Shown piece by piece: positions 1 to 64,000 of a stretch of DNA of 64,000 nt. How positions within the stretch are numbered: the stretch's first letter is position 1; every line of letters starts with the position of its first letter. The position numbers and the translations under genes are program-made. The notes below the pieces were generated by a model that did no database searches, was not told the origin of the DNA, and saw nothing but the letters and a program-made list of their open reading frames with translations. This DNA is from Lucinisca nassula (lineage: Eukaryota > Mollusca > Bivalvia > Lucinida > Lucinidae), in the NCBI GenBank assembly GCA_963580285.1, contig OY757020.1:99079497-99143496 (forward strand), written 5' to 3'.

Positions 1-217
1 CAAACAAAGAAACATATTTTGTTCAGGAAGATATTACTAGAATTTCAATAAAAAGGAGTCAGATATTAAAGATACATCAACGAACAACATGATTAGTTTT
101 GAACAAATTCTCCCATACGCAATTGAACTTGAGAATCCCAGTTGGGTTGAGTATAAAAAGACGATACTACATATATTTATATGTAAGCCGGGGCACTACA
201 AAGCCTAGAATTCCGTG
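1..217. other. No feature recognised
   Basis: AT-rich non-coding sequence. I see no ORF, repeat end or splice-like exon here. It is probably upstream intergenic or intronic DNA of the CUB gene. Confidence 0.4.
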
Positions 218-502
218 CATCAGGAAAACACACCTACATACTTTTGACCCCCTTTAACCCCACTTTTACATGTATATAGCAAAACTGGAGTTTAGAGGGG
301 TAAATTTTTTTTTTCTTATTTCTGCGCACAAACATAGGTTGCGGGTATTCGATAGGACCACCTCGTCGAGGCGGTTCCAACGAATACCCACAATCTATGT
401 TTTGAGCAGAAATATGCGAAATAGCAGAATTTTTCATCTGAAAATGTTCATTTTGTGGTGGTGAAATTTTCAATATATTTGAATAGGCATGTTCTCGTAA
501 GA
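218..502. repeat. Hairpin MITE (family H), copy 1
   Basis: Family H elements have degenerate terminal inverted repeats related to CATCACGAAAACACGCCTAT and a central hairpin related to CTCGTTAGAACCGCCTCA. The hairpin is flanked by TCTTATTTCTGCTC and GAGCAGAAATAAGA. In this copy the hairpin lies at about 346-403, with one arm partly diverged (ATAGGACCACC against GGCGGTTCCAA). No ORF is present. Confidence 0.85.
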
Positions 503-535
503 CTGATCAGCTTGCGCATGCACGCAAACTGAGCG

Positions 536-797
536 ATCACGAAAACATGCCTATATAATTTTGACTTCCTTGAACCCCACTTTTATATTGCAAAATGGGG
601 TTTACAGAGGTAAACCTTATTTTTCTTATTTCTGCTCTTAAAAATAGATTGTGGGTACTCTTTAGAACCGCCTCATCGAGGCGGTTCTAACGAGTACCCA
701 CAATCTATATGTTGAGCAGATAAGAAATATTCTGAAAATTGTCGATTTTTCGGCGAAAAAGTTTGCAATGTATTTGTATAGGCGTGTTTTGGTAATG
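536..797. repeat. Hairpin MITE (family H), copy 2
   Basis: Both ends are present (ATCACGAAAACATGCCTAT at left, ATAGGCGTGTTTTGGTAATG at right). The GAACCGCCTCATCGAGGCGGTTC core is intact, with one unpaired change (CTCTTTAG against CTAACGAG). Confidence 0.85.
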
Positions 798-840
798 AGA
801 GTCTTCGCTGCATGGGCCGTAATTAGTCAGTGAGGGTATT

Positions 841-1140
841 GATTGTTTGTTTGTATGATTTGAGGTTTAACGTCCCCGTCAACTCTTTGAAGGTCATTTT
901 GGAGACGTTGCTTCCAATTTTGTGGGACTTTTATCCGACATTGAGATGAAATGACTTCTCAAGCCCTGCCGCCCAATGAAACCAATGGGGTTTATAAGCA
1001 TGGACGGGGCGACTCGCACCGCTTTGCCTGGGCAGGCATAGATACTCTAGGCTGTTTACCAGTACTCGTGTGCGGGTCGGTTCAGCTCTGCGTGGAAGCA
1101 GCCCATATATTTCTTCAAGCCCCAATGGGCGGGGGCTGCA
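841..1140 (-). repeat. SINE family A
   Basis: About 300-bp retroposon read on the minus strand: it starts with GCCCCCGCCCATTGGGGCTT and ends with GACGTTAAACCTCAAATC plus an AAAC-rich tail. At least eleven copies lie in the window in both orientations. The ORFs that cross it are not conserved. Confidence 0.8.
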
Positions 1141-1537
1141 GTGGGGGTATCCAGCGATTGAAAAGCGATTACTCTTGTCAGATTGGCTGAACACTAAGGT
1201 CGATCTTTGAGTCTTTGCTTCTTGTATGTCTTTCTGTGACCCGTCAGCTGTAAAATATTAGTGTTGAATTTTATCGTGAACATAAAATCTCGGAACTAGA
1301 ATTTGAGACTCCCGCAGAAACTTTGAGGTGCCAGTTATATGAGAAGTGACGAGCTAAAAATGTTTTCAGGCGTGTTTAGTGTCAAGGACACTTGCGTACC
1401 AGACGTACCCAGTGAATCGGATACATTTTTTTTTTACTTGCATGACTTGATCCCCATTAACATCAAGTGTAGAGACTAACCATATTGCTTAGTACAGGTC
1501 TCTACCCATGAAAAAGAGGGCCACATGGAAGATTAGT
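1141..1537. other. No feature recognised
   Basis: Unique-looking non-coding DNA between two SINE A copies. I see no ORF longer than noise and no repeat structure. Confidence 0.4.
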
Positions 1538-1820
1538 TGGTTTGTTTGATTTAAGGTTTAACGTCCCTGTCAACACTGTATAGGTCATTTTGGATACGTT
1601 GCTTCCAATTTTATGGGACTTGTATCCGGCATTGAGATAAAATGACATCTCAAGCCCTGTCGCTCAATGTAACCAATAGGGTTTATAAGCATGGACGGTC
1701 CGAAACGCAACGCTTTTGCTTGGGCAGGCTAAGATGCTCTAAGCGGTTTACCAGTACTCATGTGTAGGTGTGGAAGCATCATGCAACCCATTCATGTCTT
1801 CAAGCCCCGATGGGCGGTGG
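1538..1820 (-). repeat. SINE family A with target duplication
   Basis: Complete SINE A flanked by a 17-bp direct repeat, CCACATGGAAGATTAGT at 1521-1537 and CCACAAGGAAGATTAGT at 1821-1837, with one mismatch. The long duplication fits LINE-driven target-primed insertion. Confidence 0.85.
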
Positions 1821-1877
1821 CCACAAGGAAGATTAGTACCAGTGTACTAAATGTGTCACCCTCTATAAATAAAGTCG

Positions 1878-1906
1878 ATTATTATTATTATTATTATTAT
1901 TATTAT
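1878..1906. repeat. (ATT)n microsatellite
   Basis: Simple run of about nine ATT units next to family H MITE DNA. Confidence 0.9.
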
Positions 1907-1953
1907 ACATTCTCGGGTCAACGACCATTCATACAACGCACAGCGAACGCATT

Positions 1954-2277
1954 CATTACGAAACACGCCTATTCAAATATACTGAACCAGAAAAAAAAAT
2001 GAATAAATAATAAAAAAATAATATAAAATAAATAAAATCTAATAAAATAAATAAATAAATAAATAAATAAAATTTTCAGATCAAAAATTCTGATTTTTCA
2101 TATTTGTGCTTATAACATAGAATGTGAGAACTAGTTAGAACCACCTCGGTGAGGCGATTCTAACGAGTACCCACTATCTTTGTTTTAAGCAGAAATAAGA
2201 AAAATAATGTATACTCCTGTAAGCCCCGGTTTAACTATATAAAATCGGGGTTTAAGGATAGGCGCGTTTTCTTGATG
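1954..2277. repeat. Hairpin MITE (family H), copy 3
   Basis: Starts CATTACGAAACACGCCTATT and ends ATAGGCGCGTTTTCTTGATG. An (AAAT)n run at about 2030-2070 expands the left half. The central hairpin is degraded (CACCTCGGTGAGGCG). Confidence 0.8.
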
Positions 2278-2651
2278 ATTCGGCTGAACCTTATCAAGCA
2301 AGCTAATATTTCATTTTTTTCTCCTTATTTCTGTCTATAGTAAAATAATTAAATATACATGGACTACACGCGAATGTGAATGTTCGTCGATAAATAAAAT
2401 TTCATTAGCTGTTAATTTCGGAGTTTAACGGCCCAGTCAACATCGCTCTCTTAACGACGCTTGCTTTTTGTTTAGTTCAAAAGTTCAAACGTTCGCATTT
2501 ACAGACACCAATGAGGTTACCATTTTTCCCTGACGTGTCACATTTTACATTCTTTGTGCATTTACAGAAACAAAAGTATTTCTTATCTATTTGAATAGCA
2601 AGCATGTCGTTCAAACTTCAAAGAAATACATTTGCATTAATTATGCATGTT
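2278..2651. other. No feature recognised
   Basis: Non-coding, AT-rich. One short GAGTTTAACGGCCCAGTCAAC stretch near 2420 resembles the SINE 3' domain, so part may be an old SINE remnant. Confidence 0.4.
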
Positions 2652-2659
2652 CATGCCTG

Positions 2660-2823
2660 CATGAGAAGCCTCCGTGGTGCAGTGGTTATGCTACTCACCT
2701 TGTAAACCAGGGATCGCAGGATCGATCCCGGGCTTCTCCAGACTTTCGGATGAGTCTTTAAACCGAGGTCCCGTCTCCGTATGACCTTAGCTGTTGGTGA
2801 GACGTGAAACTCAACCACTCACT
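2660..2823 (+). repeat. tRNA-derived SINE (family B)
   Basis: The head is tRNA-like, with an A-box-like GTGGTGCAGTGGTTAT and a B-box-like GGATCGATCCCGG, followed by a non-tRNA body. An 8-bp direct repeat CATGCCTG flanks it at 2652-2659 and 2824-2831. The extra body and the duplication make this a SINE rather than a functional tRNA gene. Confidence 0.7.
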
Positions 2824-2865
2824 CATGCCTGTAGGCTATGTATTTGAACACTAGCCGATAGCACA

Positions 2866-3139
2866 TCCGTGTGGCATAATGAATTTTTCATATCTCAAAA
2901 AGAACATTTTTTTCTGGTGAAAATATGTGATATTTTTCAGTTTTACTCCAAACATAGGTTGAGTGTGATCGTTAGAACCGCCTAATTCAGGCGGTCCTAA
3001 TGAGTTGGTCCTAACGAGTACCCACAAACCATATCTTGGAGCGGAAATAAAGAAACTGATTATATCCCATAAACCCCGCTTTTCTCTTTATAAAATGGTG
3101 TTTAGTGGGTCTTCTTTTCGCGGACTAGTTAAACTGATG
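2866..3139. repeat. Hairpin MITE, subfamily H-B
   Basis: Subfamily B has ends of the type GATAACACATCCGTGCGACA and ACGGACTTGTTCACGTGATG, but the same core hairpin as family H. Here the core is disturbed by a partial duplication (GCGGTCCTAATGAGTTGGTC). Confidence 0.75.
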
Positions 3140-3614
3140 TTCCCATTTGCTTACGGTTGTGTTAGAAATAGCAGCCGCTTCTTTTCGATGTAACCGACCG
3201 GCCACGCCCTTTCACTTCAAATATATTCATGATTACAATATTTAATAGTTTGGCCGCTACGCGTTAAAATATGCCTTCAAGCATCGACGACTTAGCGCAA
3301 CAAGCGCATGTGCGATTTTTTTTATATGATGGATATGGTTTATAAATAGACTGTGAAATTTATAGTCTAACTGTGTGGGTACCCCGGCTAATTTGAGGCT
3401 ACACTGAACGTACATGATCAACAACATCGTTTCGCTTGTCTCAGGCCACGTAATAAATATTGTAGCAAACAACAGCAATCGTATGAGGGTAGTGAGCAAG
3501 TTTTTAGCCTAGCGGAAGCTAGTAGACAGAATGTTGGCTTTACAATTGTGGGTCCAAATGTGGACAACTTTGCTGGCTATACATTACACAGTCCGCAAAA
3601 GTAAGTAGACACTT
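3140..3614. other. No feature recognised
   Basis: Non-coding stretch with no repeat end or conserved ORF that I can support. The 80-codon minus-strand ORF at 3257-3499 has no recognisable domain. Confidence 0.4.
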
Positions 3615-4207
3615 TCGATAACACATCCGTGCGACATTGTACAGTCTTTGGTCAATCTTCTGATGGTGAAAACGTGATTTTATCTTTATTTATACTCAAA
3701 ACATAGGTTGTTGGTACTCGTTAGAACCGCCTCATCGAGGCGGTTCTAACGGGTACCAACAACCTATGTCTTAGAGCAGAAATAAGAAAAATACTCTTTT
3801 CCCCGTAAACCCCAGTTTCCTTTATATAAATTGGAGTTTTGCTTGTTTGTTTGTTTGTTTGTTTGTCTGTTTGTATTGGAGTTTAACGTCCTTACGTTAT
3901 TTTTGAGCCGGTCAGTTTACCTATCCACACTTTCCTGGGGCATGCTTATACGTCAGCGGTTAACCAGTACAGTGCACATTCTTTCCCCAGAAACTGACAA
4001 CCGTCCTTCTTGAATCAGCGGAAGGTGGAGAATGACGGTATAGAAAAAGTTTCATGATCAATCTCAACGAACGAATATTGCCGATCCCGGCAGTTATCGA
4101 ACCCGCGTCCCCCTGATCATCAATCAGACGAACACCCGACTAAGCTACCGAAACCGGTAAAGTGGGGTTTAGAGGATGGTTAATTACACTGACTTGTTAA
4201 CATGATG
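3615..4207. repeat. Hairpin MITE H-B split by a SINE
   Basis: The left part runs to about 3839 and the right part resumes at 4158. The hairpin at about 3706-3772 carries paired changes: TTGTTGGTAC on the left is matched by GTACCAACAA on the right, where other copies have GTGGG and CCCAC. Confidence 0.85.
3840..4157 (-). repeat. tRNA-derived SINE (family C) inside a MITE
   Basis: On the minus strand the head has an A box TAGCTTAGTCGG and a B-box-like GGTTCGAT, then a body ending in an AAAC repeat tail. Target duplication: TAAATTGGAGTTT at 3827-3839 and TAAAGTGGGGTTT at 4158-4170. The interrupted MITE is colinear on both sides. Confidence 0.8.
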
Positions 4208-4290
4208 CAAACCTCAATGCTCGAAGACCCTTGTTTCCAAGAAATATGTTCGAGACAGGGGTAGTTCGAGTCACTGAGGGTTACTGACAG

Positions 4291-4581
4291 CCCCCGGCTT
4301 GACCCCCGCCCATCGGGGCTTGAAGAAATAGATGGACTGCATGATGCTTCCACTCAGAGCTGAAACCGACCGCACACGAGTACTGGTAAACCACTAAGCC
4401 TGCTCAGGCAAAATGGTGCGAGTCGGTCCGTCCATGCTGATCAACCCTATCGGTTTCATTGGGTGACAGGGCTTGAGATGTCATTTCATCTCAATGTCGG
4501 GTAAAAGTCCCACAAAACTTGAAGTAACGTCTCCAAAGTCTTGACCTGGACATTAAACCTCAAATCAAACAAACAAAACAA
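4291..4581 (+). repeat. SINE family A
   Basis: Plus-orientation copy starting near CCCCCGCCCATCGGGGCTTG and ending ATTAAACCTCAAATC with a CAAA tail. GACAG occurs at both edges. Confidence 0.8.
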
Positions 4582-4789
4582 GACAGTGCCCGGTTAGGAG
4601 GCATGGTGGGAATAATTTAGGGGTAGCTGTCCTAACTTCTTTTACACATGGGTAAGTTATGTGAACGCACTAGAATCGCCTCGTCGGGGCGATTCTATAA
4701 GTACACACAACGTACTCTTTCATAATACAATCAGAGAAATTACACTAAATTATTCCTATGTTTTGTTAGCTAGTGTTACTGAGAGCATA

Positions 4790-5562
4790 CTCTTGAAGGA
4801 AACCGGTTGCTACGGAGCTGCTCTTGATATGGGAAAAATGCTTCGGAGCTGCTCTTGATAAAGGAAAACATTTGCGTCGGAGCTGCTATTGTTTCGGAGC
4901 TGCTCTTAAAGAAAAACGTTTGCGATGACGGTGTTCTTTATAAGGAAAACATTTGCTTTGATGCTATATACTCTTTAAAAAGGAAAACATCTGTTTCGGA
5001 GCTGCTCTTTACAAATGATAACATTTGCTTCGGATCTGCACTTGAAGGAAAACCATAACTTCGGAGCTGCTCTTCAAGGAAAACATTTACTTCGGAGCTA
5101 AATTTTAAGGAAAACATTTGCCTCGGAGCTGCTCTTTGAAGGAAAAAAAATCCTCTGGTGTCGCTCTTTAATGACACATTTGCTTCCGAACTGTTCTTAA
5201 AGGAAACTTCTGCTCTGGAGCTGCTCTTAAAGGAAACATTTGCTTTGGAGCTGCTATTTAAGATCAAAATTGCTTCGGAGCTGCTATTTAAGGAAACATT
5301 TGCTACGGAGCTGCTCTTAAAGGAAACATTTGCTAAATGTTCGTAAAGGAATCATTTGCTTTGGAGCTGCCTTATAATGAAGCATTGCTTCATTTGCTTC
5401 GGAGCTGCACTTTAGGAAAACATTTGCTCTAGAGCTGCTCTTTAAGATAACATTTGCTTTATAACTGCTCTTTTAAGGAACGTTTGCTTCGGAGGTGCTT
5501 TTTAAGGAAAACATTTGCTTCGGAGCTGCTCCTTAATGACAAATTTGCTTTAGAGCTGCTCT
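4790..5562. repeat. 31-bp minisatellite, left part
   Basis: Imperfect tandem units near GCTTCGGAGCTGCTCTTTAAGGAAAACATTT. Several frames stay open across the array and give repetitive peptides (ELLLKETFA), but unit indels shift the frame and there is no start or domain context, so I do not call a gene. The array continues at 6180 after an insertion. Confidence 0.9.
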
Positions 5563-5566
5563 TTAA

Positions 5567-6175
5567 CCTTCAGCTACTGAGTTTTATTCAATACTCGCCC
5601 TTTGGACGGCGTACCCTTATTTCGGCATCCATAATTTCTTTAACCCTGTTCCGATTCTGCTCATACTTTGATGCATGATAGGCAAGAAATCTTCCGCCAT
5701 TTCTACCAGAAGTATTTAGGGTCACGTGGATTCCTTATATTGCAGTCACGTGATCTGATCGGGAACCGTTTAAGACACACAAAAAAGGAACTATAATAAA
5801 ATAACCCTTAGTGTGTGCTTTGAAGGATAAAATTGATAGCTTGTGTAGCTGCCTATATAATGGCTACATATTTATCACCAGTATAGTTGTTTAGATTAAT
5901 TGGGTCTAGTATGCACAAAAATTGGGATAAAACAGGTAATGGGGACCTGTTGAAGACTGGCACATGAGAAATCGTCTATTTTAACGTCATTTTCGGGTTT
6001 AAAAGCCAGCAGCCGGTAAGGTTGGTAAAACCTGTGCCATTCTAAGGAAGAAGGATCCCTACTGCATCGGACAACCTCATCGGATGGAGTGTACTTGCTT
6101 GCGTATGAGCGTGGTAAGTTGCTCCATTTCGACTACCCCTTTGGGTGACTAAAGTCGCCTACAGCATGCTGAAGG
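5567..6175. mobile_element. TTAA-flanked, piggyBac-like non-autonomous element
   Basis: A 609-bp insertion splits the 31-bp minisatellite. It is bounded by TTAA at 5563-5566 and 6176-6179 and has short terminal inverted repeats, CCTTCAGC at left and GCTGAAGG at right. The minisatellite unit contains TTAA, which is the used target. TTAA duplication and CC-starting ends are piggyBac hallmarks. There is no transposase ORF. Confidence 0.8.
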
Positions 6176-6179
6176 TTAA

Positions 6180-6890
6180 GAAAACATTTGCTTCGGAGCT
6201 GCTTTTAAGGACAACATTGGCTTTGGAGCTGCTCTTTAAGGAAACATTTATTTACTTCGAAGCTGCTCTTTATGGAAACATTTGCTTTGGAGCTGCTCTT
6301 AAATGAAAATATATGCTTTGGAGCTGCTCTTTAAGGAAAATATATGCTCCTGAAGGAAAACATTTGCTTCCGAGCTGCTCTTTAATGTAAGCATTCGCTT
6401 TGGAGCTGCTCTTTAAGGAATTATGTGCTTTGGAACTGCTCTTAAAGGAAAACATCTGCTTTGGAGCTGCTCTTTAGGGAAAACATTTACTTCGGCGCTG
6501 CCCTTTTTGGAAATATATGCCTCGGAGCTGCTCTTTAAGGAAAACATTGCTTCGGAGTTGCTGCTTAAGGAAAATATTCGCTCAGGAGCATTACTTTAAG
6601 AAACATTTGCTCCGGATCTGCGCTTTAAGGAAACGTTTTCTTTGGAGCTGCTCCTTAAGAAAACATTTGCTTCGGAGCTGCTCTTAAAGAAAACATTTGC
6701 TTCGGATCTGCTCTTTAAGAAAACATTTGCATCGGAGCTGCTCTTTAAGGAAATCATTTGCTTCAGGGCTGCTCTTTACGGAAAATATTTGCTTCGGAGC
6801 TGTTCTTTAAGTGAAACATTTGGTTTGGAACCTCTCTTTAAGTAAAACATTTGCTTCGGAGCTTCTCTTAAAAGAAAACATTTGCTTCGC
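6180..6890. repeat. 31-bp minisatellite, right part
   Basis: Continuation of the array at 4790-5562, with the same unit and orientation. It ends where a LINE fragment begins. Confidence 0.9.
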
Positions 6891-6930
6891 ACCGGGTGTC
6901 CCTGTTTTATACTGATAACAAATTCCTATT

Positions 6931-7312
6931 GTTGAAGAAGCCAAATTACTTGGGGTCATATTTGATCAAAAGTTATCTTTTATTTTCCATATTAAATATC
7001 TTAAAGCGAAATGCTTAAAAGCTTTGAATCTTTTGAAAGTTTTAGCTCATACAAGTTGGGGAGCAGATCGGTATACTTTATTACATCTTTACCGGTCGTT
7101 AAGAATATATAAATTAGATTATGGGTCTGTTGTTTATGGTTCTGCCAGAAAGTCCTATTTAAACTCTTTGGATACTATTCATCACCAAGGCCTTCGTCTG
7201 GCTGTGTGATCCTTCCGTACTTCTCCCGTATTAAGCCTTTATGTAGAAGCAGTTGAACCATCTTTAACTCTACGCAGAGAAAAACTGTCTCTTCAGTATG
7301 CTATCAGACTTG
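6931..7312 (+). pseudogene. LINE reverse transcriptase C-terminal fragment
   Basis: The frame encodes a region typical of the thumb and post-RT part of Jockey/CR1-like LINE ORF2 proteins. It reads LLGVIFDQKLSF, then a stretch ending YGSVVYGSARKSYL, HHQGLRLA, and after an in-frame TGA at 7207-7209, SLYVEAVEPSLTLRREKL. The fragment lacks both ends of the gene and the catalytic FADD region. It lies just after the minisatellite and before a SINE tail remnant, so it is a dead relic. Confidence 0.8.
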
Positions 7313-7389
7313 TTTGTTTGTTGAATTGAGGGTTAACGTCCCGGGCTTTCAAATTTCATTTCCACTTGAATTTGTAGATAAGTATGAAC

Positions 7390-7660
7390 GCCCCCGCCCA
7401 TAGGGGCTTGAAGAAATATATGGGCTGCATGATGCTTCCACGCAGAGCTGAATCCGGCCCGCACACTAGTACTGGTAAACCGCTTAGAGGATCTAAGCCT
7501 GTCAAGGAACCGCGGTGTGAGGCGGACCGTCCATGCTAATAAACCCTATTGGTTTCAATTGGCGACAGGGCTTGAGATGTCATTTCATCTCAATGTCGGG
7601 TAAAAGTCCCACAAAATTAGAAGCAACGTCTCCAAAATGACCTTTACAGTGTTGACTTGA
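7390..7660 (+). repeat. SINE family A, 3' truncated
   Basis: Starts CCCCCGCCCATAGGGGCTTG and runs to the GTGTTGAC motif, without the usual tail. A separate tail-like piece with GGTTAACGTCC lies at about 7312-7345. Confidence 0.75.
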
Positions 7661-7865
7661 TCATCCAATTTGGCAAATGTGCTAGTATTTTTGCTGATTT
7701 TTATTTTCACTGTAGGATCAATATTTATTTCAAAAGGCGCATTTTCCCTCGTGGCTTCGCCACTAGTGAAAATACGTATTTTGGCGTTCATTCTGTGAAA
7801 TAAAAATCGACCTTACAGTGAAAAAAAAATTAATACCGTCTATGTGATTACTAGTTTCTACTATA
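7661..7865. other. No feature recognised
   Basis: Short AT-rich non-coding gap between a SINE and a MITE. Confidence 0.4.
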
Positions 7866-8381
7866 CATCACGAAAACATGCCTATACAAATACATTTTCA
7901 ATTTTTCAGCAAAAATGGAAATTTTGAACATGAAAGATTATGTTTTTTTTTTCTTATTTCTGCTCAAAACATACATTGTGGGGACTCGATAGAACCGCCT
8001 CAACGAGGCGGTTCTATCGAGCACCCACAATCTATGCTTTGTTTGTTTGTATTGGAGTTTAACGGCCCAGTCAACACTGTTTAGGTCATTTTTGAGCCGG
8101 TCAGTTTACCTATCAACACTTTCCTGGGCAGGCAAATACGTAAGCAGTTAACCAGTACAGTGCACATTCTTTCGCCAGAAACTGACAACTGCCCTTCTTG
8201 AACCAGCGGAACGGAGAGAATGACCGTAGAAAATATTTCATGATCAATCTCCACGAAAGAATGTGCAATCTATGCTTTTAAGCAGATATAAGGAAATACT
8301 GTTTACCCCTGTAAACTCCAGTTTTACTATATACAATGGGGTTCAAGGGGGTCAAAATTATATAGGCGTGTTTTCCTGATG
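7866..8381. repeat. Hairpin MITE (family H) split by a SINE
   Basis: Left end CATCACGAAAACATGCCTAT, right end ATAGGCGTGTTTTCCTGATG. The hairpin at 7983-8022 shows a paired substitution: CTCGATAG opposite CTATCGAG, where other copies have CTCGTTAG and CTAACGAG. Confidence 0.9.
8041..8265 (-). repeat. SINE family C, 5' truncated
   Basis: Same body and AAAC tail as the SINE at 3840-4157, but without the tRNA-like head. A perfect 13-bp target duplication, CAATCTATGCTTT, lies at 8028-8040 and 8266-8278, inside the MITE. Confidence 0.9.
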
Positions 8382-8477
8382 AAAATTAGACTTAAGAGTA
8401 GTGTTCATTACACGGACGCCATGTGATACGAATGATTAATTTTCTTTTGGCTACGCAACTTGTATTCCGTTTAACAG

Positions 8478-8671
8478 GTTATGGTTCAGACTGTGGTGGT
8501 GTTCTGACTTCCGAACGTGGTTCTCTAGAAGTTCTCGGGAGAAAAATTGACGTCTTAGTCAATACTAGTCTTGACTGCCGGTGGACTATCGTGGCTGAGC
8601 AGAAAAGAACAATTCATTTCTTTATCTCAAACCTCATTCTTGGAAACCAGTGCGGGTCAAATTTCTTGAAG
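8478..8671 (+). CDS. CUB/ApeC-like gene, exon with first half of the CUB domain
   Basis: First recognisable exon of the host gene. It follows an acceptor (TTCCGTTTAACAG) and ends at GTGAG. It starts in the second base of a Gly codon and ends on a codon boundary. The 65 residues carry the N-terminal half of a CUB domain: Cys-Gly-Gly near the start, LDCRW in the middle and NQCG near the end, the first three CUB cysteines. CUB domains are beta-sandwich binding modules of secreted and surface proteins. The next exon supplies the fourth cysteine in the same phase. An upstream signal-peptide exon is expected and not identified. Alternatively, an in-frame ATG at 8423 or 8432, just before the exon, could start translation, but that leader contains an arginine inside its hydrophobic stretch. 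Confidence 0.75.
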
Positions 8672-8695
8672 GTGAGATCATTAGTATAGCCCCAG

Positions 8696-9400
8696 CAGGC
8701 ACACAGCTTTGACACAACGTTGAATCAATGTTCTTGCATAAAATCCTATGTGCATGGCTGTTTGAAGCCATTGTCAAATGTACCGAAAGCCGTGCTCAAA
8801 CAGCCCAAACTATGTTCAAATCATGAAATTCGTGTACTGTTTGAACATAGATTTTGAGCTTTTGATATCACAAGACGGGCCTTGCTTTGTTTACGTTACG
8901 TTGAGCGACGTAACGTTATCGCCCTGAACGTAGCGTTTTAAATTTTATGATGGCATCACTGCATGACAACGTCATTGTAAACAACATTCTGAACTGGCCG
9001 CCATTTTGGTTTGGCTAGCGCATTTGAAGAGTTTATATGGAATTTATATGGAGCTTCTGGGCGTTTTCGTCAAAATTTACTGTCGGATTCGTACGTTATG
9101 CAAGAACAACGATCACCCATGGTTATTTCATTGCATTAACATTTGCCGGATCCCTCGGATATTATTTGAACATTCGGCCTAGCGGCCTCATGTTCAAACA
9201 GCTTCCTCGGGATCCGGCAAATGTTAATGCATGAAAAACCATGGTTGATCTCTAGATTATTGCATAAAATCCCATGAACATAACTGTTTGAAGCTATTCT
9301 TGAATGTATTCGGCGCCGTGTTCATACAACAAAACTCATATTCAAATCATGAAATTCACGTGCTGTTTGAACGCGTTTTTTAAACTTTTGATATAGTCTT
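8696..9400. repeat. Composite repeat with direct and inverted copies
   Basis: Two direct copies (about 8735-8870 and 9255-9400) share TTGCATAAAATCC, AAATCATGAAATTC and TGCTGTTTGAAC-like blocks. Between them is an inverted pair: CATGGTTATTTCATTGCATT at about 9117 faces AATGCATGAAAAACCATGG at about 9225, with GCCGGATCC near the tip. The left edge carries the CCAGCAGGCACACA and AACGTTGA motif also seen at 28 kb and 57.9 kb. There is no coding evidence. Confidence 0.6.
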
Positions 9401-9538
9401 TCAAAACGCAGTGAGACGTGACTGCACTTTTAATTTTGGACTAGTCGGTGTTTTAGATAAGTCGCCTTCAGTTGGGATTTTACATTGGGCGATATAGTTT
9501 TACCGAGGATCGTACTGCATCATATTTCCCGGAAACAA

Positions 9539-9655
9539 GACAGTTCCCCGACAAGACAGTTCCCCGACACGGTTTTTGGAGACAGTTCCCCGACACATTT
9601 GAAGACAGTTCCCCGACACTTTTGAAGACAGTTCCCCGACACTATTGTTCATAGT
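9539..9655. repeat. GACAGTTCCCCGACAC tandem array (left)
   Basis: Five near-copies of GACAGTTCCCCGACA with short spacers. Its mirror array is at 10388-10500. Confidence 0.85.
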
Positions 9656-10387
9656 TAAATGACATGTGACTGATAATTATAGATGGCAATTAGTTCCCAG
9701 ACACTTTTAAAGACACTATTGTTCATAGTCTTAATGTACCAATTGGCAATTAGGGATAGTTGGGGATAATAAAGGCTAAGTGATCATTGTGAATAGATTA
9801 AGATACCTGTGATTTGGGGAGGCAATGTCTTTCTGTGCCGGGGAATTGTCTTAAGATATATTAGTTATTATTTGCATGTTTCTTGCTGTGGCAACTATAT
9901 ATTAATGAGTTGCCTGAAATTTCCTCGTTGATTTCAAGACAGTTCGACGACATTTATTCTGACGATGATCTGTCTGGAAGTCTAAGCCAGAGAAGAGGTA
10001 ATGTTCTTATACTTTAATAATATTAATTTAAAACAAAAACTTTGAACTCGGCTACATTTTTCAAATATTTAATATATTAGAAATATACTATTGCGTTTCC
10101 TAGAAGACATTTTTGTTTAAATGTGTGCAAGTTCATTAACTGAACATGCTAGTTCGCTTAATTTAAGGTGTAATCATTACACTTATTGATAATGGTATCC
10201 AGTATGAGCTTTCATTTTATACATGTATGAGGTCTGTCAGGGGAACTGTCTTCAAAAATGTCGATGAACACATAATTTAATATTTCTAAACGTCTGTCGG
10301 TGAATTGTCTTCAAAATATTGATGAACACATAATAACTATTGATTATGATAATCATCATGATCAGTCAAAGGTGATTTGACTTTGAA

Positions 10388-10500
10388 CAATAGTGTCGGG
10401 GAACTGTCTTCAAAAGTGTCGGGGAACTGTCTTCAAATGTGTCGGGGAACTGTCTCCCAATACCGTGTCGGGGAACTGTCTTGTCGGGGAACTATCTTGA
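10388..10500. repeat. GTGTCGGGGAACTGTC tandem array (right, inverted)
   Basis: Inverted counterpart of 9539-9655, including the outer matching flanks ACTATTGTTCA and TGAACAATAGT. Confidence 0.85.
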
Positions 10501-11464
10501 TTCCATATTTCCCACTTGACCATGACTTCTACTGTCTGTCGAGGAATAGTTGACAGTGACGTCTCGACTTGTTTTTGTTCTGAACACTGCAAAGCTTATG
10601 AGTCTAACGGTAAAAAACCTCAAATAGTCAGCTACGTCACTGCCAGCTATTTGTTGGCGAACTATACATAATGGCATTATCATTTTTAATTTTAAATTCC
10701 TGTGAAAAAAGAAATCCGAAACCTGCTTCCCCTAAAAAATGGAATAGTCTTGTCACGCGTGAACGTTGAACTCTTAAACGTCGTTGATTAACTTTATCAC
10801 AGGATGGGAGTTGCTTTGTTTATGTTTATCTTGGGCGCTCTGAACGTACTGTTGTCGGAAGATTAGTTGACAGTGACGTAAAAGAGAAAACCATCACAGG
10901 TAGGTTTGACAGGTTGTACCGTTATCATAATCACACCCTTCATTGGTTGGCAAGACAGATTGTACCGTTATAATTACCGTAATCGAAGCGTCGTTATAGT
11001 TTATCAACGACCTTTGAGAGTTAAACGTTCAAGCGTGATAAGACTATTCCATGTTTTAGGCGGAGCAGGTTACGGATTTCTTTTTTCACAGGATTTTAAA
11101 ATTAAAAACAATTTTTTTGATATTGCCATTATGTAGAAGTCGTGACCAAGTGGTTAATATCATGCAGTACGATCCTCAGTAAAACTATATCGCCAAATAT
11201 AAAATCCCAACTGAAGGCGATTTACCTGAAACGTGGACTAGTTCAAAATTAAAAGTTCAGTCACGTCTCACTGCGTTTTGAAAGACTATACCTTTGACAA
11301 CAGTGGACAGTGCTTAACAACAAAAAACATTCGCTGACGTCACTTTCAACTTATCCTCCGACAACAGTAGCATTTTAGAATATTATGATGACGTTTAAGA
11401 GTCCGGCGTAACTTGCGTCATTGTATACAGCATTCTGAACTAGCCGACGTTTTCGTTTGCCTGT

Positions 11465-11610
11465 CGCATTTGAAAAGTTTATATGGAGTTTATATGGCGC
11501 TTTGAGACGTTTTCGTCGCAATTTGCTGTTGAAATCGTAAGTTATGCAAGAACGACGATCATCCATGGTAATTTTATTACAATAACATTAAATTTTGTCG
11601 GGTCCCCCGG
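11465..11610. repeat. Diverged copy of the 9.0-9.15 kb segment
   Basis: Direct repeat of about 9020-9150: GTTTATATGGAATTTATATGG-like block, TTATGCAAGAAC, then ATCCATGGTAATT. Confidence 0.6.
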
Positions 11611-11619
11611 AAGTCATTT

Positions 11620-12074
11620 CATCACGAAATTTTGACCCCCTTGAACCCCACTTTTATATAGTAAAACTGGGGTTTTTGTTTGTTTGATTTGAAGTTTAAC
11701 GTCCCCGTCAACACTGTAAAGGTCATTTTGGAGACGATGCTTCCAATTTTGTGGGACTTTTACCCGACATTGAGATGAAATGACATCTCAAGCCATGCTG
11801 CCCAATGAAACCAATAGGGTTTATAAGCATGGACAGGTCCGACTCGCAACGCATGTCTGGGCAGGCTAGATCCCCTAAGCGGTTTACCAGTACTCGTGTG
11901 CGGGTCGGGGAAGCATCATGCAGCTCATCTATTTCTTCAAGCCCCGATGGGCGGGGGCTTAAAACTGAGGTTTAAAAGGGTAAACCTTATTTTTCTCATT
12001 TCTGCTCTGAAATATAGATTATGGGTACTCGTTAGAACCGCCTCGATGAGGCGGTTCTAACGAGTACCCACAAT
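11620..12074. repeat. Hairpin MITE (family H), left half, cut by the Polinton-like element
   Basis: Runs from CATCACGAAATTTTGACCCC through an intact hairpin (about 12027-12070) to CACAAT, where the large element begins. The right half resumes at 25523. A SINE A copy is also nested in it. Confidence 0.9.
11676..11960 (-). repeat. SINE family A inside a MITE
   Basis: A 13-bp target duplication, AAAACTGGGGTTT at 11663-11675 and AAAACTGAGGTTT at 11961-11973, brackets a complete SINE A copy. Confidence 0.85.
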
Positions 12075-12740
12075 AGTAGTAGTATAGGGGCCTCTTGAGG
12101 GTCAATGACGTCACAAGATGGTCGACAAAATGGCCGCCATATAAGGAAGTCGGACGACCCTGCATGACTTCGCGGGGGTGTCGTCGGATGACCCTTGATG
12201 CGGGGTTTGAGGCCTGGGTCGCTGGATGACTCTCGATGCGGGGTTTGAGACCAAGATGGCCGCCATTTTTTATCTCGTTTGACCCTCGATCACCTTGCGC
12301 AGGGTGTCGCTGGATGACGTTTTTGGATTGGGGTGACGCTTTTAGTAGAAACACCCTAGACCACAGGAAGGTAGCGTCACGTCCTACGGCACGGGGTCTC
12401 CTATATACAGGCTTATCTACAGCGTGGAGGGGTGATCCTTTTCCACTGGTGACTATCGAACATACACAGATCGGGACCGATTAATGCGAAGAATTTCTGG
12501 AAATCAAGTACGTAATCAAGGTAACGCTCTCCCGTAAGGGATTGGCCAACCTGAGTTCTAGCCTACAATGACCTTTCCTCTTTATATTGAACAAGTAGTA
12601 AGGACCGACGTCTAGGGCATAGAGACAGAATTAGTACTTGTAATCTTCTCTGCTCACATTGATATCGTTCCTGAACAGCGCTAGCGTTCTGTAACAGTCC
12701 CTAACTGATTATTCCGTACAAAAATAGATTTCGTCTTGAG
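12075..12740. repeat. Left terminal inverted repeat of the palindromic element
   Basis: Matches the reverse complement of about 24860-25522 with scattered substitutions, e.g. CCTCTTGAGGGTCAATGACG at the outer end and CGTTCTGTAACAGTCCC at the inner end. Its ORFs (e.g. 12236-12484) have no recognisable domain. Confidence 0.9.
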
Positions 12741-12742
12741 AA

Positions 12743-13336
12743 ACACGAGATTCCTTATTGCCAAAATAGATTCCTTATTGCACAAAATGAGATTCCTTAT
12801 TGCACAAAATAAGATTCCTTATTGCAAAAAATGTGATTCCTTATTGCAAAACAATGAGATTCCTTATTGCAAAAAAACGCGATTCCTTATTGCACAAAAT
12901 GAGATTCCTAATTGCAAAAAATGAGATTCTTTATTGCAAAAAAAACGCGATTATTTATTGCTCAAAATGAGATTCCTTATTGCAAAAAACGCGATTCCTT
13001 ATTGCACAAAATGAGATTCCTTATTGCAAAAAAATGAGATCCCTTATTGCAAAAAACGCGATTCCTTATTGCACAAAATGAGATTCCGTGCAAATGAGAT
13101 TCCTTATTGCAAAAAATGAGATTCCTTATTGCACAAAATGAGATTCCTTATTGCACAAAACGTGATTCCTTATTGCACAAAATGAGATTCCTTATTGCAC
13201 AAAATGAGATTCCTTATTGCAAAAAAACGCGATTCCTTATTGCACAAAATGAGATTCCTTATTGCAAAAAAACGCGAATCCTTATTGCAAAAAATGAGAT
13301 TCCTTATTGCACAAAATGAGATTCCTTATAGCAAAA
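12743..13336. repeat. Left subterminal minisatellite (GATTCCTTATTGCA)n
   Basis: About 25 units of roughly 21-23 bp, alternating GATTCCTTATTGCACAAAAT and GCGATTCCTTATTGCAAAAA types. Repetitive peptides (RFLIAQNEIPYCKK) arise in several frames and are not evidence of a gene. The mirror array is at 24268-24856. Confidence 0.95.
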
Positions 13337-13492
13337 AAAACAAAAAACAAAACAAAACAAAAAACAAACAAAAAAGCTGTGATTGACCGGGCCTTTGTTG
13401 TTAGATTAGATTTCGGCAATTGGCGTAAAGTCCGTGAGTTGCTCGACACACGAGGTCTCTATACATCGCAAGGGTCTGTTCTCTCCATTATC
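13337..13492. other. Spacer between minisatellite and PolB stop
   Basis: An A-rich run, then about 110 bp conserved in both arms (compare 24078-24195). It is probably the PolB 3' untranslated region. Confidence 0.5.
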
Positions 13493-16400
13493 TCAATAAC
13501 CGTAGGGTTCTGTATCGAAGTTATCCAACCGGCGACGTTTAGTGTACACCACCTGATAGGTTTTCTTTTCCTCCCTGTTGTACAGTTTCCTTTTCCCCTT
13601 TTCTCTACAAATTTTGTGGGGGTTGATCACGCTGATGGAAGTTTGTTCTGATGGTTCTGTAACTAAAGCCTTTACAGCGTCAGAGTTGATCAGTTGACTG
13701 TTGGCGAAATGAAGCGTGAAACCTCTCACTTTACACGTTTTATTCCCATTGTTAGTTTTATAGGCGTAGTTTTTAGGTCCTCCCGACACGAACTCCACGA
13801 TATGCTCTCTATGACCCAATTCATTCGTGAGTTCTCCGAGGTAGTCCCCTAATGGGGGGTCGTATTCTCCGGGTCTGCTCACGTAGATCACAGAGTCTGT
13901 GTCGTAGTACAGGACTTTTCTGCCCAAACGTTCGAGAACGCTATAGAGTTTGAGTCGTGCCCAACAGGTGGTAAAGGTCGCTAGGTAGATATTAGTCTTG
14001 TTGTCTTCGGGCTGACAGTCTTTTTTGTAGATCCATTCTACCTGGATCGTGTCGTTCGCCACGATATGAAAATTTTGAACTTCTTTGGTAGGGTCTGAGA
14101 GAACTTGAAAACACCCATCGACTTCTGACTCATGGAAGAAGGCGGATTGCCTGAAGTTAAGGCGTTGTCCAAACTTTCCCCAGAAACTTTTCAGACATAG
14201 TTTTGCTAAAGCTCTTAACCCCGGATTCTTTTCCAGTTTCTCTTTGTCTAGACCGACACCCTCCTTTTCTAAATATTGATTGACATATTTCTGAGTATCT
14301 TCAGGGGTCAGGATCCAATCAGGAGTGCCACTCGCTTCTTGTTTATACTTGAGGAACGTATTGATGTAAGCAGCGAAGAGTCCTCCTTCTCTACTCTGAG
14401 GGTCGTATTGAGTGGTTTCGTTCCAATGGTATACTTCGTATACTTTCAGGACTTTGTACCCTAAACTTACAGCTGTCTGTAGTTCCGGTGTAGACCAGGT
14501 CTCGGTCATGACCCTATTTTCGTCAGAGCAGACACAAGGTGACTGCGTTTCATTTTCCGCGCAGGAGCGGCACAGGGGAAACTTGAGCTTTCCATTGGAT
14601 CTAAATGGTAACACGGGATGATATAGTCCACGAGGTGGTAAAATCCGGACTTTAGCGATCCCGAAATACTCGCCGATGTCTTTAAAGTCGGAAGTTATCA
14701 CTTCTGGATGACCAACTGGATACTCGCAGTATTTGTTCACCCACGGGTAAAGACTGGTAAAGTCGACGTATCTTATCTGTTCTGATTCTTCCGTCTTGTA
14801 GTGTAACTGACTTGCGTTCGTCCGACCCCCGAAAAAGCTGTCTCTAGGATCAAGTCCGTCGGTAATGTCCAATCCCTGAAGAAACTCTCGAAGTTCCGGG
14901 TTTGTCTGACTCTGCTCGAGAAATTCGTGTTCCAAGATGCAGACGTATTTCATACCCAGACTTTCTACGTATTATTTTTCTTCATTGTCAGAGCGTAGAG
15001 CTCGCTCATGGTCTGTTGGGTTAGAGGGTGTTTCGTTTCTTCTCTGTCAGAGGGAAGACATGTCGGGCACCCGTGAAACATTCAACCGTGATATTCGAAC
15101 GCCGTATTAGTCACGTGACATTACCCGTCCAACTTATACTTGGTACCCGGGAGACGGACTTCTCCACCATTCAAAGTAGAAGTAAAACAAAGATCAGGAA
15201 TTGATACAATTAACTTACTCCACCCATAAAAGACACCAAAGGGAAAGAAATACAAACATTAAGGGACCAGACCATAATGGAAACCTAAACAAAGGAAGGC
15301 CATAAGGACAGTTACTTTCCCACAAAATGGCCATATGGCCATCCAAAACCAAAAGACACAAGTGATACACACAGTAAGTAACAAACAACAACATAAATAA
15401 ATCGCCACAGAAGAGCCGCCTTGGAACGGTCAGTGGAAGATTTCCACTGGAGGGCTTAAATCGATTTTACGTGGCCACAACCCTCGCCCTTACTTCCGTC
15501 AAAGCGTGTTGTATGGTAACGCCGTCACGACGGGACATCCATTCTAGCCACTGAATCGAGGCTTTACTCTACTGATCTATTTTATAACCACCGGGAGGGA
15601 TCTTGGCGATGGGGGACTTTACGAACACCTTTTCCTCGATGACAACCTCATCCACGGGAATCCACTAGTCGCCCCTTAAAACTATCATGCGACCGTCGAT
15701 GTACCTGGCCGGTATCCAGTCGGATTGCCCGGAGAGTTTTACTCGCCATGATTCCTCCAGGAACTTGGTTCTGTAAACGTTCATACACACCGAAGCGATC
15801 GTAACCGAGTCAAAAGGGTCTACGGCGCCCTTCCACTCGGTTTTCCCCTGTTCATTCGTCAATTTCTCGCGCGTAGCCGTCATCAGTAGTTCTCTAAACC
15901 TCAAACAGGCTTGACGAAGAATATCTACGTCACTCCGGCAGTACTGCAACATTTCTGATCTAAAATCGAAGGTGTCGTTCCGTTTGGAGCGAAGCCAGGA
16001 CATACACTCCTCTCTCGTCGCTTCCCATAAAGTCGCATCCGTAGAAATGGGGTTTAAGGTACGGTCCGACGTAGTGTTGGTTTTCCCTCGTGTTGAAGAA
16101 ATGGGGAAACCATCCTTTCTTCAGTTCTCTCAAACCGAACGCTTTGGGTAACGCCGACAGTTTCATGGGTAGGAAATTCAGACTGTCGATGACTTTGATA
16201 TGAAGATCTTTTTCTACTGCCATGTACATGAATTTTGATCCGTTGTAGCTGCTTTTGTCTGGTTTCATGGATTGGTCGATCAAGTACTCAAGTAGAAAAT
16301 AACCGTCATACCATTTCATGTTGTGCGCTACGACTTTGAAATATTGATGTTGACTGGAAAATAACCGCTTTCCGAACGTCCGGGCTGTGTCCTGTCCTTC

Positions 16401-18118
16401 GAAGACGACCTCTCGAAATCCGCAGATTCTCGGACAGGGGTTGTCTGTTTCTTTACACCCGGAACAACGAGACCCGCAGTCTTTACACAAGGATTTCGGC
16501 GTTACCGGTTTTTCGATACATTTATGGCAGGCGGAATGCGCCACCACAAAGTTGGGTCTGTGGGTGTTTTTTCCGCACCATGACGTCATACATCGTTGAC
16601 ATTTGGAACAGGAGGTACACCGCTGATTGGGTAGACAGTCGGTGCAATCGGGATTATTAACAGGGACATACCCCTCTGAACATTCTGATTTCAGGTCCTT
16701 GACATTCGATTCGTAATCTATGAATAAGTACTATGAATAAGTACTTGGGTATAAACTCAGCCTTAGCCGGTATGGCTCTCAGGTAGCACAGGTGGTCCCT
16801 CAAAACGTGTTGTTCGCAGGACGTGCAGTAAAATTCGTCACATCTGTGCTCTTCCTTTTTCCTCTTGGTGGTGTTGACTACTTTGTAACAAGTAGGACAT
16901 TTATACCACTTTTCGCATTCTGAAGGGCCCCTTGGTTTGCCTTCATTTTGACCATTCCGATAGGTGGGCTGGACGGTATGTCGCCGGTAACAGTCCATGG
17001 ACCGACAGGTCATATTACACCAGTCGCAGCTGATCGGGGTCTCCGTCTTGGGACAGTTTGACGTCTTGCACAAGATACAGGTATTGTCGCACTGGTGTCT
17101 TTCTTTGTTATTATAATGATAAAGGCATTTTTCCAACAAGTATCTGGCGCTGAAGATACTGGTAATGGCGTGAAAATGGTCGTTTTCTACGTGGTAGATG
17201 TAAATACAGGGTCGCTCGTCGGTGCTGGAACTGGTAATAAACTTGTTTCCCAGTCGAGCGCTCACCACCATCACCCGGACCTTATGTACCTCTTCAAACG
17301 CCCCTAAATCGTTCAAGCTGGCCGGTCGGTCTAACGGTACACCGGAAAGTTGACTAATGACGATCGCCAGTTTCTTCTGTTCCTTTCTGGATTTTTTTGT
17401 CAGATTGTGGTAGAAACTCTCCGGTACTTTTTTGTGTTCGAGCACCAGTTCCAAGATATTTTTAGACTTTTGGTATTTGGTCAAATTGTCCCATTCTTCT
17501 CGGGAACACTCGTGTAGTTTCGCCCACCCGACCCCGATGATGATCGTCATTGTCTATGGTGACCAGAGACCTTTTAATTTTTAGAGAATTATCGTCTCCC
17601 GGAGGCACGTGATACGTCGTCTAGCGCCGCCCTTCGGTAAGTCTATGATCCCTATAGTGATTTCGAAGCTGTCATTCACGGTCAGTTCTTGTCGACTATT
17701 CAACACCTTTTCGATGTGTTCCATCACGACCTCTACATTCAGCCTCTACATTCAGTCGATCCCAGTTTTGTAAGGGTACCACTATTGCATCCTGCAAACC
17801 GTCGTGATAAATAATGACTCGACCTAGGTCGTTTCCCGCCAAATCGCCGCGAGCCCGTTCCAGGATGTCTTAAAACAGTTGATGTAGCCCTCGACGTATA
17901 TCGATCAGCCGTTGTCCTCGATGATCTTGATGAATTTGGACTAGGAACGCACGGTCTACTGCAGCGTTCTTTGCGTAAGTCCGCTCCGATTTTTTTCTGA
18001 TGGTATACCGGAGACCTGATGGTTCGTCTCCCTGAAGAGGATTCCACTCCCCGTCTTCCGGAAGTAGACGGGAACTTTTAGCTGCTTCGTCCTCAAACGA
18101 ATTTTGTCTTGAGTTCAT
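13493..18118 (-). pseudogene. Protein-primed DNA polymerase B, left-arm copy (broken)
   Basis: Family B, protein-primed type replicative polymerase. The ATG is at 18116-18118 (MNSRQNSFEDEAAK), 53 bp from a TATA box. The N-terminal part (to about 16660) includes ENDHFHAITS and a cysteine-rich zinc-ribbon-like region. The exonuclease region at 15665-16589 shows motif II (HNMKWYDGYF near 16320) and motif III (YCRSDVDIL near 15940). The exo I DxE was not found. The polymerase region at 13493-14953 shows motif A DFTSLYP (about 14760), motif B KLCLKSFWGKFG (about 14200, with Lys where Asn is usual) and motif C YYDTDSVIY (about 13905). Frameshifts and stops lie at about 17550-17740, 16650, 15960-16000 and 15600-15665, and a 322-bp retroposon sits at 15177. 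It is therefore not translatable as one protein. The 486-codon C-terminal ORF is uninterrupted. Confidence 0.9.
15177..15498 (-). mobile_element. LINE-like family Q, 5'-truncated copy in left PolB
   Basis: The 3' end (minus strand) is TTTTACTTCTA, shared by all Q copies, with 5' truncation at GACGGAAGTAAGG. TCAAAG is duplicated at 15171-15176 and 15499-15504. The uninterrupted site is seen in the right arm near 22395 (CTTTGAATGG). Confidence 0.85.
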
Positions 18119-18170
18119 GTTGTCACGTCGAATACTATGACAATAATGCTTTTGCGAAACGCCGACCGTT

Positions 18171-18178
18171 CTTATATA
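18171..18178 (-). promoter_or_regulatory. TATA box for left PolB
   Basis: TATATAAG on the minus strand, 53 bp before the PolB ATG. The right arm has the same sequence at the same spacing. Confidence 0.65.
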
Positions 18179-18259
18179 GTGTGGTGGCTATTTTTAGAAA
18201 CAAACGTCAGATACTATAAATAGACCCATTGAACCTGTTTGAACGTGCACCCTCAATGT

Positions 18260-18940
18260 GTATTTGTATGTATGTATGGATGGATGGATGGATGGACCTT
18301 ATTTTGTGGCTCGAAATGGTTACGACCGTTGACCCACGGGTCTGGAGACGATCTCGCTCAAATAGTTTAGATGGCCATAACCTGTTCTGAATCGTCAAGG
18401 GTAAATGACCGACCCATCATGAACCTAATTTTTGACTGGGCCGTAAAAATACAATGAGTGACGATGTTGTTTCAAACTGACCGTGATTGTATATACAGTA
18501 AACTTGAGATTTACGGGGTTAAATATTGTTTTCTTATTTTACCGACATAGATTGTGGATACTTGTTTGATCGATACTTTGTTGTTAAAAATCAAAGTACT
18601 AACAGTATCTCAAATATTGAGAAAGGAAAAAATCAAAGTACTAACGGTACCTTAAATCCTAATTTAAGACATATTACATCCATCCATCCATACATACATA
18701 CAAATACACATTGAGGCGGATCATTAAACAAGGGTTTCGGGATCCCGCCTCAGTGAGGCGGCTCGTAACGCGTAAGTGTTAGGAGTTTGATAGAATAAGG
18801 TGGTCCCTCAAAGGACATGTTGTGGGTGCACGTACATGTTCAATGAGTCTATTTATAGTAACTGACGCTTGTTTCTAAAATAAAATCCTCATGAAGGTCA
18901 AACCATGAGTGAGGCTAAAAATAGTAACTGACGTTTGTTG
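18260..18940. other. Centre of the palindrome
   Basis: Unpaired centre with a smaller inverted repeat: TGTGTATTTGTATGTATG at about 18258 faces CATACATACAAATACACA at about 18696, with (GGAT)n/(ATCC)n on the two sides. It also holds fragments resembling the family H MITE (CATAGATTGTGGATACTTG at about 18545; CCGCCTCAGTGAGGCGGCTC at about 18746), so a MITE may sit at the axis. No gene is seen. Confidence 0.55.
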
Positions 18941-18959
18941 CTAAAAATAGCCACCACAG

Positions 18960-18967
18960 TATATAAG
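18960..18967 (+). promoter_or_regulatory. Upstream duplicate TATA box
   Basis: TATATAAG within a partial tandem duplication of the right promoter region (CCACCACAGTATATAAGAAC). It is farther from the ATG than the box at 19047. Confidence 0.45.
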
Positions 18968-19046
18968 AACGTGGGTGCACGTTCAAACAGGTTCAATGGG
19001 TCTATTTATAGCAACTGGCGTTTGTTTCTAAAACAAGCCACCACAC

Positions 19047-19054
19047 TATATAAG
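19047..19054 (+). promoter_or_regulatory. TATA box for right PolB
   Basis: TATATAAG 53 bp before the ATG at 19107, the mirror image of 18171-18178. Confidence 0.65.
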
Positions 19055-20520
19055 AACGGTCGGCGTCTCGCAAAGGCATTATTGTCATAGTATTCGACGT
19101 GACAACATGAACTCAAGACAAAATTCGTTGGAGGAGGAAGCAGCTGAAAGTTCCCGTCTACTTCCGTAAGACGGGGAGTGGAATCCTCTTCAGGGAGACG
19201 AACCATCAGGTCTCCGGTATACCATCAGAAAAAAATCGGAGCGAACTTACGCCAAGAACGCTACAGTAGACCGTACGTTCCTAATCCAAATCCATCAAGA
19301 TCATCGAGGAAAACGGCTGATCGATATACGTCGAGGTCTACATCAAATGTTTCAAGACATCCTGGAACGGACTCGCGGCGATTTGGCGGGAAACGACCTA
19401 GGTCGAGTCATTATTCATCACGACGGTTTACAGGATGCAATAGTGGTACCCTTACAAAACTGGGATCGACTGAATGTAGAGGTCGTGATGGAACACATCG
19501 AAAAGGTGTTGAATAGTCGACAAGAGCTGACCGTGAATGACAGCTTAGAAATCACTATAGGGATCATAGACTTACCGAAGGGCGGCGCTAGACGACGTAT
19601 CACGTGCCTCCGGGGAGACGATAATTCTCTAAAAATTAAAAGGTCTCTGGTCACCATAGACAATGACGATCAGCTGTGTATGGCGAGAGCGATCGTGGTC
19701 GGGTGGGCGAAACTACACGAGTGTACCCGAGAAGAATGGGACAATTTGACCAAATACCAAAAGTCTAAAAATATCTTTGAACTGGTGCTCGAACACAAAA
19801 AAGTACCGGAGAGTTTCTACCACAATCTGACAAAAAAATCCAGAAAGGAACAGAAGAAACTGGCGATCGTCATTAGTCAACTTTCCCATGTACCGTTAGA
19901 CCGACCGGCCAGCTTGAACGATTTAGGGGCGTTTGAAGAGGTACTGAAGGTCCGGGTGATGGTGGTGAGCGCTCGACTTGGAAACAAGTTTATTACCAGT
20001 CCCAGCACCGACGAGCGACCCTGTATTTACATCTACCACGTAGAAAACGACCATTTTCACGCCATTACCAGTATCACAGGATTCTTCAGCGCCAGATACT
20101 TTTGCGAAAAATGCCTTTATCATTATAATAACAAAGAAAGACACCAGTGCGACAATACCTGTATCGTGTGCAAGACGTCAAACTGTCCCAAGACGGAGAC
20201 CCCGATCAGCTGCGACAGGTGTAATATGACCTGTCAGTCCATGGACTGTTACCGGCGACATACCGTCCAGCCCACCTATCGAAATGGAAAAAAAATGAAG
20301 ACAAACCGAGGGGCCCTTCAGAATGCGAAAAGTGGTATAAATGTCCTACTTGTTACAAAGTAGTCAACACCACCAAGAGGAAAAAGGAAGAGCACAGATG
20401 CGGCGAATTTTACTGCACGTCCTGCGAACAACACGTTTTGAGGGACCACCTAGTGCTACCTGAGAGCCATACCGGCTAATGCTGAGGTTGTCTAACCTCT
20501 GTGCTACCTGAGAGCCATAC

Positions 20521-20615
20521 CGCCAAATCGCCGCGAGCCCGTTCCAGGATGTCTTGAAACATTTGATGTAGACCTCGACGTTTATCGATCAGCCGTTTTC
20601 CTCGATGATCTTGAG
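20521..20615 (-). repeat. Inverted internal copy of PolB N-terminal DNA
   Basis: This 95-bp block is the reverse complement of about 19298-19391, nearly identical. It lies beside a short direct repeat (GTGCTACCTGAGAGCCATAC at about 20452 and 20501) and the Q insertion. This looks like template switching. Confidence 0.85.
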
Positions 20616-20631
20616 TTAGGAGGCCTTCATT

Positions 20632-21153
20632 CTGTCTCTGGTCGGGCCCATCGGAGGCTAACTGTTGGTTTTCTTTTGCTCCAGCACTTCAGTGGTTTCT
20701 TGCTGTCGAGTCCTCACCGTTGTCTCACCTCTGTGGTTCTTTGATTTTTTGTGTTCACGGAGATGTTGCACCTTTGAGTTAGGAGGCCTTCATGCGGACT
20801 AAACAAATTATTTGTCTAAATCGCGACGGAAGTAAGGGCGAGGATTGTGGCCACGTAAAATCGATTTAAGCCCCCCAGTGGAAATCATTCCACTGACCGT
20901 TCCAAGGCGGTTCTTCTGTTGCGGTTTATTTATGGTGTTGTTTGTTACTTACTATGTGTATCACTTGTGTCTTTTTATTTTGGATGGCCATATGGCCATT
21001 TTGTGGGAAAGTAACTGTCCTTATGGCTTTCCTTTGTTCAGGTTTCCATTATGGTCTGGTCGCTTAATGTTTGTGTTTCTTTCCCTTTGGTGTCTTTGAT
21101 GGGTGGAGTAAGTTAATTTTATCGATTCCTGATCTTTGTTTTATTTCTACTTT
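20632..21153 (+). mobile_element. LINE-like family Q copy in right PolB
   Basis: Shares the 3' end (TTTTATTTCTACTT) with the other Q copies but is longer 5' than the left-arm copy. It lies at a different site in the gene, so the two insertions happened independently. A GTTAGGAGGCCTTCAT block is duplicated at 20616 and about 20778. An 84-codon ORF inside is also open in the 63-kb copy. Confidence 0.75.
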
Positions 21154-24100
21154 TTATACCCAAGTACTTATTCATAGATTACGAATCGAATGTCAAGGAC
21201 CTGAAATCAGAATGTTCAGATTGGTATGTCCCGGTTAATAATCCCGATTGTACCGACTGTCTACCCAATCAGCGGTGTACCTCCTGTTCCAAATGTCAAC
21301 GATGTATGACGCCATGGTGCGGAAAAAACACCCACAGACCCACCTTTGTGGTGGCGCATTCCGCCTGCCATAAATATATCGAAAAACCGGTAACGCCGAG
21401 ATCCTTGTGTAAAGACTGCGGGTCTTGTTGTTCCGGGTGTAAAGAAACAGACAACCCTTGTCCGAGAACCTGTGGATTTCGAGAGGTCGTCTTCGAAGGA
21501 CAGGACACAGCCCGGACGTTCGGAAAGTAGTTATTTTCCAGTCAACATCAATATTTCAAAGTCGTAGCGCACAACATGAAAGGGTATGACGGTTATTTTC
21601 TACTGGAGTACTTGATCGACCAATCCATGAGACCAGACAAAATCATCTACAACGGATCAAAAATCATGTACATGGCAGTAGAAAAAGATCTTCATATCAA
21701 AGTCATCGACAGTCTGAATTTCCTACTCATGAAACTGTCGGCGTTACCCAAAGCGTTCGGTTTGAGAGAACTGAAGAAAGGATGGTTTCCCCATTTCTTC
21801 AACACGAGGGAAAACCAACACTACGTCGGACCGTACCCTGAACCCCATTTCTACGGATGCGACTTTATGGGAAGCGACGAGAGAGAAGAGTGTATGTCCT
21901 GGCTTCGCTCCAAACGGAACGACACCTTCGATTTTAGATCAGAAATGTTGCAGTACTGCCGGAGTGACGTAGATATTCTTCGTCAAGCCTGTTTGAGGTT
22001 TAGAGAGCTACTGATGACGGCTACGGGCGAGAAATTGACGAATGAACAGGGGAAACCGAGTGGAAGGGCGCCGTAGACCCATTTTGACTCGGTTACGATC
22101 GCTTCGGCGTGTATGAACGTTTACAGAACCAAGTTCCTGGAGGAAACATGGCGAGTAAAACTCTCCGGGGAATCCGACTGGATACCGGCCAGGTACATCG
22201 ACGGTCGCATGACAGTTTTAAGGGGCGACCAGTGGACTCCCGAGGATGAGGTTGTCATCGAGGAAAAGGTGTTCGTAAAGTCCCCCATCGCCAAGATCCC
22301 TCCCGGTGGTTATAAAATAGATCAGTACAGTACAGCCTCGATTCAGTGGCTAGAATGGATGTCCCGTCGTGACGGCGTTACCATACAACACGCTTTGAAT
22401 GGTGGAGAAGTCCGTCACCCGGGTACCAAGTATAAGTTGGACGGGTACTGTCACGTGACTAATACGGCGTTCGAATATCACGGTTGTATGTTTCACGGGT
22501 GCCCGACATGTCTTCCCTCTGACAGAGAAGAAACGAAACACCCTCTAACCCAACAGACTGTGAGCGAGCTCTATGCTCTTCAATGAAGAAAAAATACGTC
22601 GTAGAAAAGTCTTGGTATGAAATACGTCTGCATCTTGGAACACGAATTTCTCGAGCAGAGTCAGACAAACCCGGAACTTCGAGAGTTTCTTCAGGGATTG
22701 GACATTACCGACAGACTTGATCCTATAGACAGCTTTTTCGGGGGTCGGACGAACGCAAGTCAGCTACACTACAAGACGGAAGAATCAGAACAGATCAGAT
22801 ACGTCGACTTTACCAGTCTTTACCCGTGGGTGAACAAATACTGCGAGTATCCAGTGGGTCATCCAGAAGTGATAACTTCCGACTTTAAAAACATCGGCGA
22901 GTATTTCGGGATCGCTAAGGTCCGGATTTTACCATCTCGTGGACTATATCATCCCGTGTTACCATTTAGATCCAATGGAAAGCTCAAGTTTCCCCTGTGC
23001 CGATCTTGCGCGGAAAATGAATCGCAGTCACCTTGTGTCTGCTCTGACGAAAACAGGGTCATGACCGGGACCTGGTGTACACCGGAACTACAGACAGCTG
23101 TACGTTTGGGGTACAAAGTCCTGAAAGTATACGAAGTATACCATTGGAACGAAACCACTCAATACGACCCTCAGAGTAGAGAAGGAGGACTCTTCGCCGC
23201 TTACATCAATACGTTCCTCAAGTATAAACAAGAAGCGAGTGGCACTCCTGATTGGATCCTGACCCCTGAAGATACTCAGAAATATGTCAATCAATATTTA
23301 GAAAAGGAGGGTGTCGGTCTAGACAAAGAGAAACTGGAAAAGAATCCGTGGTTAAGAGCTTTAGCAAAACTAGGTCTGAACAGTTTCTCGGGAAAGTTTG
23401 GACAACGCCTTAACCTCAGGCAATCCGCCTTCTTCCATGAGTCAGAAGTCGATGGGTTTTTTCAAGTTCTCTCAGACCCTACCAAAGAAGTTCAAAATTG
23501 TCATATCGTGGCGAACGACACGATCCAGGTAGAATGGATCTACAAAAAAGACTGTCAGCCCGAAGACAACAAGACTAATGTCTACCTAGCGACCTTTACC
23601 ACCTGTTGGGCACGACTCAAACTCTATAGCGTTCTCGAACGTTTGGGCAGAAAAGTCCTGTACTACGACACAGACTCTGTGATCTACGTGAGCAGACCCG
23701 GAGAATACGACCCCCCATTAGGGGACTACCTCGGAGAACTCACGAATGAATTGGGTCATGGAGAGCATATCGTGGAGTTTGTGTCGGGAGGACCTAAAAA
23801 CTACGCCTATAAAACTAATAATGGGAATGGAACGTGTAAAGTGAGAGGTTTCACGCTTCATTTCGCCAACAGTCAACTGATCAACTCTGACGCGGTAAAG
23901 GCTTTAGTTACAGAACCATCAGAACAAACTTCCATCAGCGTGATCAACCCCCACAAAATTTGTAGAGAAAAGGGGAAAAGGAAACTGTACAACAGGGAGG
24001 AAAAGAAAACCTATCAGGTGGTGTACACTAAACGTCGCCGGTTGGATAACTTCGATACAGAACCCTACCGTTATTGAGATAATGGAGAGCACAGACCCTT

Positions 24101-24267
24101 GCGATGTATAGAGACCTCGTGTGTCTAGCAACTCACGGACTATACGCCAATTGCCGAAATCTAATCTAACAACAAAGGCCCGGCCAATCACAGCTTTTTT
24201 GTTTTTTGTTTGTTTGTTGTTTTTTTTTTTGGTTTTTTTTTGTTTGTTTTTTTTGTTTTTTTTTGCT

Positions 24268-24856
24268 ATAAGGAATGTCATTTTGTGCAATAAGGAATCT
24301 CATTTTTTTGCAATAAGGAATCGCGTTTTTTTGCAATATGGAATCTCATTTTGTGCAATAAGGAATCGCGTTTTTTTTGCAATAAGGAATCTCATTTTGT
24401 GCAATAAGGAATCTCATTTTGTGCAATAAGGAATCGCGTTTTGTGCAATAAGGAATCGCGTTTTGTGCAATAAGGAATCTCATTTTGTGCAATAAGGAAT
24501 CTCATTTTTTGCAATAAGGAATCTCATTTTGTGCAATAAGGAATCGCGTTTTTTGCAATAAGGGATCTCATTTTTTGCAATAAGGAATCTCATTTTGTGC
24601 AATAAGGAATCGCGTTTGTTGCAATAAGGAGTCTCATTTTGAGCAATAAATAATCGCGTTTGTTGCAATTAAGAACCTCATTTTTTTGCAATTAGGAATC
24701 TCATTTTGTGCAATAAGGAATCGCGTTTTTGCAATAAGGAATCTCATTTTTTGCAATAAGGAATCTCATTATTTGCAATAAGGAATCTTATTTTGTGCAA
24801 TAAGGAATCTCATTTTGTGCAATAAGGAATTTATTTTGGCAATAAGGAATCTCGTG
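24268..24856. repeat. Right subterminal minisatellite
   Basis: Inverted counterpart of 12743-13336 (TGCAATAAGGAATC units), with different unit order and number. Confidence 0.95.
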
Positions 24857-25522
24857 TTTCGCAAGACGAAATCTATTTTTGTACGGAATAATCAGTTCGG
24901 GACTGTTACAGAACGCTAGCGCTGTTCAGGAACGATATCAATGTGAGCAGAGAAGATTACAAGTACTGATTCTGTCTCTATGCCCTAGACGTCAATCCTT
25001 ACTACTTGTTCAATATAAAGAGGAAAGGACATTGTAGGCTAGAACTCAGGTTGGCCAATCCCTTACCGGAGAGCGTTACCTTGATTACGTACTTGATTTC
25101 CAGAAATTCTACGCATTAATCGGTCCCGATCTGTGTACGTTCGATAGTCACCAGTGGAAAAGGATCACCCCTCCACGCTGTAGATAAGCCTGAATATAGG
25201 AGACCCCGTGCCGTAGGACGTGACGCTACCTTCCTGTGGTCTAGGGTGTTTCTACTAAAAGCGTCACCCCAATCCAAAAACGTCATCCAGCGACCCCCTG
25301 CGCAAGGTGATCGATGGTCAAACGAGATCAGAAATGGCGGCCATCTTGGTCTCAAACCCCGCATCGAGAGTCATCCAGCGACCCAGGCCTCAAACCCCGC
25401 ATCAAGGGTCATCCGACGACACCCCCGCGAAGTCATGGAGGGTCGTCCGACTTTTTTTTATGGCGGCCATTTTGTCGACCATCTTGTGACGTCATTGACC
25501 CTCAAGAGGCCCCTATACTACT
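24857..25522. repeat. Right terminal inverted repeat of the palindromic element
   Basis: Reverse complement of 12075-12740 with scattered differences. Ends CCCCTATACTACT, followed by CACCAT. Confidence 0.9.
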
Positions 25523-25622
25523 CACCATCTTTATTATGAGCAGAAATAAGAAAAAATATCACAATTTTCATTTTAAAAGTGTAAAGTTTACAATGTATTT
25601 GTATAGGCGCGTTTTCGTTATG
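25523..25622. repeat. Hairpin MITE (family H), right half
   Basis: Begins CACCATCTTTATTATGAGCA and ends ATAGGCGCGTTTTCGTTATG. It completes the MITE interrupted at 12074. Confidence 0.9.
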
Positions 25623-25840
25623 TGAACTCGCCCTAACGGCCTCATGCTCAAACAGCTTCTTCGGGACCCCATGAAAAACCATGGGCAATCCCGTTTAAAT
25701 GTTGGTTTAACATTGATTTTAACGTTGAGCTCCTGCTTGGTAACATCCCAATGATATATACTGCCAGACAATGCAATAGATAATACAGCCCTGGTTATCA
25801 CATTGTCCCAAGACCCATAAAACGTTTTTATGAGTACTTC
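25623..25840. repeat. Fragment related to the 9-kb composite repeat
   Basis: CGGCCTCATGCTCAAACAGCTTC followed by ATGAAAAACCATGG matches the block near 9183-9245, then AACGTTGA-like sequence. Confidence 0.5.
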
Positions 25841-26047
25841 CATTACGAAAATGCCTATACAAATACACTGTAAACTTTATCGTCGAAAAAAAAAATTCAA
25901 GTTAAGATGAAAAATTGTGATAGAACCGCCTCCCCATAATCTATATTTAAGAGCAGAAAAAAGAAAAATAATGTTTACCTTTGCAAACTTCAGTTTTACT
26001 ATATGGGGTTCAAGGGGGTCAAAATTATACAGGCGTGTTTCGTGATG
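25841..26047. repeat. Hairpin MITE (family H), core deleted
   Basis: Both ends are present (CATTACGAAAATGCCTAT; ACAGGCGTGTTTCGTGATG), but only GATAGAACCGCCTCCCCATAA remains of the hairpin. Confidence 0.8.
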
Positions 26048-26082
26048 AAAAGAAATTGAAAAAGCACCTTTTTGTTTGACGG

Positions 26083-26371
26083 CCCCGCCCATCAGGGCTT
26101 GAAGAAATAAATGGGCTGCATGATGCTTCAACGCAGACCTGAATCCGACCGCACGAGTACTGGTTACCCACTTAGAGGATCTAAGCCTGCCCAGGGAAAG
26201 CGGTGCGAGTCGGACCGTCCATGCTTATAAACCCTATTGGTTTCATTGGGCGGCAGGAATTGAGATGTCATTTTATCTCAATGTCGGGTAAAAGTCCTAC
26301 AAAATTGGAAGCATCGTCTCCAAAATGACCTATATAGGGTTGACGGGGACGTTAAACATTAGATCAAACAA
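26083..26371 (+). repeat. SINE family A
   Basis: CCCGCCCATCAGGGCTTGAAG to GACGTTAAACATTAGATC with a CAAA-rich tail. Confidence 0.8.
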
Positions 26372-26577
26372 ATCAAAAACCTTTTTAAGTAATAGAGCCA
26401 ATTTAATCGATCTTACAGTGACGTCGGTATAAAAACAAGTAACGCTCTGCATGTTGGGTATCTTTGTCAGCAGACGACAGTTTCTGTAAAGGGCTAATGC
26501 TAGTTAAATGACATCAGCCAGTTTAGCAAAAATTCGCTATTGCCCACTGGGTTGCAGAATTATTTTATTTCGGCCAT

Positions 26578-26880
26578 TGATTGTTTGGTTGATTTGAATT
26601 TTAACGTCCCCGTCGACACTGTATAAGTCAATTTTGGAGACGTTGCTACCAATTTTGTGGGACTTTTACCCGACATTGAGATGAAATGACATCTCAAGCA
26701 CTGCCATCCGATGAAACCAATAGGGTTTATATGTATGGGCGGTCCGATTCGCACCACTTTCCTGGGCAGGCTAAGAACCTCGAAATGGTTTACCAGAACT
26801 AATGTGCAGTCAGTTTCAGCTCTGCGTGGAAGCATCATGGAGCCCAATCTATTTCTTCGAGCCCCGAGGGGCGAGGACCT
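26578..26880 (-). repeat. SINE family A
   Basis: Minus-orientation copy with a GTTTGGTTGATTTGAATTTT tail side at left and GCCCCGAGGGGCGAGG at right. Confidence 0.75.
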
Positions 26881-26927
26881 ATCATTCCGATTATTACTTT
26901 TACATTTATGACTGTCCATATCGAAAA

Positions 26928-27198
26928 GACGCCTGTATAATTTTGACTCCCTTAAATCCCACTTTTATATAGTAAAACTGGGGTTTAGAGGGGTATATAG
27001 TATTTTTCTTATTTTTGCTCAAAAATATAGATTGTGGGTACTCGTTAGAACCGCCTCCCCGAGGCGGGTCTAACGAGTACCCACAATCTATATTTAAGCA
27101 GAAATGTGAAACATATCAGGATTTTTATCTGAAAAACAAAAATCATTTTTGGTGGTAAAATTTTACCAATATATATGAACAGGCATGTTTTCGTAATG
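26928..27198. repeat. Hairpin MITE (family H)
   Basis: Complete core, with GAACCGCCTCCCCGAGGCGGGTC at about 27049. The ends are degraded (CGAAAAGACGCCTGTATA; ACAGGCATGTTTTCGTAATG). Confidence 0.85.
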
Positions 27199-27656
27199 CA
27201 AAGCTTACATGCCTATGCTACAAGAGTGGTGGATCTTGTGTAAATCGGCTAAGATGCGAATCGTTTCTTTATGTTGTTTTTCTTTTATAAAGCATTTCCA
27301 TCTTCTGAAATATGCTATGCATTGTTGGCTTGATTTCTAGCATTTTAATCACCTCGCTTTTGGAAGTTGGAAGATATGGGCCCCGTGAAGCGATTTCGGT
27401 ACTTATCGCCTATGCGAGCAGCGAAGGTTACGGCCAGCCTGCGCATCCGCGCAGTCTCGCCAGAACCTTCGCAACTCGCTCATACAAGCAGAGAATCAAG
27501 AGGAACCTTCAGACAGAAAGCCATATCCCTGGCCCCTCTGAATGGCTGGACATGCGCAGTTAAAATTTGTCATGACGGAATGCTCGAATACACAAATTCG
27601 CTTGGCGGGGCTCATATTGATAATTGTTTAGAACTTTTTTACCATGGACGGCTTTG
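27199..27656. other. No gene supported
   Basis: GC-richer than its surroundings, with an 83-codon ORF (27312-27563) whose first 20 residues are hydrophobic. There is no domain, splice context or repeat evidence, so I leave it unannotated. Confidence 0.35.
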
Positions 27657-27958
27657 GCCCCCGCCCATAGGGGCTTGAAGAAATATATAGGCTGCATGAT
27701 GCTTCCACGCAGAGCTGAATCCGGCCCGCACACTAGTACTGGTAAACCGCTTAGAGGATCTAAGCCTGCCCAGGAACTGCGGTGCGAGGTGGACCGTCCA
27801 TGCTAATAAACCCTATTGGTTTCATTGGGCGACAGGGCTTGAGATGTCATTTCATCTCAATGTCGGGTAAAAGTCCCACAAAATTGGAAGCAACGTCTCC
27901 AAAATGACCTTTACAGTGTTGACGGGGACGTTAAACCTCAAATCAACCAACCAACCAA
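27657..27958 (+). repeat. SINE family A
   Basis: CCCCCGCCCATAGGGGCTTG to GACGTTAAACCTCAAATC with a CAAC tail repeated four times. Confidence 0.85.
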
Positions 27959-28058
27959 CCATGGACGGCTTCAATTTTCCACTTCAGTCATTTTTCTTCG
28001 TAGGATGCCCATATTAGGCACTTCACTCGAAACAATAGTTACAATCCCTGCAGGCACT

Positions 28059-28145
28059 CAACGTTGAATCAACGTTGAAACAACGTTGAAAACGTTGTTT
28101 CAACGTTGGTGCAACGTTGAGTCAACGTCAACGTCAACGTCGTGA
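28059..28145. repeat. AACGTTGA palindromic cluster
   Basis: CAGGCACTCAACGTTGAATC, then repeats of CAACGTTG and GTCAACGTCAACGTC. Related motifs lie at about 8705-8740 and 57885-57950, each beside a GGCAC motif, which suggests ends of one foldback family. Confidence 0.6.
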
Positions 28146-28199
28146 TGTTATTTATGGAAAAAATTATATGACAAATACGGAACCCTGGAAGGGACATGA

Positions 28200-28545
28200 A
28201 ATTTATTTTAATATGTTGTGCGAACAAGAAAATACCTTGTGCGCACAAGAAGATAATATGTTGTGCGCACAAGAAGATAATATGTTGTGCGAACAAGAAA
28301 ATAGCGTGTGCGCACAAGAAGATAATATGTTGTGCACACAAAATAATATGTTGTGCGCACAAGATATTATCTTGTTTGCACAACATAGATCTTGTGCGGA
28401 CAAACATAATATCGTATGCGCACAACTTATTATCTTATTTGCACAACATAATATATTGTGCGCATAACATATGCTATTGTGCGCACAACTTATTATCTTT
28501 TATCTTGTTCACACAACATATTATCTTGTTTGAACAACATAGCTC
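28200..28545. repeat. Tandem TTGTGCGCACAA array that reverses orientation
   Basis: About seven units near AAGATAATATGTTGTGCGCAC read one way up to about 28365, then CTTGTTTGCACAACATATTA-type units read the other way. The peptides it encodes in several frames are repeat artefacts. Confidence 0.85.
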
Positions 28546-28548
28546 CAT

Positions 28549-28680
28549 TACGATAACACACCCGTGCGAAAAAGTGCATATTGCTCATCTCCAAAAGGGC
28601 TACTATTTCTGATGAAAATCCCTGTTATTGTTCTTATAAATACTGCACATATAGGTGGTGGGTATGCGTTAGAACCGTCT
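28549..28680. repeat. Hairpin MITE H-B, left half
   Basis: CATTACGATAACACACCCGT through GGGTATGCGTTAGAACCGTC, then broken. Confidence 0.7.
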
Positions 28681-28870
28681 CCTTGAGTTACGATATATTT
28701 CTAATTGCTGTTCAAAACATAGATCGTGGATACTATTTTGCAAGAAACGCCTTTTTATGGCGTTCAGAAGGGTATCCGCGAGCATAATAAACTGAACTGC
28801 CTTATGGTGGCGTCAAACGAGGACACACGATCTACGTTTCAGAACAGAAATAAGAAAATCAATGGAATCC
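28681..28870. repeat. Hairpin MITE variant with a different core
   Basis: Family-like shoulders (TTCAAAACATAGATCGTGGA; CACACGATCTACGTTTCAGA, then AGAAATAAG) surround a core that is not the standard CCGCCTC hairpin but holds AACGCCTTTTTATGGCGTT. Confidence 0.6.
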
Positions 28871-28961
28871 CTGTTATCCCAACTTCATTACAGAGACATG
28901 TTACATACCGATACCCAGTAATTGAAAACAACTTCTTGAACAAGGGTGAGACTTTTTTACG

Positions 28962-29141
28962 AAAACACGCCTATATAAATACATTATAACCTTTATCGCC
29001 GAAAAAATGAATATTTTATGATAAAAAATTACGATATTTTTCTTATTTCTGTTCAAAATATAGATTGTGGATACTCGTTAGAACCGCCTCATCGATAAAA
29101 ATGGGGTTCAATGGGGTCAAAATTGACGTGTTTCATGATGA
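28962..29141. repeat. Hairpin MITE (family H), internally deleted
   Basis: Left end ACGAAAACACGCCTATATAA. Core cut at CCTCATCGA, then the right end GGGGTCAAAATTGACGTG. Confidence 0.75.
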
Positions 29142-29164
29142 CTTTGCATTGAAAAAAATGTCGG

Positions 29165-29375
29165 TCCCGCCCATCGGGGCTTAGAGAAATAGATTGGGGT
29201 GTACGATGCTTCCACACAGAGCTGAAACCGATCGAACATGAATACTGGTAAACCGCTTAGAGGGTCAAAGCCTGTCTAGGCGAAGTCGGACCGTCCCTAC
29301 AGATAAACGCTTTTAGTTATTTTGGGTGGCAGGGCTTGAGATGTCATTTTATCTCAATGTCGGGTGAAAGTCTTT
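29165..29375 (+). repeat. SINE family A, 3' truncated
   Basis: CCCGCCCATCGGGGCTTAGAG to CTCAATGTCGGGTGAAAGTC. Confidence 0.75.
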
Positions 29376-29621
29376 TGGTGGTTAACTTTCCCACCATATT
29401 TGAATAGGCGTAATTTGGTAATGAATATATATTTGTTTTAACATTGTTATGTTTTAGCAAGTAACAAATGAGAAAATATAGATAGCCTTTAATCCATTCG
29501 CATACAAAGTCATGTAGAACTACAACATACAACTGATCGCTGAAAGCTGCATTTTGGTAGCATATGGATTTTCGTATTATATGGAGATATGACACTTGTC
29601 AGAAACAACCATAATTTACCA
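29376..29621. other. No feature recognised
   Basis: AT-rich. The 83-codon minus-strand ORF overlaps a MITE-like edge and has no domain. Confidence 0.4.
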
Positions 29622-29623
29622 TA

Positions 29624-29947
29624 CCGTATTCGCCCTAATTACTGCACCGTGCGCTTAGTTTTTTCAAAATCGTGTCATAAAATCATAGTAAAAAATCTAC
29701 CTAATTAGCGCACACTTGATACGAAAACAACAGCTTCCAAGATGATGCATACTGATATTTAATGGGACGGAAAAAGATACTTAAGCATTGCCTTCACTGT
29801 TGGAAGAAATAATGGTAAGCTTTTATAGATTTACTATGAGAGTTTCAAGCGGAGATTACTGTAAAGTGTGCGCTTATGCATTTCCTTTTCAAAAATAGCT
29901 TTGGTGTGCTCTCATAGGAGCATGTGCGGTAATTAGGGCGAATACGG
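29624..29947. mobile_element. MITE with 24-bp TIRs and TA duplication
   Basis: CCGTATTCGCCCTAATTAC at left is matched by GTAATTAGGGCGAATACGG at right. TA flanks both ends (29622-29623 and 29948-29949), as in Tc1/mariner-type elements. 324 bp, no ORF. Confidence 0.85.
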
Positions 29948-30063
29948 TATGTGCATAGTCATTCAGATATTTGTTTATTTTATTTTCGGTGTTTCTTTTT
30001 ATTTCATTCTAAATGGTAATAAGATATTGTCGTAAAATATTTTGCTATCACCATTTAACTTAC

Positions 30064-30341
30064 CATCACGTGACCAAGTCCGTGAAATAAACACCCCCTA
30101 GACCCAACTTTATATTGAGAAAACTAGGGTTTACGGTGGTATACCTTATTTTTCTTATTTCTGCTCTAAGACATTGGTTGTGGGTACTCGTTAGAACCGC
30201 CTCAATGCGACGGTTCTAACGAGCACCCACAACCTATGTTTGAAGTATGAATAAGAAAAAAATCACGGATTTTCGTCAGGAAAGTAGCCATTTTGAAGAT
30301 GGGAAAAATGCACTTTGTCGCACGGGTATGTTATCGTAATG
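30064..30341. repeat. Hairpin MITE H-B, complete
   Basis: CATCACGTGACCAAGTCCGT to GCACGGGTATGTTATCGTAATG-type end. Core CTCGTTAGAACCGCCTCAATG with a slightly mispaired tip. Confidence 0.85.
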
Positions 30342-30586
30342 CACTAGCGAGTCTACGTATCTGGCAATATCCACTCCGTTTTGTTATTTCCCCCAGAAAA
30401 CAGGATTTGTCATTTCACGCAATTGTGTCCCATGGAGACAATTTGCATAAGATGTCAAATCCTGTTTGAAAATAGGGCAACAAAAGAACAATATCAGCAC
30501 TTTGTCTTCTGCTGAAATAGCCCAGAGAGTGGTAAAGGGTTTGTTTTGTTCTGTTTTGTTTTGTAGAGTTTTAGCGTTTTACGTCC

Positions 30587-30866
30587 CATTATGATAATAC
30601 ATCCGTGCGACACAGTGCATTTTTTTACATCTCCAAAATGACTACTTTTCGGATGAAAATCCATGATATTTTTCTTATTTATACAGCAAACATAGGTTAT
30701 GGGTGCTCGTTAGAACCGCTTCATTGAGGCGGTTCTAACGAGTACCCACAACCTATGTCTTTGAGTAAAAATAAGAAAAATAATGCTTACCCCCGTAAAC
30801 CCTAGTTTTCTCTATACAAAGAAGGGTTTCGAGTGGTCTTAATCTCACGGACTTGTTCACGTGATG
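30587..30866. repeat. Hairpin MITE H-B, complete
   Basis: CATTATGATAATACATCCGT to ACGGACTTGTTCACGTGATG, core hairpin at about 30706-30745. Confidence 0.85.
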
Positions 30867-31162
30867 GCTACGGTCAGATGCGTTAGCATTACCCCACAAC
30901 AGGACGTAAGAACAAGTGCTTCTGGACCGCAAATCGCGACAGTGTTCAGCGGAATGCAAATCGTGCTGCAATACGAGTGCCCACCTCTTATCAAAATAGA
31001 ACTGTAATTTTGAATTTTAAACGCCAGATCGAAAACGGGCATAACGCAACAAAGAAATCAAGGCCCATTCCGGCTGCAAATCACGATTTCTCTGTCTCGC
31101 CCGAGAGCAGACTAAGTCACATTGCTCTCTCTTAGGGTCGCGATGTTGGCTTCGGTTGGGCT

Positions 31163-31999
31163 TCACATGAAGTAGCATTGCAGCACCCATGTTAAACAGG
31201 GTTTAGGACACGTGGCCTTACGTTCACGGTCAGAAAAAAATGGCTCTAAAAGGACCGTTGCAACAGGTTGTCTCATGCACTCTGGCGGGGAAATCCTGTA
31301 GACCTCGCCGTACACCCAGTCCAGCTTGAAGCCCTTCGCCCGCGGACTTGATCTTTCGCGATGGTCCAGTAGTACTCTGCCAGTTCGTACTGTGGTGTCG
31401 TTCGGGCTTGATGAAGGTATTACTCGCCGCTGGTCGTCGTTGCTTGGTCGGACATAAGGTAGCAAATCTTCCCATGGCGTTCTGGTTTCGCACGGTGCTT
31501 GTATCTTAGTTTTGCTACCTCGGCGTATGACCATTTCTGGTGCTTTAACAGGCTTGGTGGAGAGAAATCATAGTCCCTATGGATATACGGCACTGGATAA
31601 ATGTTGAAGCTTGTAGGTGAAAACTGGAGGCGTAGGCGTCGATTCGGACGTCGGCATGGGAGATGGCTTTGAGATTGCCGGAGACTTCCGGCGATGCATC
31701 TTTCTAGGAAAATGCTGCGTCGGTGATGATCTGGTGATGGTCTGAGATATTGGAAGCTCGGTGGTCACAGATGTTGGAGTCCCCGTTTCCTGGAGTGGTC
31801 TCTCCGTCGCAGTATGCTGCTGCTTCACTGTCTTTTTGGGTCTGGTTGGAGCTGGGGTGCTCAGATCCCAACGAAGAGTGACAGTGACACTCTGGTGCTG
31901 GAGGTCTGTGGCCACTTCAGGCACCACATGAAGTCGGCATGACTTCAAGAAAGCCACACGTGGCTCTGGAAATCTGTATTCTTTCATGGAGACAGACAT
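31163..31999 (-). pseudogene. Unassigned coding-like stretch, Pro/Ser/Thr-rich, broken
   Basis: I do not recognise this gene. Minus-strand ORF 31999-31577 (140 codons) begins MSVSMKEYRFPEPRVAFLKS, contains VTVTLRWDL, then a Pro/Ser/Thr-rich half. After TAG and TGA stops at 31577-31570 the same frame reopens at 31534-31163. Another frame across 31230-31570 is also open and reads like protein (for example YDFSPPSLLKHQKWSYAEVA), so a frameshift near 31570 is likely. Base composition is clearly less AT-rich than the flanks. There are no introns, catalytic motif or target duplication that I can identify. It could be a retroposed host fragment or a retroelement gag/ORF1. Confidence 0.35.
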
Positions 32000-32204
32000 G
32001 CTGAGAACACGATGTTGACTGTTCTAGAGCTGAACAGAGGTTAAGGACATTGTCCCAATTAAGATGTCATTCCTATGTCTGAATTGGAAATAAAGCTTGC
32101 GATTTTTTGTCGTACCTGCTTTAGCAGGAATACATAGGCGTGCAATTTTCCGGCAGTCCGATTGTCCGTCCGTCTGTCAGTCTTTCCGTCAACATTTTAC
32201 ACTG

Positions 32205-32915
32205 GGTGTCTTGTCATCGCAACTCCTCCTACAGATTCATACCGATTACTTTGAAACTTTGCGTTTGGTTTTGCCATGGTATGAGGATGCGCATGTGGTT
32301 TGGACTTTATATCCGGATCAATTTTTGTTACTTTTTCCACATTGTGAACTTAGTCATTTTTAACCTTCAATTGATATATGATAGGTACCTCTTGTCATCG
32401 CAACTCCTCTCGCAGTTTTATACCGATCATTTTAAAACTTTGCATGTGCTTTCGCCATGGCATGAGGATGTGCATGTGGTTTCAACATAATTCTCAGAAT
32501 ATTTTTTTCTCACTTTTTGAACATTGTGAACATGGTCCTTTTTATGCTTTAGTTGATATACAATAGGTACCTCTTGTCATCGCAACTCCTCTTACAGTTT
32601 TATATCGATCATTTTGAAACTTTGTGTGTGTTTTTGCTTTGGTATGAGGATGCGCATGTGGTTTGGACTTCATCTTCGGATCATTTTTAATCACTTTCTC
32701 CACATTGTGAACTTTGTCATTTTTAAACTCCAATTGATATACAGTTGGTACCTCGTCATCGCAACTCCTCTTACTGTTTTATACTAATCATTTTGGAAGT
32801 TAGCTTGTGTTTTCTCCATGGTATGAGGATGTTCATGTGCTTTGAATATAATTCTTGGATCATTTTAGTTCATTTTATCACATTGTGAACTTAGTCAGTT
32901 TTTACCTCATATATA
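32205..32915. repeat. 182-bp tandem repeat, about four units
   Basis: The anchor CTTGTCATCGCAACTCCTC recurs at about 32210, 32391, 32573 and 32754 (the last slightly altered), so the period is about 181-183 bp. It is preceded by a GTCCGTCCGTCTGTCAGTC run. This layout (a GTCCG-type head, then a tandem core) resembles the Helentron-like elements farther right, but I cannot find clear ends. Confidence 0.85.
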
Positions 32916-32999
32916 TAGGCTATGGATTCTTCTCAAAGTCCTATATTCATTTCTTCTGCCTTAAATAAACTTTTATTTATTTTTTATTTTTTTTTTTTT

Positions 33000-33300
33000 T
33001 TTGTGCGGGGCAGGTGGGGAGCAGGAGCGACATCAACTTCACCGAAGTTGAATCTCTGGTCATCGTTTATAACCCATTTTGTACCGGAAACCCCACAACG
33101 GGTACCCTGGCAATCAGTGCAGGCGCAGATCAGACGCCGCAGATCAGGGCCTAAACTATTTGCAAAATTTTCAGCCAATTCTAAATAATTTTTTAAGAAA
33201 ATACAGCCTAACACCCCAACATTTTGAAATGGACGTCTGCTATATATAAGGTGGAAGATTCCATTTTGGTACAAAAAAGGTCATAATGGCCCCTTCCTGG
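33000..33300. repeat. Dispersed repeat shared with 47.14-47.33 kb
   Basis: AACGGGTACCCTGGCAATCAGTG, GCAGATCAGGGCC and CTATTTGC blocks match the 47-kb copy in order, same strand. The poly-T run before it (about 32975-33002) may be its tail. Confidence 0.55.
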
Positions 33301-33400
33301 TGAAAGTTTGCGATATTTATCTTGTAATGTCATCGTTTCTAACACAGCGTGCCACTATATAGGCAATTAAAAAGAACTGCGGCTTAATCTGCAACAAATC

Positions 33401-33620
33401 CATTACGAAAACACGCCTATACAAATGTATATATAAACTTTATTGCCGCAAAAACGAAAATTTCAAGATGAAAAATTGTGATATTTTTTTTTTTTTCATT
33501 TCTGTTTAGAATATAGATTTTGGGTACTCGTTAGAACCGTCTAAGAAAAATAAGGTTTACCCTTGTAAACCCCAGTTTTACCATATAAAAGTGGGTTCAA
33601 GGGAGCAAAATATCGTGATG
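33401..33620. repeat. Hairpin MITE (family H), core half lost
   Basis: CATTACGAAAACACGCCTAT to the GTGATG end. Only TACTCGTTAGAACCGTC of the hairpin remains. Confidence 0.75.
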
Positions 33621-33740
33621 ACTGGGTAGAAGAGCGCGACGCGTGACGTCATAAAAAGTCGCCGTTTTATATAGCCACTCACAGATTCTTTGACGTTAGA
33701 CGGTGAAACGTTATTCGTCGCATCATATTCATTATAAAAG

Positions 33741-34273
33741 AAAACAAGAGGTCAATGGGCCACTATGCTCACCAGAGCTCAAGAAACACTGACTACTGGC
33801 AGCCATGTAATTTAAACATCACGTGAACAAGTCCGTGAAATGAACACCCCCTTACACCCCACTTTATATAGAGAAACACGAGTTTACGTCGTTAGAACCG
33901 CCTCAATGAGGCGGTTCTAACGAGCACCCACAACCTATGTTTGCTTTCCAAATAAGGAAATCGATTTTCGTCAGAAAAGTGGCCATTTTGGAGATGTGAA
34001 AAAATGCACTATGTCACACGGGTTTGTTATCGTAATGTAACCATTGAACCCCTGCACCAAAAGACGCTACAGATAAAGTTTGGACCCAATCAGCCTATAG
34101 GCTTCAGAGGTCTGATGTCTCTTGAATGTGTTGTTGCAAGACAGCAGGCGACAATTGACAACCATCTGTGACAACCAATTAGCCTTAAATTCATCTGTGG
34201 CAGATAGAAAATTGTTTAAGGAACATTTCTTTGAAAGTTTTTTAAATAGAAACTAAACTAAAGAGCCAAATTT

Positions 34274-34305
<32 letters not shown>

Positions 34306-36280
34306 CACAGAAAAAACAACAATAAAAAAAACACACACAAAAACTGTAAAGGCAAATATGATGAATATCTCCATTAAGCGTCAACCTCATACAGCATATG
34401 GTTTATGAGGATATGATTGTTTTAAAAACAAATTCTTTCTTTCTTTTCTATTTTTTTTTTAAATGAAAAGGAACAGTAGGCCTAAAATTATATGGCAGAA
34501 ACAGGATTGCTGCAAAAGTATTTCTATGAATGTCTTGCAGTAAATGCATTTTTTTTTATTTTTCCCAATCACAAATCTATAGAAAATCTAAGATAACATA
34601 GCAACCAAACTAAAGAGCCGAATTCAATAAAAACAACAACAACAAAAAAAAAAAAAAAAAAAAACATAAAAAAAATGGTGAATATTTCCTTAAAGTCTCA
34701 GCCTCATAAAGCATATAGGTTTTCGAGAAGACGATTTTTAAGTGTGTTTTTATTCTATTTTGGGCACATTTTGGTTTCAATGACAACTAATTAAAGTGAC
34801 CAATTGGCCTAAAATCGTAATGGTAGATAGATGACTTCTTAAAATATTTCTTGGCAAGTTTTGTCAAAAGATTTGGAAAGGCGTAGCAGTTAATTCCATT
34901 TTTCAGTTTTCACCATTATAAATCAATGGAAACTCTAAGTTGCCATAGCAACCAAACTAAGAAGCCGAATTTCATAAAAGAATGGAAAGGCAAATATGGC
35001 TAATATTTTCATAAAGACTCAAACTCATAGAGCATATGGTTTCTGAGGAGATGATTTTTGAAGGTTTTTTTTCTACTGTTTTATTTTGGTTTCCATGGCC
35101 ACCAGTAAAACTGAGCAGTAGGCCTAAAATCACATGGCAGATTGTAGGTTGCTTAAGAAATATTTCTATAAAAGTTGTGTCAAAATATCTGCAAAGGTTT
35201 GGCAGTTGATGCTATTTTTCAATTTTCCCATTGTAAGTCTGTGGAAAATCTAAGCCGCCATAGCAACAAAACTAAAGAGCCGAATTTCATAAAAAAAAAC
35301 ACAAAACATGTAGAGGCAAATATGGTACATATTTCCATAAACGCTCAGCCTCATAGAGCATATGGTTTTTGAGGAGATTATCTTTTTAAGATTTTTTTTT
35401 TCTTTTTCATTCTGGTTCCATGGCAACCAGTTAAATGAGCAATAGGTCTAGACTCATACGGCAGGTGGTAAGGAACATTTCTATGAAAGTTGTGTCAAAA
35501 TATCTGCCAAGGTTTGGCAGTTAATGCCATTTTTTAATTTCCCCCATTTTAAGTCTATGGAAAATCTATGTTACCATAGCAACCAAACTAAAGAGCCGAA
35601 TTGCATAAAAACACAAATATGGTGAATATTTCCATAAACTCTCAGCCTCATAGAGCATAAGTTTCTGATGAAATGTTGTTATTTTTTTCTATTTTTTTTT
35701 TTTTTCATTTTGGTTGCCATGGCAACCAGTAAAAATGAGCAATATGCCTAAAATCAGTTGGCAGATGGTAGATTGCTGAAGGAACATTCCTATGAAAGTT
35801 GTGTCAACACACACACACAAAAGCAAATATGGTTAATATTTCCGTAAACTCTCAGCCTCATAGAGCATACGGTTTCTGGGATTATGATTTTATTTTATTT
35901 TTTTTTTCTATTCTTTTTCTTTTCATTTTGGTTTCCATGGCAACCAACACAAATGAGCAGTAGGCCAGATAGAAGATTGCCTAAGGAACATTTCTATGAA
36001 ATTTTTGTCAAAATATCTGCAGAGGCTTGGCATTAAATGCCATTATTTAAATTTTCCCCATTATGGGTATATGGAAACTATAAGTTGCCATAGCAACCAA
36101 AGTAATGAGCCGATTTTCATAAAAAAGCACAAACTTCCAATCCCCCAGCCCAAGGATCCTACAGATAAAATTTGGGCTCAAGTGGCCCAGTGGCTTCAGA
36201 GGAGATGTCGTTTGAAAGTGTTGACGCAGACGAAGACGACGCAGACGACGACGGACAACTGCCTATCCTATAAGCTCCCC
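33741..36280 (-). mobile_element. Helentron-like element, reverse orientation, about 310-bp core repeats
   Basis: The left edge ACAAGAGGTCAATGGGCCAC followed by TATGCTCACC is the reverse complement of the family I 3' end (GGTGAGC, GGCCC hairpin, CTCTTGTTT). The core at about 34100-36130 is a tandem repeat anchored by CCATAGCAACCAAACTAAAGAG (about 34595, 34950, 35260, 35575, 36090). The right edge has a GACGACGGACAACTGCC run, expected near the 5' end, but is then cut by the next element. A MITE is nested inside. Confidence 0.65.
33817..34037. repeat. Hairpin MITE H-B
   Basis: CATCACGTGAACAAGTCCGT to GTTATCGTAATG. The core hairpin CGTTAGAACCGCCTCAATGA is intact at about 33892. Confidence 0.85.
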
Positions 36281-36282
36281 AG

Positions 36283-36720
36283 GCTATTTCGACAAGGTGG
36301 ACAAAACGTCCCACATTCTCGAGGTGGTTTTATGGAGGAGGAAGGGTTTTGGGTGGGTATGCGACAATATACTCCCATGAAAACCGAGCTAATATCATTT
36401 CATATCAGAATGTGTTAATTGTATCTTCCAAGTTTGTAAGATTGTACTAATTTCATTTCAATTATTTATTAATTAATTAAGTATAATGATTTCCTTTTAG
36501 AGAATTAAACTTTACCTTCTAATTGAATATGGGGAGTTTATTCCACCCTGTCGAAATAGCAAGAGTCGTTTTGTTCACCCTATTAAAATCGTGTGGGACG
36601 TTTTGTCCACCCTGAAAAAAAACTGATATGGGACATTTTGTACACATATTCAAAAATGGCATGGGACGCTTTGTCCATGGGGCATTTTGTCCGGCTCCCG
36701 ACATAATCAGACGACATTTT
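36283..36720. repeat. Foldback repeat with GGACAAAACGTCCCA arms
   Basis: CTATTTCGACAAGGTGGACA at left is inverted at 36540-36560 (CCACCCTGTCGAAATAG), and GGACAAAACGTCCCACA is inverted at about 36592 (TGTGGGACGTTTTGTCC). Further GGGACATTTTGT units follow to 36700. Confidence 0.65.
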
Positions 36721-36787
36721 CAGATGCAGGTATCCACAGGACTAATATCACAGCTTTTTGAACGTGATATCCTGTCTTTTTTACCAG

Positions 36788-36950
36788 GCGTATGATGGTT
36801 CAGGGGATGACAGTCCATTGATTACCACTTACTGCGGTATTGTTCTGTCAAAGAAGGTTCGTTCAGCAGGGAGTACACTTCATCTGCATCTGTTTTCGGA
36901 GTCTACTGTGAGCGTTGTAGAATTCAACGCAAGCTTTACACAGGCTGAAG
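36788..36950 (+). CDS. CUB/ApeC-like gene, exon with second half of the CUB domain
   Basis: The exon starts after TTTTTTACCAG and ends before GTATGA. It is read in phase 0, matching the end of the exon at 8671, 28.1 kb upstream. It encodes AYDGSGDDSPLITTYCG, the classic CUB 'YDG...SPL...YCG' segment that supplies the fourth cysteine. The beta-strand region follows, with STLHLHLFSES and FNASFTQAE at the domain end. It ends one base into a codon (phase 1). The intron between the two CUB halves contains the whole 13.4-kb palindromic element. The reading frame is intact, so the gene may still be functional despite the insertion load. Confidence 0.85.
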
Positions 36951-36988
36951 GTATGACAATACGCCATGATGATTCGACAAGCACAATT

Positions 36989-37646
36989 CATTACAAAACA
37001 TGTCTATTTAAATTATTGAAAATTTTACCACCAAAAATGAAAATTTTCAAACAAAAAAAAACTAAGTTTTTAGCACACCTGGGCCAAAGGTTCACTGGTG
37101 AGCTTATACTATGGCAAGAGTCCGTTGTCTGTCTGTTGTTTGTACCACGGACCCAATATACACGGAATTGTCCCTACTTGACTTGTTAGATTTTGTAAGG
37201 TAACCGGGCGCTAAAAGCACATAGGGGTTATTAGTCACTACCGTGTAAGTGATGCTATTTATCTGAAAATGTTGTCGTGGCTGAGCCTAAAATGTTTTGA
37301 AGATACCATTTTATTGCCTCAGATATGCCTCATTTCAACAAAGCTGTATTATCTTTCTTTAAAAAGCAATAGTAGCATGTATTGCTTGTAGAAATATAAC
37401 ATAATTCAGTGAACCTTTTAACAGTTTTTGTAATTTTAACGAGAAACCTAGGCACCTATTTTAGGTATTTTCTGCACATTTGGCATGAATTCTTCACATT
37501 TGGAGTCTTTTCAATTCAATTTTAACCAATGCACTACAAAAAAGTCTATTTTTTCTGAGCAGAAATAAGTAAAATTATGTATACCCCTGTAAACCCCAGA
37601 TTGACTATATAAAAGTGGTATTGTATATAGGCGGGTTTTCGTGATG
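36989..37646. repeat. Hairpin MITE (family H), interrupted
   Basis: Left end CATTACAAAACATGTCTATT. The right half resumes at about 37553 (TCTGAGCAGAAATAAGTAAA) and ends ATAGGCGGGTTTTCGTGATG. The hairpin is lost to the insertion. Confidence 0.75.
37071..37550. mobile_element. Helentron-like 5' fragment inside a MITE
   Basis: TTTTTAGCACACCTGGGCCA, then TGGTGAGCTTATACTATGGC and a GTCCGTTGTCTGTCTGTTG run, as in the family I head. The rest has no tandem core and no clear 3' hairpin. Confidence 0.5.
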
Positions 37647-37789
37647 GCCGACAATACAAGTGTTAGTAGACGCCCGTCCGTTAGCAAGCCTGTGCAATGA
37701 AAATCCTTGTAAAACCCACTTGATATCGAGATAAGTGAGATTTATAAGGATGTACATAACTTCATATTTAATGCTCAAAGCCATTGGCC

Positions 37790-38044
37790 AATATGAAAAC
37801 ACGCCTATTCAAATATATTGAGAATTTCGCCACCCTCCGATAAAAATTTCCGATATTTTGTAATCATAGCTTGGTGGTCCACGCCAGAATCGACTCATTG
37901 AGGTGGTTCTAACGGGTACCTACAACTTGTGTCTCGGAGCGGAAATAAAAAATAAATAACGTATACCCCTGTAAACCCCAGTTTCCTTTTATTTATAAAG
38001 TAAGGTTTAGAGGGATATTCATTTCACCGACTTATTAACATGTT
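37790..38044. repeat. Hairpin MITE, degraded
   Basis: ATGAAAACACGCCTATTCAA to GACTTATTAACATG. The core is diverged (GAATCGACTCATTGAGGTGG). Confidence 0.7.
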
Positions 38045-38488
38045 GGTCGCCTCATTTTGATATTAGAAATTATGTAAAGTACATGCGAGTTTACTAGCCA
38101 AGCTATTGTTTAATATAAGATCCATAAAAAAGACAGTTCCCTTCGAGAAGGCTGATTGTTTCTATAATCACACTCCAGGCCTTTGTTTGAATTGCATCAG
38201 GTCTAGAAACTGAACTCTTTCGGACGGCAACGAAAACACGGAAATATGCACACAGGCACTTGCTTTCGGTCACACTAATAGTTCGGGCGAGACAAAATCA
38301 CTGAATAAGAGGCTGTCCCCAATTAAAAGGCCACACAAAGAATGGAAATTGTCTGTGGGTAGCCCCTACGTGTCTTGGGCGCACGGTTACGGTCACCATC
38401 ATCAGCGTGTAAATAACACACCTCTAATTTGCTGATGGCATACATTGATGGGATTCACATGGAGCACAGCAGAGATGCAAATCAGCCT
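38045..38488. other. No feature recognised
   Basis: Intronic sequence with no repeat end or coding signal that I can support. Confidence 0.4.
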
Positions 38489-38755
38489 GCGCATGCCCAG
38501 GCTTGTTTGCGCCTTCGCTGTGTGCCTGTCCGCGCGCATGTGAAGGCTTGTTTGCGTGTGCGCCTGTGTCCGCGGGCATGCGCAGGCCTGTTTGCGTCTT
38601 TACTTTGCGCCTGTGTCCACGCCATCGCGACTTGTTTGCGTTTTGTTTTGCGCCTGTGTCGGTGCGCATGCACAGGCTTGTTTGCTTCCTTGCTGTGCAC
38701 CTATCCGTGCGCATGCGCAGACTTGTTGGCGTCATTGCTATGCACCTGTGTCCGA
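38489..38755. repeat. 45-bp minisatellite next to an exon
   Basis: Six degenerate GC-rich units near GCGCATGCGCAGGCTTGTTT, about 42-46 bp apart, ending 38 bp before the exon at 38794. The cysteine- and arginine-rich ORFs in it are artefacts of the repeat. Confidence 0.85.
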
Positions 38756-38793
38756 AGCCAGTTTCAAGCTTGTTGCAATCCGTTTTATTTCAG

Positions 38794-38950
38794 AGTACGC
38801 TTGGAGAAAGTGGCCTGAAGGAAATTATGCAATACCAACACCCGTATACGGCTGTCCAGAGCCAAGCTTAAACAAGTGGGAATACGGTTTTGTCAACATA
38901 ACATCAGAGACGGAGCAAGTTTCCCCGACAGATCAACAAACGGATAATCG
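38794..38950 (+). CDS. CUB/ApeC-like gene, exon with first half of ApeC-like module 1
   Basis: Acceptor CCGTTTTATTTCAG, donor GTATGG. Entry phase 1 joins the preceding exon to make a Glu codon. Encoded features are W-P-E-G-N-Y at residues 7-12 of the exon, then VYGCP, then WEYGF and a Glu/Thr-rich segment ending TDN. This order (WPxGxY, GCP, W-x-x-G, acidic, Asn-rich) matches the N-terminal half of ApeC domains, known from apextrin-like invertebrate proteins that bind microbial surface material. The match is by eye, and I give it moderate confidence. The exon ends in phase 2, which the next exon continues. Confidence 0.7.
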
Positions 38951-39056
38951 GTATGGCTTTTCGCTTGGTCCCGTCAAGGCTCTAAGATCACACGCCCGTC
39001 CGCTTTAACGGTGCAGGTGTAGTGTCTCAAACTGTTTTTTTTAACCCTACGGTTAC

Positions 39057-39336
39057 CATTACGAAAACACGCCTATACAAATACATTGTAGCCTTTATCG
39101 CAGAAAAATTGAAAAATTTGAGATGGAACAATTGTGATGTTTCTCTGATTTCTGCTCAAAATATAGATTGTGAGCACTCGTTAGAACCGCCTCATCGAGG
39201 CGGTTCTAACTAGTACCCACAATCTATATTTTAGAGTAGAAATAAGGAAAATAAGGTTTACCCCTGTAAATCCCAGTTTTACTATATAAAAGTGGGGTTC
39301 GAGGGGGTCAAAATTATACAGGCGTTTTGCGTGATG
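39057..39336. repeat. Hairpin MITE (family H), near-complete
   Basis: CATTACGAAAACACGCCTAT to ACAGGCGTTTTGCGTGATG, with a perfect CTCGTTAGAACCGCCTCATC hairpin apart from one unpaired base (CTAACTAG). Confidence 0.9.
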
Positions 39337-39716
39337 ACACGCCCGTCTGCTTTAATGGTGTAGATGTAGTTGGTGATTCCTTTGTCTCAAACTGTTTTTT
39401 CAACTTACGATTACTAGCTGTCCCAATCTGCCAATCATAGCTCAATGTAGGATTTAGTTTAATCATATTTTATTGCAACCACAAAGCCAATGGGTCGGGC
39501 CACAAGTTCTCACAACATTAGTTACGGCCCTACCCATACAAAGTTGACACTAATACATGTAGAACATATGAACTTGGCTATTTGATTATATATGAACACG
39601 TAGGACACATACAAGCAAACTAAATAAACGCAGAATAAATCAACAACTAAAAAAAAATAAATAAACTGCTAATTGCATGTCGTCAAAAAACCCAGGGGTT
39701 GAGGCATATAGAAGTG
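39337..39716. other. Probable 3' untranslated part of the LINE at right
   Basis: Non-coding. From about 39440 it may be the 3' tail of the minus-strand LINE whose coding part ends near 39717. I cannot place the end. Confidence 0.35.
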
Positions 39717-41676
39717 TCACAATATGAGATAAGTTAAATTAGGCATTTTGGCTAAATCTTCCAGTGTTTTAATATACGTTTGCACGGCTTTGAAAAGAAT
39801 ACCATTATCTCGAGCTGATAATGTATCATCGCCAAACAAAGCTTTGTTTGAGCGGATGAAATGTTCGTGTCGACTGAAAGAAAGTAATTCGGTCTCTAGC
39901 AAAATTGGAACAAGTAAAGAAGAAATGCTCAGCATCCTCGCTAACTTCTCTGAAAACAGTTGCAGTTAGGACTTTGAGCCAAGACAGATCGTTTTCAAAT
40001 TACTACAATTATTTCTTATTCTGGCGTGCAGTACGGAAATGTACCGTTCGCCTTCCATGAAATAGGTTGGAACGTAAGTGTTTGAAAAATAAAAAATCCT
40101 AACTTGGTATTTAAAAAAATTTAGACTAGGTGCTTCTCGAAGGTTATTGTCGAGGGAATTCCAAATCGAAATAGAAGATGGGATGCACGATCGTCGAGAA
40201 ATTCTAGTCCGAGTATGGGAAACCGTTATGTTATTACTATTTCTTAGTGGATACTGTGTCATTTCTCTTACCAAAGGAGGAATTATGTCTGAAATATATG
40301 ATGGTACATTTTCATGTACGACATTATACATAAATTATGACTTATGTTTGTGCCTTCTTTGCTTAAGAGTAAGCCAGTCACATTCTTTATAAAGTTTATC
40401 TAGGGATACCGGCCTAGTAGGACCTGTTACAAAACGAGCTGCTTCGTGCTGTAGTTTTTCCAAAGACTGGCAGTCTTCGGCTGTACATCCATCCCAAACA
40501 ATACAAGAATACTCAATAACGGGAAGTACATATGATAAATAAATTTGGTTAAAGTGCAACCCTGTGAAATGTCTATTTAAGTTTACGCATTATCCTAACT
40601 ACTTTTGTTGCGCTCGAGATGTTTTCAATGTGTTTTGTTTTTCCACTGACCATTACAACTTAATGTTAGACCTAAATACTTATGTTCCGGGACAACTTTT
40701 AAGGGAGATCCGTCGAAAACTATATCTGGAAACTGCTCAAAAGGTTTTCATGTAAAAAGAATTGCCTCTGTCTTTAGTGAATTAAAAGTAGCTAGCCATT
40801 GTTTTGCCATTGCCGATAAAATACGAAGATCATGATTTAATATATTCTGAATATCTTCCAATGATGAAGCTGAATAGAATAAAGAACTATCATCAGCAAA
40901 CAGTTTGGTTAAGCTTAATAGGGAATCTGCAATATCGTTTACATAAACAAAGAACAATAGGGGCCCAAGAACAGAACCCTGGGGTACCCCAGCATTAGTT
41001 TTCTTAGCCGTGGAAGTAGAAGACTTTAGTATTACTTTCTTGGATCTATTACTAAGGTCATCTCTAACCCGGTTAAGTAACTAACCATTTATGCCATGCT
41101 GTTTCAGTTTGAAAATTAGGCCTTCATGCCAAACCCTGTCGAATGCCTTAGGCACGTCACAAAATATCATACACGAAAATTGATTATTATCGAACGTTTG
41201 ACAGATATGCTGATATATATATCTACAATTTGATAAGTGGTGGAGTGATTAGGTAGAAAGCCAGATTGGTATTTGTATAAAAGAATATTATCATGTAGAA
41301 AGTTGTAAATGTTTTTATGTACTATTCTTTCTTGTAATTTACATATTCCGCTAAGTAGTGATACCGGTCTGAAGTTTGATACTTTTGTTAAGTCCCCCTT
41401 TTTAGGCAAAGGCAAAACATGAGACCCTTTCCATATATCTCCAAACACCCCCTCTCTAAACGACCTATTAAACAGGATTTCCAGTGGAACTGAAATCTCG
41501 TTTGCTACTGCCTTCATCCTTCTGTAACTGATTAGATCAGGACTAGTCGCTTTATTTGGATTTAATAAGTCAATTAAATTTGAAATTTCTAGAGCTGAAC
41601 ATGTTATATCGCTTAACGAGTTTCTAGTTTTAGATTCAAAATTAGGCAACTGAACTCCAGTGTCATTTATTAGCTC
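39717..41676 (-). pseudogene. Non-LTR retrotransposon ORF2: reverse transcriptase and C-terminus
   Basis: Main part of a LINE ORF2 on the minus strand. Reading from 41676: KATSPDLISYR and LPLPKKGDLTKVSNFRPVSL (RT fingers), YQSGFLPNHSTTYQ, then after frame breaks FADDSS (catalytic, about 40895), IEYSCIVWDGCTAED and LEKLQHEAARFVTG (thumb). The post-RT region to 39966 includes IPPLVREMTQYPLRNS, and a cysteine-bearing tail runs to about 39720 in another frame. The style is that of the CR1/L2-Jockey group. Frameshifts lie near 41160, 40960-41000, 40560-40750 and 40330. The missing upstream parts are found at 47442-47685, 49949-50022 and 53049-53870, separated by Helentron-like insertions. Confidence 0.85.
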
Positions 41677-42591
41677 CACTGGCCGAAGGCCAGCGGGGCT
41701 ATTGTCATGGCCCTGTGTCCGTCGTGCGTCCGTGCGTTAACTTTTTCTTTAAACATCTTCTCCTCCTAAACTACCGGGCCAATTGTAACCAAACTTCACA
41801 GGAATGTTCCTTACATAGTCCTCTTCTAAATTCCTTCAAAGAATTTTGTTACACTTAGAACTCTGGTTGCCATGGCAACAAAACCAAAAAAAAATTTAAA
41901 ATCTTTAAAAATCTTCTCCTCCAAAACCACCTGTTGGATTTCATTTTTATTTTGCAAGACTGTTCCTTGGGTTGACCTCTTTCAGATTCCTTGAAGAAAT
42001 TTTGATCCGACAAAAAACATGGCCGCCATGGGCGGGGCTTATTTTCCCTATTTAACATATAGTGTAATGCTAAAACATCTTCTCCTCCTAAACTATTGGG
42101 CCCATTGTAACTAAACTTCACAGGAATGTTCCTTACTAAGTCCTCTTCTAAATTCCTTCATAGAATTTTGTTACACCCAGAACTCTGGTTGCCATGGCAA
42201 CAAAACAACACAAAATATTAAAAATCTTTAAAAATCTTCTCCTCCAAAACCACCTGTTGGATTTCATTTTTATTTTGCATGAATGTTCCTTGGGTGGACC
42301 CCTTTCAGATTCCTTGAAGAAATTTTGATCCGACAAAAAACATGGCCGCCATGGGCGGGGCTTATTTTCCCTATTTAACATATAGTGTAATGCTAAAACA
42401 TCTTCTCCTCCTAAACTACTGGGCCAATTGTAACCAAACTTCACAGGAATGTTCCTTACTTAGTCCTCTTCTAAATTCCTTCAAAGAATTTTGTTACACC
42501 CAGAACTCTGGTTGCCATGGCAACAAAACCACACAAAAAATTAAAAATCTTTAAACACCTTCTCCTCCAAACCCACCTGTTGGATTTCATT

Positions 42592-44554
42592 ATCCCCTCG
42601 CACAACATAGTTGTGAGGGGGGATATAGCATTTGTCCCGTACGTACGTACGTAAGTACGTACTTTTGTCATCGCTCTAGCGCCACGTACGTACGTACTTT
42701 TGTCATCGCTCTAGCGCCACGTACGTACGTACTTTTGTCATCGCTCTAGCGCCTACATTTCTTGACCGATTTTAATATAACTTCACACAAACGTTCCTTA
42801 CGACAATATCTGGAGCAAGATCGACTTTCAAGGTCATGACCCAAGGTCAAGGTCACTCTGGCTATTTTTTGAAAAACTGTGTCATGGCTCTAGCGCCTAC
42901 ATTTCTCCCCCAATTTCAATATAACTTCAAACAAATGATCCTTATAAAAATATCTCGAGCGAGTTGGACTTTCAAGGTCATGACCTCAAGGACAAGGTCA
43001 CTGTGGCTATTTTTAGAAAAACATTGTCATCGCTCTAGCGCTTACATTTCTTCACCAATTTCAAAATAACTTCAAACAAATGATCCTTATAAAAATATCT
43101 TGAGCGAGTTCCACTTTCAAGGTCATGGCTTCAAGGTCAAGGTCACAGTGGCTATTTTTAGAAAAAACTTTGTCATCGCTCTATCGCCTATATTTCTTCA
43201 CTGATTTCAATATAACTTCACACAAATGTTCCTTATGACAATATCTCAAGCGGGTTTGACTATCAATGTCAAGGCCTCAAGGTCAAGGTCACTGTGGCTA
43301 TTTTTTAGAAAAACTTTGTTATCGCTCTAGCGTTTACATTTCTTCACCAATTTCAATATAACTTCATACAAATGTTCCTTATGACAATATCTCTAGCGAG
43401 TTCCACTTTCAAGGTCAAGGTCACTGTGTCTATTTTTAGAAAAACTTCGTCATCCCTCTAGCGCTTACATTTCTTCATCGATTTCAATATAACTTCACAC
43501 AAATGTTCCTTATGACAATATCTCACCATTTCGACTTTCAAGGTCAAGGTCACTATGGCTATTTTTAGAAAACTTTGTTATCGCTCTAGCGCCTACATTT
43601 CTTCACTGATTTCAATATAACTTCACACAAATGTTGCTTATGACAATACGTCGAACGAGTTTGACTTTCAAGGTCAAGGTCACTGTGGCTATTTTTAGAA
43701 AAACTTTGTCATTGCTCTAGCGCTTACATTTTTTTTCACCAATTTCAATATTACTTCACACAAATGTTCCTTATAACAATATCTCTAGTGAGTTCCACTT
43801 TCAAGGTCAAGGTCACTGTGGCTATTTTTAGAAAAACTTTGTCATGGCTCTAGCGCTTACATTTCTTCATCCATTTCAATATAACTTCACACAAAAGTTC
43901 CTTATGACAATACCTCGAGCGAATTTGACTTTCAAGGTCAAGGTCACTGTGGCTATTTTTAGAAAAACTTTGTCATTGCTCTAGTGACTACATTTTTTCA
44001 CAAATTTCAATATAACTTCACACAAATGTTCCTTATGACAATATCTCGAGCTATTTAGACTTTCAAGGTCAAGGTCACTGTGGCTATTTTTAGAAAAACT
44101 TTGTCATCGCTCTAGCGCCTACATTTAATGATGGATTGTAATAGAACTTCCCACAAATGTTTCTTATGATAATATCTCGACTTACTTCGACTTTCAAGGT
44201 CATGACCTCAAAGTCAAGGTCACTGTGGCTATCTTTAGAAAAACTTTGTCATCGCTCTACCGCCTACATTTATTAACAGATTTTAATATAACTTCACACC
44301 AAAGATGCTTATGATAATATCTTGAGCAAGATCTACTTTCGTGGTCATGGCCTCAAGTCAAGGTCACTATGGTTATTTTTAGAGAAACGTCATCACTCTA
44401 GAATGTACATTTATTGGAGGATTTTTAAACAAACTTTACACAAATGTTGCATATGATAATATCTCAAGCAAGTTGGACTTTTGCCATTTCAGTGTTTTCC
44501 ACACACGAAGTTGTCTAGTGCGAGGGGATTTGTATCGCATGCGATGCCTTGTTT
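42592..44554 (+). mobile_element. Helentron-like family III element, about 135-bp core repeats
   Basis: The 5' end ATCCCCTCGCACAACATAG is complementary to GTGCGAGGGGAT near the 3' end. The hairpin GCATCGCATGCGATGC-like (about 44533-44548) and CTTGTTTT follow. About a dozen core units carry TTCAAGGTCAAGGTCACTGTG, TTTGTCATCGCTCTAGCGCC and ATATAACTTCACACAAATG. Inserted in a T run of the family II element. (GTAC)n runs lie at 42640-42735. Confidence 0.8.
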
Positions 44555-45016
44555 TTATTTTGCATGAATTTTCCTTGGGTGGACCTCTTTTAGATTCCTT
44601 GAAGAAATTTTGATCCGACAAAAAACATGGCCGCCATGGGCGGGGCTTATTTTCACTATTTAACATATAACGTAATGCTAAAAAATCATTTTCTGCAAAA
44701 GTACTTGTGGGATTTCATTGTAATTTGCATGATTTGTCCTTGGGTGGACTGTTGTCAGATTCCTTGAAAAAAAATTGATCTTACAAAAAAACATTGCCGC
44801 CATGGGCGAGGCTTATTTTCACTATATAACATGTAGTGTAATGCTGAAAATATTTTCTGCAAAAGTTCTTGTTTTATTTCATAGTTATTTGGCATGCATG
44901 TTCCTTGGGTGGACCTCTGTCAGATTCCTTGAAGAAATTTTGATCCGACATAAAACATGGCTGCAGTGGGCGGGGTTTATTTTCACTATATAACATGTAG
45001 TGTAATGTAAAAAAAA

Positions 45017-45273
45017 GTCTTCTCTTCTTCAAAAGTTCTTGTTTATTTATTTATTTATTTATTTAAAAGTACCTTCCTGTATCTGAATTAATCTCCTCCA
45101 ATTTTGCTGACTATCACATATCTATAGAGGTCCACCTTCAAATTGTCATTCTAAAATTCAAAACATCAGAAATTTCACATGCCCATCACACTGGTGATAG
45201 AACTGATGTTTTCAACACAAACTCTATTTATACGACTTGATGTTTCAAAATAAATTCAAAAGATTGATTTATT
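45017..45273. other. Unclassified insert within the family II region
   Basis: (TTTA)n run at 45040-45065, then AT-rich sequence unlike the core repeats. No gene. Confidence 0.4.
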
Positions 45274-45415
45274 AGGGCCCCGCACTGAAAGTGTGGGTGC
45301 CCTATAGTAATCACTCTGTCCGTCCGTCTGTCTGTCTGTCTGTCTGTCCGTCTGTCCGTCCACAAATTTCTGATAGAGCTGCCGGGGCCCTAGTCAGTTT
45401 CACTGACAGCTCTAG
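45274..45415 (+). mobile_element. Short Helentron-like element (family IV)
   Basis: 142 bp. AGGGCCCCGCAC at the 5' end faces GGGGCCCTA near the 3' end, followed by the hairpin GTCAGTTTCACTGAC and CTCTAGTT. It contains a GTCCGTCTGTCTGTC run but no tandem core. Confidence 0.6.
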
Positions 45416-46391
45416 TTAGACCTAATTTGTAACAGTGTCAACAGTTCTCCAGATCCCTGAGGGTTAAAATGGCTTAGTTGAAAAGGGAGGCATACCGAAT
45501 CCGACGGAGGAAAGGAAAAAATAAATAAAGAAAGAAATAAATCTGTTCATTTTTTAGCTCCACTGGCCAAAGACCGGCGGGTCTTATGTTATATGTTATG
45601 GCCCTGTGTCTGTTGTGCGTCTGTGCGGTTGTGCATCCGTGCGTTAACTTTTTTCTTTAAACATTTCCTCCTTAACTACTTGGTCGATTGTAACCAAACT
45701 TCACAGGAATGTTTCTCACATAGTCCTCTTCTGAATTCCTTCAAAGAATTTTGTTACATGCAGAACAAAATGGCATCGAAAGCAAAGAAAAATATTTAAA
45801 AATCTTCCCCAAAACCGCTCAATGGATTTTATTCTTATTTTGCATGAATGTTCCTTGGGTGGACCTCTGTCAGATTCCTTGAAGAAATTCGGATCAGGCA
45901 AAAAACATGGCCACCATGGCCATGCCTCACATGACTGCCATGGCCATGCCCCTTGGCTCATTAGCTTTCAAAGACTTATATGGGGAAAAGTTTTAAAAAC
46001 CTTCTCCTCCAAAACCGCTCAACGTAATGGATTTCATTCTTACTTTGCATGAATGTTCCTTGGGTGGACCTCTGTCAGATTTCTTGAAGCAATTTTGATC
46101 AGACAAAAAACATGGCTGCCATGGACACGCCCATTGGCTAATTAGCTTCCATAGACTCATAAAGGGATCTTTTTTTTTTTTAATCTTCTCCTCCAAAACC
46201 GCTAAATGGATTTCGTTCTTAATTTTCATGAATGTTCCTTGTGTCTACCATTGTCAGATTCATTGAAGAAATTTTGATCAGACAAAAAACATGGCCGCCA
46301 TGGCCACCACCTTTGGCTCATTAGCTTCCATAGACCAATAAACGGAAAAACTTCTTCTCTGAAACCATAAAGCCTAAAGCTAAGACATTTA

Positions 46392-46568
46392 CAGTAAAAC
46401 CTGTCTTAGTGGCAACCTCTATTAAGCAAGCAACCTGTCTTAAGCAAGCAGGCATTCAGTTCCCAAGAAAGGCAGATGTGTTAAATTTCACCTGTATTAA
46501 GCAAGAACCTGTCTTAAGCAAGCATATTTTGACTATCCCTTAGGCACTTGCTTAATCAGGTTGAACTG
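46392..46568. mobile_element. Mariner-like MITE
   Basis: CAGTAAAACCTGTCTTA at left and CAGGTTGAACTG at right, flanked by TA. Contains repeated TTAAGCAAGCA motifs. Related to the larger element at 55769-56276. Confidence 0.65.
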
Positions 46569-47134
46569 TAGTATGTAGCAAAGTTATGTGGTCACCTACT
46601 AAGTCCTGCGAACTATGACTCTTGAGTCCAAATTGGCAACGCCCCGGTGCTTAGTAGCTCCCATAGACTAATAATGACAAAATCTTGAAACTTTTCTCCT
46701 CTGAAACCATAAGGCCAAGAGCTTAGTATGTAGCAACTTGAAGTATTCATCTGCATAAATGCTGCCAACTATGCCCCTGGGGTCCAAATTGGCCACACCC
46801 TGAGGCCCATAAGTTCCCATAGAATTATACTGGGAAAAACTGACAAAAATCTTCTCTGAAACCATCAGCGCCCAGAGCTTAGATATTAAGTATGCAGCAA
46901 CGTCAAGTGGTCACTCAAATAAATCCTGCAAACAATGCCCCTGGGGTAAAAAATTGGTCACGCCCAGAGGCATATTAGTTCCCATAGACTTATAGTAGGA
47001 AAAACTTAAAAAAAGTCTTCTTCTCTGAAACCATAAGGCCCAGAGCTTTAGATATTTAGAACGGAGCAATGCCAAATGGTCACTCACATAAATCCTGCCA
47101 ACCATGGCTCTGGGGTCCAAAAAATATAGAATGG

Positions 47135-47340
47135 ACATTCCTTGGGTTGATCACTTGTTTCATTTTTACCCATTGCATGCGGGAAACCCCTAAATGGGTA
47201 CCTTGGCAAACAGTGCTGGCCCAGATCAGACCCCACAGAACACCATGTCTGATCAGGGCCTGCACTATTTGCTAACAGAATTTTCCATCAAAAATAGAAA
47301 AAAAATAGGCCTGACACCCCTTATATGACAAATGGACTGG
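47135..47340. repeat. Dispersed repeat shared with 33 kb
   Basis: AAATGGGTACCTTGGCAAAC, CCAGATCAGACCCCACAG and CTGATCAGGGCC blocks match 33060-33200. Confidence 0.55.
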
Positions 47341-47441
47341 TCCAACATATAGCAATAGAAGAGTCCACTAGTATACCATTGGTTAATGTAATAAATATGA
47401 CAATTGTCTGAAGTTAGCCGGTGGAGCGACAGGCCCTCTTG

Positions 47442-47685
47442 GGCCTCTTGTTGAAGATATCGACGAAAAATAATCGTTCAGGCATTCCGCTTTTTCTTCA
47501 TCTATATAACAATAAGTCTTTAGACCGTTTTCTTTTTCCATAATAAGTTGGGAAATATTGTTTGAGGTTTTATTATTTTTAACAAAATGGCGAATGACTT
47601 GCCAGAATTTCCATTTGTCGTTATTATGAAAATCAGAGATTGAAACTTTCAAGGAATTATAAAAAAATTTTTTTTGCATGTTTTT
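47442..47685 (-). pseudogene. LINE ORF2 fragment between endonuclease and RT
   Basis: About 80 open codons on the minus strand: NNDKWKFWQVIRHFVKNNK, then EKAECLNDYFSSISS at the left edge, a typical pre-RT linker ending in the conserved 'NDYF' motif. The frame passes directly into the segment at 41676 once the family II element is ignored. Confidence 0.8.
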
Positions 47686-49948
47686 AGCTCACCTGTCACG
47701 TAGTGACAAGGTGAGCTTTTGTGATCACTTTTTGTCCGTCGTGCGTGCGTGCGTCCGTGCGTGCGTCCGTGCGTGCGTCCGTGCGTGCGTCCGTAAACAA
47801 TTTCAAATAAGTATATCTCTAATACCGCATGGTCACTCTTGATCAAATTTCATGGGAAGCATCATCAGGTATGGGGAAAGGCTGCATAAGGTTTTTGGGC
47901 TGATAAGATTGGAATTCTGGTTGCCATGGCAACATAAAGCTCCCATAGACTATCAATGGGAAAAAATTAAAATATCTTCTTCTCTAAACCACCGGGCCAA
48001 GAGCTTAGATATTTAGCATGTATTAACGGCCAGTGGTCACCTACATAATTCCTGCCAGTCATGCCCCTGGGGTCCAAATTGGCCACATCCCGGGGCCCCT
48101 TCGCTCCTATAAACTCATAATGGAACAAAAAGCTCCAAAAATCTTCTGCTCGGAAACCACAGGGCCCACAGCTTAGATATTTAGCATGTAGCAACAGCAA
48201 GTGGTCACCTACATAATTCCTGCCACTCATGCCCCTGGGGTAAAAACGGGCCACGCCCCGGGGCCCTTTAGCTCCTATAGACTCATAATGGAAAAAAGCT
48301 TCAAAATTCTTCTTCTCTGAAACCACAGGGCCCAGAGCTGAGATATTTGGCATGTAGCAACGGCAAGTGGTCACCTACATAATTCCTGCCAATCATGCCC
48401 CTGGGGTCCAATTTGGCCACACCCCGGGGCCCCTTAGCTCCCATAGACTCATAATGGAAAAAAGCTTCAAAAATCTTCTTCTCTGAAACCTCAGGGCCCA
48501 GAGCTTAGATATTTAGAATGTAGCAACGGCCAGTGGTTATCTACATAATTCCTGCCAATCATGCCCCTGGAGTCCAAATTGGCCACACCCCGGTGCCCCT
48601 TAACTCCCATAGACTCATAATGGAAAAAAGCTTAAAAAATCTTCTTCTCTGAAACCACAGGGCCCAGAGCTTAGATATTTAGTACGTAGCAACGGCAAGT
48701 GGTCACCTATATAATTCCTGCCAATCATGCCCCTTGGGTCCAAAAGGGCCACGCCCCGAGGCCCCTTAGCTCCTTTAGACTCATAATGGAAAAAAAAGCT
48801 TCAAAAATCTTCTTCTCTGAAACCACAGAGCCCAGAGTTTAGATATTTAGCATGTAGCAACGGCAAGTGGTCACCTACATAATTCCTGCCAATCATGCCC
48901 CTGGGTTCCGAATGGGCCACGCGCGGGGCCCCTTTGCTCCCAAAGACTCATAATGGAAAAAAGCTTAAAAAATCTTCTTCTCTGAAACCACAGGCCCGGA
49001 GCTTAGATATTTAGTACGTAGCAACGGCAAGTGATCACCTATTTAATTCCTGCCAATCATGCCCCTTGGGTCCAAAAGGGCCACGCCCGGGGCCCCTTAG
49101 CTCCTTTAGACTCATAATGGAAAAAACAGCTTCAAAAATCTTCTTCTCCGAAACCACAGGGCCCAGAGCTTAGATATTTAGCATGTTGCAATGGCAAGTG
49201 GTCCCCTATATAAATCCTGTCAATCATGCCCGTGGGGTCCAAATGGGCCACAACCCGGGGCCCCTTAGCTCCCATAGCCTCATAATTGAAAAAAAGATTC
49301 AAAAATCTTCTTCTCTGAAACCACAGGGCCCAGAGCTTAGATATGTAATATGAAGCAACGGCAAGTGATCACCTACATAATTCCTGCCAATTTTGTCCAA
49401 GGGTTCGAAACGGGCCACGCCCCGGGGCCCTTTAGCTCCTATAGACTCATAATGGAAAAAAGCTTCAAAAATCTTCTTCTCTGAAATCACAGCGCCCAGA
49501 GCTTAGATATTTAGTACGTATCAATGGCAAGTGGTCACCTATATAATTCCTGCTAATCATGCCCCTGGGGTCCAAAAGGGCCACGCCCTGGGGCCCCTTA
49601 GCTCCTTTAGACTCATAATGGAAAAAACAGCTTCAAAAATCTTCTTCTCCGAAACCACAGGGCCCAGAGCTTAGATATTTAGCATGTAGCAATGGCAAGT
49701 GGTCACCTACATAAATCCTGCCAATCATGCCCATGGGATCCGAATGGGCCACGCCCCGGGGCCCCTTAGCTCCCATAGACTCATAATGGAAAAAAAGATT
49801 CAAAAATCTTCTTCTCTGAAACCACAGGGCCCAGAGCTTAGATATTTAGCATGTAGCGACGGCAAGTGGTCACCTACATAATTCCTGCCAATAATGCCCC
49901 TGGGGTCCAAACTGTTGAGCGATATAGGGCCATTGGGCCCTCTTGTTT
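47686..49948 (+). mobile_element. Helentron-like family I element, copy a
   Basis: 5' end AGCTCACCTGTCACGTAGTG; GTGCGTGCGTCCG run; about a dozen core units of 165-170 bp (CCACAGGGCCCAGAGCTTAG, ATGCCCCTGGGGTCCAAA, CATAGACTCATAATGGAAAA); 3' hairpin AGGGCCATTGGGCCCT and CTTGTTT. In copy a the 3' part matching the 5' end is reduced to GTTGAGCGATAT. Tandem cores of this size are typical of bivalve pearl/CvE-type elements. The minus-strand ORFs in the units (FRRRRFLK-like) are repeat artefacts. Confidence 0.8.
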
Positions 49949-50022
49949 AAGTTTATTTACTTTATTTGTAATGCTTTTATACTTATTCCAGTCGATGATG
50001 TTTCCGGTTTGAATAGATTTTT
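49949..50022 (-). pseudogene. LINE ORF2 fragment, 24 codons
   Basis: Minus-strand codons give SIQTGNIIDWNKYK and TNKVNKL, the 'W.K.K..RN.VN' linker of LINE ORF2. It links the 53-kb and 47-kb fragments in frame. Confidence 0.75.
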
Positions 50023-51938
50023 AGCTCACCTGTCACGTAGTGACAAGGTGAGCTTTTGTGATCACTTTTTGTCCGTCGGCCGTCGTGCGTGCGTCCGTCC
50101 GTGCGTCCGTGCGTCCGTAAACAATTTCAAATAAGTATATCTCTAATACCCCATGGTCATTCTTGATCAAATTTCATGAGAAGCATCATCAGGTAGGGGG
50201 AAAGGCTGCATAAGGTTTTTGGGCTGATCAGATTGGAATTCTGGTTGCCATGGCAACATATAGCTCGCATAGGCTTACAATGGGAAAAATCAAAATATCT
50301 TCTTCTCTGAAACCACAGGGTCCAGAGCTTAGATATTTAGCATGTATTAACGGCCAGTGGTCACCTATATAATTCCTGCAAATCATGCCCCTGGGGTCCA
50401 ATTGGCCACGCCCCCGGGCCCCTTCGCTCCCATAGACTCATAATGGAACAAAAAGCTTCAAAAATCTTCTTCTCGGAAACCACAGGGTCCAGAGCTTAGA
50501 TATTTAGCATGTAGCAACGGCAGGATGTCACCTACATAATTCCTGCCAATCATGCCCCTTGGGTCCAAACGGGCCACGCCCCGGGGCCCTTTAGCTCCTA
50601 TAGACTCATAAGGGAAAAAAGCTTCAAAAATCTTCTTCTCTGAAACCACATGGCCCAGAGCTGAGATATTTGGCTTGTAGCAACGGCAAGTGGTCACCTA
50701 CATAATTCCTGCCAATCATGCCCCTGGGGTCCAAATTGGTCACACCCCGGGGGCCCCTTAGCTCCCATAGACTCATAATGGAAAAAATGCTTCAAAAATC
50801 TTCTTCTCTGAAACCACAGGGCCCAGAGCTTAGATATTTAGCATGTAGCAATGGCCAGTGGTCACCTACATAATTCCTGCCAATCATGCCCCTGGGTTCC
50901 AAATGGGCGATACCCCGGGGCCCCTTCGCTCCCATAAACTCATAATGGAACAAAAAGCTTCAAAAATCTTCTTCTCGGAAACCACAGGGCCCAGAGCTTA
51001 GATATTTAGCATGCAGCAACGGCAAGTGGTAACCTACATAATTCCTGCCAATCATGCCCCTGGGCTCCAAACAGGCCACGCCCCGGGGCCCTTTAGCTCC
51101 TATAGACTCATAATGGAAAAAAAGCTTCAAAAATCTTCTTCTCTGAAACCACAGGGCCCAGAGCTGAGGTATTTGGCATGTAGCAACTGCCAAATCCTGC
51201 CAATCATGCCCCTAGGGTCCAAATGGGCCACGCCCCGGGGCCCCTTAGCTCCCATAGACTCATAATGAAAAAAAAAAAGCTTCAAAAATCTTCTTCTCTG
51301 AAACCACAGGGCCCAGAGTTTAGATATTTAGCATGTAGCAAATGCAATTGGTCACCTACATAATTCCTGCCAATCATGCCCCTGGGTTCCAAATGGGCCA
51401 CGTGCCGGGGCCCCTTAGCTCCCATAGACTCATTATGGAAAAAAAAACTTCAAAAATCTTCTTTTCTGAAACCACAGGGCCTAGAGCTTAGATATTTAGC
51501 ATGTAGCAATGGCAAGTGGTCACCTACATAATTCCTGCCAATCATGCCCCTAGGGTCAAAAAGGGCCACACCCCGGGGCCCCTTAGCTCCTATAGACTCA
51601 TAATGAAAAAAAAAAAGTTTCAAAAATCTTCTTCTCGGAAACCACAGGGCCCAGAGCTTAGATATTTAGCATGTAGCAATAGCAAGTGGTCACCTACATA
51701 AATCCTGCCAATCATGCCTGTGGGGTCCAAATTGGCCACACCCCGGGGCCCCTTAGCTCCCATAGACTCATAATGGAAAAAAGCTTCAAAAATCTTTTTC
51801 TCAGAAACTGTGACGCACAGAACTTAGATATTTAGTATCTAGCAACATAAAATAGCCAGCTACAAAAGTCCTGCTAACCCTGCCCCTGGGGTTAAAATTG
51901 CCCACGCCCGAGCTCATCACCTCCAATAGACTTATAAT

Positions 51939-52168
51939 TTTTTTTTTTTTTTTTTTTTTGGTTTTGGTTTTACGGCCCTTTCAAGATTATTTCACTCATA
52001 TCGAGCCGATCGTTAATCACAGGTGGGCGAAAATCGGAGTACCCGGAGAAAAACCACCTGACCTTCCGTTGCGTCTCACTTGTGACCCGAGCGAGGCTCG
52101 AACCACAGCGGTGAGAGACCTAATGATCAAGAGTCAGCGCTCTTAACCACTAGGCCATGGAGGCCCGT
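51939..52168 (-). repeat. tRNA-derived SINE (family D)
   Basis: The minus-strand head has an A box TGGCCTAGTGGTTAAGAG and a B box GGTTCGAGCC, and the 3' side runs into a T-rich tail on the plus strand. A perfect 14-bp target duplication, AATAGACTTATAAT, lies at 51925-51938 and 52169-52182. It is a SINE rather than a tRNA gene because of the 150-bp non-tRNA body. Confidence 0.9.
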
Positions 52169-52780
52169 AATAGACTTATAATGGAAAAAAAACTTAAAAA
52201 ATCTTCTTCTATGAAACCATAAGGCCCAGAGCTATGATTTTTAGTATGTAGCAATGTCAAGTGGCCCCCTACATAAATCCTGCCAGTTATGCCCCTGGGA
52301 TCCAAATTGGCCCTACCCCAGGGCTCTTTAGCTTCCACAGACTTACAATTGGAGAAACTTCAAAAATCTTCTTCAATGAAACCACTGGGCCCTTATAATG
52401 AAAAATAAATAAATAAATAAAATGGGGAAAAAAATCTTCTCTGAAACCATAAGTCCCAGAGCTTAGGTATTTAGCATGTAGCAATGTCGAGTGGTCGCCT
52501 ACATGAATCCTGCCAATCATGCCCCTGGGGGTCCAAATCCTGTGGCCCCTTAACTCCAACAAACTTATAATGGAAAAAAGCTTCAAACATCTTCTTTGAA
52601 ACCATGAAGTACAGACCTTAGATATTTAGTATATAGCAACACAAAATGGTCACCTACATAAATCCTGCCAATCATGCCCTTTGGGTCAAAATTGGCCAAG
52701 CCCCAGGGCTCATTAGCTCCTATAGACTTATACTGGAAAAAACTTAAAAAAAAAATCTTTTTCTCCAAAAAAAGCACAGA

Positions 52781-52955
52781 TTTTGTTTGATTTGAGGTTT
52801 TACATCCCCGTCAACACTATAGGAAATTTTGGAGATGTCTCTTCCAATTTTGTGGGACTTTTACCAGACATTGAGATGAAATTACATCTCAAGCCCTGTC
52901 GCCCAATGAAACCAGTAGGGTTTATAAGCATGGACACCGCTTTGCCTGAGCTTAG
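52781..52955 (-). repeat. SINE family A, 5' truncated
   Basis: TTTGATTTGAGGTTTTACAT through GTTTATAAGCATGGACACCG, then back to the family I unit. Confidence 0.75.
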
Positions 52956-53048
52956 ATATTTAGTATGTAGCAATGTTAAGTGGTCTCCTACACTAATGAT
53001 TTTCTGGTACACAGGTGAGCGATGTAGGGCCATTGGGCCCTCTTGTTT

Positions 53049-53870
53049 TCTTTAGCCATGCTATTTCGAATAACTGAATCAAACCATGTTTTATCTCCTG
53101 GCCTTATTGTTACAGTTTTAGAAGGTATACACATTTTAGCAAAATTAAAAAAAATATCCGTGATGTTAATACATGCGTCGTTTAAAGATCCTTCCAAGAG
53201 AATACTCCAATCATAGTTACGTATATGCTCTTTGAACTTGGTATAATCTCCCCTTCTGTACAGCCAAATTAATCGTAGGTAAGCTGTGTTACACTGATAA
53301 TAAAATGGTAATCTAATATATGTGGCTTTATCGTGCCAGAGTCTAAAAACTGCATATCATCTGATATAAATATAGGATCTAAAAGCGCAAGCTGCCTCGT
53401 TGCAGTTGTATCTGTATTTTGAAGCGAATTAAGTATCATCAAGTTTTTTTAAATTCCGGTAACTATCATCAAAAAGGTCCTCATTTAAGTCGCCTAAAAC
53501 AATAAGATGTTTTTCGTAAAGTCGTATGCTTTTTCAATATTCAGATTTAAGTTTTCGAAGAATGTTGCATCGGGTGTTCTAGGACTGTAAAACAATCCCA
53601 GGAGATAGTTGATGTTGTTCGTTTTGACTTCCATCCACTTGGATTCTGGGCAATATATTTCTAAGTCTGCTTGTCTAGTGTGGATAAGTTCTGAGTTAAT
53701 AAAAAACCAGAAGCCCTCCTTCGTGGTTGGTTCTATCTTTCCTAGAGGGGTTCATCGTACATATCAGATAAAAATAGTGTTTCGTTTAAAATCTGTTAAT
53801 CAAGGTGAGACTCTGTAAAACGTAATATATTAAAGTCTAAAAAATGGTCCTTAATGTAATCGATCTTATT
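53049..53870 (-). pseudogene. LINE ORF2 endonuclease region
   Basis: Minus strand, several frame breaks. Recognisable pieces are ILRFTESHLD, NNINYLLGLFYSPRTPDATF (APE-type endonuclease core), VLGDLNEDL (the GD-N catalytic motif) near 53500, WLYRRGDYTKFKEHI near 53240, and TIRPGDKTWFDS near 53095. The N-terminal end of the endonuclease is not found. Confidence 0.75.
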
Positions 53871-54227
53871 CCTTATGCTACCTTAATGTAGGAAAACATG
53901 AACATTGCAGTTGACGTGTTTTGTTCCCCACAGTATGTCTTCTGCTGCAGCGTTGTTAACCATGCAAACAGGGATGCTACTTTTCTGTTTCTCCCTAGGT
54001 ACACATTTTAACAGCCACAATGTCATACCCCTGATCAGCTTTAAATGAAAAGGACATTCAGTGTCTCATCAACCTGCAGCCAAGTGTCAAAGAGGAAAGA
54101 CATGAAATGTATATACAATGTTGTTCACTGAAATCAACAAAAATTACCTCTACATGTAATTGAAAGCATTGAAAATAGAATTGAGCAGCTCACTGAAAAA
54201 AATATGTCAACAGCTTTCTTTTCATCG
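53871..54227. other. Upstream flank of the LINE, unresolved
   Basis: May include LINE 5' sequence. I see no firm coding motif or repeat end. Confidence 0.35.
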
Positions 54228-54572
54228 GGGCTTGAAGAAATAGATGGGCTGCATGATGCTTCCACGCAGAGCTGAAACCGGTCGCACACGAGCCTGCTCA
54301 GGCAAAGTGGTGCAAGCCGGGCCGTCCATGCTTATAAAAAGTAGAAGTAAAACAAAGATCAGGAATCGATACAATTAACTTACTCCAACCATCAAAGACA
54401 CCAAAGGGAAAGAAACATAAACATTATAAACCCTATTGGTTTCATTGGGCGAAAGGGCTTGAGATGTCATTTCATCTCAATGTCGGGTAAAAGTTCCACA
54501 ATGTTGGAAGCAACGTCTCCAAAATGACCCACACAGTGTTGACGGTGACGTTAAACCTCAAATCAACAACAA
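54228..54572 (+). repeat. SINE family A split by a Q retroposon fragment
   Basis: CGGGGCTTGAAGAAATAGATG to GTTAAACCTCAAATC, interrupted at 54341-54424. Confidence 0.85.
54341..54424 (-). mobile_element. LINE-like family Q, very short 5'-truncated copy
   Basis: Only about 84 bp of the Q 3' end, with TTATAAA duplicated on both sides and the SINE contiguous across it. Confidence 0.8.
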
Positions 54573-54574
54573 CA

Positions 54575-54676
54575 AGAGCAGAAATAAGACCAATAAGGTT
54601 TACCCCTGTAAACCCCAGTTTTACTATATAAAAGTAGGGTTCAAGGGGTCATAATTATATAGGTGTGTTTTCGTGA
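54575..54676. repeat. Hairpin MITE (family H), right half only
   Basis: AGAGCAGAAATAAGACCAAT to ATAGGTGTGTTTTCGTGACG. Confidence 0.75.
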
Positions 54677-54788
54677 CGCTCTGTTACATTTGTGTAAAGA
54701 GCCATTTTGCTTTCTGTATTCTTAGGAACATAAAAATCAAAAATGAGTTCCTTTAAGAGCAATGAAAACATTCATAAGAAAGAAGATA

Positions 54789-54833
54789 GGTCATACTACG
54801 TAGTTTCGGCTAATAAAGCCTCATCAGTAACCC
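54789..54833 (-). ncRNA. Type I-like hammerhead ribozyme, intact core
   Basis: On the minus strand: stem I GGGUUA pairs with UGACCU (one G-U inside and one at the end); conserved core CUGAUGA; stem II GGCU/AGCC closing a short loop; GAAA; short stem III CUAC/GUAG; predicted cleavage after GUA. All invariant core bases are present. The very short stem III fits PLE and retrozyme hammerheads, which often work as dimers. Confidence 0.8.
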
Positions 54834-55170
54834 TGTAATGATCCGGCAAAGAAAGTCAGAGGAAACATACTGCAATTTTGCGAATTTCGAATAGGCAGTC
54901 GATTGAAAGACTGATATAAATCAAAATGGGGTCCAAATAATTAAAAACCTGTCTAGAATATGAATCTAAACCAATTATTTATTTCTGATTTCTCAGAATA
55001 TTCACGCTGATCTCAAAGGACCAAAAGTAAAATATAAACTGCACTATGGTTGATGTACGGGGAGACGTTTTACGGCCGCCACACGGCACAACACCAGCTG
55101 CAGTGAAGGCAAATAAAAACAAAAATTAGTTCCTTTAAGAGCAACGAAAACATTCATAAGAAAGAAGATG

Positions 55171-55215
55171 GGTCATACTACGTAGTTTCGGCTAATAAAG
55201 CCTCACCAGTAACCC
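55171..55215 (-). ncRNA. Hammerhead ribozyme copy with a mutated core
   Basis: Same fold as 54789-54833, but the core reads CUGGUGA instead of CUGAUGA. This A-to-G change at a conserved core position probably reduces or abolishes cleavage. Stem I here is GGGUUA with UGACCC. Confidence 0.7.
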
Positions 55216-55768
55216 TGTAATGATCCGGCAAAGAAAGCCAGAGGAACCATACTGCAATTTTGCGAATTTCGAATAGGCAGTCGATTCAAAGACTGATATA
55301 AATCAAAATTGGGTCCAAATAATTAAAAACCTGTCTAGAATATGAATCTAAACCAATAATTTATTTCTGATTTCTCAGAATATTCACGTTGATCTCAAAG
55401 GACCAAAAGTAAAATATAAACTGCACTATGGTTGTAGAAGCTTTGGAAAAGCTGATTGTAAAAGCTTTGGAAGCATTTTACCATTATCGAAAGTAGGTGG
55501 GTGAGTAAAATAATAAATGATTGGGTTGAGACCAATAACAAGAAAATCTGGTTTTCAGTTTAATTATGTTTACTGCTCTGCAAAGCCTCGCATGAAACTT
55601 AAATGACTGAAAATTTGCAAGCGATGCCCTTGTCTCAGTCTAAGCCCTATCACAGATACTAGCTTTTTTTCAGATGAAAATGGTTGACATTGTTTTTATT
55701 GCTGCACCCAATATAGATTGAAGGTGCTTGATAGAACCGCCTTAATGGCGTAGTTTCTCCACAACATA

Positions 55769-56276
55769 AAGTAAAACCTCCACTAATGGTCATCTCTGTT
55801 TAGCAGCCACCTCTCTTCAGCAGCCACAATAATTCATTCCATAGCATTTTCCTATATAGTTAACATCAGCTCCTCCGGCCAGCAGCCACTTTACCAAATC
55901 TAAATTCTCTCTATTAAACAACCAGAGTTGACTCAGTAGCAAAAATCGGATGTAAAAATAGGAATTTCTCTTCTTCTGGTGTATTTATTTACTTAAAAAT
56001 TTATTTTTCTCAAAACTACCATTGTGATATATGCATAAATACAATATAAGCAAGTGAAAAGAAACATAAATGATGGAGAGGTGTCAGATGACACCTCTCC
56101 ATCATTTATTTTTCTTTTACTACATCCATGTTGAGCTGTCTTCAATAATCACTTTTTTGTCTGTTGATAACAGGCCATACATCATCTCAGACATTTCCCT
56201 CTGTTGAACAGCCACCTCCCTTAAACAACCAGTTTTGGAGGTTTCCCAGGATGGCTGTTTAATGGAGGTTACACTG
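55769..56276. mobile_element. MITE with AGTAAAACCTCC/GGAGGTTACACTG ends
   Basis: Inverted ends AAGTAAAACCTCCACTAATG and TTAATGGAGGTTACACTG, TA at the right edge. Internal repeats of AGCAGCCACCTCT and AACAGCCACCTCC. Related to the smaller MITE at 46392. Confidence 0.6.
56066..56109. repeat. Perfect 20-bp hairpin
   Basis: ATAAATGATGGAGAGGTGTC, loop AGAT, then its exact reverse complement. It lies near the middle of the MITE at 55769-56276. Confidence 0.95.
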
Positions 56277-56344
56277 TATAAAGAACAGAAGAAACGAGCA
56301 TCCTTTTCTTTTTGGAGTTACTCCTTATTTGAAAATATGTATAC

Positions 56345-56624
56345 CATAACGAATCCTCGTCTATACAAATACATTGTAAATTTTACCGCTAAAAAAGTGA
56401 ACATTTGAAGCTGAAAAACTGTGATATTTTTCTTATTTCTGCTCACAATATAGATTGTGGGTACACGTTAGAACCGCCTCATCGTAGCGGTTCTAACGAG
56501 TACCCACAAGCTTTATTTTAGAGCAGAAATAACAAAAATAAGAGTTACCCCTGTAAACACCAGTTTTACTATATAAAAGTGAGATTCAAGGAGGTTAAAA
56601 TTATGAAGGCCTGTTTACGTGATG
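56345..56624. repeat. Hairpin MITE (family H), complete
   Basis: CATAACGAATCCTCGTCTAT to GGCCTGTTTACGTGATG. Core with small loss (CCGCCTCATCGTAGCGG). Confidence 0.85.
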
Positions 56625-57060
56625 CATTGATGGATTTAGAAAATTCCGTTAACATATATGTTACTGTCTACGAGATGTTTGGACTTATTGGGACAAATGG
56701 TCGATTTGTATAGGGTTTTACATTTTCTAGGGCCGGGATATTTGCCAAAGCATGTGCTACAAATATGAGTACAGAACAACTCTTCTTTTCAGAGTTAAAT
56801 GTTTGCGCGAATACCAGAACAATGTCAGCTTTTAAGTCTTGAAAGAATTTTCTATGTTACACGGATGTGTTATTCTTGCACATCAGATAAGGAAACCTGT
56901 GGTTTTAGCCTGGGACTGAAATTTTATTCTTAGTATGGTGTTCTTATGCAAACTACATAATTATAGTGCGCCAAAAATAATATCTTAATTGAAGTAAAAT
57001 GAAAATTTTCTGCCGTGTTGTGCAAGATAGTGTACTGTTGTAGATTATAAAGATCTTATA
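56625..57060. other. No feature recognised
   Basis: AT-rich intronic DNA without clear repeat ends or coding signal. Confidence 0.4.
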
Positions 57061-57173
57061 TGGGTGTGAGGAGTGGATAGCAAAATCAGTTCCGAGGGTC
57101 ACAGTCCGGCCGAGTGATGCCGGACTTTGATCCCAAGGGACGGATTTTCTATCCATCTCTCACACCCATGTTA
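57060..57173. repeat. Foldback repeat (TGGGTGTGAG arms)
   Basis: TGGGTGTGAGGAGTGGATAG at left faces CTATCCATCTCTCACACCCA at right, with CAGTCCGGC and GCCGGACT pairing near the tip. Diverged over most of its about 114 bp. Confidence 0.75.
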
Positions 57174-57725
57174 GATTCTTTTTCTTGCATACCTCTCATT
57201 TCTAGGCGTGGAATTTTAATAATGCAGTCACTTCAGTTGCCGTCGTCCGCCATATTGTGATAACAATGCTCTGATGTTTAATAACGCCATGTAACGTGCT
57301 TTGACGTCAACATTAACGACGATGCAGATGAGGTCGTATTCAATCAGTGCACATCAAACACGTGTGAATATTCGATATTTATCCTGTCCGAGGGTAAGAA
57401 CACCAGGGTAAGAATAGAATTTCTATCCCAGGGTAAAACTATGGATTTTCTTATCTGGTGTGCAAGAAGGGGTTTTCTAACCCTCGGTATGACCGTGATG
57501 AGTGGAACCGAGGCGTAGCCGCTCAGCACCGCCATCCCTCGGGTTGGAAACGTCCATGATATCTGACACTTATACTCTAATGGCAAAAGTATATAAGATA
57601 TATTTATTCGCCTAACCCCTTTCATATTTTGGGCCTATTGTTTCCGCTACAACAAGTCTGTGTAATCAACACCTCTGAAGACCCAAGTCTATGTAGGTCA
57701 AAGTAGCAGTTTCTATGGTATACGT
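57174..57725. other. No gene supported
   Basis: Contains CGAGGGTAAGAACACC-type short repeats at 57395-57500 and a 93-codon minus ORF with no domain. Confidence 0.4.
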
Positions 57726-57850
57726 TACATATGATTAAAGCTCCAAGCTACAGATTGTGTATACTCGTGAGAGCCGTCTCGATTGAGCGGTTCTAAAGAG
57801 CACGTCGAATTTATGTTTGGAATAAGAATAAGAAATAAGAAAACTATAAA
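57726..57850. repeat. Hairpin MITE remnant
   Basis: TACAGATTGTGTATACTCGT and GAGCGGTTCTAAAGAGCAC flank a degraded core. Confidence 0.55.
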
Positions 57851-57869
57851 ATAAAGATCACATAGAGGC

Positions 57870-57960
57870 ATCCCCGGAGGCACACAACATAGAATAAATG
57901 TTGAAATATTGTTCTTTCGTTGTTTCAACGTCGATTCAACATTAAGCCTGAGTCTTCTGG
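57870..57960. repeat. GGAGGCACACAAC/AACGTTGA-type repeat end
   Basis: GGAGGCACACAACATAGAAT followed by TTGTTTCAACGTCGATTCAA. Same motif pair as 8705 and 28059. Confidence 0.5.
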
Positions 57961-58212
57961 GACATCTTTAACTGATATTTATAGTTGCCCTTTTTTAATA
58001 TATCGTTTCCTAAAAGATGTGGGGTGCGACATCAAATGTATTGCTACATGTAATGCATGAACTTGTTATTGTTTTGAAACTTTCAATAAAGCGACCGATC
58101 AGATAATCATTTTTATGGTTATGACAATTTGCATACTATTTGAGGCTACACATGAAAGTCTTTGGAAGCAAGGACTACAAAAATCACAGTGTGGAGTAAA
58201 CAATATTTTCTG

Positions 58213-58256
58213 AGTCAGACTAGCTAGTTTCGACCAATTAGGCTTCATCAGTGACT
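58213..58256 (-). ncRNA. Third hammerhead ribozyme, diverged
   Basis: Minus strand: stem I AGUCA/UGACU (5 perfect pairs), core CUGAUGA, stem II GCC/GGU around UAAUU (the innermost A opposite C is unpaired), GAAA, stem III CUAG/CUAG, cleavage triplet GUC. The stem sequences differ from the 54-55 kb copies, yet the pairing is kept. Downstream text (TGAAATAAATAGAAAATAT) loosely resembles the retrozyme unit. Confidence 0.7.
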
Positions 58257-58330
58257 TCAAAGGTTTTGCACAGTTTCGCAGCAGAATCAATGATCTGAAA
58301 TAAATAGAAAATATATAACCCACATTATGA

Positions 58331-58766
58331 TGAAGGGCAGGGAGACTTTAAATAGTTTACACATGTTTGCAAGTGTTGCTATTTAACTTTTTCTAAATAG
58401 ATGCATGTTTCTTTTTCCTCTTTTCCTTTTTAACCTTTATCCCAGTCTAGTTCCTAGACCTTGATGTCATTATGACCAATGGCCAATCTTCCTGTGTTTT
58501 TCTATCAAATATGAAACCTAGTTAGACTTTAATCTTGTCTCAGACACCAATGATATCTTCCCAAGATAAATCAAGTTGCTAACAGAGAGGGAAAAAGAAG
58601 CGAAACAATAAATACTGATCTGGATCTACACTGTTTGACATTGAGTTTTTGAATTTCAAGAAATACATTGCATCAAGTAATGTGATTGGTTCAAAGTCAG
58701 AAATGGGTGTGGCTAAATTAATTATGCAGCGGGATGAGGGTTAATTCAAATGTTTATGTATTTCAG
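58331..58766. other. Intron sequence, no feature recognised
   Basis: No repeat end or ORF that I can support before the acceptor at 58765-58766. Confidence 0.4.
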
Positions 58767-58936
58767 CACGTTTCTATTAGGACCGTATGGACCGTATAGC
58801 CTGCAGCTAAATTTCTGCGTTAAAACATTGGACTATAATCAATCTTCTGTCGATTCAACAAACTCTTGGCCCGAGACAGCGGAATGGCCACGAGGAAATT
58901 ACATGATATATGATACAGGGTTTGGATGTCCGAATG
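58767..58936 (+). CDS. CUB/ApeC-like gene, exon ending module 1 and opening module 2
   Basis: Acceptor TTTATGTATTTCAG, donor GTAGGT. Entry phase 2 completes an Arg codon with the previous exon's CG. The exon encodes TFLLGPYGPYSLQLNFCVKT, matching the C-terminal part of ApeC-like domains (a 'HLxGPYG...FCxKT' pattern). A linker and a second start follow: WPRGNYMIYDTGFGCPNG, with the same WPxGxY and GCP landmarks as the exon at 38794. The protein therefore has two tandem modules. It ends one base into a Gly codon (phase 1). The 19.8-kb upstream intron holds the broken LINE, the Helentron-like elements and the hammerheads. Confidence 0.75.
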
Positions 58937-59002
58937 GTAGGTACAATCAATACTGATAATACAGTGGAACTTCACCGGCTCGAACCCATCATGTTAACAA
59001 GT

Positions 59003-59145
59003 TCATTACACAAAGATGCCAATACAAATACATTGTAAATTTTATCGCCGAAAATTGCTTATTTTAAGACGAAAAATGGTGATATTTATCTCATTTCTGC
59101 ACCAAATATAGACTGTGTGTACACGCGAGAATCGCCTCATTTTAT
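59003..59145. repeat. Hairpin MITE (family H), left part
   Basis: TTACACAAAGATGCCAATACA, TTTATCGCCGAAAATTG and ATATAGACTGTGTGTACACG, cut in the core at CGCCTCATT. Confidence 0.7.
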
Positions 59146-59185
59146 TCGTTTATTTATCAATTACCCCCTATATTAATTGCATTGT

Positions 59186-59480
59186 ATGGTCTTTCAAAAC
59201 GAAGTGAGACGTGACTGCACTTTAAATTTTGGACTAGTCCGTATTTTAGGTAAGTCGCCTTCATTTGGGATTTTACATTGGGCGATATGGTTTTACTGAG
59301 ATTCGTCCTGCATCATATTAACCACTTGGCCACGACTTCTACATAATGGCATTATCAAAAAACTTATTTGTAATTTTAAAATCCTGTGAAACAGAAATCC
59401 GAAGCCTGCTTCCCCTTAAACTTGGAATAGTCTTGGCACGCTTGAACGTTGAACTCTCAAAGGTCGTTGATAAACTATAA
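59186..59480. repeat. Copy of the 9.4-11.3 kb foldback arm
   Basis: TCTTTCAAAACGAAGTGAGA, GGCGATATGGTTTTACTGAG, ACATAATGGCATTATCA and GAACGTTGAACTCTCAAAGG follow in one orientation. This shows the arm order without the inner arrays. Confidence 0.75.
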
Positions 59481-59796
59481 CACCTTTACCTGAAAAATAT
59501 ATACCATCTCAGGACATATGAGCTATTTCAGGTCAGCGTGACATTGCACGTTTATGATCTCAGCTTATATAAACCTTACAGTCAACCATTTTTATACCGA
59601 CATTCGTTATAACGAACGACAATCTCAACGGACTGAATCCTTAGCGCAAAGATTACCTTCGGTTGCGACTCCTTGAAATGTCATTTCAACGCAATGTCGG
59701 GCAAATGTCCCACACAATCACCGAGGCTCTTCCAGCAAATGTCTGTAACATTTATTTCTTTGAGTAATGGGAAAAGGGCTTTTGGTTACCTATCAT

Positions 59797-60042
59797 GTGT
59801 GTGTGTGAATTCGGGTTTAACGTCGCTTTCAACAATTTTTCAGTCATATCACGACGGTGTCTGGTTGCGACAGGGAGCTCAATGCTCACTTTTATAGTGC
59901 TGCCTCACTGAAGCATCATGTCCCAGACACATTACATGATATTACACCCAGTCACATTATTCTGACACTGGGTCGACCAGTCTTAGCTCTACCCAGTAAA
60001 TCTGAGTGCCAAGCGAGGAGCAGCTAGTACCATTTTTAACGA
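59797..60042 (-). repeat. SINE family E, 5' truncated
   Basis: (GT)n tail side at left, then GAATTCGGGTTTAACGTCGC to GCTAGTACCATTTTTAACGAC. The body is that of the full copy at 61656-61987, without the tRNA head. Confidence 0.85.
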
Positions 60043-60209
60043 CATAGGTTGCGGGTGCTCGTTAGAACCAGAGGCGGTTCTAACGAGTACCCACAGCCTA
60101 TTACTTGGAGCAGAAATAAGAAAAATAATATACACCCCGTAAACCCCAGTTTTCTCTATAAAAAGTGGGGTTTAGAGGGGTGTTAATTACAATGACGTGT
60201 TAACATGAT
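60043..60209. repeat. Hairpin MITE H-B, right part
   Basis: ATAGGTTGCGGGTGCTCGTT, a shortened core (GAACCAGAGGCGGTTC) and the right end GACGTGTTAACATGATG. Confidence 0.8.
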
Positions 60210-60234
60210 GATTTTATATACTTTTTGTACGCAG

Positions 60235-60434
60235 GTTTTTCAGAGAACAATATAACGACGATCTTAAATGATCAAGCGTGGCTGATCCACTCTGGTCCTG
60301 TTAAAGATATCATTGAATTAAACGAAACGATTATTGTGCTTTATATCTGTACTAAACTCGACGTCAGTGATACTGATTCTCTGCAGAGTGATCTGAGAGA
60401 GCCTTTCCTAGTGCTGTCTCCAGATATGCAAAAG
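60235..60434 (+). CDS. CUB/ApeC-like gene, exon continuing module 2
   Basis: Acceptor CTTTTTGTACGCAG, donor GTAAGC. Entry phase 1 gives a Gly codon, so the previous exon's GCPN continues as GFSENN. The 66 complete codons contain W-L-I-H-S-G, DIIELNE and YICTKLDV, which parallel the W-x-x-G, acidic and FCxKT landmarks of module 1. It ends after DMQK on a codon boundary (phase 0). No stop codon is reached, so at least one more exon lies beyond the retroelements at 60.5-64 kb, outside the window. Confidence 0.75.
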
Positions 60435-60511
60435 GTAAGCCCCTTTTACATCCAGTTTAAATGCATAAATCTTTAAGAAAAGAAGTTGAGAAAAATGTGA
60501 TCAGAATAGGA

Positions 60512-60676
60512 TGTTAATTGTAAGCACATTATCCAGGGGAAGCTACTCTACACTATCTTAACTATGACGTCATCAATACCATGGTTACGACGTTATGACG
60601 TTACATCAGTTTAACTTCTACCAGGGTAACCAATAAACCTACTAGAGTAAATATGGACTGATTTATTGCGTTAACA
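60512..60676 (+). repeat. 5' long terminal repeat of a Copia-type element
   Basis: 165 bp, TGTTAATTG...GCGTTAACA with TG...CA ends and inverted TGTTAA/TTAACA tips. The sequence right after it, AGTGGTAGATGAGCG, sits where a primer-binding site is expected and partly resembles the initiator-Met type seen in Copia elements. The 3' LTR is not in the window, so the LTR call rests on the ends and position. Confidence 0.55.
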
Positions 60677-60789
60677 AGTGGTAGATGAGCGATTTACTGT
60701 CTGAGGGCAGTAATTTACATACACATAAGTGGACAGCAATCCGAGGAGAGCTGGTCAAGACCGAGAAGTGACATTAATTCCTGAAAATA

Positions 60790-61655
60790 GCAACCAGGAT
60801 AGATCCACCTAGTTTAAGGTCAAAACCTTATGAGCTGTACAGGCAGGAGTTACTTGCTTGGAGAGAGGTGACAGAGCTTAGAAGGAAAAGCAAGGAGTGG
60901 CTATAGCCTTATCGCTTCCAGAGAATGACACGACACAGATCAGAGAGAAGGTTTTTGAGCAAATCAGTATTGAAGACGGAAGATGGATTAGATACATTGA
61001 TTACATTTTTGGATGAACATCTGAAAAAGGATGACCTAGCAGACAGTCTTGAGAAATTTGAAGAATTTGAAGATTTTCAAAGAATAAACAGTATGTCTAT
61101 AACTGAGTACATAACATCTTTTGACACAAGATACAGAAAGATTGAAAAACTGAAAATATCTTTACCATCAGAAATTTTGGCGTTTAAACTTTTGAGAAAG
61201 GCAAACATTAGTAAAGAAGAAAAGTCGTTGGTTTTGACTGGTATGGATTATTCTAATAAGGTAACATTATATGAGGAAGCTAAGAAATCACTTAAAAAGT
61301 TCAAGGCTGATTTTGCAGAAGGAAGTTCAAGTCCTGGTTCAGGCTCTGGAATAAAACTTGAACCATCATTTTTAGCTGACAATGAAGAAGCGTTGTTGGC
61401 AGCAGGATACATCAAGCAGAATCGTGGAGGAAAGGCGGGTAAACCAGGACGAGGAGGTTTCGGTCGTGGCAGACAAGCAGACCATGGACAGCTTAGTAAA
61501 TTAATGAATCCATTAGGCCCAGACGGTAAGACACTTACATGTGGATGTTGTGGCTCTTATAGACATTTTATTGCTGAATGTCCACATAGCTGGGAAAATG
61601 CATCTAAAGGCAGCATTCAAAAGAGACTGGCAAAGGTGAACATTGCAGAGGATGA
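60790..61655 (+). pseudogene. Copia-type retrotransposon gag (frameshifted)
   Basis: Nucleocapsid precursor of an LTR retrotransposon. The upstream frame holds SLRSKPYELYRQELLAW near 60815. A short stretch (about 60904-60985) is read in a different frame (IALSLPEND, IREKVFEQIS), after which the frame of the 60925 ORF resumes (DGLDTLITFLDEHL). These two shifts look compensating, and the isolated ATG at 60925 is not the real start. The centre is helical and Lys/Glu-rich. A Gly/Arg-rich segment and a CCHC zinc knuckle (CX2CX4HX4C, CGCCGSYRHFIAEC, about 61539-61580) follow. The ORF stops at 61668 only because a SINE inserted at 61656. Confidence 0.85.
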
Positions 61656-61987
61656 CCGGCCCCGATAGCTCAGTTGGTAGAGTGTCCGCTCCGGGGAACG
61701 GGAGGTCTCGGGTTCGATCCCGGGCCGCGACATACCAAAGTCGTTAAAAATGGTACTGGCTGCTCCTCGCTTGTCACTCAGATTTACGGGGTAGAGCTAG
61801 GACTGGTCGATCCAGTGTCAGGATAATGTGACTGGGTGTGGTATCATGTAATGTGTCTGGGACATGATACTTCAGTGAGGCAGCACTATAAACGTGAGCA
61901 TTGAGCTCCCTGTCGCAACCAGACACCGTCGTGATATGACTGAAAAATTGTTGAAAGCGACGTTAAACCCGAATTCACACACACACA
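61656..61987 (+). repeat. tRNA-derived SINE (family E), full length
   Basis: The head is tRNA-like: A box TAGCTCAGTTGGTAGAG, B box GGGTTCGATCCC, and it can be drawn as a near-complete cloverleaf with Ala-like features. The body ends AGCGACGTTAAACCCG with a CACACA tail. Perfect 14-bp target duplication ATTGCAGAGGATGA at 61642-61655 and 61988-62001. It separates gag from protease. The perfect duplication suggests a fairly recent insertion. Confidence 0.9.
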
Positions 61988-62001
61988 ATTGCAGAGGATG
62001 A

Positions 62002-63161
62002 AAATGTCGTGCTTTTCACGGGATATAATCATGGGGACATTGCACAACTGGGCATTGATGCTCAGAATTGTGCTTTGTTAGACAGTGCCTGTAGTAGCAC
62101 AGTATGTGGAGAGAACTGGCTTCAGAATTATAACAGTTCTTTGAATCAGATTGATAAAGAGAGAATTAAACAGACTGTTGGAAAGCGAACATTTAAGTTT
62201 GGAGGTGGAGAAAGGCTGAGATCAAAGGGAGAGTTCAAGCTTCCAGCAGTGATTGCTGGGAAAGAGGTTTTCATTAGAACTGATGTTGTAGACTCCGATA
62301 TCCCTCTGCTATTATCACGACGAGCTATGAAAACAGCAGGGGCAAAGATGGATTTGGAAAGTGACACTGCAATGATTTTTGGAAAAGATGTTGCTTTGAA
62401 TCTAACCACATCCGGGCATTACTGCATCCCCATAGACAGGGCAGAAAAGATACTAGCTGAAGAAGTGTTTTCAGTAAAACTAGGAGAGATGAAAAGTCAT
62501 GAGAGATATGATACATTGCTCAAGTTGCATAGACAATTTGCACACCCACCACTTAAAAAGCTGAAGGCTCTAATGCAGGATGCAGGGCAATGGGAAGAGG
62601 ACTTTCAGGGAATGCTTGAAGACATAGGTAAGACATGTAATTTATGTAAACGATACATGAAAACACCACCACGTCCAGCAGTCGGTTTACTTATGGCATC
62701 AAGGTTCAATGGAAAGGTAGCCATGGATCTGAAACAGCTGAATGGACAGTGGATACTTCACATTATAGACATGTGGTCCAGATATACAGTGTCTACTTTC
62801 ATTACAAGGAAAAGGTCAAGTGATGTCATAAATGCCCTGATGCAAGGATGGATTGCAGTCTTTGGTGTAATGGAGGCAATACTGACCGACAATGGAGGTG
62901 AGTTCAGCTCTGATGAAATGCGAGAAGTGATGTCGATCTGAATGTTAGAGTCATCACCACCGCAGCTGAAAGCCCATTTCAGAATGGACTATGTGAGCGT
63001 GTCCATGCTGTAACTGACACGATGTTATTAAAGCTGAAAGAAGAAAATGGAAAAATGGACAAGCAAACATTGCTGTGTTGGGCAAATATGGCACGTAATT
63101 CGTTATCAATGTGGAATGGGTTTAGCAGTCATCAGCTAGTTTTTGGACATCATCCGAGGTA
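62002..63161 (+). pseudogene. Copia-type protease and integrase (frameshifted, truncated)
   Basis: Continues the gag frame after the SINE. Aspartic protease motif LLDSACSSTVCG near 62077. The integrase zinc-binding HHCC region follows with HRQFAHPP (about 62526) and CNLCKRY (about 62638), then the catalytic core: Asp in VAMDLKQL (about 62720) and DNGGEF (about 62889). The frame breaks at 62938, and the third acidic site lies in the next frame (SPFQNGLCERVHAV, about 62968). Protease followed directly by integrase, before any RT, is the Copia order. The element is cut at 63161 by a Q retroposon, so RT and RNase H are missing from the window. Confidence 0.85.
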
Positions 63162-63723
63162 GAAGTAAAACAAAGATCAGGAATTGATACAATTAACTTA
63201 CTCCACCCATAAAAGACACCAAAGGGAAAGAAATATAAACATTAAGCGACCAGACCATAATGGAAACCTAAACAAAGGAAGGCCATAAGGACAGTTACTT
63301 TCCCACAAAATGGCCATATGGCCATCCAAAATAAAAAGACACGAGTGATACACACAGTAAGTAACAAACAACAACATAAATAAATCGCCACAGAAGAACC
63401 GCCTTGGAACGGTCAGTGGAAAGATTTCCACTGGGGGGCTTAAATCAATTTTACGTGGCCACAATCCTCGCCCTTACTTCCGTCGCGATTTAGACAAATA
63501 ATTTGTTCAGTCCGCATGAAGGCCTCCTAACTCATCAGTGCAACATCTCTTTGAACACAAAAATCAAAGAACCACAGAGGTGAGACAACGGTGAGGACTC
63601 GACAGCAAGAAACCACTGAAATGCTGGAGCAAAAGAAAACCAACAGTTAGACTCCGATAAGCCCGACCATAGACAGAGCGTCAGGCACCAACCAACATTA
63701 TCTCTCTAACTCTCGATAAGCCT
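63162..63723 (-). mobile_element. LINE-like family Q, 3' non-coding end
   Basis: The longest Q copy. The 3' terminus TTTTACTTCTACC lies at 63162, against the Copia integrase. Matches 15177-15498, 20632-21153 and 54341-54424. All copies share this end and differ in 5' length, the signature of target-primed 5' truncation. Confidence 0.8.
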
Positions 63724-64000
63724 TTACGTTGGAGCCGTCATAGAATCTGAGGCCTGCCCCACCGGCGTGCAATTAAAGAGGGAAGCAAAGTTGCCAACCG
63801 TGATTGGGTTAACTACTATGCATGCAGTCTGTCGTATAATATCCATGTTGTACCCAATCTTTTTATATCGCAGAATGATTTTACGAAATTGGGTGCTGAA
63901 GTCATTGCGGTTATATATTTTTCTGAATTTATATACTAAGTCACCATAAAATTCGGGTTCCGATAGACCTTGTTGCAGAAGAGATTTAAGTCCAATATTG
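63724..64000 (-). CDS. C-terminus of the family Q protein (partial)
   Basis: Open from the window edge to a TAA at 63724-63726: 91 codons including FYGDLVYKFRKI, FRKIILRYKKIGYN and ACIVVNPITVGNFASLFNC, ending DSMTAPT. It lies directly upstream of the Q 3' region on the same strand, so it is probably the end of the Q coding region. I do not recognise the domain. The length, even codon use and absence of stops support real coding origin. It is not the usual LINE RT core, and a Penelope-like or other retroelement C-terminus is possible. Confidence 0.6.
   Translation of the reverse strand, partial: NIGLKSLLQQGLSEPEFYGDLVYKFRKIYNRNDFSTQFRKIILRYKKIGYNMDIIRQTACIVVNPITVGNFASLFNCTPVGQASDSMTAPT

Follow-up and report, generated by a model that had tools for sequence, protein, structure and literature searches.

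Giant palindromes with identical arms are inherited in ciliates as rDNA minichromosomes. Among viruses, defective genomes of adenoviruses can be palindromes in which the left end is duplicated; these are linear, protein-primed and helper-dependent, and consist of a mirrored end. As for the Mavericks (Polintons) of vertebrates, a survey describes intact copies of 16.9 +/- 1.7 kb, terminal repeats of 46-1447 bp and, in most intact copies, modules that point to the centre (PMC8097293). No palindromic Polinton, nor one with two genes for DNA polymerase B (PolB), was found by titles and abstract openings among the papers listed in literature searches, subscription papers being mostly outside the scope of that search.

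The locus described here lies in a window of 64,000 nucleotides from the bivalve Lucinisca nassula, this being the whole stretch of DNA that was analysed. Positions 12075-25522 are a single inserted palindrome, each arm of which has a terminal repeat, a 22-bp minisatellite, an outward-reading PolB gene and a TATA box. The inverted arms, 12078-18252 and 18973-25522, are 6.2-6.6 kb long and 96.8% identical (5639 matches, 188 mismatches). The termini are AGTAGTATAGGGG at 12078 and CCCCTATACTACT at 25522, and an extra AGT (12075-12077) is present at the left end only. The features are as follows:

12069..12074, no strand: left target duplication CACAAT, within a host repeat (comparison with the right flank and host-repeat copies)
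12075..12740, + strand: left terminal repeat, beginning (AGT)3 (arm alignment; 73 match rows in its own genome)
12747..13338, no strand: 22-bp minisatellite at the left PolB end (period 22)
13493..18118, - strand: left PolB gene, outward and broken, its C-terminal 486-codon frame 13493-14953 open (PF03175; start placed by eye as the mirror of the right PolB)
15173..15500, no strand: dispersed repeat, an insert private to the left arm (repeat copies elsewhere in the window)
18172..18178, - strand: TATA box of the left PolB, mirror of TATATAA (sequence)
18297..18680, no strand: single-copy centre, either a loop or a remnant, with its inner edge placed approximately (the right arm extends inward to 18296, and the left arm ends there)
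19047..19053, + strand: TATA box of the right PolB, TATATAA (sequence)
19107..24077, + strand: right PolB gene, outward and broken, its C-terminal 486-codon frame 22617-24077 open (PF03175; start set where the similar ORF of L043 begins)
20631..21158, no strand: dispersed repeat, an insert private to the right arm (repeat copies elsewhere in the window)
24259..24880, no strand: 22-bp minisatellite at the right PolB end (period 22)
24860..25522, - strand: right terminal repeat, finishing with (ACT)2 (arm alignment)
25523..25528, no strand: right target duplication CACCAT, with 1 mismatch (comparison with the left flank and host-repeat copies)

A second TATATAA, at 18960-18966, occurs on the right side only. 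The dispersed repeat has further copies at 63148-63677 and 54338-54426, and its private insertions into the two arms argue against a mirror made by the assembly. Two candidates were dropped: a nested MITE at 18257-18713, which is mostly right-arm sequence, and a rearranged piece of PolB in the right arm, which is the dispersed repeat.

A first-pass annotation of this DNA had described the inverted arms of about 6 kb and the same four components in each, and the analysis agrees with it on both points, with the addition that both PolB genes are broken. Its 6-bp duplication is present at the ends of the element, although the two copies are identical at 5/6 positions only. That the palindrome itself was inserted, rather than rearranged later, holds as well: uninterrupted copies of the host repeat (for example 56567-56358, 39280-39067 and 592-787) read straight across the insertion site and represent the empty site, and three other palindromes of the same genome are flanked by the perfect 6-bp duplications TAAGGC, GCTGAT and GTAAAC. 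The palindrome is the inserted unit.

PF03175 was found in the PolB frames of the window and in L043, which points to a PolB of the protein-primed type. Against P0001, the left gene is spread over several frames with 8 in-frame stops, of which 1 lies in a later insert and 7 lie elsewhere (a rough count because the matches overlap), and the right gene has 3; 1 stop is common to both arms. Both arms keep an open frame over the final 486 codons, and the arm-to-arm dN/dS of 0.44 (p=0.03) is not clearly neutral. Adintovirus PolB has an OTU-like domain at its N-terminus; no Pfam OTU match was found in the PolB of the window, L043 or L003. Relatives of the window PolB were found neither in viral contigs nor in phage records. 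Among prokaryote genome contigs the single PolB protein had 0 matches, and the PolB alignment matched four contaminant contigs, which supplied the gene probes.

With these probes, no ATPase, protease, integrase or capsid match was obtained in the window element, as the first-pass annotation had proposed. How far does this extend to other palindromes? Five twin-PolB palindromes were covered whole or nearly (the window element, C2:99.2, C10:85.7, C4:158 and C10:48.28), and the other six by PolB pieces of 1.4-1.5 kb, three of them also at the axis. The five gave no match to the capsid-type (hexon), ATPase and protease probes, and no tblastn match to two adintovirus-like integrases. As for integrases in other copies, about which the same annotation had asked, none matched in these five, and a PolB-less palindrome, C19:99.17, matches the integrase N-terminus weakly. 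The probes work elsewhere: those for integrase detect frames of ~355 codons in other parts of the genome, at 111 scored places, 0 of which are near the palindromes as judged from coordinates, and those for capsid, ATPase and protease match L045, L048 and L050-L052. In the parts covered of ordinary PolB relatives, no integrase was found. The L003 integrase probe has rve and Chromo domains, and the ATPase and protease probes are backed by PF04665 and PF00770, respectively. No Pfam or PHROG family was found for the L003 capsid probe; one of its 52 relatives has PF21738 and two are named F54H12.2-like, both of which we take to be capsid-type names, and by this likeness it is probably a capsid-type gene.

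The window element is not alone. The host genome searched amounts to 2.93 Gb, and the best 40 of 196 PolB candidates were scored; 21 of these 40 places fall in 11 outward twin-PolB palindromes, the window element included. Twenty of them make up 10 outward (-,+) pairs, and the eleventh pair was seen in L036. At least 10 further twin-PolB palindromes thus accompany the window element, and its other genomic copies are not all ordinary one-PolB Polintons. The duplications of seven palindromes were examined: the three above are perfect, those of the window element and C1:70.9 have one mismatch, and two others are C10:48, whose left end lies beyond the sequence, and C19:99.17, whose ends were not placed. 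The window element and the three longest palindromes covered measure 13.4-17.0 kb, and three shorter ones 3.9-9.1 kb. The 8.3-kb arms of C4:158 are 99.76% identical over 8266 bp.

Are these elements related as palindromes, or only through their PolB? Four of them (C2:99.2, C13:33.7, C320 and C2:39.7) have an axis, A, identical to ~1 bp and loops of 44-45 nt. The joint occurs in two variants, each exactly common to two elements; this common axis and loop argue for a lineage. Over 1461 bp of their PolB, 38 element-private changes are in both arms vs 3 in one arm. Between the four, dN/dS is 0.07-0.18 in 6/6 comparisons, a pattern that in these sequences shows purifying selection on the gene. C4:158 and C10:85.7 are 99.3% alike and have their axis in common; their private changes number 1 in both arms vs 2 in one, and 1 vs 4, respectively. 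A second axis, B, is situated in inverted repeats of another element, X, which implies at least two formation events. The centre of the window element is asymmetric and differs from the shared-axis form; it may stem either from a fold-back event of its own or from a central deletion of that form. Axis A could be a fold-back hotspot. In the relative L074 a tRNA-Met gene adjoins this axis; it was not taken as the mechanism.

The PolB tree pairs the arms of each palindrome as sisters, in 11/11 cases (9 well supported, two sister forks unstarred), with arm identities of 96.7-100%. By raw identity, 5/22 arms resemble another element more closely than their partner arm (the left arm of C10:85.7 and both arms of C10:48 and C19), and the left arm of C4:158 is tied. 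With the palindromes intermixed among ordinary elements, 5 changes of label are required on the tree, at least 2 of them imposed by starred branches, so that either recombination or more than one origin has to be assumed. Seven of the 19 scored PolB places outside palindromes have a capsid-type gene within ~15 kb. This gene is seldom found as a mirrored pair, the 40 scored places yielding 1 clear case. The host genome contains capsid-bearing relatives that have PolB at one end, and the palindrome thus corresponds to a mirrored PolB half.

The first-pass annotation had offered a distinct PolB-only lineage or an inverted dimer formed during replication, and each is right in part: four elements share axis and loop, yet the second axis means that formation recurred. 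These comparisons favour a lineage of PolB-only palindromes that is heritable, has its arms homogenised and presumably moves with the aid of helper proteins. A rather unlikely alternative, though one with some weight, is that ordinary Polintons give rise to the palindromes one by one, each as a defective product of replication that is made de novo, inserts a single time and founds no palindromic lineage. The two or more axes, the third, asymmetric centre of the window element and the interleaving on the PolB tree suit it, and fresh formation would yield identical arms with no homogenising process. What it explains poorly are the axis, loop and joint variants held in common, the near-identity of C4:158 and C10:85.7 at the same axis, and the ordinary element C12:14.63, where, in the 2.5 kb upstream of PolB, the axis-nearest A sequence is matched in pieces only, at 67-84%, and not at full length.

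Could the palindromes instead belong to a multipartite Polinton-like virus as its PolB segment, the capsid and packaging genes being on further segments with the same terminal repeats? We consider this improbable. Two elements bounded by the terminal repeats do fit: C12:62.5, with ATPase-type and protease-type matches and the perfect duplication ATTAAC, and C5:41.42, with a capsid-type match and the perfect duplication TCTTAC, neither with PolB in the sequence covered (for C5:41.42, all but 1.84 kb). However, elements with a capsid-type gene and PolB together also exist, and the PolB-less ones, which are in a degraded state, may have arisen by deletion; as capsid-end palindromes both were dropped, being mirrored only over ~0.8-1.0 kb at the ends. 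Mirror artefacts are known from long-read assemblies, but an artefact of assembly or library, or an inverted duplication after insertion, is largely refuted and very hard to credit, given the 188 substitutions and private inserts between the window arms, host flanks that join at an empty site, and 10 more cases, three of those checked having perfect duplications at their outer ends.

How, then, would the favoured lineage arise and persist? A linear protein-primed genome may fold back during strand-displacement synthesis and copy its own PolB half, giving a product with two PolB ends and two origins and with no capsid or integrase genes. Its full-length strand, self-complementary and released in each round, would snap back on itself, and the arms, copied or repaired against each other, would remain identical. 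Integration, with its 6-bp duplication, and possibly packaging would use helper proteins in trans, a dependence suggested by the lack of integrase matches in the five palindromes covered whole or nearly, integrase genes being present elsewhere in the genome. After insertion the arms would diverge, as paired retroviral LTRs do. Taken as a whole, this explanation is fairly probable, and the window copy would be an old, decayed satellite of a Polinton/adintovirus-like element, palindromic and with PolB as its only gene type. Evenly poised is the stronger idea of a stable self-homogenising replicon, whose entire genome is a single inverted repeat that encodes its own polymerase twice, whose displaced strands form full-length hairpins that keep the arms identical, and which parasitises capsid- and integrase-bearing relatives in the same animal genome.

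If true, this would be a new genome architecture in the Polinton/adintovirus world: a capsid-less palindromic satellite that keeps a selected polymerase and has many insertions. Each copy has its own clock, because its arms were identical at the start, and formation, spread and decay become datable. The palindromes would also provide a case in which fold-back replication, and hyperparasitism among virus-like elements of animals, can be put to the test.

With Mavericks they have in common the 6-bp target duplication, the (AGT)2//(ACT)2 ends, a PolB that appears to be protein-primed and a similar total size; they differ in their two PolB genes, in the lack of integrase, ATPase, protease and capsid-type matches in the five covered whole or nearly, in arms of 6-8 kb vs terminal repeats of 46-1447 bp, and in PolB genes that read outward, against the centre-pointing modules of most intact copies (vertebrate data, PMC8097293). 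The first virus-named PolB among the best 120 of 1669 matches is that of a Rhodactis coral adintovirus, at 50% identity, and the N-terminal half of the window PolB aligns weakly with the PolB of the adintovirus-like contigs L001 and L003; unlike adintoviruses (PMC11071296), the palindromes covered whole or nearly have no match to a chromodomain integrase or to the probable hexon-type probe. The ciliate rDNA minichromosome is likewise a giant inherited palindrome with identical arms, although it is cellular rDNA and no mobile viral element. The defective adenovirus genomes resemble the palindromes in the reduction of a linear protein-primed genome to a mirrored, helper-dependent end, a course that for the palindromes is presumed; in contrast, the palindromes are inserted in chromosomes in many copies, keep their own polymerase gene and are apparently heritable.

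The stretch at 12075-25522 of the window, described in the first-pass annotation as a single palindrome whose arms each carry a terminal repeat, a minisatellite and an outward DNA polymerase B (PolB) gene, proved to be so organized in an inverted-repeat search, an arm alignment and a reading of the ends. The arms measure 6175 and 6550 bp and are identical at 5639 of 5827 aligned bases, and either one holds a terminal repeat, a 22-bp minisatellite and an outward PolB (PF03175). The element ends in (AGT)n...(ACT)2, with one more AGT at the left end than at the right; the extra unit would fit a protein-primed replication that starts by jumping back, a mode discussed in PMC8097293. Private inserts of another dispersed repeat, later than the insertion, occur at differing sites in each arm. 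A separate element of ~1 kb, with inverted 16-23-bp minisatellite ends, is found at window 9535-10499.

How did the palindrome reach this site? Its two flanks are parts of one single host-repeat copy, and uninterrupted copies of that repeat within the window (56567-56358, 39280-39067, 592-787 and more) span the insertion site. The reported 6-bp target duplication is present, albeit imperfect, with one mismatch (CACAAT on the left, CACCAT on the right). Seven palindromes were checked for duplications, which were readable in five: three are perfect 6-bp copies (TAAGGC, GCTGAT, GTAAAC) and two, those of the window and C1:70.9, have one mismatch. Because such duplications flank several of them, palindromes are repeatedly the inserted form. 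The earlier proposal that the palindrome itself inserted is therefore upheld, by the uninterrupted host-repeat copies in the window and by the three other palindromes with perfect duplications.

The annotation had allowed that every other copy might be an ordinary one-PolB Polinton. In a PolB DNA search of the 2.93-Gb host assembly, the best 40 of 196 candidates were scored (45 rows merged to 40 places), and 20 of these places form ten outward pairs.

Outward (-,+) PolB pairs in the host genome (contig:position in Mb)
window, pair under study
C13:33.70, outward pair
C2:99.20, outward pair
C19:0.93, outward pair
C10:85.71, outward pair
C4:158.73, outward pair
C320:0.41, outward pair
C12:80.96, outward pair
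C2:39.68, outward pair
C15:34.22, outward pair

One further scored place belongs to the palindrome of the fetched stretch L036 (C10:48.28). The total is thus 11 palindromes, the window and ten more twin-PolB copies, covering 21 of the 40 scored places. The whole or nearly whole sequence was covered for the window, C2:99.2, C10:85.7, C4:158 and C10:48, and the six others were covered in PolB pieces, three of them at the axis too. Hit spacing at C320:403231-422690 suggests that 5,916 bp are tandemly duplicated in the left arm of that palindrome. A terminal-repeat search gave two palindromes outside the 11.

Additional palindromes
C1:70.93, palindrome with PolB C-terminal remnants
C19:99.18, palindrome without PolB, weak integrase N-terminus match

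Terminal repeats and perfect 6-bp duplications also bound C12:62534796-62546350, where no PolB was found, and C5:41420612-41432560, where none was found in the sequence covered (all but 1.84 kb); these are possibly other segments or deletion products.

Outside the palindromes, 7 of 19 scored PolB places have a match to the putative capsid gene (MCP) within ~15 kb.

PolB places with MCP nearby
C12:14.63, MCP match
C10:104.34, MCP match
C10:104.01, MCP match
C9:33.70, MCP match
C4:133.4, MCP match
C10:154.5, MCP match beside rearranged PolB
C3:55.78, MCP match via the fetched stretch L026

The most fully covered example, the relative stretch L052, carries MCP and PolB at opposite ends, both reading outward, so that the palindrome corresponds to a mirrored PolB half. 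Mirrored MCP pairs gave one clear case among 40 scored MCP places. By its coordinates, this pair (C4:114406014-114411412) is possibly a capsid-end palindrome.

The absence of other Polinton genes, also claimed at the outset, holds across the 64-kb window for ten non-PolB genes of L003 and three of L001, two adintovirus-like contigs: none of these probes matched there, while the PolB of both contigs did. The L003 genes for integrase (rve, Chromo), ATPase (PF04665), protease (PF00770), dUTPase and a TATA-binding-protein (TBP)-like product have Pfam support; its MCP probe has none in Pfam, and this gene is probably the capsid. The probes can work in this genome, since those for ATPase, protease, MCP and integrase match elsewhere in it. 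Integrase-like frames of ~355 codons were scored at 111 places of 8620 candidates, and by their coordinates none of these lies near any palindrome. The frames are near-equal and look as if another family had recently expanded. A TBP-like gene occurs in the capsid-bearing L052 (2867-3403, minus strand; PF00352, E 1.1e-24) and in L003 (10649-11200; E 8.9e-37), and could be the counterpart of the TATA boxes in the PolB promoter. Among the matches listed, the best source-named PolB proteins come from bivalves or from bacterial bins, which probably hold bivalve host DNA. P0001, P0009 and similar proteins are bivalve-like PolBs under symbiont-bin names (Thiodiazotropha, Sedimenticola), probably through host contamination.

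Do these palindromes descend from one another, or do they form anew? A 901-bp axis-side probe from C2:99.2 (the best 40 of 6751 candidates were scored, and many of the hits are short repeats) found mirrored copies, likewise with a 22-bp spacing, at C13:33.7, C320 and C2:39.7, and matched C19 and C15 on one side only. The loops of the four palindromes mirrored about this A axis (C2:99.2, C13:33.7, C320 and C2:39.7), 44-45 nt long, are almost identical. Element-private PolB sites among the four fall in both arms in 38 cases against 3 in one arm. A common axis together with mirrored private changes is the pattern to be expected if the palindrome is inherited and its arms are homogenised. The main rival is a fold-back hotspot at which palindromes form repeatedly; it is made less probable by the joint, which has two variants, each with nucleotides identical in two elements. 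The single-copy relative L074 has most of the A loop and the right stem, then other DNA, as would a parent strand. A tRNA-Met gene (L074:404-476) directly adjoins the A-axis position.

Elsewhere the axis differs. C4:158 and C10:85.7, 99.3% alike, are centred within inverted repeats of a dispersed element X, which also has an ACTACT end. The X flanks are mirror images with no direct duplication, as would be expected had X been located upstream of PolB and the molecule folded back inside it. This second axis means that palindromes formed at least twice, or that one re-formed at a new axis; private sites in this pair (2 in both arms against 6 in one) are too few to judge. The window centre is a third, asymmetric one, the left-arm end and right-arm start differing within the PolB upstream region, and may have arisen in an event of its own or by deletion at the centre.

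On a PolB tree (1461 bp; 30 rows, being 22 arms, five taken as ordinary and three unclassified), the two arms of every one of the 11 palindromes pair as sisters, with eight starred forks, one identical pair and two unstarred forks (C10:85.7, C4:158). Within an element the two arms are 96.7-100% identical; when raw identities are compared, 5 of the 22 arms have their nearest match in a different element, and a further arm is equally close to its partner and to another element. Palindromes are interspersed with ordinary elements through five label changes, of which starred branches require two or more, one ordinary row (C13:50.17) being so labelled only from its far-side terminal repeat. Such mixing could reflect repeated origin or PolB exchange between both kinds.

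All six comparisons among the four A-axis palindromes gave dN/dS of 0.07-0.18 (p 6e-5 to 9e-12; pairs non-independent). Comparison with the ordinary C12:14.63 gave the same range, and part of this purifying-range signal could predate the palindrome. Both C10:85.7 arms have long stop-free PolB-strand stretches (1367 and 1456 codons), which suggests that palindromes insert carrying two coding PolB copies. The copy in the window is among the older ones, with PolB arm identity of 97.8% against >98% in 8 of 10 others. Measured against the close relative P0001, its left PolB has 8 stops (one within an insert) and several frames and its right PolB 3 stops, one stop being common to both arms. Its decay is not cleanly neutral, because its two arms, compared over their last 486 PolB codons, give a dN/dS of 0.44 (20 nonsynonymous, 12 synonymous; p = 0.03).

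Beside the observed structure, insertion, recurrence, shared axis, concerted arms and selection, the proposed mechanism would have a strand fold back during strand displacement, the arms homogenised via full-length hairpins, and integration supplied by a helper. Together the findings favour a lineage of heritable PolB-only palindromes whose arms are kept alike. Among the papers listed in literature searches, none was, by its title or abstract beginning, about such twin-PolB palindromes. They are not classed as Polintons, because the probes used did not find the integrase or capsid-type genes of that class in the five palindromes covered whole or nearly so, and the measured arms do not have its terminal-repeat length; they would work as helper-dependent Polinton derivatives. 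The ends of the window palindrome carry the motif that is the most frequent in vertebrate Mavericks (PMC8097293), and the three longest fetched palindromes (14.3, 16.7 and 17.0 kb) are near the size given there for intact vertebrate elements.
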